A DNA stretch of 40,959 bases from a virus, in IMG/VR virus record IMGVR_UViG_3300023284_000545, positions 1-40,959 of that record, one strand, 5' to 3'. The notes under the pieces were generated by a model. That model had not been told where the DNA came from, did not search any database, and was given only the letters and a program-made list of their open reading frames with translations. This document shows, in pieces, positions 1 to 40,959 of this stretch. Position numbers and translations under genes: made by a program. Each line of letters opens with the position of its first letter. Position 1 is the stretch's first letter.

Positions 1-1
1 A

Positions 2-3000
2 GAGGCCATGAGCGCGGGAGACGTGGCGGGACCTGTCGCCTCTACTGACAATGCGCTCGCCCGGTTCAACGGGACGGACGGTCAAGTCATTCAAAATTCT
101 CTAGCCATCCTGAGTGACACTGGGGTGCTGAGTGGACTGACTGCGCTGGGCATCGGCATATCGCCCGCCAGCCTGCTGCACATCTACGAAGATAGCACAC
201 TCACTGGCACCCCAGGTGCAACCATCGAGCAAGATGGTACCGGTGACGCTCTCCTCCGGTTCCTGCTCAGTGGCACCCAGCTCTGGCAGATCGGGATTGA
301 CAACAGCGACAGTGACAAGTTCAAGATTGGCGTAGACAGCAGCTTCTCCAACGCGCACCTCACGATAGATATTAGCGGCAACGTAGGCCTTGGCACGATC
401 TCTCCCTCCGAGCTGCTCCACCTCTCCGCGCCCGACGTGGACGATGTACAAATAGACTTTGGCAGCCCGAGCCGCTTGACTGGAGCGTCCCTCAGGTGGA
501 ACTTCACATCCAATCTATTGACGCTCGCAGCGGCAGGTGGTGGAGCGACCGGCGCGGGCGTAACTATCAACTCCGGTTCTGGAACGACCACTGGCGGTAC
601 GACAACGATCACCTCCGGGGCTGGTTCTGGAGGTTCTGCTGTCTCCGGTCCCACAAATATCAACACAGCAAACGCGACAGGAAGCAACCTGGCCGGAGCC
701 GTCAACATTAAGCCAGGCGTGGGCGGCAACACCGGCACAGGCGGGGCCGTCAATATCACGGGTGGCGATGGAGGAACGATAGTTGGCGCTGGTGGCCTGG
801 TCACTATCGAAGGTGGTGAGTCCGACACTGGTGCCATACGCAACGTGCTCTTGCAACCGCAGGTCTCGGGCCACGTTGGCATTGGCGAGACTGCACCCAT
901 CACCAAACTACATGTGAGCGAGGGCTCGGCTGGCGGTGGGACAGTCGCTGTTGGGACGAGGCTCACGGTGGAGTCAGATGGCAACACCTACCTGACGCTA
1001 CGCTCACCCAACGCGAGCGCACGAGGCATCTTCTTCGGCGATGTAGCCAGCTCCTCTGACGGTGGCATCATCTACAACGCCGATGTGGTAGACGGCCTCT
1101 CGTTCCGCACTGGTAACGCTGGGTTCCAGATGGCGCTCGATAGTACCGGTCAACTGGGTATAGGGATCGCGTTGCCTCTGAGCCCATTGCACGTCTACGT
1201 CAACAACGCCGATACTCTTGGTACTGGTCTGACGCTGGAGCAAGACGGAGCGGGCGATGTTGTTCTGGACTTTCTATTGACCGCCACCCAACGCTGGGCG
1301 ATGGGCATAGACAACGATGACGGGGACAAGTTCAAGATCGCCAGCACCGGAGGCTTGGATACAGACACGCGGCTTACTATAGAGACTGGTGGCAACATCG
1401 GCATCGGCACGAGTGTGCCTGATAGCCTTCTCCACGTCTTTGGTGGTTCAGCCGGGGCCGTCACTGCGGACGCCGAAACAATATTTACGGTGGAGAGTAA
1501 TGTCGATGCCTATATATCTATCCTCACGGGTGCCACTCGCTCTAGAGGTATCTACTTCGGTGACACTGAGAGCAATATCAAGGCGGAGTTCACCTATCAC
1601 GACATCCAAGGCAACGCCTTCCAGTGGGGCGTCAACTCCCTCGGCCCGGTCATGTACCTCAACAGTCAAGGGTTCTTGCAGGTTGGGCACACTGAAGATC
1701 TAGAGTTTGCATCAACAAGACTGGATGTCATAGCGTCGGCGGTCACAGTCGAGGCAATAGCCGCTACGCTGCGGATGGATGCTAGCGAGACTATGCCGTT
1801 TAACTGGACTGAGATCGGTACAGCCGTCGCGTTGCAGTTCCAGCTTCCTAGTACTGACACTACCTCGACACAAGCAGCAAGGATCGTAGCGGGCAAGGAC
1901 ACAGCGGATTGGACAGCGGTTGGCGATAGGGACGGTAATCTACAGTTTCATGTCACGCTGGACAATGTTTCTGCTGAATATATGCGGATCAATAGCCTTG
2001 GTCATGTAGGAATCGGCACCACTTCACCGGACGCGTCTGCGAAATTAGATATTGCTTCGGTAACTCTTGGTGTTCTACAGCCACGGATGACGAGGACACA
2101 GTTGGATGCGATTTCGTCTCCCGCTACTGGCTTAGAAGCTTACAATATAACAACCGACATCCCCTCCTACTTCGGTGGCACCAACTGGCTTCCACTGGCC
2201 GACCCTACGAATGTCATCTCTATCACAAGTCAGGCCGACTGGGACGACTTGGTGAGCAGCGGCACGATTACTATCGCGGTAAGCACCACTATCCTGCTGA
2301 AGACGTTCATCGTCACTGCCGACGAGATCGTAGTCAACGCCGGAGTGAACTTCTCGCTGCTGGGGTTGGACATCGCCAACGCGGGCATCCTTTATACCGG
2401 GGCCGGGACGTTCATCACGTCGGATGGCTTCAACGTGATGCGCATCAATGGGATCGGCTTCCTGTCTGGCAACTCCACCGGCACATTGTTCGACGTTACG
2501 AACGGCGGGACGTTCTTCCGGGTCGAGCGTATGGGAATTTTCAACTGGGCCGGACTTGGGACTATATCGAACTCTCAGGTATTTGAGATAGTCAACGCTG
2601 GAGTATTCGACACAGGATCCAAGCTAGTGCTGGACGATGTGGTCAACCTGGCCCTGGACGGGGCAAACTTCACCAACTTCGTTACTGATACGTCGGACCC
2701 CCTTATAGAGATCAAGAGCACCAAGCTGGCGGACCTCGCGGTGACGATCACCCTGACATCGAGCCTGTTGAAGCCTCTTGAGTCACTGGTAGAGATCGAC
2801 GCGGCCATAGGCGACGGCTCCACGGTCGTGGTGAACAACAATACTCTATCTGGCAGCAACAAGTCCCTGTTTGAGTCGAGCGGGACGACCGGGACGTTCA
2901 CAGTCGTGGCTGACGCGTCTGTCTCCGCGACCACAACCAACGTCACCGACTCAAGCGGGGTCGCCCGGTTCAACTTCACAGTCGGGCCGACCCTGTTCGT

Positions 3001-3829
3001 CAACCAGAGGGTCGTGGTCTCCGGCTTCACCACCAACACTGACTACAATGGAACCTTCGTCATCACCGCGACTGGAGCCGGGTTCTTCGAGGTGGCAAGC
3101 GTCGCGTTCGGTACTACGGAGTCAGGAGGCAGCTTCCTGTCTGACTCGGTGACACTGACAGACACGGCTACGACCCTGGTGGATGGCGACACGTTGGTGA
3201 TCGACACCGATCTCTCGACGGACTACGATGGCGGCGCCATTGTCTACAACAAGCAGACGAACACCTTCCGGATAAACAGGCCGTTCGCAGCGACGGCGAC
3301 AGGAGCCTGGGCTACCAAGGGTATAGATCAGAGTGATCCACGTATCCTCGCCTTCAACAACCCGAGCGTATTCGCCAGCAAGTACATCGGCGACGTGGTG
3401 GTCAATGGGAACGGGACGACCACCACTATATCAGCAATAAACACATACGTGGACCTCGATCTGGGGAACAACGCAGTGGCGGCCACAAACGCAGAGCGTT
3501 GGAAGCTGATTGATGATGACAACGCTGAGATCGAGTATATAGGGAATGAGCCCTACATCGGCCTGATAACGGGTCACTTCAGCGTCCTCTCGCCCGGATC
3601 TCAAAACTATGAGCTGAAGTATCAGAAGCAACTGGCCGGTGGCTCCTACGCTGATCTCCCAGACGGCATAGAGATACCGCTCGCGACAAGCTCATCGTCT
3701 GGCACGTTCCCCGTCAATGTACCCATAACCGCTGCGAAGGGCGACAGGTTCAAGCCGCTTATACAGAATGTTGATGGTACGGACAACATCGACGTGACGC
3801 ATCTGTCGGCCGGACCAGCGGACCAGTAA
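2..3829 (+). CDS. Large fibre-like virion structural protein (5' end cut by window)
   Basis: The reading frame is open from the first codon of the window. The first ATG (position 8) has no well-spaced ribosome binding site, so the gene probably starts upstream. The opening residues GDVAGPVASTDNALARFNGT are a module common in phage fibre and decoration proteins. At least five copies of a G-x-(V/I/L)-G-(I/L)-G...P...LH(V/I) unit lie near residues 124, 287, 380, 461 and 664, interleaved with Gly/Thr/Ser-rich stretches. The C-terminal half (about 740-1100) looks like beta-helix sequence and the end like a beta-sandwich. Likely an extended trimeric host-contact or tail-fibre protein; the exact role is inferred. 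A promoter-like site follows the stop codon. Confidence 0.7.
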   Translation, partial: EAMSAGDVAGPVASTDNALARFNGTDGQVIQNSLAILSDTGVLSGLTALGIGISPASLLHIYEDSTLTGTPGATIEQDGTGDALLRFLLSGTQLWQIGIDNSDSDKFKIGVDSSFSNAHLTIDISGNVGLGTISPSELLHLSAPDVDDVQIDFGSPSRLTGASLRWNFTSNLLTLAAAGGGATGAGVTINSGSGTTTGGTTTITSGAGSGGSAVSGPTNINTANATGSNLAGAVNIKPGVGGNTGTGGAVNITGGDGGTIVGAGGLVTIEGGESDTGAIRNVLLQPQVSGHVGIGETAPITKLHVSEGSAGGGTVAVGTRLTVESDGNTYLTLRSPNASARGIFFGDVASSSDGGIIYNADVVDGLSFRTGNAGFQMALDSTGQLGIGIALPLSPLHVYVNNADTLGTGLTLEQDGAGDVVLDFLLTATQRWAMGIDNDDGDKFKIASTGGLDTDTRLTIETGGNIGIGTSVPDSLLHVFGGSAGAVTADAETIFTVESNVDAYISILTGATRSRGIYFGDTESNIKAEFTYHDIQGNAFQWGVNSLGPVMYLNSQGFLQVGHTEDLEFASTRLDVIASAVTVEAIAATLRMDASETMPFNWTEIGTAVALQFQLPSTDTTSTQAARIVAGKDTADWTAVGDRDGNLQFHVTLDNVSAEYMRINSLGHVGIGTTSPDASAKLDIASVTLGVLQPRMTRTQLDAISSPATGLEAYNITTDIPSYFGGTNWLPLADPTNVISITSQADWDDLVSSGTITIAVSTTILLKTFIVTADEIVVNAGVNFSLLGLDIANAGILYTGAGTFITSDGFNVMRINGIGFLSGNSTGTLFDVTNGGTFFRVERMGIFNWAGLGTISNSQVFEIVNAGVFDTGSKLVLDDVVNLALDGANFTNFVTDTSDPLIEIKSTKLADLAVTITLTSSLLKPLESLVEIDAAIGDGSTVVVNNNTLSGSNKSLFESSGTTGTFTVVADASVSATTTNVTDSSGVARFNFTVGPTLFVNQRVVVSGFTTNTDYNGTFVITATGAGFFEVASVAFGTTESGGSFLSDSVTLTDTATTLVDGDTLVIDTDLSTDYDGGAIVYNKQTNTFRINRPFAATATGAWATKGIDQSDPRILAFNNPSVFASKYIGDVVVNGNGTTTTISAINTYVDLDLGNNAVAATNAERWKLIDDDNAEIEYIGNEPYIGLITGHFSVLSPGSQNYELKYQKQLAGGSYADLPDGIEIPLATSSSSGTFPVNVPITAAKGDRFKPLIQNVDGTDNIDVTHLSAGPADQ

Positions 3830-3835
3830 CCTGGT

Positions 3836-3864
3836 TTGACAAGAGCCCAATTTTAATATATGTT
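3836..3864 (+). promoter_or_regulatory. sigma70-type promoter (TTGACA-17-TATGTT)
   Basis: A perfect -35 TTGACA is followed after exactly 17 bp by TATGTT, with an AT-rich stretch between. It lies 7 bp after the fibre stop codon and about 50 bp before the next start, so it could start a transcript for the neck and tail genes. Confidence 0.55.
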
Positions 3865-3914
3865 AACAGAACCCATGGGCTGCAAAAGCCCACAATCAGC
3901 AGAGGATGAAGACG

Positions 3915-4085
3915 ATGACTTTGAATGAAGCAGTAGATATGGTTGACCAGGTGTGTGCCCAAGTCAGCATGCAACGGCAGGCCCACATCCAGGTACAGGT
4001 GGCGATCAGCCTCATAAGGCAAGCGACGACCGACATGGCCAAGTCCAAGAAAACCGCTAAGGGGAAGACCGCTAAGGAGGAGTAA
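3915..4085 (+). CDS. Small hypothetical protein, 56 aa
   Basis: A short frame from ATG 3915 to TAA 4085, chosen because AGAGG (3901-3905) sits 9 nt before it; an in-frame ATG at 3906 would abut that site. The stop overlaps the next start as TAATG, which indicates translational coupling. The first 40 residues are a mixed helix and the last 15 are Lys/Ala-rich (AKSKKTAKGKTAKEE), suggesting a basic nucleic-acid-binding or virion-interior tail. Function not recognised. Confidence 0.6.
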   Translation: MTLNEAVDMVDQVCAQVSMQRQAHIQVQVAISLIRQATTDMAKSKKTAKGKTAKEE

Positions 4086-4480
4086 TGGTCGATTATGCAT
4101 CTTTTCGACTCCTAGCTGAGAGGCTGATCGAGGCCAATGGTCGTACTTTGTCCCTCGTACGCCGGGACCAGGGCAACCCAGTTGTTGCAGCCCAGCCTTG
4201 GCGCGCAAGTACTGAGGCTGCCACGATAACTGTGGCTGTGCTGGGGGTATTCATTGAGTTCGAGAAGGAAGATTTCGACGGTACCTTAGTGCGCCGAGGG
4301 GACAAGCGGCTTCTGATCGCGGACAAGTCTGTAATCGACGAAGGAGGTGCTGCTCCTAACCTCTTGATTGAGGACTATGATCATATCCTAGACGCGACGA
4401 TCCGTTGGAAGATCATCACGGCTGAGCTAATTGAGCCCGGTGATACCCGTATCATGTTTGACCTTCAGGTAAGACAGTAA
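4085..4480 (+). CDS. Putative head-tail connector / neck protein
   Basis: A 131-residue protein that starts inside the preceding stop codon (TAATG) and overlaps the next gene by one base. The pattern VRRGDKRLLIADKSV followed by W-x-I and a beta-rich C-terminus (TRIMFDLQVRQ) resembles small head-completion or stopper proteins that precede the tail terminator in long-tailed phages. It sits between the fibre gene and the terminator-like gene, which supports a neck role. The family call rests on position and general sequence character, not on a diagnostic motif. Confidence 0.5.
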   Translation: MVDYASFRLLAERLIEANGRTLSLVRRDQGNPVVAAQPWRASTEAATITVAVLGVFIEFEKEDFDGTLVRRGDKRLLIADKSVIDEGGAAPNLLIEDYDHILDATIRWKIITAELIEPGDTRIMFDLQVRQ

Positions 4481-4923
4481 TGCCCATCGCAACCATAGCA
4501 GCCGCTAGGGACGAAATTCTCCTGCATTTCACAGACGCGTGGGATGCGGGGACGCCCCCTATCCCGCGCCTGCTGTACGACGATAAGCATAGGGATATGC
4601 CAGATGATGATCCTTACGCAAGGATTACGATAAAGCACAATATCTTTCCCCAGGTCACCGTTGGGGCCACGGTTGCTAAAGGTGGAAATGGCGTGCGTTT
4701 CCGCCGTTTCGGGATCGTCACGGTCCAAGTTTTCACAGTTTCTGGGGACGGCTTGACTAGCTCGGATGTTCTGGTAGAATTGGCATTGGACGCATTCGAG
4801 GGCGAGAAGACTGGCCCGGATCGGATTGAGTTCCGCAACGCGCGCATAAATGAGATTGGTCAGGATGGACCCTGGTTCCAGACCAATGTCATCGCAGAAT
4901 TCGTCTATGACCGGGTGAAGTAA
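4480..4923 (+). CDS. Putative tail terminator protein (DUF4128-like)
   Basis: A 147-residue protein directly upstream of the major tail protein, the usual position of the tail terminator that caps the finished tail tube and joins it to the head. The sequence has an N-terminal helix (AAARDEILLHFTDAW), a central beta region (RRFGIVTVQVFT) and a C-terminal strand after a helix, the layout of DUF4128-type terminators. The start overlaps the previous stop by one base. The family assignment is tentative. Confidence 0.5.
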   Translation: MPIATIAAARDEILLHFTDAWDAGTPPIPRLLYDDKHRDMPDDDPYARITIKHNIFPQVTVGATVAKGGNGVRFRRFGIVTVQVFTVSGDGLTSSDVLVELALDAFEGEKTGPDRIEFRNARINEIGQDGPWFQTNVIAEFVYDRVK

Positions 4924-4938
4924 AGGAGAACAGGAACC

Positions 4939-6810
4939 ATGGTAGCCGTTCAAAAGGTTGACTCCAATGTAACGGGCCTCCGATATCAGGAGGAGCTGAG
5001 CATCGGTGTCGCTAACGCCAATAATCCTTGGCTCGCGCTGGAGCCCAACAGCTATGACGACTTCGGTGGAGAGTTCTCCACGGTCGCTCGTAATCCCATT
5101 AACGCAGGTCGTCAGCGGCAGAAGGGCGTCCTCGTGGACCTCGATGCCACGGGTGGCTTCCAGAATGATCTCACACAGGACAATCTCCAGGATATTCTCC
5201 AGGGGTTTATGTTCGCTGATCTACGCGGCAAGAATGATGTTGGTGATGACCGCCAGCCTCGCCGGGCTGGTATCGGTGGAGAGTTTGACGATTATCTGAT
5301 CACAGACATCGACGGTTCGAACGTGATCACCGTGGACAGCCGCGTTGCCAATACAGCAGCGGTTGTGGCTGGTGGCACGGGTTATGCAGTGGACGACATT
5401 GTTGAGTTGACCGACGCTGCCGCCACTGTCCTTCAGCGTTGGAGAGTTGCTACCATCTCAGGTAGTGCGGTTCTTACCGTTGATCAGACTGTACCTGCTG
5501 TAATTGTCTCTAGTGCGGTTCCTATCGAAGGGCGTACCGAGGCTGATACTGGCGCCGCTGCCGCTACCACAGCCATTACCGGTGGTGGAAGTGGTTTGAC
5601 CTTGACAGTGACTAACCAGAATGGTCTGACATGGCAGATTGGTGACATCATCCAAATGGCTGGCCATGATGATGGTGGCAATAACGGCGTCTTCGACGTG
5701 TCTGCCGTAACCAACAATCTGGTCACCGTATCTCAGACCCTGATCCTGGACGCTACTATTAATGCGGCGGCTATCCTGACCACGGTCGGCTTCGAGTTCG
5801 TTGCTGGTGACCTTGATGTGACGGTGCCTGCTCTGCCCGCGCTACCTACCCTGGTGGCTACCGCAGCAGATTTCACCACCATGCAGCTAATCCCTGGTGA
5901 GTGGATTTTTGTCGGCGGTGACACAGTGGGAGACCTATTCACCACGGCGGCTAACAACGGCTTCATGCGTATCAACAGTGTCGCTTCCGGCGTCCTGGCA
6001 ATCGACAAGTCGACTGGCACCCTGGTTACCGAGGCTTCAACCACCGAGACGGTTCGGGTCTACTTCGGTCGTATTCTCAAGAATGAGAGCGATCCTACAC
6101 TTCAGGTTCGCCGCACCTACCAGTTGGAACGCCAGCTCGGTACTCCGGACGATGCACTGCCTAGTAACATTCAGGCTGAGTATCTGGAAGGCTGGGTGAC
6201 CAACGAGCTGACCCTGAACTACGCAACGGCTGACAAGATCACCGTAGACCTTTCAGGCATCGCAATCGACCTGAGCACGGTTGATGGGCCGACCGCTCTT
6301 AAGGCCGGTACTCGTCCGACGCTGGTATCGGGAGACGCCTACAACACCTCGAATGACATCTCTCGCCTCAAGCTGTCGGTGCTCGACCGTACGCTCGGTT
6401 CCAACCCGACTGCACTGTTCGCGTTCTTGACCGAGTTCACTATCAACGTCAACAACAACTTGAGCCCGAACAAGGCAATCTCTGTTCTCGGTGCATTCGA
6501 CGTGACCGCAGGCCAGTTCAATGTCGAGGGCTCAATGGAAGCATACTTCGCGGACGTGACCGCAGTGGCTTCTATCCGCAACAACGACGACATCACTCTC
6601 GATGTGGCAATGGTCAAGGGCGCCACAGGCGACAAGTCTGGTGTCCTGATCGACGTACCTCTAATCACCCTGGGCGATGGTCGCTTGAGTGTCGAGCAGG
6701 ATGAGAGTATTACGCTGCCTCTGGATATTCCGGCTGGTGCAGACCGTGTGTTCAACCACACCTTGCTCTGGACGTTCTGGGATCATCTGCCGAACGCAGC
6801 GGACGTATAA
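4939..6810 (+). CDS. Major tail (tube) protein
   Basis: A 623-residue protein with a strong binding site (AAAGGAGAAC) before ATG 4939. The N-terminus (residues 15-100, including LRYQEELSIGVANANNPW and IQGF-like helices) and the C-terminal half (FLTEFTINVNNNLSP, FNHTLLWTFWDHLPNA) match the style of siphovirus tail-tube proteins. Between about residues 125 and 270 lies an extra Gly/Ala/Thr-rich beta insertion (GGTGYAVDDIVELT), probably displayed on the tail surface, which explains the large size compared with the usual 200-400 residues. It precedes the G/G-T chaperones, as expected. Confidence 0.75.
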   Translation: MVAVQKVDSNVTGLRYQEELSIGVANANNPWLALEPNSYDDFGGEFSTVARNPINAGRQRQKGVLVDLDATGGFQNDLTQDNLQDILQGFMFADLRGKNDVGDDRQPRRAGIGGEFDDYLITDIDGSNVITVDSRVANTAAVVAGGTGYAVDDIVELTDAAATVLQRWRVATISGSAVLTVDQTVPAVIVSSAVPIEGRTEADTGAAAATTAITGGGSGLTLTVTNQNGLTWQIGDIIQMAGHDDGGNNGVFDVSAVTNNLVTVSQTLILDATINAAAILTTVGFEFVAGDLDVTVPALPALPTLVATAADFTTMQLIPGEWIFVGGDTVGDLFTTAANNGFMRINSVASGVLAIDKSTGTLVTEASTTETVRVYFGRILKNESDPTLQVRRTYQLERQLGTPDDALPSNIQAEYLEGWVTNELTLNYATADKITVDLSGIAIDLSTVDGPTALKAGTRPTLVSGDAYNTSNDISRLKLSVLDRTLGSNPTALFAFLTEFTINVNNNLSPNKAISVLGAFDVTAGQFNVEGSMEAYFADVTAVASIRNNDDITLDVAMVKGATGDKSGVLIDVPLITLGDGRLSVEQDESITLPLDIPAGADRVFNHTLLWTFWDHLPNAADV

Positions 6811-6814
6811 ACGG

Positions 6815-6979
6815 ATGGAGGGTTTTATCGCCCTCCTCCTCTTCCTACTTTTTCTGTGGGAGTGGCCTCAGTTCATTCGTGGACATGAGGCCCGCTCCGC
6901 TTTGAATCCTGATCCTATTGAGGCTCGGATCAGGATGGCCCGCATGAAAGCGGGTCTTACCCCTGAGCCCGAAGACTGA
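6815..6979 (+). CDS. Small membrane-anchored protein, 54 aa
   Basis: A short frame starting 5 nt after the major-tail stop codon. Residues 3-15 are strongly hydrophobic (GFIALLLFLLFLW), followed by a charged C-terminal tail. A single-pass membrane protein is predicted. The ribosome binding site is weak (ACGG), so expression may rely on coupling to the upstream stop. Function unknown. Confidence 0.5.
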   Translation: MEGFIALLLFLLFLWEWPQFIRGHEARSALNPDPIEARIRMARMKAGLTPEPED

Positions 6980-6990
6980 GGAGATGACAA

Positions 6991-7440
6991 ATGGCAGACC
7001 AAAAGAAAAAGAAGTTCGACGAGATGAGCATCTGGGAACTGTACGAGACCGATCTGGACAAGGAGGTTGAGGGTTTCTGGCATCAGGTGAACAAGAAGAT
7101 CAGCGTCAAGTTGGCTCGTGCCGGTGGCGCGAACTTGGCATTCTCCAAGGCGATGGAGGAAAAGACCCGGCCTCATCGTAAGCGCGGTGGAGCATTCGAG
7201 GGCGAGAATGTAGATGTGGATCTCGCCACGGATATTATGAAGCAAGCGTTTGCGGAAACAATCATCCTCGACTGGAAAGGCTTCACGAAGAAGGCGGACG
7301 GTAAGCCTCTAGCCTACAATGCCAAGGTCGCTTACGAGATGATGGTTGCCCTACCTGACTTGTATGTGGAATTGCGCGATGCTGCTGGCGCCGCTGCAAA
7401 TTACCGCATCGAGGACATCAAGGCCGACGTGGGAAACTGA
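6991..7440 (+). CDS. Tail assembly chaperone (G-like, zero frame)
   Basis: A 149-residue protein between the major tail protein and the tape measure, the position of lambda gpG. It is mostly alpha-helical and begins with a Lys-rich stretch (MADQKKKKFDEM). The binding site GAGGAG precedes ATG 6991. The last zero-frame codons are GGA AAC TGA, forming the slippery heptamer GGGAAAC immediately before the stop, so part of the ribosomes should shift -1 into the following frame. Chaperones of this kind coat the tape measure protein during tail assembly. Confidence 0.8.
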   Translation: MADQKKKKFDEMSIWELYETDLDKEVEGFWHQVNKKISVKLARAGGANLAFSKAMEEKTRPHRKRGGAFEGENVDVDLATDIMKQAFAETIILDWKGFTKKADGKPLAYNAKVAYEMMVALPDLYVELRDAAGAAANYRIEDIKADVGN

Positions 7441-7475
7441 CAGCGGTCCTTCTCTATCAGATTGAGCAGGGACCG
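7431..7475 (+). promoter_or_regulatory. Programmed -1 ribosomal frameshift site
   Basis: The heptamer GGGAAAC (7431-7437) is read in the zero frame as G GGA AAC, the X-XXY-YYZ arrangement, and is followed at once by UGA. Six nucleotides downstream, CGGTCC (7444-7449) can pair with GGACCG (7470-7475) in a 6-bp hairpin that could stimulate slippage. Lambda uses the closely similar GGGAAAG in the same gene context. Confidence 0.85.
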
Positions 7476-7820
7476 AACGAAGCTAAGATCATTGCACAGG
7501 CGCGCAAGCTGAATATGCCCGTGCCTGACAAGTTCAAGAATAAGCCGGAACTCAAATCCGGTCTTGAATTGTACTGGAAAGCATTTCAGGACCTGTCCAG
7601 TGATCGGGACATCGGCATGGGTATTGGACCGATCCCTTGGTCCTCCATTCATGCTTGGGGCTCTCGTAACCATATCTGGGGTGACGATTTCGAACGTCTT
7701 GTTATGATGATCCATGGGCTGGACGCTGTATATATGGATAAGCAGGCGAAGAAGTCCAAGAGCAGAATGGGCAAGGGCAAAGGCAGCTTCACCAAGACTA
7801 AGGCAATGAGGAGCAAATAA
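7437..7820 (+). CDS. Tail assembly chaperone T-domain, made by -1 frameshift (G-T)
   Basis: The -1 frame has no start codon with a good binding site near its beginning, but is open through and upstream of the slippery site and continues to TAA 7820. A ribosome slipping at GGGAAAC (7431-7437) would add 127 residues (beginning LTAVLLYQIEQGPNEAKI) to the 149-residue G-like protein, giving a G-T fusion of about 276 residues. The extension is rich in aromatic residues (WSSIHAW, HIWGDDFERL) and ends in a basic tail, as in other T domains. The stop overlaps the next ATG (TAATG). Confidence 0.8.
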   Translation: MTAVLLYQIEQGPNEAKIIAQARKLNMPVPDKFKNKPELKSGLELYWKAFQDLSSDRDIGMGIGPIPWSSIHAWGSRNHIWGDDFERLVMMIHGLDAVYMDKQAKKSKSRMGKGKGSFTKTKAMRSK

Positions 7821-8281
7821 TGGTAGGCACGTTTCCATTTAGCGCACTGCCCCGGCGTATGGACGACTTAGGCAAGACCATAAATAAGGGTGTGTCTAAG
7901 CTGGCCCAAGATGTTGCCAAGGGCATTGGGGCCACGGTCGTCGATACGACAAAGGTGGACAAGGGGGTTGCCCGATCCAACTGGCGTGCTACTATATCTG
8001 CACCTGCTTCTGGAACCATTCCCGCGTATTCCCCTGGCAACAAGTTGGGCCTTGGTGAGACGGCCAACGCCGGGGCTGCAAAGGCTCAGCAGAAGCAAGC
8101 TATCGAGCGGTTCGATGCATCGAAGAACACTAGCATCTTCATCACCAACAATGTCCCTTACATCGCAGATCTCAATAATGGCAGCGCCATACATGCTCCC
8201 GGTCTAATGGTTGAACAAGGACTTCAGACTGGTAAAGCAATCCTTGAGGCGAATGCAGGCAAGGTACTGGATACCAAGTAG
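7820..8281 (+). CDS. HK97 gp10-like minor tail/neck protein
   Basis: A 153-residue protein with the sequence pattern of the HK97 gp10 family: an N-terminal helix, then VVDTTKVDKGVARSNWRAT (compare the family's TPVDTGRARSNW) and ITNNVPYIADLNNGSAIHAP near the C-terminus. Such proteins join or complete the head-tail connection. Its position between the chaperone and the tape measure is less usual than next to the tail terminator. The start overlaps the preceding stop. Confidence 0.65.
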   Translation: MVGTFPFSALPRRMDDLGKTINKGVSKLAQDVAKGIGATVVDTTKVDKGVARSNWRATISAPASGTIPAYSPGNKLGLGETANAGAAKAQQKQAIERFDASKNTSIFITNNVPYIADLNNGSAIHAPGLMVEQGLQTGKAILEANAGKVLDTK

Positions 8282-11152
8282 ATGGCCACCGAAACCTTTA
8301 TCATTGACGTTAGAACGCGCGGCACCAAACGGTCGGCTGCGGACGTTAAGCGCATTGGCACCTCGGCAGCGAGTGTCAGAAAGACCCTAGCGTTCCTGCG
8401 TAATGCTCTGGTCGCTGTGGCCGCTATCCGGGTGTTCGCCTCTCTCACGGCTGACCTCGTTAATTTTTCTGACCAGATGTTGGTCGTGAAGGCTGTCACG
8501 GGTGCCGCGACTGAGGAGTTCGTGAGGCTGAGAGAGGTAGCTAAAGGGCTCGGTGCCACCACCCGGTTCACTGCCTCGGAAGCTGCCGAAGGTATGGCAT
8601 TCCTAGCGCGTGCCGGTTTCGACGTGAATGAAGTCATTTCGGCTATCCCCGCCACCTTGAATTTGGCAGCCGCCGCTCAGCTTGAACTCGGTAATGCTGC
8701 CGACATCGCGTCCAACCTCATGACTTCGTTCGGTAGGTCCACGGCTGAGCTGCCGGATATTATCGACACCTTGGTCTTCACGGCCAACAACGCGAACACT
8801 ACTGTCCAACAGCTCGCTGACGGTTTGAAGCTGTTCGCACCTATCGCTTCGCAGCTTGGCATTAGCCTTAAAGATGCATCATCGGCCATGGCAGTTCTCG
8901 GTGACGCGGGTATTCAGGCATCATTGGCCGGTACCGGTGTCCGTCGCGTGCTCACCGATCTCGAAGCGCCAACCGGTATGCTGGCTAAGGCATTGGATGC
9001 TCTGGGCATCGGCTTCGAGGAGGTTCGTCCTTCTGCTGTCGGTCTCGAAGGCGCATTGCAGAGGCTCAAGGATGCTAATGTTGGTGCCTCAGTATCCTCG
9101 CTCCTATTCGGTAAGCGCGGTGGCTTCGTGGCCGCTCAATTGCTTCGTGCCCTCGGCCCGATGGGTGATTTCAGAGATGAGCTGGAGCGGATTGAAGGGG
9201 TCGCTAAGAAAGCGGCTGACGAGATGGAGTCAGGTCTTGGCGGCGCTCTCCGTCTAGTGCGGTCGGCATTCCAGAACCTTCTAATTACATTCGGTGACCT
9301 CGGTACCGAGAGCTTCCTAAACGAGTTTTTCCGTGATCTAGCTGAAGGTCTTCGGATTTTCGCACGTAACGCAGATGATGTTGTAGCCTCCGTAAAAGTC
9401 TTACTCGCTGTGTTCGTTGCTGCTAAGATTGTGGCTTTTGGCACTGCCATTTTCGGTGTCAACACTAACCTTGGACTCTTGATCAGGTCCTTGAAGATTG
9501 CTCCAGTGGCTACGCTTAAGGCTGTGTTTAGCTTCCAGGCTCTCCGGGCTGCGATGTTATCTATTCCGTTTGTTGCTGTTATCGCAGCCATCACGGGCAC
9601 TATTGCTGCTCTAGTTCTTTTCAGGGACGAGATCAAGCTGGCATCAGATGATGGCGGTACTATGGCCGACGTGTTCACCACCCTCGGTGACGCTCTCGGA
9701 GACGAACTCACGAGTGCTATCAATTCATTGGGCTTTGACTTCTCGGGCTTCGGAGACATTGTTAAGACAGTTACCTCCGCAGTGGCTTCGGCTATCGAAG
9801 GAATCATTGCTACCTTCTTCGGCCTTATCAGGGTGGTGAAGAATGTCTTCGGGCGGATTAGCCTATTTTTCAAACTGTTTATCCAGGGGTTCAACACTAT
9901 TATCACTGGTTTGAAACTTGGCATTAACGCTCTCTCAGTAGCATTAGGTAGGGGCATAGTTTTTGAAGGTGTCACTGCTGATGTTAAAGCGTTGAGAACA
10001 GAATCGGTGAGATTGAATAAGGAACTCGCGGATACTGAAAGTCTCTTTCAATCCGTCGAGAGGGGAACCCAGGCTTTTCTTGACAGGCGGAAGCAAACAA
10101 CCGAACTTCGTCGTGCCGCTGAGCGTGATGCAGCTATCGTCCGTGAAGAAAGGACTATCGGATTTCAGGTACCTGAGGTGAGGCCAGAAGCTGATGCTGG
10201 CATCACTGCGGAGGACCTCTTTGGTGATCCAGATGCGGACAAGCGGATTAAAGAAATTGAGTCGCTCACGGAATCTCTTCGTGGCCTAGAGGCTGCGCAT
10301 TTTCCTCTGCTTGCTGTACGGGACGCCACTAAGGAAGTTCTGGACACCATCAATGAGGCTGAGGCTAAAGGTATCAAACTACGGGTGGATAAGAACGAGT
10401 TGATTAGGCGGTCGATCCGGGAGCAGATTGGCGCCAACAAGACGATTGAGCAGGCGGCCGAAGAACAAGAAGTTTTGAATAACGCTCTCAAACGGAGCAT
10501 AATCTCTCTTGAGGAGTTCGAGTTCCTATCTCGTAGGTCTGCCATCACCTTCTTGGAAAGTCAGCGTGACGCGGCTTCCGGTGCGGAGAGGGCCTTCTTG
10601 AAGTTGCAGCAGGACGCTACTGACGCTGCCAAGTTCACTGAGATGGTTATGACCGATGCCTTCAAGTCTATCGAGGATGCTGTGGTAGACTTCGCGCAGA
10701 CTGGCACGTTCAGTGTCAATGACTTCTTCCGCAACTTTGGGGAGCAGCTCCTTCGTCTGGGTACGCAGCAAGCCATCGCTGGTATCGGTAGTGCCTTCCC
10801 TGGTGCGGGTGGAGGAGTACAGACGGGTGGCGGTGCAGGAGTTGGTGGTCTATTCACTTCACTTCTTGGCAACTTCTTACCTGGGTTCCACGAGGGTGGC
10901 GCATTCAAGGTAGGGTCCGGTACAGCAGTGCAATCTCTTCCTGGAGTCGACAATCGGTTGGTGGCTTTCCGGGCACGAGAGGGTGAAGAGGTAACTGTTA
11001 CTCCGAAGAACCAGGGTGGCGTCGGCGCAGTCGGCCCGACTAACATCGTATTCAATGTACAGGCCAAAGATGCAGATAGTTTCGTACGATCACAGCCTCA
11101 GCTCCAGAATAAATTGTTGGCTGGTATATCACAGACGCGGAGGAGACGTTAA
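8282..11152 (+). CDS. Tape measure protein
   Basis: A 956-residue protein directly after the chaperone and neck genes. Residues about 60-230 carry the TP901-family signature (KGLGATTRFTASEAAEGMAF, ANTTVQQLADGLK, GDAGIQASLAGTGVRRVLTDL). Two long hydrophobic segments near residues 415-450 and 490-520 are typical of tape measures that enter the host membrane. Coiled-coil regions follow (570-800), then a Gly-rich linker and a short C-terminal domain. At about 1.5 angstrom per residue the tail would be near 140 nm; this is an estimate from family behaviour. ATG 8282 abuts the previous stop. Confidence 0.9.
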   Translation: MATETFIIDVRTRGTKRSAADVKRIGTSAASVRKTLAFLRNALVAVAAIRVFASLTADLVNFSDQMLVVKAVTGAATEEFVRLREVAKGLGATTRFTASEAAEGMAFLARAGFDVNEVISAIPATLNLAAAAQLELGNAADIASNLMTSFGRSTAELPDIIDTLVFTANNANTTVQQLADGLKLFAPIASQLGISLKDASSAMAVLGDAGIQASLAGTGVRRVLTDLEAPTGMLAKALDALGIGFEEVRPSAVGLEGALQRLKDANVGASVSSLLFGKRGGFVAAQLLRALGPMGDFRDELERIEGVAKKAADEMESGLGGALRLVRSAFQNLLITFGDLGTESFLNEFFRDLAEGLRIFARNADDVVASVKVLLAVFVAAKIVAFGTAIFGVNTNLGLLIRSLKIAPVATLKAVFSFQALRAAMLSIPFVAVIAAITGTIAALVLFRDEIKLASDDGGTMADVFTTLGDALGDELTSAINSLGFDFSGFGDIVKTVTSAVASAIEGIIATFFGLIRVVKNVFGRISLFFKLFIQGFNTIITGLKLGINALSVALGRGIVFEGVTADVKALRTESVRLNKELADTESLFQSVERGTQAFLDRRKQTTELRRAAERDAAIVREERTIGFQVPEVRPEADAGITAEDLFGDPDADKRIKEIESLTESLRGLEAAHFPLLAVRDATKEVLDTINEAEAKGIKLRVDKNELIRRSIREQIGANKTIEQAAEEQEVLNNALKRSIISLEEFEFLSRRSAITFLESQRDAASGAERAFLKLQQDATDAAKFTEMVMTDAFKSIEDAVVDFAQTGTFSVNDFFRNFGEQLLRLGTQQAIAGIGSAFPGAGGGVQTGGGAGVGGLFTSLLGNFLPGFHEGGAFKVGSGTAVQSLPGVDNRLVAFRAREGEEVTVTPKNQGGVGAVGPTNIVFNVQAKDADSFVRSQPQLQNKLLAGISQTRRRR

Positions 11153-11859
11153 TGGCATATCTGGTAGGCGTTCGTTTGGATGAGAATATTGAGCGTGGTG
11201 CTCTGGGTGGCGCACGGTTCAACACATCTGTTCTCCCGTTGGATAGTGGGTTCGAGAAGCGCAACATCAACTGGTCGGTTCCGGTTTCTGAGTTTGATAT
11301 TGGGTTCGGTCTACTGCTGAAATTCCAAGTGGACCCTACCGATGTACAGGTTGACGTGGACCAGCTAATCAACTTCTTCTATATTGTTCAGGGCAAGGGT
11401 CAATCGTTCCGCATGAAGGACTGGTCTGACTTTGAGATTGGTTATGAGAATGGAAGTACAGCCGGGATTTCCGCTCAATTCCTTGGGCTGGGTGACGACA
11501 CGACTACCGACTTTCAGATTTTTAAGAGGTACACCTTCGGTGGCAACACGTTTGATCGCCTCGGCCTTACTAAGATGGTGGACAACTCCAAGGTCGTGCT
11601 GAACTTAGACGGCGTTCTTCAGGCCAATCCTGCTGACTATACCATCGACGCAGATAGGGGTTTGTTTAAATTCGTGACCGCCCCCGCCTCTACGGGTGGC
11701 ACTGGCCCTGGTGGTGCGCAGCTAATCGAGTTTCGGTGCGAGTTTGACTTGCATGGGCGTTTAAACACTGACGATCTGCAAATAAACATGGAGATATTCA
11801 ACGCGGGGTCGTGGCCGAATATCCCGTGGATTGAATTGCGTGGCAATGGAATTGACTGA
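11152..11859 (+). CDS. DUF2460 distal tail protein
   Basis: A 235-residue protein that follows the tape measure and overlaps it by one base (TAATG). Residues such as LDENIERGALGGARFNTSV, the FYIVQGKGQSFRMKDWSDFE block and the C-terminal EFDLHGRLNTDDLQINMEIF are typical of the DUF2460 (TIGR02217) family found at the tail tip of gene-transfer agents and many alphaproteobacterial phages. It probably forms the first ring of the tail tip beneath the tube. DUF2163 follows, completing the standard pair. Confidence 0.85.
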   Translation: MAYLVGVRLDENIERGALGGARFNTSVLPLDSGFEKRNINWSVPVSEFDIGFGLLLKFQVDPTDVQVDVDQLINFFYIVQGKGQSFRMKDWSDFEIGYENGSTAGISAQFLGLGDDTTTDFQIFKRYTFGGNTFDRLGLTKMVDNSKVVLNLDGVLQANPADYTIDADRGLFKFVTAPASTGGTGPGGAQLIEFRCEFDLHGRLNTDDLQINMEIFNAGSWPNIPWIELRGNGID

Positions 11860-13733
11860 TGACAAAAACAACTACTGCGGGGATGGACACCCACCTGCTT
11901 CAGAGCGTAACGACGCTCGCTATGGCGACGCTCATAACGCGAACTGACGGCACCAAGTTCCACCTCACCACTTCTTCTGAGAATATCACAATCGACATCG
12001 GAGACGGTGACGGTGAACAAGTGTACTCTGCTCAGGAAGGTGTCTCACGTACTAATGTCGAAAGCGATGCTGAGCTGAATGTAGACAACCTAGACATCGT
12101 GGGCGTCTTTGACAATGTGCTACTGAAGGAACAAGAGCTGCGCCGGGGTCTGTTCGATTTCGCGGACTTCAAGATTTTCGTCTTCAATCATCGGGACACT
12201 ACGAACGGCATAGTCAAGATTTTCCGGGGTCAGTTCGGTGAGGTGATAGTTACTAAGCAGGACTTCTTTAAGGTCCAGGTGCGTTCGCTCGTACAGGTTT
12301 ACAGTAAGGAAACCGGTGAACACTACAGCAAGGACTGTCGTGCCGATCTGGGTGACATCCGCTGCCGTGTACCGATCATCTTTGAAGCAGACGCCACTGA
12401 CCAGATTGATCGGACATTCCCTGTGAGCCGGATTTCAGGTAGCATCGCCTATCAACTTGGTGACTTTGTGGCTGTTCCGACCAGTCCAGCTAACAATGAT
12501 TGCTCCCAGGTTCAGATGAATTTCGAAGGTGTGGATGGAGCTACGTCCGGCGCTGGCTTTGTGAACCAGGGGACATCTCCTGATCCTAGTATCATAGGTT
12601 CGCCTGAGATCGACACGGCTCAAATTCCTGCTGGTGGCACGAGTACCAGTTCCATGTTGTTTGATGGGAGCACTGACGGGCTCAGCTTTGCTGACGCTAC
12701 CGCGCTGGAGTTCCTGTCAGGTGAAGCTACCATTCATGGTCACTTCCGCTTGGGTGCCACAGGTGTGATCCAGACCCTTGCTTCTAAGTTCGATGCCACG
12801 GGTAGCCAGCGAGCCTGGATTCTGACAATCACCGCAGCTAATGTGCTTCAGTTTGTAGTCTACGATACCGGCTCTACTATTGACGTTACCCTGCTGGGAA
12901 CTACTGCGTTGACGACTGGCGTGAACCATCATGTTGCAGTAGTCCGTAAGAGTAATGGCGACTGGCAGATGTTCCTGAACGGTACCAGTGAGGCTGGCCC
13001 CACTACACCTACGGGAAACGTGTTTGACAGTACAGCTCCTATTCGTCTAGGCGTTGGGGATGCCGGTACGACAGACTTCTTCAATGGACACCTCGATAGC
13101 TGGGAGGTCATTGCTGGCTTCGCGCGCTGGGAGGCAAATTTCACGGCCCCCACTGGCAATCTGTCTAACACGAATGCGACGCTGATTTGGGAAGACTACG
13201 GGGATCGTATTTATGAGGTAACTACGGCTGGCACGTCTGGCGTCTGCGTCAACACTCCGGATGAAACCATCAGCAATACGCACAACCAAGGTGGGGCAGT
13301 TCTGACGGCCAATCATTCGTGGATGCGTCTCGCTGAGGTGACGGTAGTGGACGGCTCAGACCCTCGGCGCATCTTCACAGTGACCGAGCTGACACCTATA
13401 TCAGGTCAGACTGTTGGCTCGAACCGCCTACCATCCGCGTTAGGTTTCCCAAATGACTGGTTCAACGGTGGCGGGTGCTTGTTCGAGACAGGTAACAACG
13501 CAGGCCGGGCGCTGGAGGTACGCGACTTCACCGAGGGGGTAGGCTCACAGGTGATCGAATTGATTACAGACTTGCCATTCGATGTAGTAGTCGGTGATAA
13601 GATACGCATCTTCCCTGGCTGTGACAAGACCAATGCGATCTGTATCTCGAAGTTCAATAGCGGAATTACCTTTGTGGGTGAACCGTACGTACCTGGCGAA
13701 GATATCCTGGGGCAGTATCCAAATGCGAGGTAG
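11859..13733 (+). CDS. DUF2163 tail-tip protein with inserted LamG-like domain
   Basis: A 624-residue protein, about twice the usual DUF2163 length of near 300. Residues 1-190 (from MDTHLLQSVTTLAMATLITRT through YSKDCRADLGDIRCRVP) and the C-terminal block (CDKTNAICISKFNSG...GEPYVPGED) are the family's two halves with their conserved cysteines. Between them, about residues 205-430, is a concanavalin/LamG-like module (SMLFDGSTDGLSFADA, GVNHHVAVVRKSNGDWQMFL, LGVGDAGTTDFFNGHLDSW). The core is expected to bind the tail hub; the insert probably projects outward and may bind glycans. Confidence 0.8.
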   Translation: MTKTTTAGMDTHLLQSVTTLAMATLITRTDGTKFHLTTSSENITIDIGDGDGEQVYSAQEGVSRTNVESDAELNVDNLDIVGVFDNVLLKEQELRRGLFDFADFKIFVFNHRDTTNGIVKIFRGQFGEVIVTKQDFFKVQVRSLVQVYSKETGEHYSKDCRADLGDIRCRVPIIFEADATDQIDRTFPVSRISGSIAYQLGDFVAVPTSPANNDCSQVQMNFEGVDGATSGAGFVNQGTSPDPSIIGSPEIDTAQIPAGGTSTSSMLFDGSTDGLSFADATALEFLSGEATIHGHFRLGATGVIQTLASKFDATGSQRAWILTITAANVLQFVVYDTGSTIDVTLLGTTALTTGVNHHVAVVRKSNGDWQMFLNGTSEAGPTTPTGNVFDSTAPIRLGVGDAGTTDFFNGHLDSWEVIAGFARWEANFTAPTGNLSNTNATLIWEDYGDRIYEVTTAGTSGVCVNTPDETISNTHNQGGAVLTANHSWMRLAEVTVVDGSDPRRIFTVTELTPISGQTVGSNRLPSALGFPNDWFNGGGCLFETGNNAGRALEVRDFTEGVGSQVIELITDLPFDVVVGDKIRIFPGCDKTNAICISKFNSGITFVGEPYVPGEDILGQYPNAR

Positions 13734-14331
13734 AGTGAAGAAGATTGTAGTAGGACCTAACCCTTTAGTGGGAATTCGCTACACCCCTGACGGTCCTTGC
13801 GTTCACGGACACTTGGCAGAACGATACGTTAAAGGTAATGTCTGTGTAGCATGTCGCAGGGAGACTGTGCTTAAGCGACATGAAAAGACTGTAGAGAGTC
13901 GAAGGAGACAGGAGGCGGCTTGGCGTATAAAGCGTATAGGCCAGGTTCGAGATAAGGATAGAAAGCGGAGTGCAGTACGGTATGAGCAGAATCCTGAAAA
14001 AGTTAAGGCGGCTAATGCTAGATGGTGGAAGAATAATCCTGATAAACGTCGAGCTTATAAGTCAGCGCGTCGAGCTAGGGAGCTTCAGGCAGTAGGTTTT
14101 TACACCGAAGAAGATGTCCAGAAACTCATGGCCGCACAGTATGGTCTCTGTGCAGCGCCTCACTGTGAAGAAAGTATAGAACACGCTTACCATGTTGATC
14201 ATGTTGATCCGTTGGTTAATGGAGGAACTAACTGGCCTGATAATCTTCAGTTGCTCTGCCCGACTTGCAATTGTAGCAAGGGAGCGAAGGACTATGAGAT
14301 ATGGTGTGAGGAGAAAATCAATGCACGTTAA
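13723..14331 (+). CDS. HNH homing-type endonuclease within the tail operon
   Basis: A 202-residue protein. The first 60 residues hold a Cys/His cluster (CVHGHLAERYVKGNVCVAC), the middle is Arg/Lys-rich with NPEKVKAANARWWKNNPDKR, and the C-terminus carries the HNH core YHVDHVDPLVNGGTNWPDN followed by LCPTCNCSKGA. ATG 13723 was chosen because the frame upstream lies inside the DUF2163 gene. It overlaps that gene by 11 nt and the next gene by 11 nt, and is more AT-rich than its neighbours. Such genes are mobile DNA cutters unrelated to tail building. Confidence 0.88.
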   Translation: MRGRVKKIVVGPNPLVGIRYTPDGPCVHGHLAERYVKGNVCVACRRETVLKRHEKTVESRRRQEAAWRIKRIGQVRDKDRKRSAVRYEQNPEKVKAANARWWKNNPDKRRAYKSARRARELQAVGFYTEEDVQKLMAAQYGLCAAPHCEESIEHAYHVDHVDPLVNGGTNWPDNLQLLCPTCNCSKGAKDYEIWCEEKINAR

Positions 14332-14743
14332 GTCAAAAGAGATTGTGGCTATAGCCAAGGGATTGGTTGGTGTTAGGTATCGGCACCAGGGTCGGAACCA
14401 GGCTGGACTGGACTGTGCTGGACTGGTTATCGTGATCGCACACATGCTTGACCTGACTGACAAGGATACGACAGCCTATTCACGTCGGCCAAATGCCACG
14501 GAGTTCACCGCCTTCATGCTTGAGGCAGGTTGCACTCAGCTTAGGAACGACGGGTTGGAGCACGGCGACATCGTACGGCTGAACACTTCTGGCTGGCCAG
14601 TTCACCTCGGTGTATACGAGATTGATGACCGGGGCCAAGAGTGGTATACTCATGCATTCCTGCCCCATAAGAAAGTCACACGCGATTTGTTCACGGATGT
14701 CGTGAAGCGCACCATGAGTTCTGTCTGGAGGTTCCCTAGCTAA
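14321..14743 (+). CDS. NlpC/P60 family tail peptidase
   Basis: A 140-residue protein of the phage NlpC/P60 (TIGR02219-like) type: an N-terminal helix, the catalytic Cys in LDCAGLVIV (Cys32), the catalytic His in WPVHLGVYEI and a later His (THAFLPHKK). These enzymes cut peptidoglycan cross-bridges at the tail tip during DNA entry. ATG 14321 has GAGGAG at 14308-14313, well spaced. It lies between DUF2163 and the hub protein, the usual place, although an HNH gene now separates it from DUF2163. The stop overlaps the next start. Confidence 0.85.
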   Translation: MHVKSKEIVAIAKGLVGVRYRHQGRNQAGLDCAGLVIVIAHMLDLTDKDTTAYSRRPNATEFTAFMLEAGCTQLRNDGLEHGDIVRLNTSGWPVHLGVYEIDDRGQEWYTHAFLPHKKVTRDLFTDVVKRTMSSVWRFPS

Positions 14744-17700
14744 TGGCTTCCCTTCTAGTATCAGCAGCAGTTAATATCGCGGTTGGGCTCTTAATAAATT
14801 CGATCTTCCCGCCGCCAGATATTCAACAAGAAGGCCCTCGGCTCACTGAGCTGGGGTTCACTTCGGCTGCCTATGGCAAATTCGTAAACGTCGTTTTCGG
14901 AACTGACCGCATTGCGGGCAACATCATTGACGCCACCGACCCAGCGATTGAGGAAATAGTATCCACGGAAAGCACATCTGCCGGTGGCAAGGGTGGCGGG
15001 CAGACGGTGAACACTACAACGTACACCTACTTCTTGACGTGCCGCATAGCTTGGTGCATTGAGGGCGCTGATACTATCATCCGTTGGTGGGGCGATGGGA
15101 AGCTGATTTACGATGCGACGGGTACTTCTCAGTTTCTCAAGAGCGGTGTTACGATGACTTTCTACCCAGGTGGTATTGATCAGATACAGGACCCTGAGGA
15201 AGTTGTTCGCCGTGGCTCAAACATCCCGGCATACGGTCACCTGACTACACTTAAAGTGGACAGGATGCCTCTGGCTGACTTCGGTAATCGTATTCCGAAC
15301 TTCACCGCAGAGATTGCGTTTGCATCAACGACAAATAATCCTTTCTTGGCGCTGACAGAACCGTCCGGATTAGACGTGCCAGGTTCATTGTCTGGCGCAG
15401 ACGTATCCTTCATGAGTTTCAATCCAGACCGTAACGAATTATATTCTCTTAAAAGTTCTCCAGCGGGTAGCTGGGTGGTAGATGCATCAACAATGACTTT
15501 TAAGACCCTCACTGGGGGAGATGGAGGATTCTCTGAGCCGGTTGTAGGACGAGATGGATTTTATTATGGCGGAATAGGTACGAGCAACAGTTCCCGCCTT
15601 CAGAAATTTGATGTGGAGACAGGAACCCTCGTGGCTGAGTTCGTCGGCCCCCACAATCATTTGACGGACGATGCAGAGAACTACGGCAACTCGGGTTTAT
15701 GGTACCAGCTATCAGCAGCCGTACCTGGTGCGGGAATCAAAAGTACTGTATTCCATATGAACACAGGCTTTGGAACAGCTAATGGATCGGTTACCGACCC
15801 CGACCTCATCGGCGTAGCCACCCCCATCGTCCATGTGTTCTCTACAACTGACGGGTTCCCTAGTGAGACCATGAGCGGTTTCGGTATGCCTGATCACGAG
15901 CGTGGCAGGTTCTTCATGCTACTGGTGAACACTGCCAATAATTCATACGATTTGTTCAAGGTGATACCTACCTTCTCCGTAGGAACGAGCGGTTACGCTC
16001 TGGACTCAGTTATTGTTACAACCGTTAAGCAATTTACGAGAGGAACCTTTGCGGCAGGAAATGACTTTGAAGGCGTAGGTACCCTTACAGGCTGGGCGCT
16101 AAACGATGCGAACGGTGACCTGATGATGTGTAACGGGACGTCCATTGTGCTGTATAATCCAGACTCAAATACCGTTCTAGCTCAGCTCTTGAACGGCAAT
16201 CTCGCGGGTCGCAATAACTACTACAGTGGTAGCACATTTGGCTTTGGCACAGGGGGCACATCAGGAGGTAACTTCTTTCTAGTAGACACTCGTACACTGG
16301 AGATACTTAAGACGATAGATGTCGGTGACGTTGGACTTACTGGTAACGAGGTTCTGCATGATGAGAGCCTAGTGTGGGATGACCGGGTACAGGCATTAAT
16401 GCTTTCCAGGGTAGACATTGGCTCAGATGCATCCGTGGGCCAACGAATAGTCAAAGTATTCCTGAACCGTGTTGGCGCAGCGGGAGTGGGCCTCGATACC
16501 GTAGTCTCTGCTCTTTCTACCTCGTATCAACGCCAGACTATGGCGGGACTGGACGCTGCTGACATCGACGTGACAACACTAGCCGGTGATACTGTGCAAG
16601 GATATACTCTTAACCGTCAAAGCACGATGAAATCTGCGCTTCAGCCATTGCGCGACCGGTTCTTGTTCGACGCGCACCAGTCTGATTGGATTATCAAGTT
16701 CCCTAAGAGAGGAGCTACGCCCACAGTGACTATCCCAGAACAGGATGTGGGTATCCTTAAGCGTGGCCGGTCCCAGACCGACGAGCCTGCTGTACGTGAA
16801 ATCCGACAGGATGATTTGTCCCTACCAATGTCTTTGTCCGTCCGATATCGGAATAAGGATATCGACTACCAGGTGGACGTAGAGCGCGACAAGCGCCACC
16901 TATTTCCGAACCCTACAATGCGGTCGAAGTCGGAACGCACTCTGGACATTCCTCTCGTCGAGCAGCCTACTGCGATGAAGCAGTTGGCACAGAAGACCTT
17001 ACTGACTCTGTGGAATGAGAGAGTATCCTACAAAACTATTGTACCTTGGACTTATCTCAAGCTGGATGCGACCGACGTGTTCAACATGGGTGTCTTCAAC
17101 GAGACGCATCAGCTTCGGATGGCTGAGAATGACTTTGGTCAGGGGTGGGCTATCGACCTAACAGGTGTGGTTGAAGACACCAAGTCCTTCAGTTCTACGC
17201 TGGCTGGCGCCGCTGGCCTAGGTCATGTGGGTACGGTCGTGCCATCGAGCCTACCTACTCGCCTCACTCCGTTAGATGCTCCTATCCTTAGCTTAGAGGA
17301 CCTTCTTTTCACGGCTCTGTCTAATGCCTATATGGCAGTGGGTGCGTTCGAAGCTGGTTGGCCAGGTGCCTCTGTTCTGAAGTCCTTAGACAATGTGGCG
17401 TACACTTCAACTGGTAGCGTTACTCAGGAGGCTGCTATCGGACGTGTACAGACAGCCCCTAGCGCGTGGGGGAGAATTGAAGGGGATTTTCGAAATCGTT
17501 TTCAGGAAGTAGCAGACGGCGGTACTATGGTTATAATCCCGTTGCGTCGCGCTGACGAGTGGGTTACGACTACTGAAACATTGGTTCTGTCTGGAGCTAA
17601 TACAGTGGCAGTGATCCGGGCCAGTGATGCTGCGGTCGAAATTCTAAATTTCCAGAACGCTACCTTGAATGATGACAACACGGTGACTTTGACTAAGCTG

Positions 17701-18933
17701 CTTCGAGGGCGCCTGGGCACTGAAGACATCGTTGATCTAGGTATTACAGCCAATGACACTGTGATATTGCTGTCAAATGCTGCCAATGTCAAAGAAGCCG
17801 GTCCTATAATTAAACAGGCTCTAACCCTCTCAGAGCTGGATACGTCACTGTTCTTCAAGGGTGTCACGATTGGCACTTTGATTGAAGATGCTCCAGTAAC
17901 CAGTGCCACGTACACCGGCCGGGACATCAAACCATACTCTGTAGCAGGTATTGCCGCATCCGGAGCTGTTGGCGCCGACTTGACTATCACATGGAACCGA
18001 CGAACGCGCGGTCCTCTGGCTGCTGAGTGGTTGGACGGTACGGGCGTTACCCCTATCGGTGAATCCATTGAGCAGTATATCGTAACTATAGCTGACGGCA
18101 TTGCATCTGATGTTGTCAAAACGGTGAACGATGCTGAGACAGTGACATTTACTATCGCCGAATTATCTGCTCTTACTCCGCAGTTCACGATGGACTGTCG
18201 AATGGTGAGCGGGGTCAGCTCGGCTATTCTTTCGCCATCTGTTCTCAAGGACGTGTACACTCCCATCATAGGGATAAGACCAACCCTAGTTGGCACTGAG
18301 ACTACCGCCACTGCGGGCACCACACTAACTGCTGTGGTCACGATCCCCGCAGGCACGTTGGACGGGCACGTTATGATAGCCACGGCAGCTTGGGACGGCG
18401 GCACCATAAATCTGCCAGCGGGATGGAATTTGCTATGGAGGCGCCGGGGCAATCCTACTGGTCAAACGTCTGGCTCTGACATAGAGAAGGCGAGCAGCGC
18501 AGCGTGGTATAAGGTGGCCGCTTCCGAGGGCTCCGATGTCACGTTCACTGTAACGGAGGGTTCAGTACAGGAGGGAATAGCGGCTGCCGTCATGACTTAT
18601 CAAGATGCAGGTATACCTACCGTCTCCGCGAACCAGTTCCAGGATTCAGACACGTCCACCCATGAGGCCCCCTCCATAGATGTTCCCCTCAATAACTCTG
18701 TGCTACTGTGCCTCGCTACGTCTGGTCGTGGAAACGGCTCGTACACACCGCCATCCGGCATGACAGAACAGTATGACCATGAATCGGCGAGCGGCTTCGC
18801 TGGTGTCACCGCTTCCGTGGCGACCGAGCCCATTGGGGCTGGGGTCACTGGAACGCGCGACTTCACGTACTCTGACAGCCGCAACTACGCGTGCGGCACT
18901 CTCGAAGTGCCACCGATTGTAACATTCGCATAA
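14743..18933 (+). CDS. Tail hub / tip attachment protein (GTA-type, phage-tail_3)
   Basis: A 1,396-residue protein. Residues 1-200 match tail-tip hub proteins of GTA-like phages (GKFVNVVFGTDRIAGNIIDA, GGKGGGQTVNTTTYTYF, ADTIIRWWGDGKLIYDA). The hub core resumes near residue 600 (SALQPLRDRFLFDAHQSDWI, a region rich in hub-type beta strands) and continues to about 1170. Between about 205 and 600 is an insertion with repeated short beta units (NRNELYSLKSSPAGSWVVDA-like) that resembles a beta-propeller. The C-terminal 220 residues look like a separate carbohydrate- or receptor-binding domain. This is the central tail spike and probable host-recognition scaffold. Confidence 0.8.
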   Translation: MASLLVSAAVNIAVGLLINSIFPPPDIQQEGPRLTELGFTSAAYGKFVNVVFGTDRIAGNIIDATDPAIEEIVSTESTSAGGKGGGQTVNTTTYTYFLTCRIAWCIEGADTIIRWWGDGKLIYDATGTSQFLKSGVTMTFYPGGIDQIQDPEEVVRRGSNIPAYGHLTTLKVDRMPLADFGNRIPNFTAEIAFASTTNNPFLALTEPSGLDVPGSLSGADVSFMSFNPDRNELYSLKSSPAGSWVVDASTMTFKTLTGGDGGFSEPVVGRDGFYYGGIGTSNSSRLQKFDVETGTLVAEFVGPHNHLTDDAENYGNSGLWYQLSAAVPGAGIKSTVFHMNTGFGTANGSVTDPDLIGVATPIVHVFSTTDGFPSETMSGFGMPDHERGRFFMLLVNTANNSYDLFKVIPTFSVGTSGYALDSVIVTTVKQFTRGTFAAGNDFEGVGTLTGWALNDANGDLMMCNGTSIVLYNPDSNTVLAQLLNGNLAGRNNYYSGSTFGFGTGGTSGGNFFLVDTRTLEILKTIDVGDVGLTGNEVLHDESLVWDDRVQALMLSRVDIGSDASVGQRIVKVFLNRVGAAGVGLDTVVSALSTSYQRQTMAGLDAADIDVTTLAGDTVQGYTLNRQSTMKSALQPLRDRFLFDAHQSDWIIKFPKRGATPTVTIPEQDVGILKRGRSQTDEPAVREIRQDDLSLPMSLSVRYRNKDIDYQVDVERDKRHLFPNPTMRSKSERTLDIPLVEQPTAMKQLAQKTLLTLWNERVSYKTIVPWTYLKLDATDVFNMGVFNETHQLRMAENDFGQGWAIDLTGVVEDTKSFSSTLAGAAGLGHVGTVVPSSLPTRLTPLDAPILSLEDLLFTALSNAYMAVGAFEAGWPGASVLKSLDNVAYTSTGSVTQEAAIGRVQTAPSAWGRIEGDFRNRFQEVADGGTMVIIPLRRADEWVTTTETLVLSGANTVAVIRASDAAVEILNFQNATLNDDNTVTLTKLLRGRLGTEDIVDLGITANDTVILLSNAANVKEAGPIIKQALTLSELDTSLFFKGVTIGTLIEDAPVTSATYTGRDIKPYSVAGIAASGAVGADLTITWNRRTRGPLAAEWLDGTGVTPIGESIEQYIVTIADGIASDVVKTVNDAETVTFTIAELSALTPQFTMDCRMVSGVSSAILSPSVLKDVYTPIIGIRPTLVGTETTATAGTTLTAVVTIPAGTLDGHVMIATAAWDGGTINLPAGWNLLWRRRGNPTGQTSGSDIEKASSAAWYKVAASEGSDVTFTVTEGSVQEGIAAAVMTYQDAGIPTVSANQFQDSDTSTHEAPSIDVPLNNSVLLCLATSGRGNGSYTPPSGMTEQYDHESASGFAGVTASVATEPIGAGVTGTRDFTYSDSRNYACGTLEVPPIVTFA

Positions 18934-18945
18934 AGGATATAACCA

Positions 18946-19815
18946 ATGGCTACCGAAAATCTCCAGATACCTGATATCCAGGCGAGCCAGAACTCAAAGG
19001 AAGTGACGGCAAACGCTGCGCACAACCTGCTGGATAGGGCACTGAACAATAATGTCTCAAAGGCTATCACTGTAGCCACGTCGTTTACGACGACCGAAAC
19101 GCGTGAGAACATTATCGTCGAGTTGACCGGTACTCCTGGTTCCGCCCTCAACATTGACATGCCTGATACCAACAATCGGTTCATGGTGGTCGTCAACAAC
19201 ACTGATGACGTGATGACGATCCGCAACTCAGCCGGTGGCGGCACGGGTCAACCGGTCATTCCAGTCGGACAGATCAGCATCTTCCAGTATGACGGAACCA
19301 ACTTCTTCGATCTAATTGCGTTGGGCCTTCAGACCGGTTATATGCCATTGGTTCTCGGTACACTTCGCGATATCGTAGCTAACGAAATCGGTGGGCCTCT
19401 CGACGACACCACTACTCCTGCCTTCGAGCGCATCAACGGCGCGACCGACAAGGGACTACGCGTTCTCTGGGTAGCATCGAATGTCGATGAGGTGGCTTTC
19501 CCTGAGGTCTACATGCCGCCTGACATTGACGCGAGCCAGGATCTGACTATCCACCTCGTAGCTGAGATGTCTGGAGCGACGGACAGTCCTACTATCGACG
19601 TGCAGGTGTTCGACAGCTCAGGTGATACTGAGATGGGTGGCGCTACGGCTGCCATAACCAACACACGGGCTGAGGTTTCCGTAACCATTTTGGCGGCTAA
19701 CATCACGGGCCACCCCTTGGGTTGGCTCAGCATTTCTCTAATACCAGGAGCGCACACGACAGATACCCTGGCTGTGTTCTCTGCCTGGATCGAGTATACG
19801 AGGAAGGTTGCTTAG
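18946..19815 (+). CDS. Tail-tip structural protein, function unknown
   Basis: A 289-residue protein starting 13 nt after the hub stop, with AAAGGATATAACC as binding site. The N-terminal 130 residues (VTANAAHNLLDRALNNNVSK, NIDMPDTNNRFMVVVNNTDD, IPVGQISIFQYDGTNFFDL) form a beta-rich module often seen in phage tail-tip accessory proteins. The C-terminal half is a beta-sandwich-like domain with MPPDIDASQDLTIHLV and ends WIEYTRK. Likely a hub-bound fibre or adaptor; no enzymatic motif is visible. Confidence 0.6.
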   Translation: MATENLQIPDIQASQNSKEVTANAAHNLLDRALNNNVSKAITVATSFTTTETRENIIVELTGTPGSALNIDMPDTNNRFMVVVNNTDDVMTIRNSAGGGTGQPVIPVGQISIFQYDGTNFFDLIALGLQTGYMPLVLGTLRDIVANEIGGPLDDTTTPAFERINGATDKGLRVLWVASNVDEVAFPEVYMPPDIDASQDLTIHLVAEMSGATDSPTIDVQVFDSSGDTEMGGATAAITNTRAEVSVTILAANITGHPLGWLSISLIPGAHTTDTLAVFSAWIEYTRKVA

Positions 19816-19878
19816 GTCATCGTTTTCCCGTAATATACAGTTCTCAACCTCCTCCAAACAGGAAAAAGGAGACATCCC

Positions 19879-20073
19879 ATGTTATCATTTCTCACCAGTA
19901 TTGTGGGCTTAGCTGCGATTTGTGGCTATGTCTATGTTGGCGTTATGTTCGGTCGTGTAAGCGCCAAGGCCGGAAACGGTATCGGTCGTGCAGCTTGGGA
20001 CGCCCTCGTGTGGCCCGTGATGGGCTGGGCTGCTATCGAGAAGCTCTACAAGATCACTCCTCCGGCGGAGTAG
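19879..20073 (+). CDS. Small membrane protein, 64 aa
   Basis: ATG 19879 follows AAAGGAGACATCCC. Residues 1-28 form a hydrophobic segment (LSFLTSIVGLAAICGYVYVG) and a second weaker one lies at 40-52 (ALVWPVMGWAAI). One or two membrane passes are predicted. It could be a holin-type or accessory lysis protein, but position and hydrophobicity are the only support. Confidence 0.6.
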   Translation: MLSFLTSIVGLAAICGYVYVGVMFGRVSAKAGNGIGRAAWDALVWPVMGWAAIEKLYKITPPAE

Positions 20074-20100
20074 ACAAGATGGGACATCTTAACTCCGAGG

Positions 20101-20176
20101 GGAGGTGATCCGGTATCTCAGGTGCGGGGGCCTCCTCTCGGGTTGAGGTCCCCCACTCAGATACCGGAATAAGACG
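20101..20176 (+). promoter_or_regulatory. Perfect Shine-Dalgarno followed by a large hairpin
   Basis: GGAGGTGATC (20101-20110) matches the 16S rRNA anti-Shine-Dalgarno for 10 bases, but no start codon lies close behind it. A strong stem, CCGGTATCT (20110-20118) with AGATACCGG (20159-20167) plus an inner G/C stem, occupies the next 58 nt. ATG 20177 lies 9 nt beyond it. Folding the hairpin would leave about 13 nt between the GGAGG core and the ATG. Confidence 0.6.
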
Positions 20177-20512
20177 ATGGAAAAAGAAGTCACTGGATTT
20201 CGCGCATGGCTCAGGAGCAAAGCGAAGATCATGAAACTATACTCAGGAGCGATTGCTGCTGTCATTGGTGTGATTGTCGGATACCAGCAGCTCGGTGGTC
20301 CCCTGCCTGCCACTCAGTCTGACATAACGGAGCTGCGCCAAGAGGTGGGCAGTAACACTAGATTGATTCTCGGACAGGAGTGGGAGCGTCTGAGGGCTAA
20401 GTTTTATGATTTGCGTGATAAACTCGCTAAAGATCCTTCCAACCGCGATCTCCAGAAGGATTTAGCTAAAGCCGAGGCATCACTCCTCGAAACCGAAAGG
20501 TTACTGAAGTAA
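20177..20512 (+). CDS. Membrane-anchored coiled-coil protein, 111 aa
   Basis: Residues 20-40 form a transmembrane segment (MKLYSGAIAAVIGVIVGYQQL), followed by a long charged helix with heptad character from about residue 50 to the end. The nearest linear Shine-Dalgarno is poor; a perfect one lies upstream across a hairpin. The stop overlaps the next ATG (TAATG). The architecture resembles holin partners or inner-membrane spanin-like proteins, but a better spanin pair lies downstream, so function is left open. Confidence 0.6.
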   Translation: MEKEVTGFRAWLRSKAKIMKLYSGAIAAVIGVIVGYQQLGGPLPATQSDITELRQEVGSNTRLILGQEWERLRAKFYDLRDKLAKDPSNRDLQKDLAKAEASLLETERLLK

Positions 20513-20784
20513 TGGCTAGATCCCCCGGCAAGTTCCGAGTTCATAGCGGCTCAGGCGGAATGCTTGGCGCAGCCGCTAAAATTCGGAAGCAAAGTTCTGG
20601 AGCAAATAATGCTTTCGCACATGCCTTTGCTAAAAAGGGTAGCGGCGGCGGTGGCGCCCTTGATAAAGGTGGGGGCGTTACTGGGCCTGGAAGTGGAGTA
20701 GACAATTTGCTTCTGGAAGGTGCTTTGGCTGATAACCTTCTCTTAGAAGGTCCCTCTCAGGAAGATGTTTTGATATTGGAGTAA
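20512..20784 (+). CDS. Gly-rich protein with C-terminal NLLLE repeats, 90 aa
   Basis: A 90-residue protein rich in Gly, Ala and Lys. Its last 30 residues carry DNLLLEG twice and then DVLILE, a short beta-repeat often found at the ends of phage fibre-associated proteins. It is coupled to the previous gene by TAATG and precedes two fibre-like genes. A minor structural role is likely; nothing enzymatic is visible. Confidence 0.6.
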   Translation: MARSPGKFRVHSGSGGMLGAAAKIRKQSSGANNAFAHAFAKKGSGGGGALDKGGGVTGPGSGVDNLLLEGALADNLLLEGPSQEDVLILE

Positions 20785-20790
20785 GAACTA

Positions 20791-21291
20791 ATGGCTGACC
20801 AAAAACTATCTGAACTAACTGCTCTCGCAGTGGCCCCCGCCGAGGGGGACGAGGTATACCTGCGTGATGTAAGTGAGGCTGGTGAATCGCAGCGTAAGCG
20901 TGTCGCCATGTCTATTATTCGGCTCGCAATGGGACAATTTCTGAAACTGAAGGATTACAGCGAGGAGCAGACAACTCCAGCGAGTTCATCTGGCACGCTG
21001 GTGCTGGACCTAGAGAACGGCAACGTCTTCGAGGTTACACTCACGGAGAATGTCACTACGCTGACGCTTAGCAATCCACCTGTCTCCGGCGATGCTGGGG
21101 CGCTCACCCTCATCCTCTCGCAGGATGGGGCGGGCAGCCGCACGTTCGCGTGGCCCGCGTCCACCCAGTGGGCTGGTGGTGTCGCGCCCACGGTGTCACC
21201 CGCTGCCAACGCAAAGGATATCTACACCCTCATAACAACCGACGCTGGTACCACCTGGTACGGCATGATCGGTGGACAGGTCTTCAGCTAA
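20791..21291 (+). CDS. Small tail-fibre-like protein
   Basis: A 166-residue protein. The N-terminal motif KLSELTALAVAPAEGDEVYL is characteristic of modules that open many phage fibre proteins. The rest is a compact beta-rich domain (GNVFEVTLTENVTTLTLSNP, ending in WYGMIGGQVFS). It is coupled to the next gene, a LamG-like protein, by TAATG, so the two may form one host-contact assembly. Confidence 0.65.
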   Translation: MADQKLSELTALAVAPAEGDEVYLRDVSEAGESQRKRVAMSIIRLAMGQFLKLKDYSEEQTTPASSSGTLVLDLENGNVFEVTLTENVTTLTLSNPPVSGDAGALTLILSQDGAGSRTFAWPASTQWAGGVAPTVSPAANAKDIYTLITTDAGTTWYGMIGGQVFS

Positions 21292-22070
21292 TGCTTGGTT
21301 TACCTTGGAGAGTTATGGCTGGCGCAGCAGGCGGTGGGGGCGGTCCCGCGTACACTGCGAACGGTGTGCGCTTCGACGGGACGAATGACTATCTCAATCG
21401 TGGTGCCGACCTGACGGGTCAGGCAAACTCCAACCTCGCCCTGGTGTCGTTCTGGTTCCAGATGCAGGGCGGCAACGCTGTGCAGCAGAGAATATTCGGC
21501 GACAACTTCGGCCCCACCATTCACTTCAACAGGAATAGTGCCAACAAGCTGGCCTTCATCTTCCTGAACTCGGCCCAGTCGACCAATACCTGGGCTGTCA
21601 CGCCCACCGAGATATACTCCACCACGGTCAACTCAGGGTGGAACCATGTCCTCCTGACCATAGACACCATCGCCCCTCGTCGGCAGATATATGTAAATGA
21701 CGCGGTTCCCGCCTCTCTAGACACCGACATCCAAAACTCCGGCAACATCGGTTGGAACCAGTCTGGCATCTCCAACTGGACGGTTGGAGGGGTCTTCAAC
21801 GGCACGCAGTTGTCCAATATGGACATGGCTGACTTCTACGTGAACCAGGCAGCGAGTTTGGACCTGTCCGTCGTGGCCAACCGACGGAAGTTCATAGACG
21901 CCTCCGGCAAACCAGTAGACTTGGGCTCTGATGGTAGTACGCCTACGGGCAGCGCGCCTCTGGTGTTCCTAGAGGGACCGACTGTAAGCTGGCACACCAA
22001 TGACGGTGGCGGCGGTGGATTCACTGAGAACGGTGCTCTCACCGATGCATCAGACAGCCCGAGTGATTGA
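21291..22070 (+). CDS. LamG/concanavalin-like domain protein
   Basis: A 259-residue protein starting within the previous stop (TAATG). After a Gly-rich leader, residues 25-200 form a LamG-like jelly-roll: NGVRFDGTNDYLNRG, LVSFWFQMQ, WNHVLLTIDT, RQIYVNDA and MADFYVNQA are its usual strands. A short Gly-rich C-terminus follows. Such domains bind glycans or decorate the virion surface, so a role in host attachment or particle decoration is inferred. The upstream extension of the frame lies inside the previous gene and is not used. Confidence 0.7.
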   Translation: MLGLPWRVMAGAAGGGGGPAYTANGVRFDGTNDYLNRGADLTGQANSNLALVSFWFQMQGGNAVQQRIFGDNFGPTIHFNRNSANKLAFIFLNSAQSTNTWAVTPTEIYSTTVNSGWNHVLLTIDTIAPRRQIYVNDAVPASLDTDIQNSGNIGWNQSGISNWTVGGVFNGTQLSNMDMADFYVNQAASLDLSVVANRRKFIDASGKPVDLGSDGSTPTGSAPLVFLEGPTVSWHTNDGGGGGFTENGALTDASDSPSD

Positions 22071-22072
22071 TC

Positions 22073-22390
22073 ATGGCAACACGCAATAGAAAATCCGTAG
22101 AACTCTGCTGGCTGCACATGGATGTCGCACACTCAGCATATGACGAGGTGCGAGCAGCATTGGCAGCCGTACACGAGAAGTCTGGAGCTGTCCTCAGTTG
22201 CAATATGAATTTCGATGGCACCCAATGTCTGATCAAGTTGCTCGGTACTATGCCCACGCTGACTGCGAAGCAATCCGAAGCAGTGAAGCGCATATACACT
22301 GACGCCGATCATGATGAAGCCGTGGCTATGGTGTCTACCTTCGCTACGAAGACCGATGCCAGCGCCGGTTGGCGGGCTCCTACCTCATAG
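22073..22390 (+). CDS. Hypothetical protein, 105 aa
   Basis: ATG 22073 lies 3 nt after the LamG gene stop; a TTG 6 nt earlier is less likely. The protein is a soluble alpha/beta sequence with ELCWLHMDVAHSAYDEVRAA near the N-terminus and a C-terminal helix. No motif is recognised. It sits between virion decoration and lysis genes and has only a weak ribosome binding site, suggesting coupling. Confidence 0.5.
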   Translation: MATRNRKSVELCWLHMDVAHSAYDEVRAALAAVHEKSGAVLSCNMNFDGTQCLIKLLGTMPTLTAKQSEAVKRIYTDADHDEAVAMVSTFATKTDASAGWRAPTS

Positions 22391-22399
22391 GATATCTCT

Positions 22400-22633
22400 A
22401 TGGAGCACCTTGAATCTGGTAGACGACTGGCCCGTAGGCGGATGGGCTGGCTCAGCTTCACCGCCCTGTTAGTCGAAGCGGGTGTGCTCCTGGCTGGGGT
22501 CTTCTTGGGAGGCCCTATCTTTGCGGCCAACCTCACCGCCGCTGCACCGATCCTCACCGGATTGTTCTGGGCTCAGGCTGCTATCGTGGGTGCATACCTA
22601 GGAGTTAGCCTCACCGAAGCCCTGAAGAAGTAG
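22400..22633 (+). CDS. Putative holin (two membrane segments), 77 aa
   Basis: A 77-residue protein with a charged N-terminus (HLESGRRLARRRMG) and two hydrophobic segments at about residues 18-38 and 46-68 (ILTGLFWAQAAIVGAYLGVS). Size, topology and position just upstream of spanins and endolysin fit a class II holin, which would form the membrane lesion at lysis. The next promoter follows 8 nt after the stop. A competing holin candidate lies at 23385-23654. Confidence 0.5.
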   Translation: MEHLESGRRLARRRMGWLSFTALLVEAGVLLAGVFLGGPIFAANLTAAAPILTGLFWAQAAIVGAYLGVSLTEALKK

Positions 22634-22640
22634 GTTTTTC

Positions 22641-22669
22641 TTGACATTCGGAGCTGGAGGGTGTATACT
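22641..22669 (+). promoter_or_regulatory. sigma70-type promoter (TTGACA-17-TATACT)
   Basis: A perfect -35 and a 5/6 -10 (TATACT) are separated by 17 bp. It lies directly upstream of the spanin/endolysin genes with about 44 nt of predicted leader before ATG 22720, so it is likely the lysis-cassette promoter. Confidence 0.7.
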
Positions 22670-22719
22670 ACCCTCTCAATTAACCATGAATGGCTCTCAG
22701 GAGCCGCTGGAGGATGATT

Positions 22720-23145
22720 ATGGTTGGTGGGCTACTCGGAGGTGCCGGTCTTAAGGTGGCGCTCGTGGTGGGCTTAGCGGTCGCTGTGGGTGGTGCTTAT
22801 TGGCACTACACTATAGTTAAGGGTGAACGTGACGCTGCTCTCCAACAGGTGGGCGCCCTCACACTATCAAATGCGGTCCAGGTTACCACTATTGAAGACC
22901 AGACGAAGGCCATCGCTGAATGGTCAGTGGCTCAAGAGCGGATGCAGGCCACCTTGGATGCAATGGCCACGAATCAAGTTGAAGCCAATGTCACGGCTAA
23001 GGAGCTAAACGATGTACTCTCAAGACACGATCTCCACGCGCTCGCGTTGGCCAAGCCGGGGCTTATTGAGCGCCGTATCAATTCTGGTACTGCTGACATT
23101 TTCCGCATGTTCGAGTCTGCCTCCGGTGAAGGTGATATCCAGTAG
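22720..23145 (+). CDS. i-spanin (Rz-like)
   Basis: A 141-residue protein: a Gly/Ala/Val-rich transmembrane helix in residues 3-27, then a periplasmic helical region (KGERDAALQQVGALTLSNAV, WSVAQERMQATLDAMATNQV) and a conserved-looking end, RHDLHALALAKPGLIERRIN. ATG 22720 was chosen because GGAGG at 22709-22713 is 6 nt upstream; in-frame ATGs at 22690 and 22714 are worse placed. The C-terminal third overlaps a lipoprotein gene in another frame, the Rz/Rz1 arrangement. Together they fuse inner and outer membranes at lysis. Confidence 0.8.
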   Translation: MVGGLLGGAGLKVALVVGLAVAVGGAYWHYTIVKGERDAALQQVGALTLSNAVQVTTIEDQTKAIAEWSVAQERMQATLDAMATNQVEANVTAKELNDVLSRHDLHALALAKPGLIERRINSGTADIFRMFESASGEGDIQ

Positions 23146-23443
23146 CGTCCAGATCGAGCGACCGGATTCCCTACCAGTTCTACCTAATCCTAGACCTATT
23201 GAAACTGTCCCATTCAAATGGAAAGTGATCAACCGTGACCGCTTGCCAGAGGGTGACCAATGGGTATATATTGCAATTACCCCAAAGGAATATGAAGTAC
23301 TGTCCAGAAATATGGCGGAGATATTACGGTGGGTTAAGGAGGCGCGGTGGCGTCTCGGGTACTATCGCAAAGAAGGAAGCCTCGATGGACACGGAACTAG
23401 CGAATCGGCTGGCGGAGATGCAAGTGGGGATAACCCGGATTGA
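23012..23443 (+). CDS. o-spanin lipoprotein (Rz1-like)
   Basis: A 143-residue protein that starts inside the i-spanin gene in the +1 frame, with AAGGAG 8 nt before ATG 23012. It has an N-terminal signal helix (LLSAVSILVLLTFSAC) with a lipobox-type Cys. After the Cys comes a Pro-rich stretch (SLPPVK, RPDSLPVLPNPRPIETVPFK) typical of outer-membrane spanin subunits. It is longer than most Rz1 proteins because of a C-terminal helical and Gly/Ser-rich tail. A Gram-negative host is implied. Confidence 0.8.
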   Translation: MYSQDTISTRSRWPSRGLLSAVSILVLLTFSACSSLPPVKVISSSVQIERPDSLPVLPNPRPIETVPFKWKVINRDRLPEGDQWVYIAITPKEYEVLSRNMAEILRWVKEARWRLGYYRKEGSLDGHGTSESAGGDASGDNPD

Positions 23444-23654
23444 TGGCCGCTGTGAATCAATACACGACAACCAGGAATTACTGGGCGCGGCCTTGGTACG
23501 TCATGAGGAGCGCGACCGACTGGACTTCAGAGATGTTCAAAAGCGTGTAGCCAAGGTTGAACGCAGACAGAACTGGATACTGGGGGTCGGAACGAGTTGT
23601 GTGTTTGCCATAACTCTGGCTGCGGCTTTCATAAAAGGAATGTTCGGAGGATAA
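23385..23654 (+). CDS. Coiled-coil protein with C-terminal membrane anchor (holin-like), 89 aa
   Basis: ATG 23385 has GAAGGAAGC upstream and lies within the o-spanin gene in another frame. Residues 1-60 form a charged coiled-coil helix (LAEMQVGITRIDGRCESIHD, RDVQKRVAKVERRQ), followed by one membrane segment (WILGVGTSCVFAITLAAAFI) at the very end. This C-anchored layout is seen in XhlA-type lysis partners and some phage holins. It is adjacent to the endolysin. Confidence 0.6.
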   Translation: MDTELANRLAEMQVGITRIDGRCESIHDNQELLGAALVRHEERDRLDFRDVQKRVAKVERRQNWILGVGTSCVFAITLAAAFIKGMFGG

Positions 23655-23656
23655 CG

Positions 23657-24064
23657 ATGTTTCGTTTAGGGAGGCGTTCAGTCTCGCGGCTCAAAGGCGT
23701 GCATCCTGATTTGGTTCGGGTAGTCAAGCGGGCCATCACTTGCACAGTCTGTGACTTCACGGTTCTCGAAGGAGTACGCTCAGAGGCCAGACAGCGCGAT
23801 CTATTCGAGGCGGGGGCTAGTAAGACAATGAACTCTCGTCACTTGACCGGCCACGCGGTAGACCTCGGCGCCTATGTGGCTGGCCGAGTAGACTGGAGCT
23901 GGCCTCTCTATTACAAGATTGCCGACGCCATGAATGAGGCTGCCGACGCTCTGGGTATTGATATCATATGGGGCGGTGATTGGGATGACGATGGGGACTT
24001 CGAGGATGAAGGTTTCCGCGACGGACCACATTTTCAACTTCCGTGGGCAGAATATCCAGCATAA
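23657..24064 (+). CDS. Endolysin, M15-type D,D/L-Ala-D-Glu peptidase
   Basis: A 135-residue protein with the zinc-peptidase M15 pattern: EGVRSEARQRDLFEAGAS, then SRHLTGHAVDLGAY (His62, His66 and Asp69 region) and DGPHFQLPW near the C-terminus with the third ligand His. The size and motif order match small T5-type endolysins that cut peptidoglycan peptides. There is no signal peptide, so it depends on a holin. GGAGG at 23647-23651 precedes ATG 23657; the frame upstream of this ATG lies in the previous gene. Confidence 0.85.
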   Translation: MFRLGRRSVSRLKGVHPDLVRVVKRAITCTVCDFTVLEGVRSEARQRDLFEAGASKTMNSRHLTGHAVDLGAYVAGRVDWSWPLYYKIADAMNEAADALGIDIIWGGDWDDDGDFEDEGFRDGPHFQLPWAEYPA

Positions 24065-24082
24065 CCTAAAAGGACGATGACA

Positions 24083-24301
24083 ATGAATGATAAACAACCA
24101 ACCGTGGAGCAGAGCCTTCACAGTATCGCACTCTCCATGATCGAGATCAACAAAGAGTTGCGCGAGGCCCGCCGTACCCAGACCAAGGCTTTCCGGTTTA
24201 CTAAGCAGGAGACTCGATGGCCAAACAGCCACACACCACCACCACCGGTTCCTGAGAAGCGCACATTGTGGGATTGGTTGAGAGGTTGGGCCACGGCCTG
24301 A
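24083..24301 (+). CDS. Hypothetical protein, 72 aa
   Basis: ATG 24083 is preferred over ATG 24077 because AAAAGGA ends 8 nt before it. The N-terminal 40 residues are a charged helix (VEQSLHSIALSMIEINKELR), followed by a Pro-rich linker (PPPPVPEKR) and a Trp-rich C-terminus (LWDWLRGWA) that could touch the membrane. It lies between the endolysin and the phospholipase-like gene. Not recognised. Confidence 0.5.
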   Translation: MNDKQPTVEQSLHSIALSMIEINKELREARRTQTKAFRFTKQETRWPNSHTPPPPVPEKRTLWDWLRGWATA

Positions 24302-24306
24302 GGTTA

Positions 24307-24726
24307 ATGAAAGACTGGTGGGTCATAGCTCTTTGGACTGTAGGAAGATTTATGAAGATGCGATCCACTAGCTACTGCGCCGATCCTCCTAAGGGCTTTA
24401 CCAGCGACGGCTGCTCCATGTTCCCAGATGGTGACTGGGGAGGTTGTTGCTACGACCACGATCTTATGTACTGGCGGGGTGGCTCGTGGCGTGACCGGTG
24501 GTGGGCTGATAGAAAGTTGCGCCAATGTGTTGCGGCCAAAGGTGGGTTCTGGTATAGCGTCCTCGCTTGGATCATGTGGGTAGGCGTTCGTATAGGGGGG
24601 ATGGCCATCTGGCCTACCAAGCATCGTTGGGGCTACGGCTGGCACTACCCCCAATGCAAGCGGAAATTTCGCTATCTCAGCGGTGGTCCTGGAGCCATTC
24701 AAAAAATAATCTCAAAAAAGGATTGA
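24307..24726 (+). CDS. Phospholipase A2-like protein in the lysis cassette
   Basis: A 139-residue protein with a hydrophobic N-terminus (WWVIALWTVG) and a small cysteine-rich core: FTSDGCSMFPDGDWGGCCYD followed at once by HDLMYWRGGS and RWWADRKLRQCV. The CCxDHD pattern is the phospholipase A2 active-site motif (catalytic His-Asp next to paired Cys), and the upstream Gly/Asp stretch could bind calcium. The C-terminus is basic and aromatic. A role in membrane damage during lysis is inferred; similar phage proteins are often left unannotated. ATG 24307 has TGAGG upstream. Confidence 0.6.
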   Translation: MKDWWVIALWTVGRFMKMRSTSYCADPPKGFTSDGCSMFPDGDWGGCCYDHDLMYWRGGSWRDRWWADRKLRQCVAAKGGFWYSVLAWIMWVGVRIGGMAIWPTKHRWGYGWHYPQCKRKFRYLSGGPGAIQKIISKKD

Positions 24727-24751
24727 CATTCAGGAGAACCTCCTGTATAAT
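24723..24751 (+). promoter_or_regulatory. Consensus sigma70 promoter (TTGACA-17-TATAAT)
   Basis: Both hexamers are perfect and the spacer is 17 bp. It overlaps the end of the phospholipase-like gene and points toward a short transcript ending at the terminator at 24942. The predicted start is near 24758, about 4 nt before ATG 24762. Confidence 0.85.
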
Positions 24752-24761
24752 GGTACCCATC

Positions 24762-24917
24762 ATGAAGAACGCACATACTTATTCGACAGAAACCTTTCAG
24801 CCGACGCGGCTTGAGCGGCAGCACCAACTGCTCGAAGACACGCGAATTCGGCACTCTGAGACGCTGCGCGCATTGGCCAATTTCAAGCCTGAGCGGGGCG
24901 ACGGGTGGATGAACTAG
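24762..24917 (+). CDS. Small protein, 51 aa, possibly leaderless (or ncRNA)
   Basis: A 51-residue frame (MKNAHTYSTETFQPTRLERQ...) beginning 10 nt after a perfect -10 box, with no Shine-Dalgarno. If translated it would come from a nearly leaderless mRNA. The protein is charged and helical with no recognised motif. The whole unit, from the consensus promoter to the terminator at 24942, is only about 215 nt, so an untranslated small RNA is a real alternative. Confidence 0.4.
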   Translation: MKNAHTYSTETFQPTRLERQHQLLEDTRIRHSETLRALANFKPERGDGWMN

Positions 24918-24941
24918 AGCAATCATGCTCGATCAAGGTTC

Positions 24942-24973
24942 AGCCCCCGGCAGAAATGTACGGGGGCTTTTTG
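24942..24973 (+). terminator. Intrinsic terminator before the tRNA array
   Basis: AGCCCCCG (24942-24949) pairs with CGGGGGCT (24961-24968) in an 8-bp G/C stem, followed by TTTT. It ends the short upstream transcript and isolates it from the tRNA genes. Confidence 0.85.
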
Positions 24974-24987
24974 TTACAAGAGTTTGT

Positions 24988-25063
24988 TCTGGGCAAGGCA
25001 CAAGGCGTGCCGGATGGCTGTTAACCATTGCCGAGTTAGGTTCGATTCCTAAGCCCAGAGCCA
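24988..25063 (+). tRNA. tRNA-Asn(GTT)
   Basis: Seven-bp acceptor stem TCTGGGC/GCCCAGA, anticodon loop CTGTTAA (GTT), T-arm GGTTCGATTCC and encoded CCA. First gene of the array, 15 nt after the terminator. Confidence 0.9.
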
Positions 25064-25069
25064 AGATGA

Positions 25070-25143
25070 TGCTGAGTGAACAGGCGTGTCCGTGGGGGAT
25101 CATAACCCCTATCGCGAGGGTTCGAATCCCTTCTCAGCGACCA
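25070..25143 (+). tRNA. tRNA-CAT (elongator Met or Ile2)
   Basis: Acceptor TGCTGAG/CTCAGCG, anticodon loop ATCATAA, regular T-arm and encoded CCA. The D-arm pairs poorly and is short. CAT could be Met or, if the C is lysidine-modified, Ile; the sequence does not decide. Confidence 0.75.
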
Positions 25144-25147
25144 GTGA

Positions 25148-25223
25148 CGCGGGGTGATAGCAGCGGCAGCTTGCTTGGTTCATACCCAAGAGGTCGAGGG
25201 TTCGAGTCCCTCTCCCGCAACCA
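25148..25223 (+). tRNA. Initiator tRNA-fMet(CAT)
   Basis: Opens CGCGGGGTG and ends CCGCAACCA, like bacterial initiator tRNA. It has the unpaired C1-A72 at the acceptor end and an A11-U24-type D-stem pair, both initiator hallmarks. The anticodon stem is CTTGG/CCAAG, so the three consecutive G:C pairs usual in initiators are reduced to two. Confidence 0.8.
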
Positions 25224-25228
25224 AATAT

Positions 25229-25306
25229 ATGGGATTAGCTCAGTCTGGTCAGAGCAGGGGTCTCCAAAGCCTCGTGTCAGGAGTTCGAATCTTCTATCCC
25301 ATGCCA
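25229..25306 (+). tRNA. tRNA-Trp(CCA)
   Basis: Acceptor ATGGGAT/ATCCCAT, D-stem GCTC/GAGC, anticodon loop CTCCAAA, T-arm AGTTCGAATCTT and encoded CCA. Confidence 0.9.
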
Positions 25307-25310
25307 GTAA

Positions 25311-25385
25311 CGCCGGTTCGTCCAGTGGCTAAGACACGCGGCCGATAACCGTGGAACATGGGTTCGAGTCCCATACCGGCAACCA
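25311..25385 (+). tRNA. tRNA-Ile(GAT) with unpaired first position
   Basis: Anticodon stem CGCGG/CCGTG with loop CCGATAA (GAT). If U8 is kept, the acceptor is CGCCGGT/ACCGGCA, giving a C1-A72 mismatch as in initiators. Encoded CCA follows. Confidence 0.85.
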
Positions 25386-25448
25386 AAACGGGTGAGCACT
25401 GCGGGGACGAGTGCTTCATGGCCTACGAGGCAGCAGCCGTGAAATTAT

Positions 25449-25526
25449 CTGGGATTAGCTCAGCATGGTCAGAGTGCCTGCCTTGGAAGCAGGAAGCCAT
25501 TGGTTCGAATCCAATATCCCAGACCA
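25449..25526 (+). tRNA. tRNA-Pro(TGG)
   Basis: Acceptor CTGGGAT/ATCCCAG, anticodon stem CCTGC/GCAGG with loop CTTGGAA, T-arm TTGGTTCGAATCCAA and encoded CCA. A 63-nt stretch without a recognisable gene precedes it. Confidence 0.9.
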
Positions 25527-25533
25527 AAATTAT

Positions 25534-25611
25534 GGTGGGCAATGACCAACTGGTGTTGGCTCCTGTCTGTGAAACAGGATCTGGTGGGATCGTAACCCAC
25601 TGTTCACCCCA
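25534..25611 (+). tRNA. tRNA-His(GTG)
   Basis: Includes an encoded extra G(-1) facing C73, the tRNA-His hallmark. Anticodon stem CCTGT/ACAGG with loop CTGTGAA. The T-loop (ATCGTAA) departs from the TTCGA consensus. CCA is encoded. Confidence 0.85.
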
Positions 25612-25617
25612 AAATAT

Positions 25618-25694
25618 CGGGCCTTGGTCTAGTGGACAAGGACGCCTGCCTCTCAAGTAGGAAGTCACGGGTTCGAATCCCGTAGGCCCGGCCA
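25618..25694 (+). tRNA. tRNA-Glu(CTC)
   Basis: Acceptor CGGGCCT/AGGCCCG, loop CTCTCAA (CTC), T-arm CGGGTTCGAATCCCG, encoded CCA. It is the only intact Glu tRNA here, because the TTC-type gene is split at 28809-29340. Confidence 0.9.
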
Positions 25695-25705
25695 AGACAA
25701 GTCAC

Positions 25706-25782
25706 GGGGGTGGCTCAGGGTGCAAGCTGGTTTCCCTTGCAAGGAGACTGTAGGGTGGGTTCGAGTCCCACCTCCTCCACCA
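25706..25782 (+). tRNA. tRNA-Ala(TGC)
   Basis: Anticodon loop CTTGCAA (TGC) and T-arm GTGGGTTCGAGTCCCAC with encoded CCA. The acceptor GGGGGTG/CTCCTCC has one mismatch and the position-8 base is not U, so it is less regular than its neighbours. Confidence 0.8.
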
Positions 25783-25786
25783 GAAC

Positions 25787-25958
25787 GTCGTCAGACGTAA
25801 AACGAGGCGTTACGGCACGCCTATCCTTAGAACGCCACGGTGGGATCGACCGGTAATCAGTCTAAGGAGGACTCAGTGAGCGGCAATTAGGCCCCAGCCC
25901 GTAGGATCGTCGGGTCGAGGGAGACGCCTCTTCCTTGGGTATCACTGAGAAGGACGAC
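25787..25958 (+). ncRNA. Structured non-tRNA RNA segment between tRNA-Ala and tRNA-Val
   Basis: This 172-nt stretch lacks a tRNA or ORF but contains several perfect helices: closing GTCGTC (25787-25792) with GACGAC (25953-25958); GAGGCGT (25804-25810) with ACGCCTC (25924-25930), or a local AGGCG/CGCCT alternative; CCTTAGA (25825-25831) with TCTAAGG (25861-25867); CTCAGTGA (25872-25879) with TCACTGAG (25942-25949). It would be co-transcribed with the tRNAs. No known RNA family was recognised. Confidence 0.5.
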
Positions 25959-25968
25959 AGAAGAGTAT

Positions 25969-26042
25969 ACTCGGTTAGCTGAGGGGATTAGCATCTGTTT
26001 TACACGCAGAGGACGTAGGTTCGATTCCTACACTGAGTACCA
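25969..26042 (+). tRNA. tRNA-Val(TAC)
   Basis: Acceptor ACTCGGT/ACTGAGT with one G-U pair, anticodon loop TTTACAC (TAC), T-arm GTAGGTTCGATTCCTAC, encoded CCA. Confidence 0.9.
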
Positions 26043-26047
26043 AATAT

Positions 26048-26132
26048 GCGGAGGTAAAGTCGGGGGTTCCGACAAGCGGTCTGTAACACCGTGCCTTTCG
26101 AGGGAGTGGTTCGAGTCCATACCTCCGCACCA
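26048..26132 (+). tRNA. tRNA-Tyr(GTA)
   Basis: Acceptor GCGGAGG/CCTCCGC, anticodon loop CTGTAAC (GTA), a long class II variable arm as expected for Tyr, encoded CCA. Confidence 0.9.
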
Positions 26133-26283
26133 AAATTTCTCCGAGAGTACGGCTGTAGCGGTCGGAGGGTACGGGGACAAAGGCGGATTAGGGTTACAGG
26201 GTATCTTCCCCCGCCGCGCGAACAGGACACGGCTTTTGACTAGCTAACTTGAGCCCCTGATCGCGGTTGGTTCCCCCAAACAT
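26133..26283 (+). other. Gap between tRNA-Tyr and tRNA-Arg with inverted repeats
   Basis: No gene is recognised in these 151 nt. CTCCGA (26139-26144) pairs with TCGGAG (26162-26167), and GGCGG (26182-26186) with CCGCC (26211-26215). It may be structured RNA or decayed tRNA sequence; no T-arm or CCA end is present. Confidence 0.3.
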
Positions 26284-26360
26284 GGTTTCGTGGCTCAACT
26301 GGATAGAGCACTACCCTGCGAAGGTAGAGAGTGAAGGTTCGAGTCCTTCCGGGACCACCA
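26284..26360 (+). tRNA. tRNA-Arg(GCG)
   Basis: Acceptor GGTTTCG/CGGGACC with G-U pairs, D-stem GCTC/GAGC, anticodon loop CTGCGAA (GCG), T-arm AAGGTTCGAGTCCTT, encoded CCA. Confidence 0.9.
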
Positions 26361-26366
26361 AGTTAT

Positions 26367-26470
26367 GACGCGGCCTTATCGGGAGGTAGGGAAACGGAGC
26401 TGGCCTAGGCGGCACCTGAAATGGAAGCCGTCTCGCCAGGAGATGCGCCCAGTCGTATCCTGCGTCACCG
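26367..26470 (+). ncRNA. tRNA-like structured RNA ending in ACCG
   Basis: A 7-bp acceptor-like stem, GACGCGG (26367-26373) with CTGCGTC (26460-26466), directly abuts a 5-bp T-arm-like hairpin, GATGC/GTATC (26442-26446/26455-26459), with an 8-nt loop. A discriminator-like A and then CCG follow. The middle holds a long arm, CTGGC plus GGCGGC paired with GCCGTC plus GCCAG (26400-26439), and no normal anticodon arm. The preceding spacer AGTTAT is the one used before true tRNAs here. Function unknown. Confidence 0.45.
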
Positions 26471-26475
26471 AATAT

Positions 26476-26553
26476 GCTTCCGTAGCTCATATGGAGTAGA
26501 GCGCCTGGCTTCGAACCAGGAGGTGGTGGGTTCGACTCCTACCGGGAGCACCA
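26476..26553 (+). tRNA. tRNA-Arg(TCG)
   Basis: Acceptor GCTTCCG/CGGGAGC, anticodon stem CCTGG/CCAGG with loop CTTCGAA (TCG), T-arm with TTCGACT loop, encoded CCA. Confidence 0.9.
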
Positions 26554-26558
26554 AATAT

Positions 26559-26644
26559 GGATGGTTGGCAGAGTGGTAATGCAGCAGTTTGCTAAACTGT
26601 AGTACCGAAAGGTACCGAGGGTTCGAGTCCTTCACCATCCGCCA
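26559..26644 (+). tRNA. tRNA-Ser(GCT)
   Basis: Acceptor GGATGGT/ACCATCC, anticodon loop TTGCTAA (GCT), long variable arm (GTACCGAAAGGTAC), encoded CCA. Confidence 0.9.
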
Positions 26645-26649
26645 AGTTT

Positions 26650-26701
26650 GGTATGCGCTAGCGTTAATGTGTTGATAGTCGGGGGTACGCTCCCCGCGCC
26701 A
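26650..26701 (+). pseudogene. tRNA remnant: T-arm-like hairpin plus CCA
   Basis: CGGGG (26680-26684) pairs with CCCCG (26692-26696) around a 7-nt loop GTACGCT, and CG then CCA follow directly. There is no acceptor stem, D-arm or anticodon arm of normal form. Probably a decayed or truncated tRNA. Confidence 0.35.
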
Positions 26702-26710
26702 TAGAAATAT

Positions 26711-26787
26711 GCTTCCTTGGTCTAGCGGCTTAGGACGCCCGCCTGTCACGCGGGAGGTCACGGGTTCGAATCCCGTAGGGAGCGCCA
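26711..26787 (+). tRNA. tRNA-Asp(GTC)
   Basis: Acceptor GCTTCCT/AGGGAGC, anticodon stem CCCGC/GCGGG with loop CTGTCAC (GTC), T-arm CGGGTTCGAATCCCG, encoded CCA. Confidence 0.9.
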
Positions 26788-26792
26788 GGTTT

Positions 26793-26867
26793 GCCGGGTT
26801 GGTGTAGTTGGCCGCATAACTGTTTCGTAATCAGACGGAAGGGGTTCGATTCCTCTACTCGGCACCA
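26793..26867 (+). tRNA. tRNA-Thr(CGT)
   Basis: Acceptor GCCGGGT/ACTCGGC, anticodon loop TTCGTAA (CGT) on a weak stem with mismatches at both ends, normal T-arm, encoded CCA. Confidence 0.85.
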
Positions 26868-26871
26868 TGAT

Positions 26872-26948
26872 GCCAGTCTAGTTTAATTGGCTAAAACGCC
26901 GGTTTTGTACTCCGGTAGATTTCGGTTCAAATCCGAAGGCTGGCTCCA
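26872..26948 (+). tRNA. tRNA-Thr(TGT)
   Basis: Acceptor GCCAGTC/GGCTGGC, anticodon loop TTTGTAC (TGT), T-arm TCGGTTCAAATCCGA, encoded CCA. Confidence 0.88.
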
Positions 26949-26955
26949 GTTAAAT

Positions 26956-27030
26956 GGATCAGTGGCTTGAAGGGGAAGCGGCAGACTCTTAATCTGCTAC
27001 ATGTGGGTTCGAATCCCATCTGATCCTCCA
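26956..27030 (+). tRNA. tRNA-Lys(CTT)
   Basis: Acceptor GGATCAG/CTGATCC, anticodon stem GCAGA/TCTGC with loop CTCTTAA (CTT), encoded CCA. It is nearly identical in the middle to tRNA-Lys(TTT) at 28512, which points to a duplication. Confidence 0.9.
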
Positions 27031-27045
27031 AATAAGAAAGGCAAG

Positions 27046-27561
27046 ATGATGAACACGGTACCAAAGATCGGCCTGGACTACAAGGTGATCAAGCAGTTCA
27101 TTCGGGATAGCCACCCGGAGAGCGTGGTTATGATCGGCTGCGATTCGGTTCGTAAGGCCACAGGAAAGAACAAGGCGTCCGCGCTTTACTCTACTGTGGT
27201 GGTGATCCGTAAGGCCAGTGGTGCCGGTGTGTTCCATGGCTGCAAGGTGTTCGGTGCTAGTGTTCGCTTGCCTGACTACGGCAGAGTGGTCAAGAGTGGT
27301 AAGCTGGCGAACCTGAAGCTGCGTCTGTTGCAAGAGGTGACCTTCGCGCTCGAAGCGTTCGACGGTGTACAAGAGGCCATCGAGGACCGGCCTTTTGAGA
27401 TTCATTTGGACATTGCGTCCGACCCCCGCTGGGAGAGTAACGTCGCAATGGCTGAGGCACGGGGTTACGTGCTTGGAGTGACAGGTCGTGAGCCTGAGTT
27501 CAAGCCGATTGCTCCGGCAGCAAGTTTCGCAGCAGACATGCACGCACACGGTCTGTTGTAG
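27046..27561 (+). CDS. YkuK/DUF458-like RNase H-fold protein inside the tRNA array
   Basis: A 171-residue protein flanked by tRNA-Lys and tRNA-Leu. It carries the DUF458 (YkuK-like, RNase H fold) pattern: an early acidic strand VVMIGCDSV, a strand pair STVVVIRK, the central HLDIASD and the C-terminal FKPIAPAASFAADMHAHG, which corresponds to the family's KPxxxAAxxxAD end. The acidic residues could hold catalytic metal. AAAGG precedes ATG 27046/27049. Its place among tRNAs hints at RNA processing or turnover, but this is inference; the family's function is not well established. Confidence 0.7.
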   Translation: MMNTVPKIGLDYKVIKQFIRDSHPESVVMIGCDSVRKATGKNKASALYSTVVVIRKASGAGVFHGCKVFGASVRLPDYGRVVKSGKLANLKLRLLQEVTFALEAFDGVQEAIEDRPFEIHLDIASDPRWESNVAMAEARGYVLGVTGREPEFKPIAPAASFAADMHAHGLL

Positions 27562-27568
27562 AGTAAAT

Positions 27569-27652
27569 GCTCGTATGGTGGAACGGTAGACACGCTAGGT
27601 TGAGAGCCTAGTTCTTAACGGAGTGCAGGTTCGACTCCTGCTATGAGCACCA
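27569..27652 (+). tRNA. tRNA-Leu(GAG)
   Basis: Acceptor GCTCGTA/TATGAGC, anticodon stem CTAGG/CCTAG with loop TTGAGAG (GAG), long variable arm, encoded CCA. Starts 7 nt after the YkuK-like stop codon. Confidence 0.9.
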
Positions 27653-27655
27653 AGT

Positions 27656-27726
27656 TCGCGGTCGCTTAAAGGAAAAGCGCCTCCTGAGCGGAGGAGATGC
27701 AGGGCTCGTACCTTGTCCGTGATCCA
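27656..27726 (+). pseudogene. Degenerate tRNA (anticodon perhaps GAG)
   Basis: It has an acceptor-like TCGCGG/CCGTGA with a G-U pair, a perfect D-stem CGCT/AGCG, an anticodon-like hairpin with loop CTGAGCG and encoded CCA. Only one base separates acceptor and D-stem, the T-loop is abnormal (CTCGTA), and base 37 is C. Function is doubtful. Confidence 0.5.
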
Positions 27727-27733
27727 AAGTTAT

Positions 27734-27819
27734 GTCCTGCTGGCGGAATGGCAGACGCGCCGGGTTCAAATTCCGGTCCTCGTAAGAGGGTGAAGGTTCG
27801 AGTCCTTCGTGGGACACCA
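27734..27819 (+). tRNA. tRNA-Leu(CAA)
   Basis: Acceptor GTCCTGC/GTGGGAC with G-U pairs, anticodon loop TTCAAAT (CAA), long variable arm (CCTCGTAAGAGG), encoded CCA. Confidence 0.9.
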
Positions 27820-27825
27820 AGTTAT

Positions 27826-27902
27826 GCGGGTATGGGCAAATGGTAAAGTCGCCTGGTTTAGACCCAGGAGTTTTGTAGGTTCGAATCCTACTACCCGCAC
27901 CA
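27826..27902 (+). tRNA. tRNA-Leu(TAG) with short variable loop
   Basis: Acceptor GCGGGTA/TACCCGC, anticodon stem CCTGG/CCAGG with loop TTTAGAC (TAG, reads CUA). The variable region is only about 6 nt, unlike the long arm normal for bacterial Leu tRNAs. CCA is encoded. Confidence 0.85.
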
Positions 27903-27907
27903 AATAT

Positions 27908-27997
27908 GGATAGTTGGCTGAGTGGGTTAAGGTGCTCGCCTGGAAAGCGAGTGAACTTGAAAGAGTTCCGTGGGTTCGAATCCTACACTATCCGCCA
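27908..27997 (+). tRNA. tRNA-Ser(GGA)
   Basis: Acceptor GGATAGT/ACTATCC, anticodon stem CTCGC/GCGAG with loop CTGGAAA (GGA), long variable arm, encoded CCA. Confidence 0.92.
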
Positions 27998-28003
27998 GAA
28001 TAT

Positions 28004-28101
28004 GGATGGCTAAGCCGAAAGAGTTTGGGTAACGGCAACTGTCTTGAAAACAGTAGGCCCCTAAGAGGGGTGTGTGGGTTCGAATCCTACGCCATCCGCC
28101 A
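28004..28101 (+). tRNA. tRNA-Ser(TGA)
   Basis: Acceptor GGATGGC/GCCATCC, anticodon stem ACTGT/ACAGT with loop CTTGAAA (TGA), long variable arm (GCCCCTAAGAGGGGT), encoded CCA. Confidence 0.92.
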
Positions 28102-28107
28102 AGATAT

Positions 28108-28185
28108 GCTTGGGTAGCTCAGTGGTTGTAGAGCGGTCGGTTGAAGCCCGGCGCGTCGGTGGTTCGAATCCATCTCCAAGCACCA
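28108..28185 (+). tRNA. tRNA-Phe(GAA)
   Basis: Acceptor GCTTGGG/TCCAAGC, D-stem GCTC/GAGC, anticodon stem GTCGG/CCGGC with loop TTGAAGC (GAA), encoded CCA. Confidence 0.9.
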
Positions 28186-28190
28186 ACATT

Positions 28191-28265
28191 GCCGTGGTAG
28201 CTCAGTGGCAGAGCATTCCCTTGGTATGGGAGAGGTCGAGGGTTCGAATCCTTCTCGCGGCACCA
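28191..28265 (+). tRNA. tRNA-Thr(GGT)
   Basis: Acceptor GCCGTGG/TCGCGGC, D-stem GCTC/GAGC, anticodon loop TTGGTAT (GGT), T-arm GAGGGTTCGAATCCTTC, encoded CCA. Confidence 0.9.
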
Positions 28266-28273
28266 GAATTTGT

Positions 28274-28347
28274 TGCTGGGTAGTTTAGTGGTAGAACGTC
28301 TGGCTCTGAACCAGGTAGCGAGGGTTCGAATCCTTCCCCGGCATCCA
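28274..28347 (+). tRNA. tRNA-Gln(CTG)
   Basis: Acceptor TGCTGGG/CCCGGCA with the U1-A72 pair usual for Gln, D-stem GTTT/GAAC, anticodon loop CTCTGAA (CTG), encoded CCA. Confidence 0.92.
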
Positions 28348-28348
28348 A

Positions 28349-28424
28349 CGGCGTGTAGCTCTAACGGATAGGCGCCTGCCTTCTAAGCAGGAACATGCGG
28401 GTTCGAATCCTGTCACGCCGACCA
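28349..28424 (+). tRNA. tRNA-Arg(TCT)
   Basis: Acceptor CGGCGTG/CACGCCG, anticodon stem CCTGC/GCAGG with loop CTTCTAA (TCT), T-arm with TTCGAAT loop, encoded CCA; only 1 nt separates it from tRNA-Gln. Confidence 0.9.
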
Positions 28425-28430
28425 ATTTGA

Positions 28431-28505
28431 CGGGGTATAGTTCAGTGGTAGAACTGGGCGCTCATAACGCTTTAGTCGGGGGTTCGATTCCCTCTACCCC
28501 CACCA
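28431..28505 (+). tRNA. tRNA-CAT (elongator Met or Ile2) with C1-C72
   Basis: Acceptor CGGGGTA/TACCCCC leaves C1 opposite C72. D-stem GTTC/GAAC (elongator-type U11-A24), anticodon loop CTCATAA, encoded CCA. It complements the initiator at 25148 and the other CAT tRNA at 25070. Confidence 0.85.
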
Positions 28506-28511
28506 ACATAT

Positions 28512-28586
28512 GGATCTGTGGCTTGAAGGGGAAGCGGCAGACTTTTAATCTGCTACATGTGGGTTCGAATCCCTCCAGATCCTCCA
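28512..28586 (+). tRNA. tRNA-Lys(TTT)
   Basis: Acceptor GGATCTG/CAGATCC, anticodon stem GCAGA/TCTGC with loop CTTTTAA (TTT), encoded CCA. Sister copy of tRNA-Lys(CTT) at 26956. Confidence 0.92.
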
Positions 28587-28588
28587 AT

Positions 28589-28674
28589 GCTCCTGTGGTG
28601 AAATGGCAGACGCGCCGGGTTTAAATTCCGGTTTCTGAAAAGAAGTGTGGGTTCGAATCCCTCCAGGAGCACCA
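28589..28674 (+). tRNA. tRNA-Leu(TAA)
   Basis: Acceptor GCTCCTG/CAGGAGC, anticodon loop TTTAAAT (TAA), long variable arm (TTTCTGAAAAGAAG), encoded CCA. Confidence 0.92.
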
Positions 28675-28680
28675 GTTTAT

Positions 28681-28755
28681 TGCCGGGTCGTCTAACGGTA
28701 GGACCCCTGCCTTTGAAACAGGCTAATGTTGGTTCGAGTCCAACCCCGGCATCCA
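28681..28755 (+). tRNA. tRNA-Gln(TTG)
   Basis: Acceptor TGCCGGG/CCCGGCA, anticodon loop CTTTGAA (TTG), T-arm TTGGTTCGAGTCCAA, encoded CCA. Confidence 0.92.
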
Positions 28756-28756
28756 A

Positions 28757-28808
28757 TATGTGCTCTTAAGGTAACATTAACCGGCTTTATGTGCTCTTAA
28801 GGCAACAT
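28757..28808 (+). repeat. 21-bp direct repeat upstream of split tRNA-Glu
   Basis: TATGTGCTCTTAAGGTAACAT (28757-28777) recurs at 28788-28808 with one change (T to C). The copies start 31 bp apart and lie between tRNA-Gln and the 5' fragment of tRNA-Glu. They may be duplicated tRNA spacer or a recombination scar. Confidence 0.7.
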
Positions 28809-28822
28809 GTGGCAGTCGTCTA

Positions 28823-29271
28823 ACTTTCAACGTTTGACATGAGTGAAAGTATAGTGTATAATAGAAGGTATGGTAAGAATATGCACTAAATGTAGGGAGG
28901 AAAAAACCGTTAGCGATTTCGCTTTCAGGAATAAAGCATTAGAGAAATATGCTTCAAATTGCAAACAGTGCCAGAAGGTAATGAAGGATAATCATTATCA
29001 GAAAAACAAGAATGTTTATAAGAAAAAAGCAAAACGACACAATAGAAAACAGTTAACTAGATGGCATGAATTTAAGTCAAAATTATTTTGCACAGAATGT
29101 GGAGAGCACAGAGCTGCCACTTTAGATTTTCACCATCCTAATAATGATAAGGATTTCACCCTAGCACAATTGGTTAATGGTAGATATGGATGGGGTAGGA
29201 TAATGCAAGAAGTTGAAAAATGTATTGTTTTATGTTCTAATTGCCACAGGATACTGCACGATACGGAGCGT
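28823..29271 (+). mobile_element. HNH insertion flanked by TCGTCTA direct repeats
   Basis: The segment between the two tRNA-Glu fragments carries its own consensus promoter and an HNH gene, is much more AT-rich than its surroundings, and is bounded by 7-bp TCGTCTA repeats that belong to the tRNA D-arm. There is too little non-coding sequence (about 47 nt) for a group I intron, so a mobile endonuclease gene is the best reading. Confidence 0.7.
28834..28862 (+). promoter_or_regulatory. Consensus sigma70 promoter (TTGACA-17-TATAAT)
   Basis: Both hexamers are perfect with a 17-bp spacer. ATG 28870 of the HNH gene is only 7 nt after the -10 box, so the transcript is predicted to be leaderless. 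Confidence 0.85.
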
Positions 29272-29295
29272 TCGTCTAGCGGCCAGGACCCCTGA
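28870..29295 (+). CDS. HNH endonuclease inserted in tRNA-Glu
   Basis: A 141-residue protein. The N-terminus has a zinc-binding pair of CxxC motifs (CTKCREEK and CKQCQK). The middle is Lys-rich (KNKNVYKKKAKRHNRKQ). The C-terminal HNH module contains CTECGEHRAATLDFHHPNND and CIVLCSNCHRILHD. The gene's end runs into the tRNA-Glu 3' fragment, so its last residues (SSSGQDP) come from tRNA sequence. Low GC and its own promoter mark recent transfer. Its presumed target is the tRNA-Glu gene. Confidence 0.85.
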   Translation: MVRICTKCREEKTVSDFAFRNKALEKYASNCKQCQKVMKDNHYQKNKNVYKKKAKRHNRKQLTRWHEFKSKLFCTECGEHRAATLDFHHPNNDKDFTLAQLVNGRYGWGRIMQEVEKCIVLCSNCHRILHDTERSSSGQDP

Positions 29296-29344
29296 CTTTC
29301 AATCAGGAAAACATCGGTTCGAATCCCGTCTGCCACTCCAACAT

Positions 29345-29420
29345 GGTTCCGTAGCTCAACTGGATGAGCGTTCTCCTCCTAAGAGAAAGGATGTAGGTTC
29401 GAGTCCTACCGGGACCGCCA
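29345..29420 (+). tRNA. tRNA-Arg(CCT)
   Basis: Acceptor GGTTCCG/CGGGACC, D-stem GCTC/GAGC, anticodon stem TTCTC/GAGAA with loop CTCCTAA (CCT), encoded CCA. Last tRNA of the array. Confidence 0.92.
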
Positions 29421-29429
29421 AAATAGCTA

Positions 29430-29458
29430 TTGACTTTCGGCCACGGCTGGAGTATAAT
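29430..29458 (+). promoter_or_regulatory. sigma70-type promoter of the tmRNA (TTGACT-17-TATAAT)
   Basis: A 5/6 -35 box and a perfect -10 separated by 17 bp, 10 nt after tRNA-Arg. Predicted transcription starts near 29465, just at the acceptor piece of the tmRNA. Confidence 0.8.
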
Positions 29459-29462
29459 GGTT

Positions 29463-29810
29463 GTTGAGTTCGGTGATGTTGACCGAAGACATTCAGGACC
29501 GGGGGGCAGTACCCCGCGCCTCCACCATAAGCAGCAGACGTTAGCTATCTGTATCGAGCTTACCCGTCATAGCCATTGAATACAGGGATAGCGCCCTGTA
29601 CGTCAGACGGGTGCTGCTTTTGATGGGGGCGAATCAGGATCGACTGATGGGCTAGTGATGCGGAGAACTCCGGGATGGTTCCCACGTAGCGGACCACCAA
29701 CTCTAAACGCAAACGATAACGAAGCGTATGTGGAACTCGCCCTCGCGGCGTAATCTCCACGGGGTTTGAGGGGCACCTAGCAACAGAAGCCCCTCCCTTT
29801 AAGGACCCCC
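29463..29810 (+). ncRNA. ssrA: Circularly permuted (two-piece) tmRNA
   Basis: The acceptor piece comes first: T-stem CGGGG/CCCCG (29500-29516) with loop GGCAGTA, then CGCCTCC, A and CCA (to 29527). An intervening segment (29528-29624) follows, in which AAGCAGCA pairs with TGCTGCTT next to the ends. The coding piece starts GGGGGCG (29625-29631), which pairs with CGCCTCC. The tag frame 29709-29753 reads ANDNEAYVELALAA then TAA, and a pseudoknot-like GAGGGGC/GCCCCTC follows. tmRNA rescues stalled ribosomes and tags proteins for degradation. The two ends (29463 and 29810) are approximate. Confidence 0.88.
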
Positions 29811-29933
29811 ATGAAAACGTTTGACCGCCTCCTCTCCTGGCTTTACACGTGGCGCCTATTCGGTTCCAGATGTTCAGACTATGAGGAGAGCTGCGCGTGC
29901 TGCGAGGCATGGAAATTCCACGACGAGCTGTAA
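29811..29933 (+). CDS. Small Cys-rich protein, 40 aa
   Basis: ATG 29811 is preceded by AAGGA at the right distance. The protein is aromatic and Cys-rich (RLLSWLYTWRLFGSRCSDY, then SCACCEAWKFHDEL). Four Cys residues could bind a metal. The start directly follows the tmRNA coding piece, so it may be expressed from the same transcript. Function unknown. Confidence 0.6.
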   Translation: MKTFDRLLSWLYTWRLFGSRCSDYEESCACCEAWKFHDEL

Positions 29934-29942
29934 ATATAGGGT

Positions 29943-29971
29943 TTGACCACCCCGGCTCAATCTGTTAGAAT
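29943..29971 (+). promoter_or_regulatory. sigma70-type promoter (TTGACC-17-TAGAAT)
   Basis: Both hexamers match 5 of 6 and the spacer is 17 bp. It lies 9 nt after the small Cys-rich gene and about 30 nt before ATG 30002, which has GGGAGGT upstream. Confidence 0.65.
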
Positions 29972-30001
29972 ACCATTTTCACGCTCATATGGGAGGTAGA
30001 C

Positions 30002-30112
30002 ATGCTGGCAGCACTCCAGGCATTAGCCGTGGCTATGCAAGATATCGTTACGCTCGTGCCACAAGTCATTACCGAATTAGGCAACCTTCAAACCTTTCTC
30101 GGCACAATCTAG
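30002..30112 (+). CDS. Small peptide, 36 aa
   Basis: ATG 30002 has a strong Shine-Dalgarno (GGGAGGTAGAC) and its own promoter. The peptide is an amphipathic hydrophobic helix (LAALQALAVAMQDIVTLVPQ). The clear promoter and binding site argue that it is real. Such peptides may act on membranes or host proteins; nothing more can be said. Confidence 0.6.
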   Translation: MLAALQALAVAMQDIVTLVPQVITELGNLQTFLGTI

Positions 30113-30176
30113 CTGCAAAGCCATCTGGACTAACCGGGCAGCAGGTATTTTTGGAGCGCGGGATGCCCTCGTGGCC

Positions 30177-30374
30177 ATGTTGCAGTGTGCTCTGGCCGCA
30201 CTCATGGTTGAAGTCATACACGACTTTATCGCGTTTAAAAAAGTGAACGCAAAAATCGCAGCACGTTTAAACGACGGCTGGGAGATGATCTTCTGTACCC
30301 CAGTGACAGCCAGCCCCGGATCTCAGAACCGCGAGGCCCAGCTCCTTTGCATCTTTAAGAAGGGGAGTCCTTAG
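30177..30374 (+). CDS. Small protein, 65 aa, ending the + strand block
   Basis: ATG 30177 (or GTG 30171). An N-terminal hydrophobic stretch (LQCALAALMVEVIHDFIAF) is followed by ARLNDGWEMIFCTPVTASPG and AQLLCIFKK, a pattern seen in small beta proteins of the DUF4177 style, though this is weak. It converges with and overlaps the first - strand gene by 20 nt. Confidence 0.5.
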   Translation: MLQCALAALMVEVIHDFIAFKKVNAKIAARLNDGWEMIFCTPVTASPGSQNREAQLLCIFKKGSP

Positions 30375-30690
30375 GGTAATCCCCAATCTTGGTACCCTCC
30401 GGAAGGTTAGGATGGTTTAACTTAACCTCAGCCAGAACATTTACGTAGTTGTGACCCAGCTCATCGAGGTCTATATCGTGCATGATGTCTGCCAAAAGGT
30501 GTAAGAAATTCCGGTGCCCACTCTTGTCCTTCGGGACACGACCCCGTAGAGTGCGCCAGCCGTCTTCAGCCTTATAGTCTACGGCGTACTCATGGAGCGA
30601 GCCAGCGGAGTGAACCCGCATATGGCCAATCTGGATCGGATCGTTCTGGTATCCAAACGGGCGGATGTTAAATTCAAATGTCATCGCCAT
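30355..30690 (-). CDS. Hypothetical protein, 111 aa
   Basis: Start ATG at 30690 was chosen because GAGGAG lies 7 nt upstream; an earlier start at 30705 lacks one. The protein is a soluble alpha/beta sequence (IRPFGYQNDPIQIGHMRVHS, DGWRTLRGRVPKD, YVNVLAEVKLNHPN). It is the last gene of the - strand operon and converges with the + strand gene. Not recognised. Confidence 0.6.
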   Translation of the reverse strand: MAMTFEFNIRPFGYQNDPIQIGHMRVHSAGSLHEYAVDYKAEDGWRTLRGRVPKDKSGHRNFLHLLADIMHDIDLDELGHNYVNVLAEVKLNHPNLPEGTKIGDYPKDSPS

Positions 30691-30874
30691 CTTCAAACTC
30701 CTCAATGCTTTCGAAACTGATCTTGAGTTTCTTTGCCATGTCTTCGGCCAGGGATTCTACCTTCTCCATACCAGACCACCCGTCTTCGTCATGATTGGCA
30801 TAGCAGATACACTCCCCATCCACGAAAATCTCGATACTCTCATCGTCGGTTCTTTTAACCTGAACCCTTGCCAT
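30674..30874 (-). CDS. Small acidic protein, 66 aa
   Basis: ATG at 30874 has AAGGAG 7 nt upstream; the GTG at 30880 is too close. The protein has a short beta hairpin (IEIFVDGECICYANHD), then a charged helix with a very acidic C-terminus (SFESIEEFEDGDDI). It overlaps its neighbours at both ends, as in a compact operon. Function unknown. Confidence 0.6.
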   Translation of the reverse strand: MARVQVKRTDDESIEIFVDGECICYANHDEDGWSGMEKVESLAEDMAKKLKISFESIEEFEDGDDI

Positions 30875-31103
30875 CTTCACTCTCCTTATGTTTTAGTGAA
30901 CACTCCGGGCCACACAGTGGCTTGCAGAGCTGAGGTACGAACAGAACATTCTGTATCATGTCCGGCATAAACATATGCGTCACAAGCGGACGAACGATAC
31001 TCCACTGCGGCGCCGTCATCCCTACCCAGTACAGCGATCCTGTGGCATCATCACCGCAGACTACACAGTCGCCGACCGCTTCCTCATATAGTTCCAGCTC
31101 CAT
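30855..31103 (-). CDS. Small Cys-rich protein, 82 aa
   Basis: An N-terminal CxxC (DCVVCGDD) and a C-terminal cluster LCKPLCGPECS suggest a bound zinc ion. The rest is hydrophobic-aromatic (YWVGMTAPQWSIVRPLVTHM). Start ATG 31103 overlaps the upstream gene's stop by one base. Possible zinc-ribbon adaptor; no family recognised. Confidence 0.55.
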   Translation of the reverse strand: MELELYEEAVGDCVVCGDDATGSLYWVGMTAPQWSIVRPLVTHMFMPDMIQNVLFVPQLCKPLCGPECSLKHKESEDGKGSG

Positions 31104-31309
31104 TAGCCTAAAGAATGTTCCAAGGCGTTGAGAGCATCTAAACTGTCCTGTCGCGCAGTATCAACCAAGAAAATTTTGTCTCCTGGTTCGCTCTCTCGGG
31201 CTACCCAAACTGTATCACCAGATCGGTAACAATTTACTTCTGGAGAAGACAACTCAATTTGGAGCAAGGTCTCTCCCGTATATCTGTCAAGAAAAGTTCC
31301 GATAGTCAT
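31103..31309 (-). CDS. Small beta-rich protein, 68 aa, after RNR
   Basis: ATG 31309 is chosen because AAGGAGGAG is perfectly placed just after the reductase stop; the frame upstream lies inside the reductase gene. The protein (GTFLDRYTGETLLQIELSSP, YRSGDTVWVARESEPGDKIF) looks like a small beta barrel. It may serve the reductase or be an independent phage protein. Confidence 0.6.
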   Translation of the reverse strand: MTIGTFLDRYTGETLLQIELSSPEVNCYRSGDTVWVARESEPGDKIFLVDTARQDSLDALNALEHSLG

Positions 31310-31319
31310 AATCTCCTCC

Positions 31320-33290
31320 TTAGATTTCGCAGTGGCCTGCGCTACACGCCAGCTCACGGCTTCCAGTTGTGTGATCTTCATTCTCGTAATCACCCAGCTC
31401 CTCAGCCATGTCGAACTCTCCGGGCATCTTAGACATCATTACTTCATGAACGTTGAATGTGATCTCCTCGTATGGAGCCTGCTTATAGATGTGCTCACTG
31501 TATGGTAGGAACGATACGCCGCTCATGCCATCGAAGTTATCGTAGGCCCAGCCGCCAACAGAAGGCCACTCGCGCTCCCTGGCGTAAACCGTGAGCGATA
31601 CTTTATGCTCACACCAATGATTTTGAAAGACCTTCGCATGCTCTAGCTGCTCGATAGCCGTGATGTCTTGACGGAACACCGAAGTCTTCGGAGCCTTACG
31701 AGGGAAATCGAACACAAGGTTCTGTGGGTTGGTCACGTCAATAGCACACATGAACCCCTTGGCTTCAAGCATCTTTGCCACGGGTCCGTCTTTGTCTTCA
31801 CGAACGCGACGAATGTAATACGGGCTCCACGCTGGATGGATACCACTCTCGTCTATTCCCACGAGCTGGGTGGCCGTGCCCTCTGGCTTTACGCAGGTCA
31901 CGGCTGTGCTTTGAGGGATGCCCAGGCGCTCGGCCCACTCCTTATTGGTTCCGACCGCGACTTCCTTTAGGTGCTCCAGTACATCTGGCAGGCGCTTCCA
32001 GTCAGCCTTAGTGCGAGCGGCCAGGATCGGGTTGCCCATGATGCCGGTCATGCTTACGCCTAGTAGACGCTCCTCCTCACAGTTGGCCGACCATGCCTTG
32101 GTGACGTAGCGGAACTTGGTGAGGCATGACTGCCACGTCCCGAGGATTGTCGCCAGCCTGATCTTTTCCGCCATGCTCTCGACCGTATCCGTGGCTCGCA
32201 TGATAGTGGTGGACAGGTTGCAGAGTTGCTTAGGCCGCATGATAATCTCGGAGCACGGGTTGGTCCCGAAGTCTATGGGATGTGGCTCCGCGCCATTAGA
32301 GTAGAAACCCTTGCGACGGCCGGACTTCATGGCTTGCTCACGGGCAGCCTCACGGTTGAAGATGCCACGCTCACCGCTCTTGCTGTGGTACAGCGCCAGC
32401 CACTCCTCCATGAATTGACCAACCTCCGGCGTTTCCGTGTAGGCCACCGAGTTGTTGCTGATGCGTCGCCATGGGGTCAGCTCATGCCACTCGCCGGACT
32501 TGGCGTCACGCATCCGCTGGTCAGAGAGGTTGGACAAGCTGAGTAACGCAGAACGGCGAACGCCTCCTACGACTACGCACTCTCCGATCATGCAGACCAG
32601 ATCGTGGCACTCGGCGCTCGACAGTTTGCGGCCCACGGCCCCCTGAAACAAACGGATCGTGAACGTGAACAGATCTACCAGTGGTTGAGGCCCGCTCGCG
32701 GTACCCCCCATGGTGAACAGGCGAGAGCCCTTAGGACGAACCTTTGACATATCCCATGAGGGAATACGCCCAGCATAGAGTAGGCCAAGGAGTTCCCGAT
32801 ACGCCTCGGCCCAGCCCCTCTTGGAGTCGCGCACTACGATTTGAATGCCGCTCTCGTCAAGCCGTTCGGGGACGGAGGAGAGCTGATTCACGTACTGGCG
32901 TTCCACTGAGAAACCAACGCCGGTCGAGCACATCAGAATGAACAGGATTTCGTCGAAAGCCCTGATATCATTGATGGGTCGATAGGCGCAATTGTATCCT
33001 GCGAGATGGTCACGGCTGAGCGCATTGCCAGCAGTCATAAGGCAGCGCATCGAAGGCATGACCTGAAGGTTTATAATCCCATTACGGAGCTGACCAATCT
33101 CTCCGGTCTCCCCTCCACGGGTGATCCAATCATCTCCGAGACCGGCGTCGTGATGTTCGTTCAGATATGGAACGAAGAAGTTAAAGTATCGGTCTACGGT
33201 TTCGTCCCAAGTCTCTCTTCTACCTACACTATCATCCCAGCGGGCGTAACGTGACAGGTGTATGAACTGCTGGTATGGTGTCGGCAGCAT
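31320..33290 (-). CDS. nrdJ: Class II (adenosylcobalamin-dependent) ribonucleotide reductase
   Basis: A 656-residue enzyme that makes deoxynucleotides from ribonucleotides with a B12 cofactor, independent of oxygen. Visible features are the redox Cys in AGYNCAYRPI (Cys101), the active-site motif NPCSEI (residues 344-349, with the thiyl-radical Cys346 and Glu348), its partner Cys357 in QLCNLSTT and the C-terminal redox pair ACSAGHC (Cys649, Cys654). Length and order fit the monomeric ribonucleoside-triphosphate reductase type. A promoter lies 43-71 nt upstream and the binding site is AGGAG. Feeds phage DNA synthesis by the polymerase further along this strand. Confidence 0.9.
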   Translation of the reverse strand: MLPTPYQQFIHLSRYARWDDSVGRRETWDETVDRYFNFFVPYLNEHHDAGLGDDWITRGGETGEIGQLRNGIINLQVMPSMRCLMTAGNALSRDHLAGYNCAYRPINDIRAFDEILFILMCSTGVGFSVERQYVNQLSSVPERLDESGIQIVVRDSKRGWAEAYRELLGLLYAGRIPSWDMSKVRPKGSRLFTMGGTASGPQPLVDLFTFTIRLFQGAVGRKLSSAECHDLVCMIGECVVVGGVRRSALLSLSNLSDQRMRDAKSGEWHELTPWRRISNNSVAYTETPEVGQFMEEWLALYHSKSGERGIFNREAAREQAMKSGRRKGFYSNGAEPHPIDFGTNPCSEIIMRPKQLCNLSTTIMRATDTVESMAEKIRLATILGTWQSCLTKFRYVTKAWSANCEEERLLGVSMTGIMGNPILAARTKADWKRLPDVLEHLKEVAVGTNKEWAERLGIPQSTAVTCVKPEGTATQLVGIDESGIHPAWSPYYIRRVREDKDGPVAKMLEAKGFMCAIDVTNPQNLVFDFPRKAPKTSVFRQDITAIEQLEHAKVFQNHWCEHKVSLTVYAREREWPSVGGWAYDNFDGMSGVSFLPYSEHIYKQAPYEEITFNVHEVMMSKMPGEFDMAEELGDYENEDHTTGSRELACSAGHCEI

Positions 33291-33317
33291 GGTGGAAATC
33301 TCCTAATTTTTGAGTGG

Positions 33318-33351
33318 ATGAAAGAAGCCCCCATCATACCAGACGGGGGCT
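33318..33351 (-). terminator. Intrinsic terminator overlapping the RNR promoter
   Basis: On the - strand AGCCCCC and GGGGGCT (33351-33326) form a 7-bp stem followed by a T-rich tail (TTCTTTCA). It ends the acidic-protein transcript. The loop contains the -10 box of the next promoter. Confidence 0.7.
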
Positions 33352-33361
33352 CTCAGAGCAA
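33333..33361 (-). promoter_or_regulatory. sigma70-type promoter for RNR (TTGCTC-17-TATGAT)
   Basis: The -35 TTGCTC (33361-33356) and -10 TATGAT (33338-33333) are 17 bp apart, upstream of the reductase. The weaker -35 makes it the least certain of the promoter set. It is embedded in a terminator hairpin. Confidence 0.55.
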
Positions 33362-33382
33362 GCTGTCGGCGTTTAGATATGT

Positions 33383-33733
33383 TTAATTGTGGTGTCCGCC
33401 TTCTCCACCTTCTCCACCTTCTCCGCCTTCTCCGCCGTCATCATCGTCGTCACCGTGTTCGCCGCCGTCATCACCATCGTCGCCATCGTCGCCGTCGTCT
33501 CCGTCATCGCTGTCATCGCTGTCATCGGTGCCACCAGCAGGGCCGCTAGGCTCACCGCCTCCAACAGGACCGCTAGACTCAACGCCCCTGTCATCGTCCT
33601 CGCCCCTGTCAAAGGGCTCACCCTGCTCACAACGCCACGGCTGAGGCAAATCGAGCCCGCACCACTTCGCACTTGCCGGAACTGCCGCAACTGACAGCAG
33701 TCCGATTGTAGTTAGAAAAGTCTTTATTTTCAT
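33383..33733 (-). CDS. Secreted, highly acidic Asp/Gly/Glu-rich protein
   Basis: A 116-residue protein with a clear signal peptide (KIKTFLTTIGLLSVAAVPASA, cut after ASA) and a short Cys-containing segment (WCGLDLPQPWRCEQG). The last 60 residues are repeats of DDG and GGE type with almost no hydrophobic residues. It could bind calcium in the periplasm. GGAGG lies upstream of ATG 33733; the terminator at 33351 ends its transcript. Found among nucleotide-metabolism genes, so its role is unclear. Confidence 0.7.
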   Translation of the reverse strand: MKIKTFLTTIGLLSVAAVPASAKWCGLDLPQPWRCEQGEPFDRGEDDDRGVESSGPVGGGEPSGPAGGTDDSDDSDDGDDGDDGDDGDDGGEHGDDDDDGGEGGEGGEGGEGGHHN

Positions 33734-33750
33734 CGTCGCCTCCACCTCGG

Positions 33751-34086
33751 TTATACGGATTTCTCCGCGATTATGTCTTCAGGTTTACCATGCCGCTCGG
33801 GATACCGGCCGCATATCTTGAAGACGTTGGCCTCCATCACCTCTTCTAAGGTGACGCCGTTAGTCTGGAGCATCAGGGCATAGTACCAAAGTACGTCTCC
33901 TAGTTCCTTAATCAGCGCGTCCCGATCCATCTCCTTGCCGTGGAACGCGACCTTCTTGGCGTGGTCACAAACTTCCCCGGCTTCGCCGCCCAGGCCCATA
34001 CCAGCCAGCATCAGACGCTCGCGGTAGGTGTCGTCTTCCAGTTTCACACCGGCATTGACGAACTCTTGGTAATGCTCAAACTTCAT
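33751..34086 (-). CDS. MazG-like nucleotide pyrophosphohydrolase
   Basis: A 111-residue all-helical protein with the MazG metal-binding pattern: GGEAGEVCDHAKK (Glu35, Glu38) and KELGDVLWYYA (Glu61, Asp64). Such enzymes convert NTPs or dNTPs to monophosphates, and phage versions may alter nucleotide pools or (p)ppGpp signalling. It overlaps the upstream gene by 11 nt, a dATP/dGTP-diphosphohydrolase-like enzyme, so both probably act on nucleotide pools. Confidence 0.85.
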   Translation of the reverse strand: MKFEHYQEFVNAGVKLEDDTYRERLMLAGMGLGGEAGEVCDHAKKVAFHGKEMDRDALIKELGDVLWYYALMLQTNGVTLEEVMEANVFKICGRYPERHGKPEDIIAEKSV

Positions 34087-34921
34087 GTTGGTCTCCTTCC
34101 AGGTAAGCGTCCTTGGCTTCAGGAATACGTTCGAAGATGCCGTCCACTGCCACTTGAAGATCGGCGCGTAGCTTGATCATGTCAGTCTTGGGCGGGCGGT
34201 CATCCACCCATCTATCTTGGATCATGGCATCCCGAAGCACGGCCAATGAGGCGATGGCTTTGGTGACATGGTTCAGCTTTGACTCTTCGTCAATGTCCTC
34301 CCCCTCCCACCACTGGTCAATGTGACCTTTGGCCGCGTCCACATAGACAGACGCGCGAACGCCAGCGATACGATAGTTGTGCCGACCGTACTTGCGGGCA
34401 CCCTCCAGCATGGCCACGCCCAGTTCCCAAATGATAGTCGTGGGCACGGTGCAATACTGTCGCCATTTCTTTGTGCCAACGGCGTCCTTGGGGTTGGTGT
34501 CTTTGACAGACAAAAGAGTGGGCGCAGGTATTGGAAGTGGGTCAAGAATGGGCTGACCAGGTATACCCTCTTGCACGCAACCGCCAGGCATAATATTCTT
34601 CGGCCGCATGTCCCACTCCTCAGTCTTGTCGCGCAGCCCATGAGGGTTCGGGTGGCCTATTTTTATGAGTTGTTCGGGCGACAGTAGCATACCGGCGGCA
34701 TGCTTTTCCTTCAGCACATCTACGCTCCCCAACCCGTCATTCTTAGCTCCTTCATCCAATGTTTTAGCATACGGCGTTTGGGGCGCACGGCGAGGAACTA
34801 TTCTCTCAGTTTTCTCCGGGCCAAAGTTAATCCGGCCCACCGTTATTTTGGGGGATACGCTTTCACGTTCGTTACACTCACACGGTACTGTGTCACAGGC
34901 TCCACACGTTTCATACCCCAT
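34076..34921 (-). CDS. dATP/dGTP diphosphohydrolase-like protein (DUF5664-like)
   Basis: A 281-residue protein. The N-terminal 120 residues are variable, with a Cys cluster at the start (CGACDTVPCEC). The C-terminal domain has the family pattern: DTNPKDAVGTKKW, then VAMLEGARKYGRHNYRIAGV, AKGHIDQWWEGEDIDEESKL and HVTKAIASLAVLRDAM, with paired acidic residues for metal binding. Family members cut deoxypurine triphosphates and occur in phages with altered nucleotide pools, including some with modified adenine. No purine-Z synthetase is seen in this window. Confidence 0.7.
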   Translation of the reverse strand: MGYETCGACDTVPCECNERESVSPKITVGRINFGPEKTERIVPRRAPQTPYAKTLDEGAKNDGLGSVDVLKEKHAAGMLLSPEQLIKIGHPNPHGLRDKTEEWDMRPKNIMPGGCVQEGIPGQPILDPLPIPAPTLLSVKDTNPKDAVGTKKWRQYCTVPTTIIWELGVAMLEGARKYGRHNYRIAGVRASVYVDAAKGHIDQWWEGEDIDEESKLNHVTKAIASLAVLRDAMIQDRWVDDRPPKTDMIKLRADLQVAVDGIFERIPEAKDAYLEGDQHEV

Positions 34922-34923
34922 GG

Positions 34924-35400
34924 TCAGAGCCCCGGTGTCAGAAGCAGGCTCACGATGTTAGCGGCCTCTTCCAGGGAGTCAACCCGCCAGCCTTGAATGT
35001 CCTGGGCCATCAGATGATGAACGTTGGGATCGTCCTCTGGCCCGATACATAGCACCGGCTTCTGGAATGCGTGGGCGTATCCATACTCGATCATGGTGCC
35101 GCCCGACAATATGCCGTTGCTCTCCAGGAAGCAGGCGATCATGGCGTCACATGTTTTCACGTCGTTAAAGTCCCGAGAGTTGATCCCCTTGGAACTGGTC
35201 ATAGCATTGTCGGGGTAGCCCTTGCCCGAGGTGAGAACGCCGAAGCTTCTCAGCATATCCTTCCCGCGCATCGGACTGTTGCAGTGAATATGCTCGGGCA
35301 TCAACGAGGCGAAATCTTTGCGCCAGCCGTGGCGGGCCTCGTCATGCGTGAGTCCTGTTATAGGACCTGCCAAATAAATCATCTTGCTAGGAAATATCAT
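34924..35400 (-). CDS. Nucleoside 2-deoxyribosyltransferase-like protein
   Basis: A 158-residue Rossmann-like protein starting MIYLAGPITGL (family signature near the N-terminus), with CDAMIACFLESNGILSGGTM followed by IEYGYAHAFQKPVLCIGP, which holds the catalytic-type Glu. These enzymes move deoxyribose between bases; some DUF4406-type relatives act on nucleotides differently. The start overlaps the upstream HNH stop by 4 nt. It belongs to the nucleotide-salvage group with MazG and the diphosphohydrolase. Confidence 0.7.
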   Translation of the reverse strand: MIFPSKMIYLAGPITGLTHDEARHGWRKDFASLMPEHIHCNSPMRGKDMLRSFGVLTSGKGYPDNAMTSSKGINSRDFNDVKTCDAMIACFLESNGILSGGTMIEYGYAHAFQKPVLCIGPEDDPNVHHLMAQDIQGWRVDSLEEAANIVSLLLTPGL

Positions 35401-35801
35401 TGTTCACTCGTCCTTATGCGGTGGCAATTGGCACATCGAACATCACACTTGGCCACTTCAGCAAGCAGACGTTCATCAGAGTATCGACTATACGATTTAG
35501 ATATCGTAAACGATTTTATTTTTGGGTCACGATGATCGAAATCTAACGCGATTGCATGATGGTTATAGCCACAATCGTAACATCCTCTTTCTAACTTTAT
35601 GGCCCTCAGCATTTCTTTCTGACGGGTATACCTTACCTTGACCCCAGCTCTAATAGTTTCTCTACTCTCAGGCTTGGCCGCCCACCCCTTCTGCGCACGT
35701 AACCTCGTGGCTTTTCCTTTCGAGGTTTTAGCATACCTCTGCTGCGTGGCTTTTCCTTTCGAGGTTTTAGCATACCTCTGCTGTGGGGTTTCTTTTGTCA
35801 T
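35397..35801 (-). CDS. HNH endonuclease with tandem N-terminal repeat
   Basis: A 134-residue protein. The N-terminus contains two copies of QQRYAKTSKGKAT, the centre is basic, and the C-terminus has GCYDCGYNHHAIALDFDHRD and KCDVRCANCHRIRT, an HNH module with zinc-binding Cys pairs. ATG 35801 with GGGAG upstream is preferred over the earlier frame start (35852), which lies in the promoter. Its own promoter and AT-rich sequence mark it as mobile. It sits between the metallophosphoesterase region and the nucleotide genes. Confidence 0.85.
   Translation of the reverse strand: MTKETPQQRYAKTSKGKATQQRYAKTSKGKATRLRAQKGWAAKPESRETIRAGVKVRYTRQKEMLRAIKLERGCYDCGYNHHAIALDFDHRDPKIKSFTISKSYSRYSDERLLAEVAKCDVRCANCHRIRTSEQ
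35707..35784 (-). repeat. Two tandem 39-bp copies inside the HNH gene
   Basis: Two adjacent 39-bp units (35707-35745 and 35746-35784), identical but for the last base, encode the doubled QQRYAKTSKGKAT. Near-identity points to recent duplication. Confidence 0.9.
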
Positions 35802-35823
35802 CGTTCTCCCATTGTTGGGTACC

Positions 35824-35852
35824 ATTATACACCATAAGGTGCCGAAAGTCAA
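35824..35852 (-). promoter_or_regulatory. sigma70-type promoter (TTGACT-17-TATAAT)
   Basis: The -35 TTGACT (35852-35847) and perfect -10 TATAAT (35829-35824) are 17 bp apart, giving a leader of about 16 nt before the HNH start. It can also drive the nucleotide genes downstream. Confidence 0.8.
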
Positions 35853-35860
35853 CGAAATTT

Positions 35861-36097
35861 TTATCCTTTAAAACCCTTGAACCCTATGCCGGTCCAGTGA
35901 GAGCTGTCGAAGTATGCCGAGTAGATCACCGCGCCAACCTCATGGTTCAGGTCTGCTTGGATGACACCGCTCGATACGTTGCGGGCTCCAGTCTCGTCCG
36001 CCCACTCTTGGATCAGTGCCTTAATGGTGTCAGGGTGGAAGTCTTCTATAAGGTCGCCACCCAGAACCAGACGATACTTTCTGTAGTTCTCGTTCAT
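35861..36097 (-). CDS. Hypothetical protein, 78 aa
   Basis: Coupled to the metallophosphoesterase gene by a 4-nt ATGA overlap. The sequence is a small alpha/beta protein (YRLVLGGDLIEDFHPDTIKA, GAVIYSAYFDSSHWTGIGF). Not recognised. The HNH promoter follows 9 nt after its stop, which ends this part of the operon. Confidence 0.6.
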   Translation of the reverse strand: MNENYRKYRLVLGGDLIEDFHPDTIKALIQEWADETGARNVSSGVIQADLNHEVGAVIYSAYFDSSHWTGIGFKGFKG

Positions 36098-37842
36098 GCT
36101 GCCTCCTTCATGAGAACTGCCTTCATCCCTGCTCGGTACTTTCCATTGCGCATAGTAATCATGGCGCGCTTACCGTTGGCGTAAGTGAGAATGTGCGAGT
36201 GTGACCAGCTCGATAGGCCCTTATTGTATTCCAGGTCCATGAGGCTCGACGTGCCCGCCTGCCAGATGCCCTCGACAATGCCAGCGGTGTGGCTGTGTCC
36301 AATGTTAGCGCGGCGTCCCATCTTGGCAAAAGACCTGATGTTACCACGGCCACCATTAGCACCGAGGTGCCCGTGCATTCCGCATTCGATTCCCCCGTGG
36401 GCATCATCGCAGATCACATAGCTCTCGTCCTCGTCAAGGAACTGCACGTTGCCCTGATACTTGAACTCAGTGATCTCGTCGTGCTGTTCCCACCAGTGTC
36501 GCAACATATGGAAGTCGTTGTTGTCGTTTGCAATAGCATACAGCTTGGCGTGAACGCTCTCCATGTAGAACATCATGTTGACGGGATCATGCTTCCAGTC
36601 AGATTCACGTAGCCAACGTTCCAACGCCCTATCGTGGTTGCTGTCCACCAACACGTGACGGGTGTCTGGCCATCTCTCAGCCTGACGAGATATGTAAGAC
36701 ATAGCGTTGTTGACTTCCACCCGCACGTCTTCCTTACCGCTCATGTGACGCTTGAACCGCTTGAAGGGGTCCTTGCTGTCGTGGTGATTGCGTGTACCGA
36801 AGTTGATGATGTCATGATAGAAAGTGTTGCGCGGATTGAGTGCGTCATGAACGGCGGCTTGGAGCAGGTGAACGGTTGGGTCTTTCTTTTCCTCGTGGAT
36901 GTCCCCCAAAGTTAAACTTTCTATGCGATGGCCGGTGGTGACTTTGCCGTCTTGCACCTTCACATCCAGATCGTAGAACGTTCCATCACTGTCGGCGCTT
37001 ATCTGACGAACGAACCAGTCTCCGTCGCTGTCAACCTCGATCAGAGCCGCGCCATAGCAGTGGTGAAACTCGGCTTTAAGACCCGCACCTTTCTGTATGT
37101 AATTGCGCATTGTGATTGTGCCGGTAGTGTAGTTGAACTTCGCAGGCTCATGCTTTGAAGTAGGTACACTCTCCATGCACAATTTCACGTGTGGAAAAAT
37201 GCCGGACTTCTGACCAGTGTAGACTTGGAAGCCGGACAGCGGGTTAACTGTAGTTGGGCTACGCTGCCACTCGCCACACCACACGAGGCCGGGGGCTAGT
37301 TCTAACCGCTCGTCAGACACGTGGTTGAATACTTCCTCTGGCCATACGTAGCGATCCGAGCCGTACAGTTTTTCAGTGTTATCATCAACACCGTGTTCCA
37401 TCCGTTGATCAGAGTAGGACGTGGACCAATACGCCTTGTCGCCGCCACGGTTGAGGCCCGACCGCTGGTAGGCAAACCGGCTCACCAAAATCTCAGCGCC
37501 CATATGCTCAGCGAAGGCGACGAGGTTCACGTACAGTTCCTCGTGAAGGTAAGTGTTGTTCTGTGCAGAGGTGCAGAGGTACCGCTTGACCTTACCTCTC
37601 TTTGGCAGGATGCGGGTTGGCGTTTGTTTGGCTTTTCGCTGACCTTCGATGCGAGGCTCAGGGATCGGCGTTACCACTTCACCGTTGCTCTTACGTCCAA
37701 CTCGAAGTGGCTGGATCAATCCCAGCTCGACGGCTTCAAGGTACACGTTGCGAGTGGAGTTGTATTTGTTGCCGGTGGCCTTAGAGACAGCCTTGATGGA
37801 GCCGTCCCGCTTGTACGCTTTGACAAATTGTTTCGGGGTCAT
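36094..37842 (-). CDS. Metallophosphoesterase-fold protein (T5 A1-like)
   Basis: A 582-residue protein. Residues 1-45 resemble a helix-turn-helix (KAVSKATGNKYNSTRNVYLE). The core has calcineurin-like metal ligands in order: LTLGDIHEE (Asp314, His316), FYHDIINFG (Asp344), VLVDSNHDRALE (Asn402, His403), GMHGHLG and ANIGHSHTAG. These match the DxH, GNHD-type and GHxH motifs. Phage proteins of this build include the T5 A1 type involved in host DNA breakdown and DNA transfer; that role is inferred. It lies directly downstream of recombination and replication genes. Confidence 0.65.
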   Translation of the reverse strand: MTPKQFVKAYKRDGSIKAVSKATGNKYNSTRNVYLEAVELGLIQPLRVGRKSNGEVVTPIPEPRIEGQRKAKQTPTRILPKRGKVKRYLCTSAQNNTYLHEELYVNLVAFAEHMGAEILVSRFAYQRSGLNRGGDKAYWSTSYSDQRMEHGVDDNTEKLYGSDRYVWPEEVFNHVSDERLELAPGLVWCGEWQRSPTTVNPLSGFQVYTGQKSGIFPHVKLCMESVPTSKHEPAKFNYTTGTITMRNYIQKGAGLKAEFHHCYGAALIEVDSDGDWFVRQISADSDGTFYDLDVKVQDGKVTTGHRIESLTLGDIHEEKKDPTVHLLQAAVHDALNPRNTFYHDIINFGTRNHHDSKDPFKRFKRHMSGKEDVRVEVNNAMSYISRQAERWPDTRHVLVDSNHDRALERWLRESDWKHDPVNMMFYMESVHAKLYAIANDNNDFHMLRHWWEQHDEITEFKYQGNVQFLDEDESYVICDDAHGGIECGMHGHLGANGGRGNIRSFAKMGRRANIGHSHTAGIVEGIWQAGTSSLMDLEYNKGLSSWSHSHILTYANGKRAMITMRNGKYRAGMKAVLMKEAA

Positions 37843-38153
37843 GCCACGGGGTCTTTCATCTGCTTAGCAGCTAAATAGCTAAGGGCGCATTCTTTTGCCG
37901 CCTGTGAGAGTGCAGGGGGGACCGCGTTCTCGGCTTTACCCATAAAAAGAGCGGTAGTTACATAGAGTTCATAGTGTCCTGTATCTGTGAAACGTCCTAA
38001 AGCCCACTCCACATATCCACCGATACCGAAGCCCCCATACATGACAGTAACCTGTTTTGCATAATTCTCATAAACGGTAAAAACACCGCCACTGTAAGCA
38101 TCATGAAAATATACTTCACTTCCAGGGGTGGGACACAGCGTTGGCTTTGTCAT
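37839..38153 (-). CDS. Hypothetical protein, 104 aa
   Basis: It overlaps the metallophosphoesterase start by 4 nt and follows the resolvase by 2 nt, so it belongs to the same operon. The N-terminal half is beta-rich with Gly (SGGVFTVYENYAKQVTVMYG), and a hydrophobic helix lies near the C-terminus (ALSYLAAKQ). No known family recognised. Confidence 0.6.
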   Translation of the reverse strand: MTKPTLCPTPGSEVYFHDAYSGGVFTVYENYAKQVTVMYGGFGIGGYVEWALGRFTDTGHYELYVTTALFMGKAENAVPPALSQAAKECALSYLAAKQMKDPVA

Positions 38154-38155
38154 GA

Positions 38156-38635
38156 CTATACCTTTGTTAGTTTGTCGAAACCATATTTGGCGATCAGAGA
38201 TGCTTCAGCCACCCCATCTTTCTTCCCCCCTCTTGGCCCACGGAAATTCCGTCCAGGGAATAACTGCTCGGCGCGAAGGCAGGACGCTTCTTTGGAGCCG
38301 AGGCCCACCCCCATCGCTTTCATCCAAACAGTTGGCGTGACCAGATCGTAGGGGAGCAACTTGGCCACGATCATACCACGTAATCCGCCATAGATCGAGC
38401 CGAATTTGAATGCGCTAGAGCCGCCGTCCAAGGGCCGGGCATTCACCCTCTCCAGGAAAACGTGATCGGCCCAGAAGAAAAGTTCATCCCACTGCTGGTT
38501 GAGGTTGGACCAGAGCACCTCGCGTCCCCTACCCGTGGACTTGACCGCAGGTATCTCAAGGATATTCTGCAATCCCTTCTCATTGTAGAGGGCAAGGGCT
38601 CCGTCAAGACCAGGGTCAATTCCGAGTACGTTCAC
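38156..38635 (-). CDS. RuvC-like Holliday junction resolvase
   Basis: A 159-residue RNase H-fold nuclease. It opens NVLGIDPGLDGALA (catalytic Asp7), has VFLERVNA (Glu62) and ends in GGKKDGVAEASLIAKYG with the last acidic ligand. GTG 38635 was chosen because AGGAG lies 7 nt upstream and translation there begins exactly at the family's first strand; the longer frame to 38698 adds 21 poorly conserved residues. It would resolve branched DNA during replication or packaging. Overlaps the previous gene by 20 nt. Confidence 0.85.
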   Translation of the reverse strand: MNVLGIDPGLDGALALYNEKGLQNILEIPAVKSTGRGREVLWSNLNQQWDELFFWADHVFLERVNARPLDGGSSAFKFGSIYGGLRGMIVAKLLPYDLVTPTVWMKAMGVGLGSKEASCLRAEQLFPGRNFRGPRGGKKDGVAEASLIAKYGFDKLTKV

Positions 38636-38852
38636 GTGCCTTCTCCTGAAGGTATGCTGCATGCTCTCCGTTGATGATTGTTCCGCGTTCTGTGTCAAGG
38701 GTGTGCATTATGGCATTCGCGAACCACGTGATCATCAAACCTTCATCCACCTTTACGTTAGGATTTAGCTGGCAAAAAGCTGCCGCCCACTTAGAAGCAT
38801 CTAGCCCCATCTCATGTAGCAAATCGGGCTCATTCAATTCTTTATATTTCAT
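38616..38852 (-). CDS. Hypothetical protein, 78 aa
   Basis: ATG 38852 overlaps the upstream stop as ATGA; the longer frame lies inside the upstream gene. The protein is helical and acidic (KELNEPDLLHEMGLDASKWA, GLMITWFANAIMHT). It resembles small uncharacterised proteins found near phage polymerases. Coupling on both sides supports it being real. Confidence 0.6.
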   Translation of the reverse strand: MKYKELNEPDLLHEMGLDASKWAAAFCQLNPNVKVDEGLMITWFANAIMHTLDTERGTIINGEHAAYLQEKARERTRN

Positions 38853-39118
38853 GTCTTCAATCCTTCGATAATTCTCTTCGCAGTCTGCACCTTCTGAAAG
38901 TGATCCGCTGCCCAGACTGCTTTGACCGCTGCGTAGGAGGGGAACGCGAGGAGCTGCTGCTTGAACGTTGGCTTCATAGTCGGCCCAAACACTGCGCGCG
39001 CCACAGCTCTCCGACATGCATGTACACCCATAGGGTTCAGCGGCTTGGGCGGTGCCTTCAATTCTGCACCCTCTGCGTTCAATGCAGCTAGGGCCTCGGG
39101 AGATAGCTCTATTTTCAT
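38849..39118 (-). CDS. Hypothetical protein, 89 aa
   Basis: ATG 39118 was chosen for GGAG 7 nt upstream and the ATGA overlap with the upstream gene. The sequence starts KIELSPEALAALNAEG, then a Pro-rich linker (LKAPPKPLNPMG) and a basic helical region (RRAVARAVFG, FKQQLLAFPS). It could be a DNA-associated protein; no family recognised. Confidence 0.6.
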   Translation of the reverse strand: MKIELSPEALAALNAEGAELKAPPKPLNPMGVHACRRAVARAVFGPTMKPTFKQQLLAFPSYAAVKAVWAADHFQKVQTAKRIIEGLKT

Positions 39119-39468
39119 GTTAAATCTCCAACCCATAGAAGCTGCTTGTGGCCCCAAAAGCAAGAGATGCCTGGTGGCCAGATTGAGATCGTTAGTGTGA
39201 ATTCTGGTTCAGGTACCTGAACGCCGTGGAACTTCACCTTAGGCTCCCCTACGTCGAGAGTGAAGCTGGTCCAGTCGGTAAAAAATCCCCACTTACACGG
39301 CCACCGTACCTCACCCCAGCACATATGGCGGGAGAAATGGAACCGTTTTTCACGTACCTTCTTTGCTGCCCGAACTGCTTCATAATCTGGAGCTAGTTCC
39401 TCATAAGCTTCGCGCACGCCCTCCTTAGAGAGAAGTTCCGCCTTGAAGGTCTTCAGTTTCTTAGTCAT
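39115..39468 (-). CDS. Protein with antitoxin-like N-terminus, probably leaderless mRNA, 117 aa
   Basis: The first 40 residues (FKAELLSKEGVREAYEELAP) resemble the leading helices of HigA-type antitoxins, but no helix-turn-helix follows. Instead there is a Trp/Phe-rich beta region (WGEVRWPCKWGFFTDWTSFT, LTISIWPPGIS). ATG 39468 is only 6 nt after the -10 box, with no Shine-Dalgarno. First gene of the operon leading to the resolvase. Confidence 0.6.
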   Translation of the reverse strand: MTKKLKTFKAELLSKEGVREAYEELAPDYEAVRAAKKVREKRFHFSRHMCWGEVRWPCKWGFFTDWTSFTLDVGEPKVKFHGVQVPEPEFTLTISIWPPGISCFWGHKQLLWVGDLT

Positions 39469-39474
39469 GATTAC

Positions 39475-39503
39475 ATTCTACACCACCTCGCCACAAAAGT
39501 CAA
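39475..39503 (-). promoter_or_regulatory. sigma70-type promoter (TTGACT-17-TAGAAT)
   Basis: The -35 TTGACT (39503-39498) and -10 TAGAAT (39480-39475) are 17 bp apart in the gap after the polymerase stop. ATG 39468 lies 6 nt after the -10 box. Confidence 0.75.
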
Positions 39504-39509
39504 GTAAAA

Positions 39510-40959
39510 TCAGACCTTACGGTACCGGGTGATCACTCCCCCCTCCACTGCCACGGGACAACCTCGCGCCCACGGTGGGCTGATCGCCATGAGTTGCTCG
39601 AATTCATCCTGGCTGCCGAAGTCCTTGTCATCCTCAGAAATGATCTCGTCGTGGACTGTCAGCACGATCCGATAGCCAGCGATCTCAACCCGGATCATTG
39701 CCTCAGCCATAAGGTCGCGGGCGATGGCCTGGACCACGTTCTCAGTGAGCATCCCCCCGTAGGTACGAACCCGGCCCCATGAGCCACCCTTCTTATTGTC
39801 GCGGCCCATGTACGTGAGACTATCGCGCTTGGGACCACCCCATGGCGGAACGATCCGCTCGACGATGGGCTCGTAGTACCAGATGCGGCGACCGTTTGGC
39901 AACAGACATGCCAGCCACCGGCCAGCAGCGTCGTCGATCAGCTCATATACGATGTTGTTGTAGCTGTGCGCCTTGCCTGTCTTGACAGTGGCGATGGCTG
40001 CCTCCTGGAGGCCGTACCAGAGCCACTTGACTTCTTGGTACTTGTCACGATAGAGGTTCACCATGCCCTCGGCTTCGATATCTGTCAGTACCACGCCGTA
40101 GTCTTTCTCGGCCTGATATTGCAACTTGGGGGCGCCCATCTGATAGCCGCAGCCCAACACAGTAATCTTGCCAAGCTGTCGTTCATGGCTGTGCTCTGAC
40201 TTCTTGACTTCGAAGCCGACTAGATCACTTGCGGTCACACAATAGATGTCTTCACTCTCACCCCTGTCCGACTTGGCGAACACGTCGAGCCCCGTCTGGC
40301 AGTTGGCTACCCAGAAGGTAACCCGTGCCTCGATGGCGCTGAAGTCACATACATGATAGACTTTGCCGGGGTCGGCGACGAACATGCCACGTAAGGAACT
40401 GGCGACTGCTTCCATGGGCTTATCGTAACTGTCCAGATCGTTGTTCATGATCTGCTCAATCAGATAGTCCATGTCAAGGAATTTCTTACCCTTGGCATTC
40501 TCCTTATTCGTGACTGTGGCGCGCGGGAAGTTCTGCGGCTGCACGAGGCGACCAGCCCAGCGACCGGTGCCTGCACCATGGTACTGAAGAAGCCCCCGTA
40601 CCCTTCCGTCGCGGCCAACACAGTCGCGCATCTTCTCTAGCTTACGCGTGCTGGCCTTGGCAAGCTGAGACCGGATCACAAGGGCGCGCAGGGTGTCCTC
40701 GGGCATAGCGTCTTTGTAGATGTATTCCCCCTCCTTACCCTTGCGCGTCCACTCCTCGATGGTTTCCTTTTTCAGGTCAGTGATTGACTTCAGCCCGTTA
40801 GCTTGAAGCCATTTAAGCATCCTATCCCGTTGGGTGGCCCTTTCTACTTCGCCACTGGTAATCTCTTCCAGTTCTCCGTTCAGCTTTCCCGTGATCGCGG
40901 TGGTCAGCTCGAGCGCCTTCTCCACGGCTGGCATGTCGAGCCGTACACCACGTTGGTTG
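39510..40959 (-). CDS. Family A DNA polymerase (5' end cut by window)
   Basis: The frame is open to the window edge (upstream residues NQRGVRLD before the first in-window ATG at 40934), so the gene starts outside. Counting from that ATG, TGRWAGRLVQPQNFPR (near 124) leads into motif A VCDFSAIEARV (Asp197), motif B RQLGKITVLGCGYQMG (Arg252, Lys256, Tyr264) and motif C VLTVHDEI (Asp429 region). The residue matching E. coli Pol I Phe762 is Leu260. Any exonuclease domain would lie beyond the window. This is the replicative polymerase of the phage. Confidence 0.88.
   Translation of the reverse strand, partial: NQRGVRLDMPAVEKALELTTAITGKLNGELEEITSGEVERATQRDRMLKWLQANGLKSITDLKKETIEEWTRKGKEGEYIYKDAMPEDTLRALVIRSQLAKASTRKLEKMRDCVGRDGRVRGLLQYHGAGTGRWAGRLVQPQNFPRATVTNKENAKGKKFLDMDYLIEQIMNNDLDSYDKPMEAVASSLRGMFVADPGKVYHVCDFSAIEARVTFWVANCQTGLDVFAKSDRGESEDIYCVTASDLVGFEVKKSEHSHERQLGKITVLGCGYQMGAPKLQYQAEKDYGVVLTDIEAEGMVNLYRDKYQEVKWLWYGLQEAAIATVKTGKAHSYNNIVYELIDDAAGRWLACLLPNGRRIWYYEPIVERIVPPWGGPKRDSLTYMGRDNKKGGSWGRVRTYGGMLTENVVQAIARDLMAEAMIRVEIAGYRIVLTVHDEIISEDDKDFGSQDEFEQLMAISPPWARGCPVAVEGGVITRYRKV

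Follow-up and report, generated by a model that had tools for sequence, protein, structure and literature searches.

In bacteria, stalled ribosomes are freed chiefly by tmRNA. Phage-encoded tmRNAs were already listed by 2014 (PMC4131195), and a 2022 survey found tmRNAs in 402 of 18,146 phage genomes, with 133 unique forms, of which 53 were called two-piece, mostly aquatic (PMC9004378). A 2025 tmRNA database contains 79 bacteriophage sequences (PMC11915505). Here, we analyzed a locus on the plus strand of IMG/VR virus record IMGVR_UViG_3300023284_000545, whose full 40,959 bases we refer to as the window. An earlier reading of the letters alone (the original prediction) had proposed a permuted, two-piece tmRNA and treated its presence on a phage as a surprise. 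That surprise is misplaced, as two-piece phage tmRNAs were surveyed in 2022 (PMC9004378) and are present in the isolates Melnitz, DSS3_MAL1, and RcRudolph. Because such RNAs have been reported before, the window tmRNA belongs to a known kind, to which it adds one more member. What our comparisons newly contribute is evidence, suggestive rather than conclusive, that there is a tmRNA lineage confined to viruses and with tags of its own. Our preferred reading, to which we assign a probability of roughly 0.8, is that the window carries a working alphaproteobacterial-type permuted ssrA on a tailed phage, that it belongs to a lineage circulating among phages, and that it would supply trans-translation during infection.

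Anatomy of the tmRNA gene

ARAGORN called a permuted tmRNA at 29435-29844 with the tag ANDNEAYVELALAA*. Two Rfam models matched the locus above their gathering scores, namely alpha_tmRNA (RF01849; 29426-29798, 126.9 bits, E=2e-34, full model 1-355, cut-off 50) and tmRNA_permuted (RF04321; from 29466, 106.8 bits, E=5e-20, full model 1-213, cut-off 47), and with both models a chance origin of the match is excluded. Along 29430-29800, the order is promoter, acceptor piece, spacer, and coding piece (Table 1). The permuted order claimed in the original prediction, with the acceptor half before the coding half, was borne out by direct reading and by ARAGORN. We also located every element that it had named: the pairing acceptor strands GGGGGCG/CGCCTCC, an encoded CCA, a GGCAGTA T loop, a complete tag frame ending in LALAA, and a promoter of its own. 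It had pointed to ARAGORN and the permuted covariance models as the tools to recognize the locus, and both do. The acceptor stem, G3:U70 pair, CCA, T arm, GCA resume codon, tag with its stop, 3' stem, and promoter are all intact. The matches to both permuted models and the permuted call by ARAGORN support assigning the locus as a permuted, two-piece, phage-encoded tmRNA gene.

Table 1. Features of the tmRNA locus and adjoining tRNA array, in window coordinates
Feature	Position	Strand	Basis
tRNA array, about 33 tRNA genes, closed by the tmRNA	24988-29420	+	ARAGORN and Rfam
HNH endonuclease ORF within the tRNA array; 3' end overlaps tRNA-Glu(UUC)	28870-29295	+	phrog_2255, 2e-29
Sigma-70-type promoter TTGACT-17-TATAAT	29430-29458	+	11/12 matches; RF01849 also spans a TATA-like stretch here
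Acceptor piece, 3' half of the tRNA-like domain, ends in CCA, ..CGCCTCCACCA	29466-29527	+	Reading, ARAGORN, Rfam
T arm CGGGG-GGCAGTA-CCCCG	29500-29516	+	Reading, Rfam
Acceptor 3' strand CGCCTCC (29517-29523), discriminator A (29524), CCA (29525-29527)	29517-29527	+	Direct reading
Intervening segment (spacer), 97 nt	29528-29624	+	Folding
Coding piece: 5' acceptor strand, PK1 region, tag, 3' stem; 3' end estimated	29625-29797	+	ARAGORN, Rfam
Acceptor 5' strand GGGGGCG	29625-29631	+	Direct reading
Likely PK1: GGG 29672-29674/CCC 29681-29683; GGUU 29677-29680/GACC 29692-29695	29672-29695	+	By hand
Tag frame ANDNEAYVELALAA*; resume codon GCA at 29709, U(-5)A(-4) ahead	29709-29753	+	ARAGORN, reading
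3' stem GAGGGGC/GCCCCUC around conserved CAACAGAA (29781-29788)	29768-29795	+	Rfam, alignment
40-codon ORF MKTFDRLLSWLYTWRLFGSRCSDYEESCACCEAWKFHDEL, Cys-rich, directly after the tmRNA	29811-29933	+	ORF reading

All seven pairs of the acceptor stem are present by direct reading, with G3 (29627) opposite U70 (29521). G3:U70 is the alanine identity pair for alanyl-tRNA synthetase, and the host enzyme would be expected to charge the RNA through it. The T loop GGCAGTA departs from the usual TTCGAAT; the consensus of the alpha model is likewise GGCgGUA-like (Rfam). U(-5)A(-4) likewise stands ahead of the resume codon in E. coli tmRNA. The spacer forms a long hairpin that extends the acceptor stem (29512-29637, -51.2 kcal/mol, z -4.25, with 0 of 200 shuffles as good) and would juxtapose both processing sites. 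In the mechanism we propose, the host-type promoter of the gene would drive its transcription, the hairpin would draw the two halves together, and host tRNA-processing enzymes would cut out the spacer. The expected mature pieces, of ~62 nt (acceptor) and ~173 nt (coding), would then stay joined by base pairing. The tmRNA of phage Wildcat is that phage's most expressed lytic gene, which shows the strength that phage tmRNA genes can reach (PMC7474061).

The PK1 region of the window aligned without the conserved bacterial sequence CGGcAUggUCCgCCGUUAUCGG. Following the bacterial arrangement, we could pair GGG/CCC and GGUU/GACC by hand, and this layout is the likely PK1. A naive automatic pseudoknot scan found no PK1 in the window and was equally uninformative for bacterial tmRNAs. 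Separately, an apparent absence of the CAACAGAA motif from half of the phages was rejected as an artefact of the search pattern, as nearly all have GAAACAGAA or a similar variant.

Directly downstream, the 40-codon ORF has an AAGGA ribosome-binding-like site and starts ~14 bases past the tmRNA 3' end. It matched no family and had no relatives among the fetched loci.

Phage context and the tRNA array

The window encodes tape measure, tail, spanin (lysis), ribonucleotide reductase, DNA polymerase, and Holliday junction resolvase genes. The virus record and these phage genes place the tmRNA on a phage genome and not on a host fragment. Matches to one tail protein are annotated as tail or gene-transfer-agent host-specificity proteins and come mostly from phages of Alphaproteobacteria (Caulobacter, Rhodobacter, Brevundimonas, Roseobacter), so the host is likely an alphaproteobacterium. 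No relatives of this GTA-type tail protein, or of an RNase H-like protein in the tRNA array, were found in viral contigs, and these searches thus yielded no near relative of the locus. smpB was absent from the window and from seven other viral records searched; with no smpB in the window, SmpB must come from the host. Host SmpB would bring the tmRNA to ribosomes that stall on broken mRNAs in the infected cell, and the most likely benefit to the phage would be extra trans-translation capacity when broken transcripts stall ribosomes.

The tmRNA closes the tRNA array, as originally predicted, and the count of 32 tRNAs gave way to about 33 by ARAGORN and Rfam combined. ARAGORN called 30 tRNAs in the window. 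Rfam added a tRNA-Glu(UUC) that reaches the gathering score (29274-29329). Two further Rfam matches stay below threshold, one reading as Tyr-GUA (26048-26128) and one as Ser-UGA (28004-28097). Within 28870-29338, the tRNA-Glu(UUC) overlapped by the HNH ORF has a partly mismatched acceptor stem and scores 30.8 bits over model positions 10-63 only; the HNH ORF may have inserted by homing into a tRNA gene or next to one. Between two tRNA-Leu genes, 27653-27733 is cloverleaf-like, with the anticodon loop CTGAGCG and the T loop GCTCGTA. It was called by neither ARAGORN nor Rfam and is possibly a decayed or odd tRNA. Additionally, a folded segment between two tRNA-Arg genes (26361-26475, -46.8 kcal/mol, z -2.2) is closed by GACGC/GCGTC and matched no Rfam family.

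Placement among tmRNAs and their tags

We drew 152 alphaproteobacterial genomes evenly, of which 141 had a permuted tmRNA above cut-off, and fetched 130 regions. Viral rows were gathered through a T-arm/acceptor pattern; the T-arm/acceptor motif occurs in at least 120 stretches of IMG/VR. The main tree combined 109 of the alphaproteobacterial tmRNAs with 65 viral rows. It places the window among 57 rows that are all viral, with support of 98/92 for this set. With PK1 columns left out, a virus-only set of 63 persists (98/88). The coding half alone gave 62 viral rows plus one other, L436 (SH-aLRT 99), and the acceptor half alone was too short to resolve viral from bacterial grouping. In a trimmed set, with bacteria thinned and eleven long or displaced rows removed, chosen after seeing the tree, viruses and bacteria split at 100/99 and in 200 of the 200 bootstrap trees checked. 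On this same trimmed set, an AU test did not reject a tree in which the window sits among the bacteria (p=0.134). The trees suggest, without being conclusive, that the window tmRNA groups with phage tmRNAs and not with the sampled bacteria, and both sampling bias and long branches may contribute to this grouping.

L436/L461 is the second tmRNA of an alphaproteobacterial genome (G144 contig C5, L461 9764-10542) and lies beside tRNA-Pro, -Met, and -Trp. It adjoins terminase and head protein genes, which indicates a prophage-borne copy. Viral tmRNAs outside the set that holds the window include L200, which is host-like, and the DSS3_MAL1/MD18 and ANDD/ANDA-tag rows, which lie on other long branches. 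From their tag forms, we take the ANDD/ANDA rows to be perhaps of a betaproteobacterial type.

These placements bear on whether the phage recently took its gene from a host ssrA and carries it, without selection, as a passenger behind the tRNAs. Phages do acquire genes for tRNAs and tmRNA, integration occurs at tmRNA genes, which imprecise excision can then take along (PMC9004378), and the host-like tmRNA of L200 is an example on a viral contig. However, the window groups within the viral set of 57, its best match is also viral (L150, about 70% identical), its tag occurs nowhere in the bacterial sample, and its elements are intact; we consider a captured passenger quite unlikely. The exact acceptor-half sequence was found in no bacterial genomes. 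Under our preferred reading, the gene would come from a tmRNA lineage moving among phages rather than from a recent copy of a host gene.

The tags also separate the two groups. The viral rows yield 56 different tags and the class sample of bacteria 85, and no tag occurs in both; the original prediction that the phage would use its own peptide agrees with this, as the window tag differs from every tag in the bacterial sample. The pattern [DE][YFML]xxAA occurs in 34/56 viral vs 9/85 bacterial tags (Fisher p 3e-10, a value that is too small because the rows are related), and the median length is 14 residues in viral vs 12 in bacterial tags. Very long tags of 22-29 residues, e.g., ANDNALSNVTFVDFSAPVTAVNEDFALAA, are common to several viral contigs (L128/L130, L120/L124/L136/L144, and L095/L107).

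An ANDN start and an [LVI]AA end are the parts of a tag read by proteobacterial Clp proteases and adaptors. Of the 56 viral tags, 92.9% end in [LVI]AA, 71% begin with ANDN, and 55 end in AA, so tag coding is conserved across phages, which argues for working tags that direct degradation (ssrA tags and ClpXP/SspB are reviewed in PMC8138137). The resume codon, stop, and Clp-type degron end are all present in the window tag. The tmRNA would append (A)ANDNEAYVELALAA and free the ribosome, and the ANDN start and LAA end of the tag would fit the host Clp machinery.

Two other roles for the RNA can be weighed against these tags. The DS6A tmRNA has little beyond the tRNA-like domain (PMC4131195), and such a form inhibits tmRNA, perhaps by titrating SmpB (PMC4131195, PMC11915505). 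The window RNA could by the same token be a decoy that occupies the SmpB or ClpXP of the host and keeps it from trans-translation. We find this highly improbable, as the DS6A gene is without a tag, whereas the window has a complete tag frame, resume signal, and 3' stem, and a decoy would not need the AA that ends nearly all viral tags. A second proposal keeps the same RNA and supposes that its tag has stalled proteins of host and phage degraded on phage terms, with amino acids recycled, for example through better binding of ClpX/ClpA or an adaptor by the phage tag. The viral tags do differ as a group in length and in the [DE][YFML]xxAA pattern, and amino-acid recycling was suggested by the Melnitz authors (PMC9004378), but the difference may be mere inheritance within a viral lineage. 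We regard this retargeting, including the example of better binding, as unlikely, though less so than capture or a decoy, and favor a supply of additional trans-translation.

More broadly, most alpha-type permuted phage tmRNAs, the window included, may descend from an old lineage confined to viruses, which moves among unrelated phages. The lineage would retain the rescue RNA but have its own PK1 and tag class, so that phages would impose their own tagging and not that of a host copy. We hold this proposal tentatively, at somewhat less than even odds. Its members would include the myophage Melnitz, the siphophage-like window, and RcRudolph, and its tags would be longer, with an acidic-aromatic step ahead of ALAA. 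If confirmed, a virus-only lineage would revise the view of phage tmRNAs as recent host captures, and its distinct tags would make the gain to a phage from its own tmRNA testable.

Comparison with described tmRNAs

The alphaproteobacterial permuted tmRNA (Caulobacter type, RF01849/RF04321) has the same gene order, acceptor stem, T arm, spacer, ANDN...AA tag, and CAACAGAA stem as the window. The window differs in being without the CGGcAUggUCCgCCGUUAUCGG consensus, in carrying a tag unseen in the bacterial sample, and in its location in a phage tRNA array.

Among phages, the DSS3_MAL1 (MN602268) and MD18 (MT270409) tmRNAs are also permuted and lie in a large tRNA array, and the DSS3_MAL1 record carries an ssrA annotation. 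They differ in their tag, ANTNAAPMEMAIAA, and in falling outside the viral set of the window in our trees. The tmRNAs of mycobacteriophages and Bacillus phage G are one-piece and not permuted. They share with the window that they are phage-encoded (PMC4131195).

Rhodobacter phage RcRudolph (OP009285), itself a phage of an alphaproteobacterium, has a permuted tmRNA with the tag ANDNVRMDAQALAA. At this locus (L465 2972-3386, OP009285.1), the record annotates a hypothetical protein instead and lists no tRNA within the surrounding 6 kb. The ssrA of Methylophilales phage Melnitz (MZ577095; PMC9004378), with the tag ANDNYVPVDYALAA, is likewise a phage-borne two-piece tmRNA. It is similar to L150 and is among the nearest rows to the window in one tree. 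Melnitz differs in phage type, being a 141-kb myophage of the Kyanoviridae, and its ssrA is linked to a glutamine riboswitch (PMC9004378), whereas Rfam matched no riboswitch near the window tmRNA.
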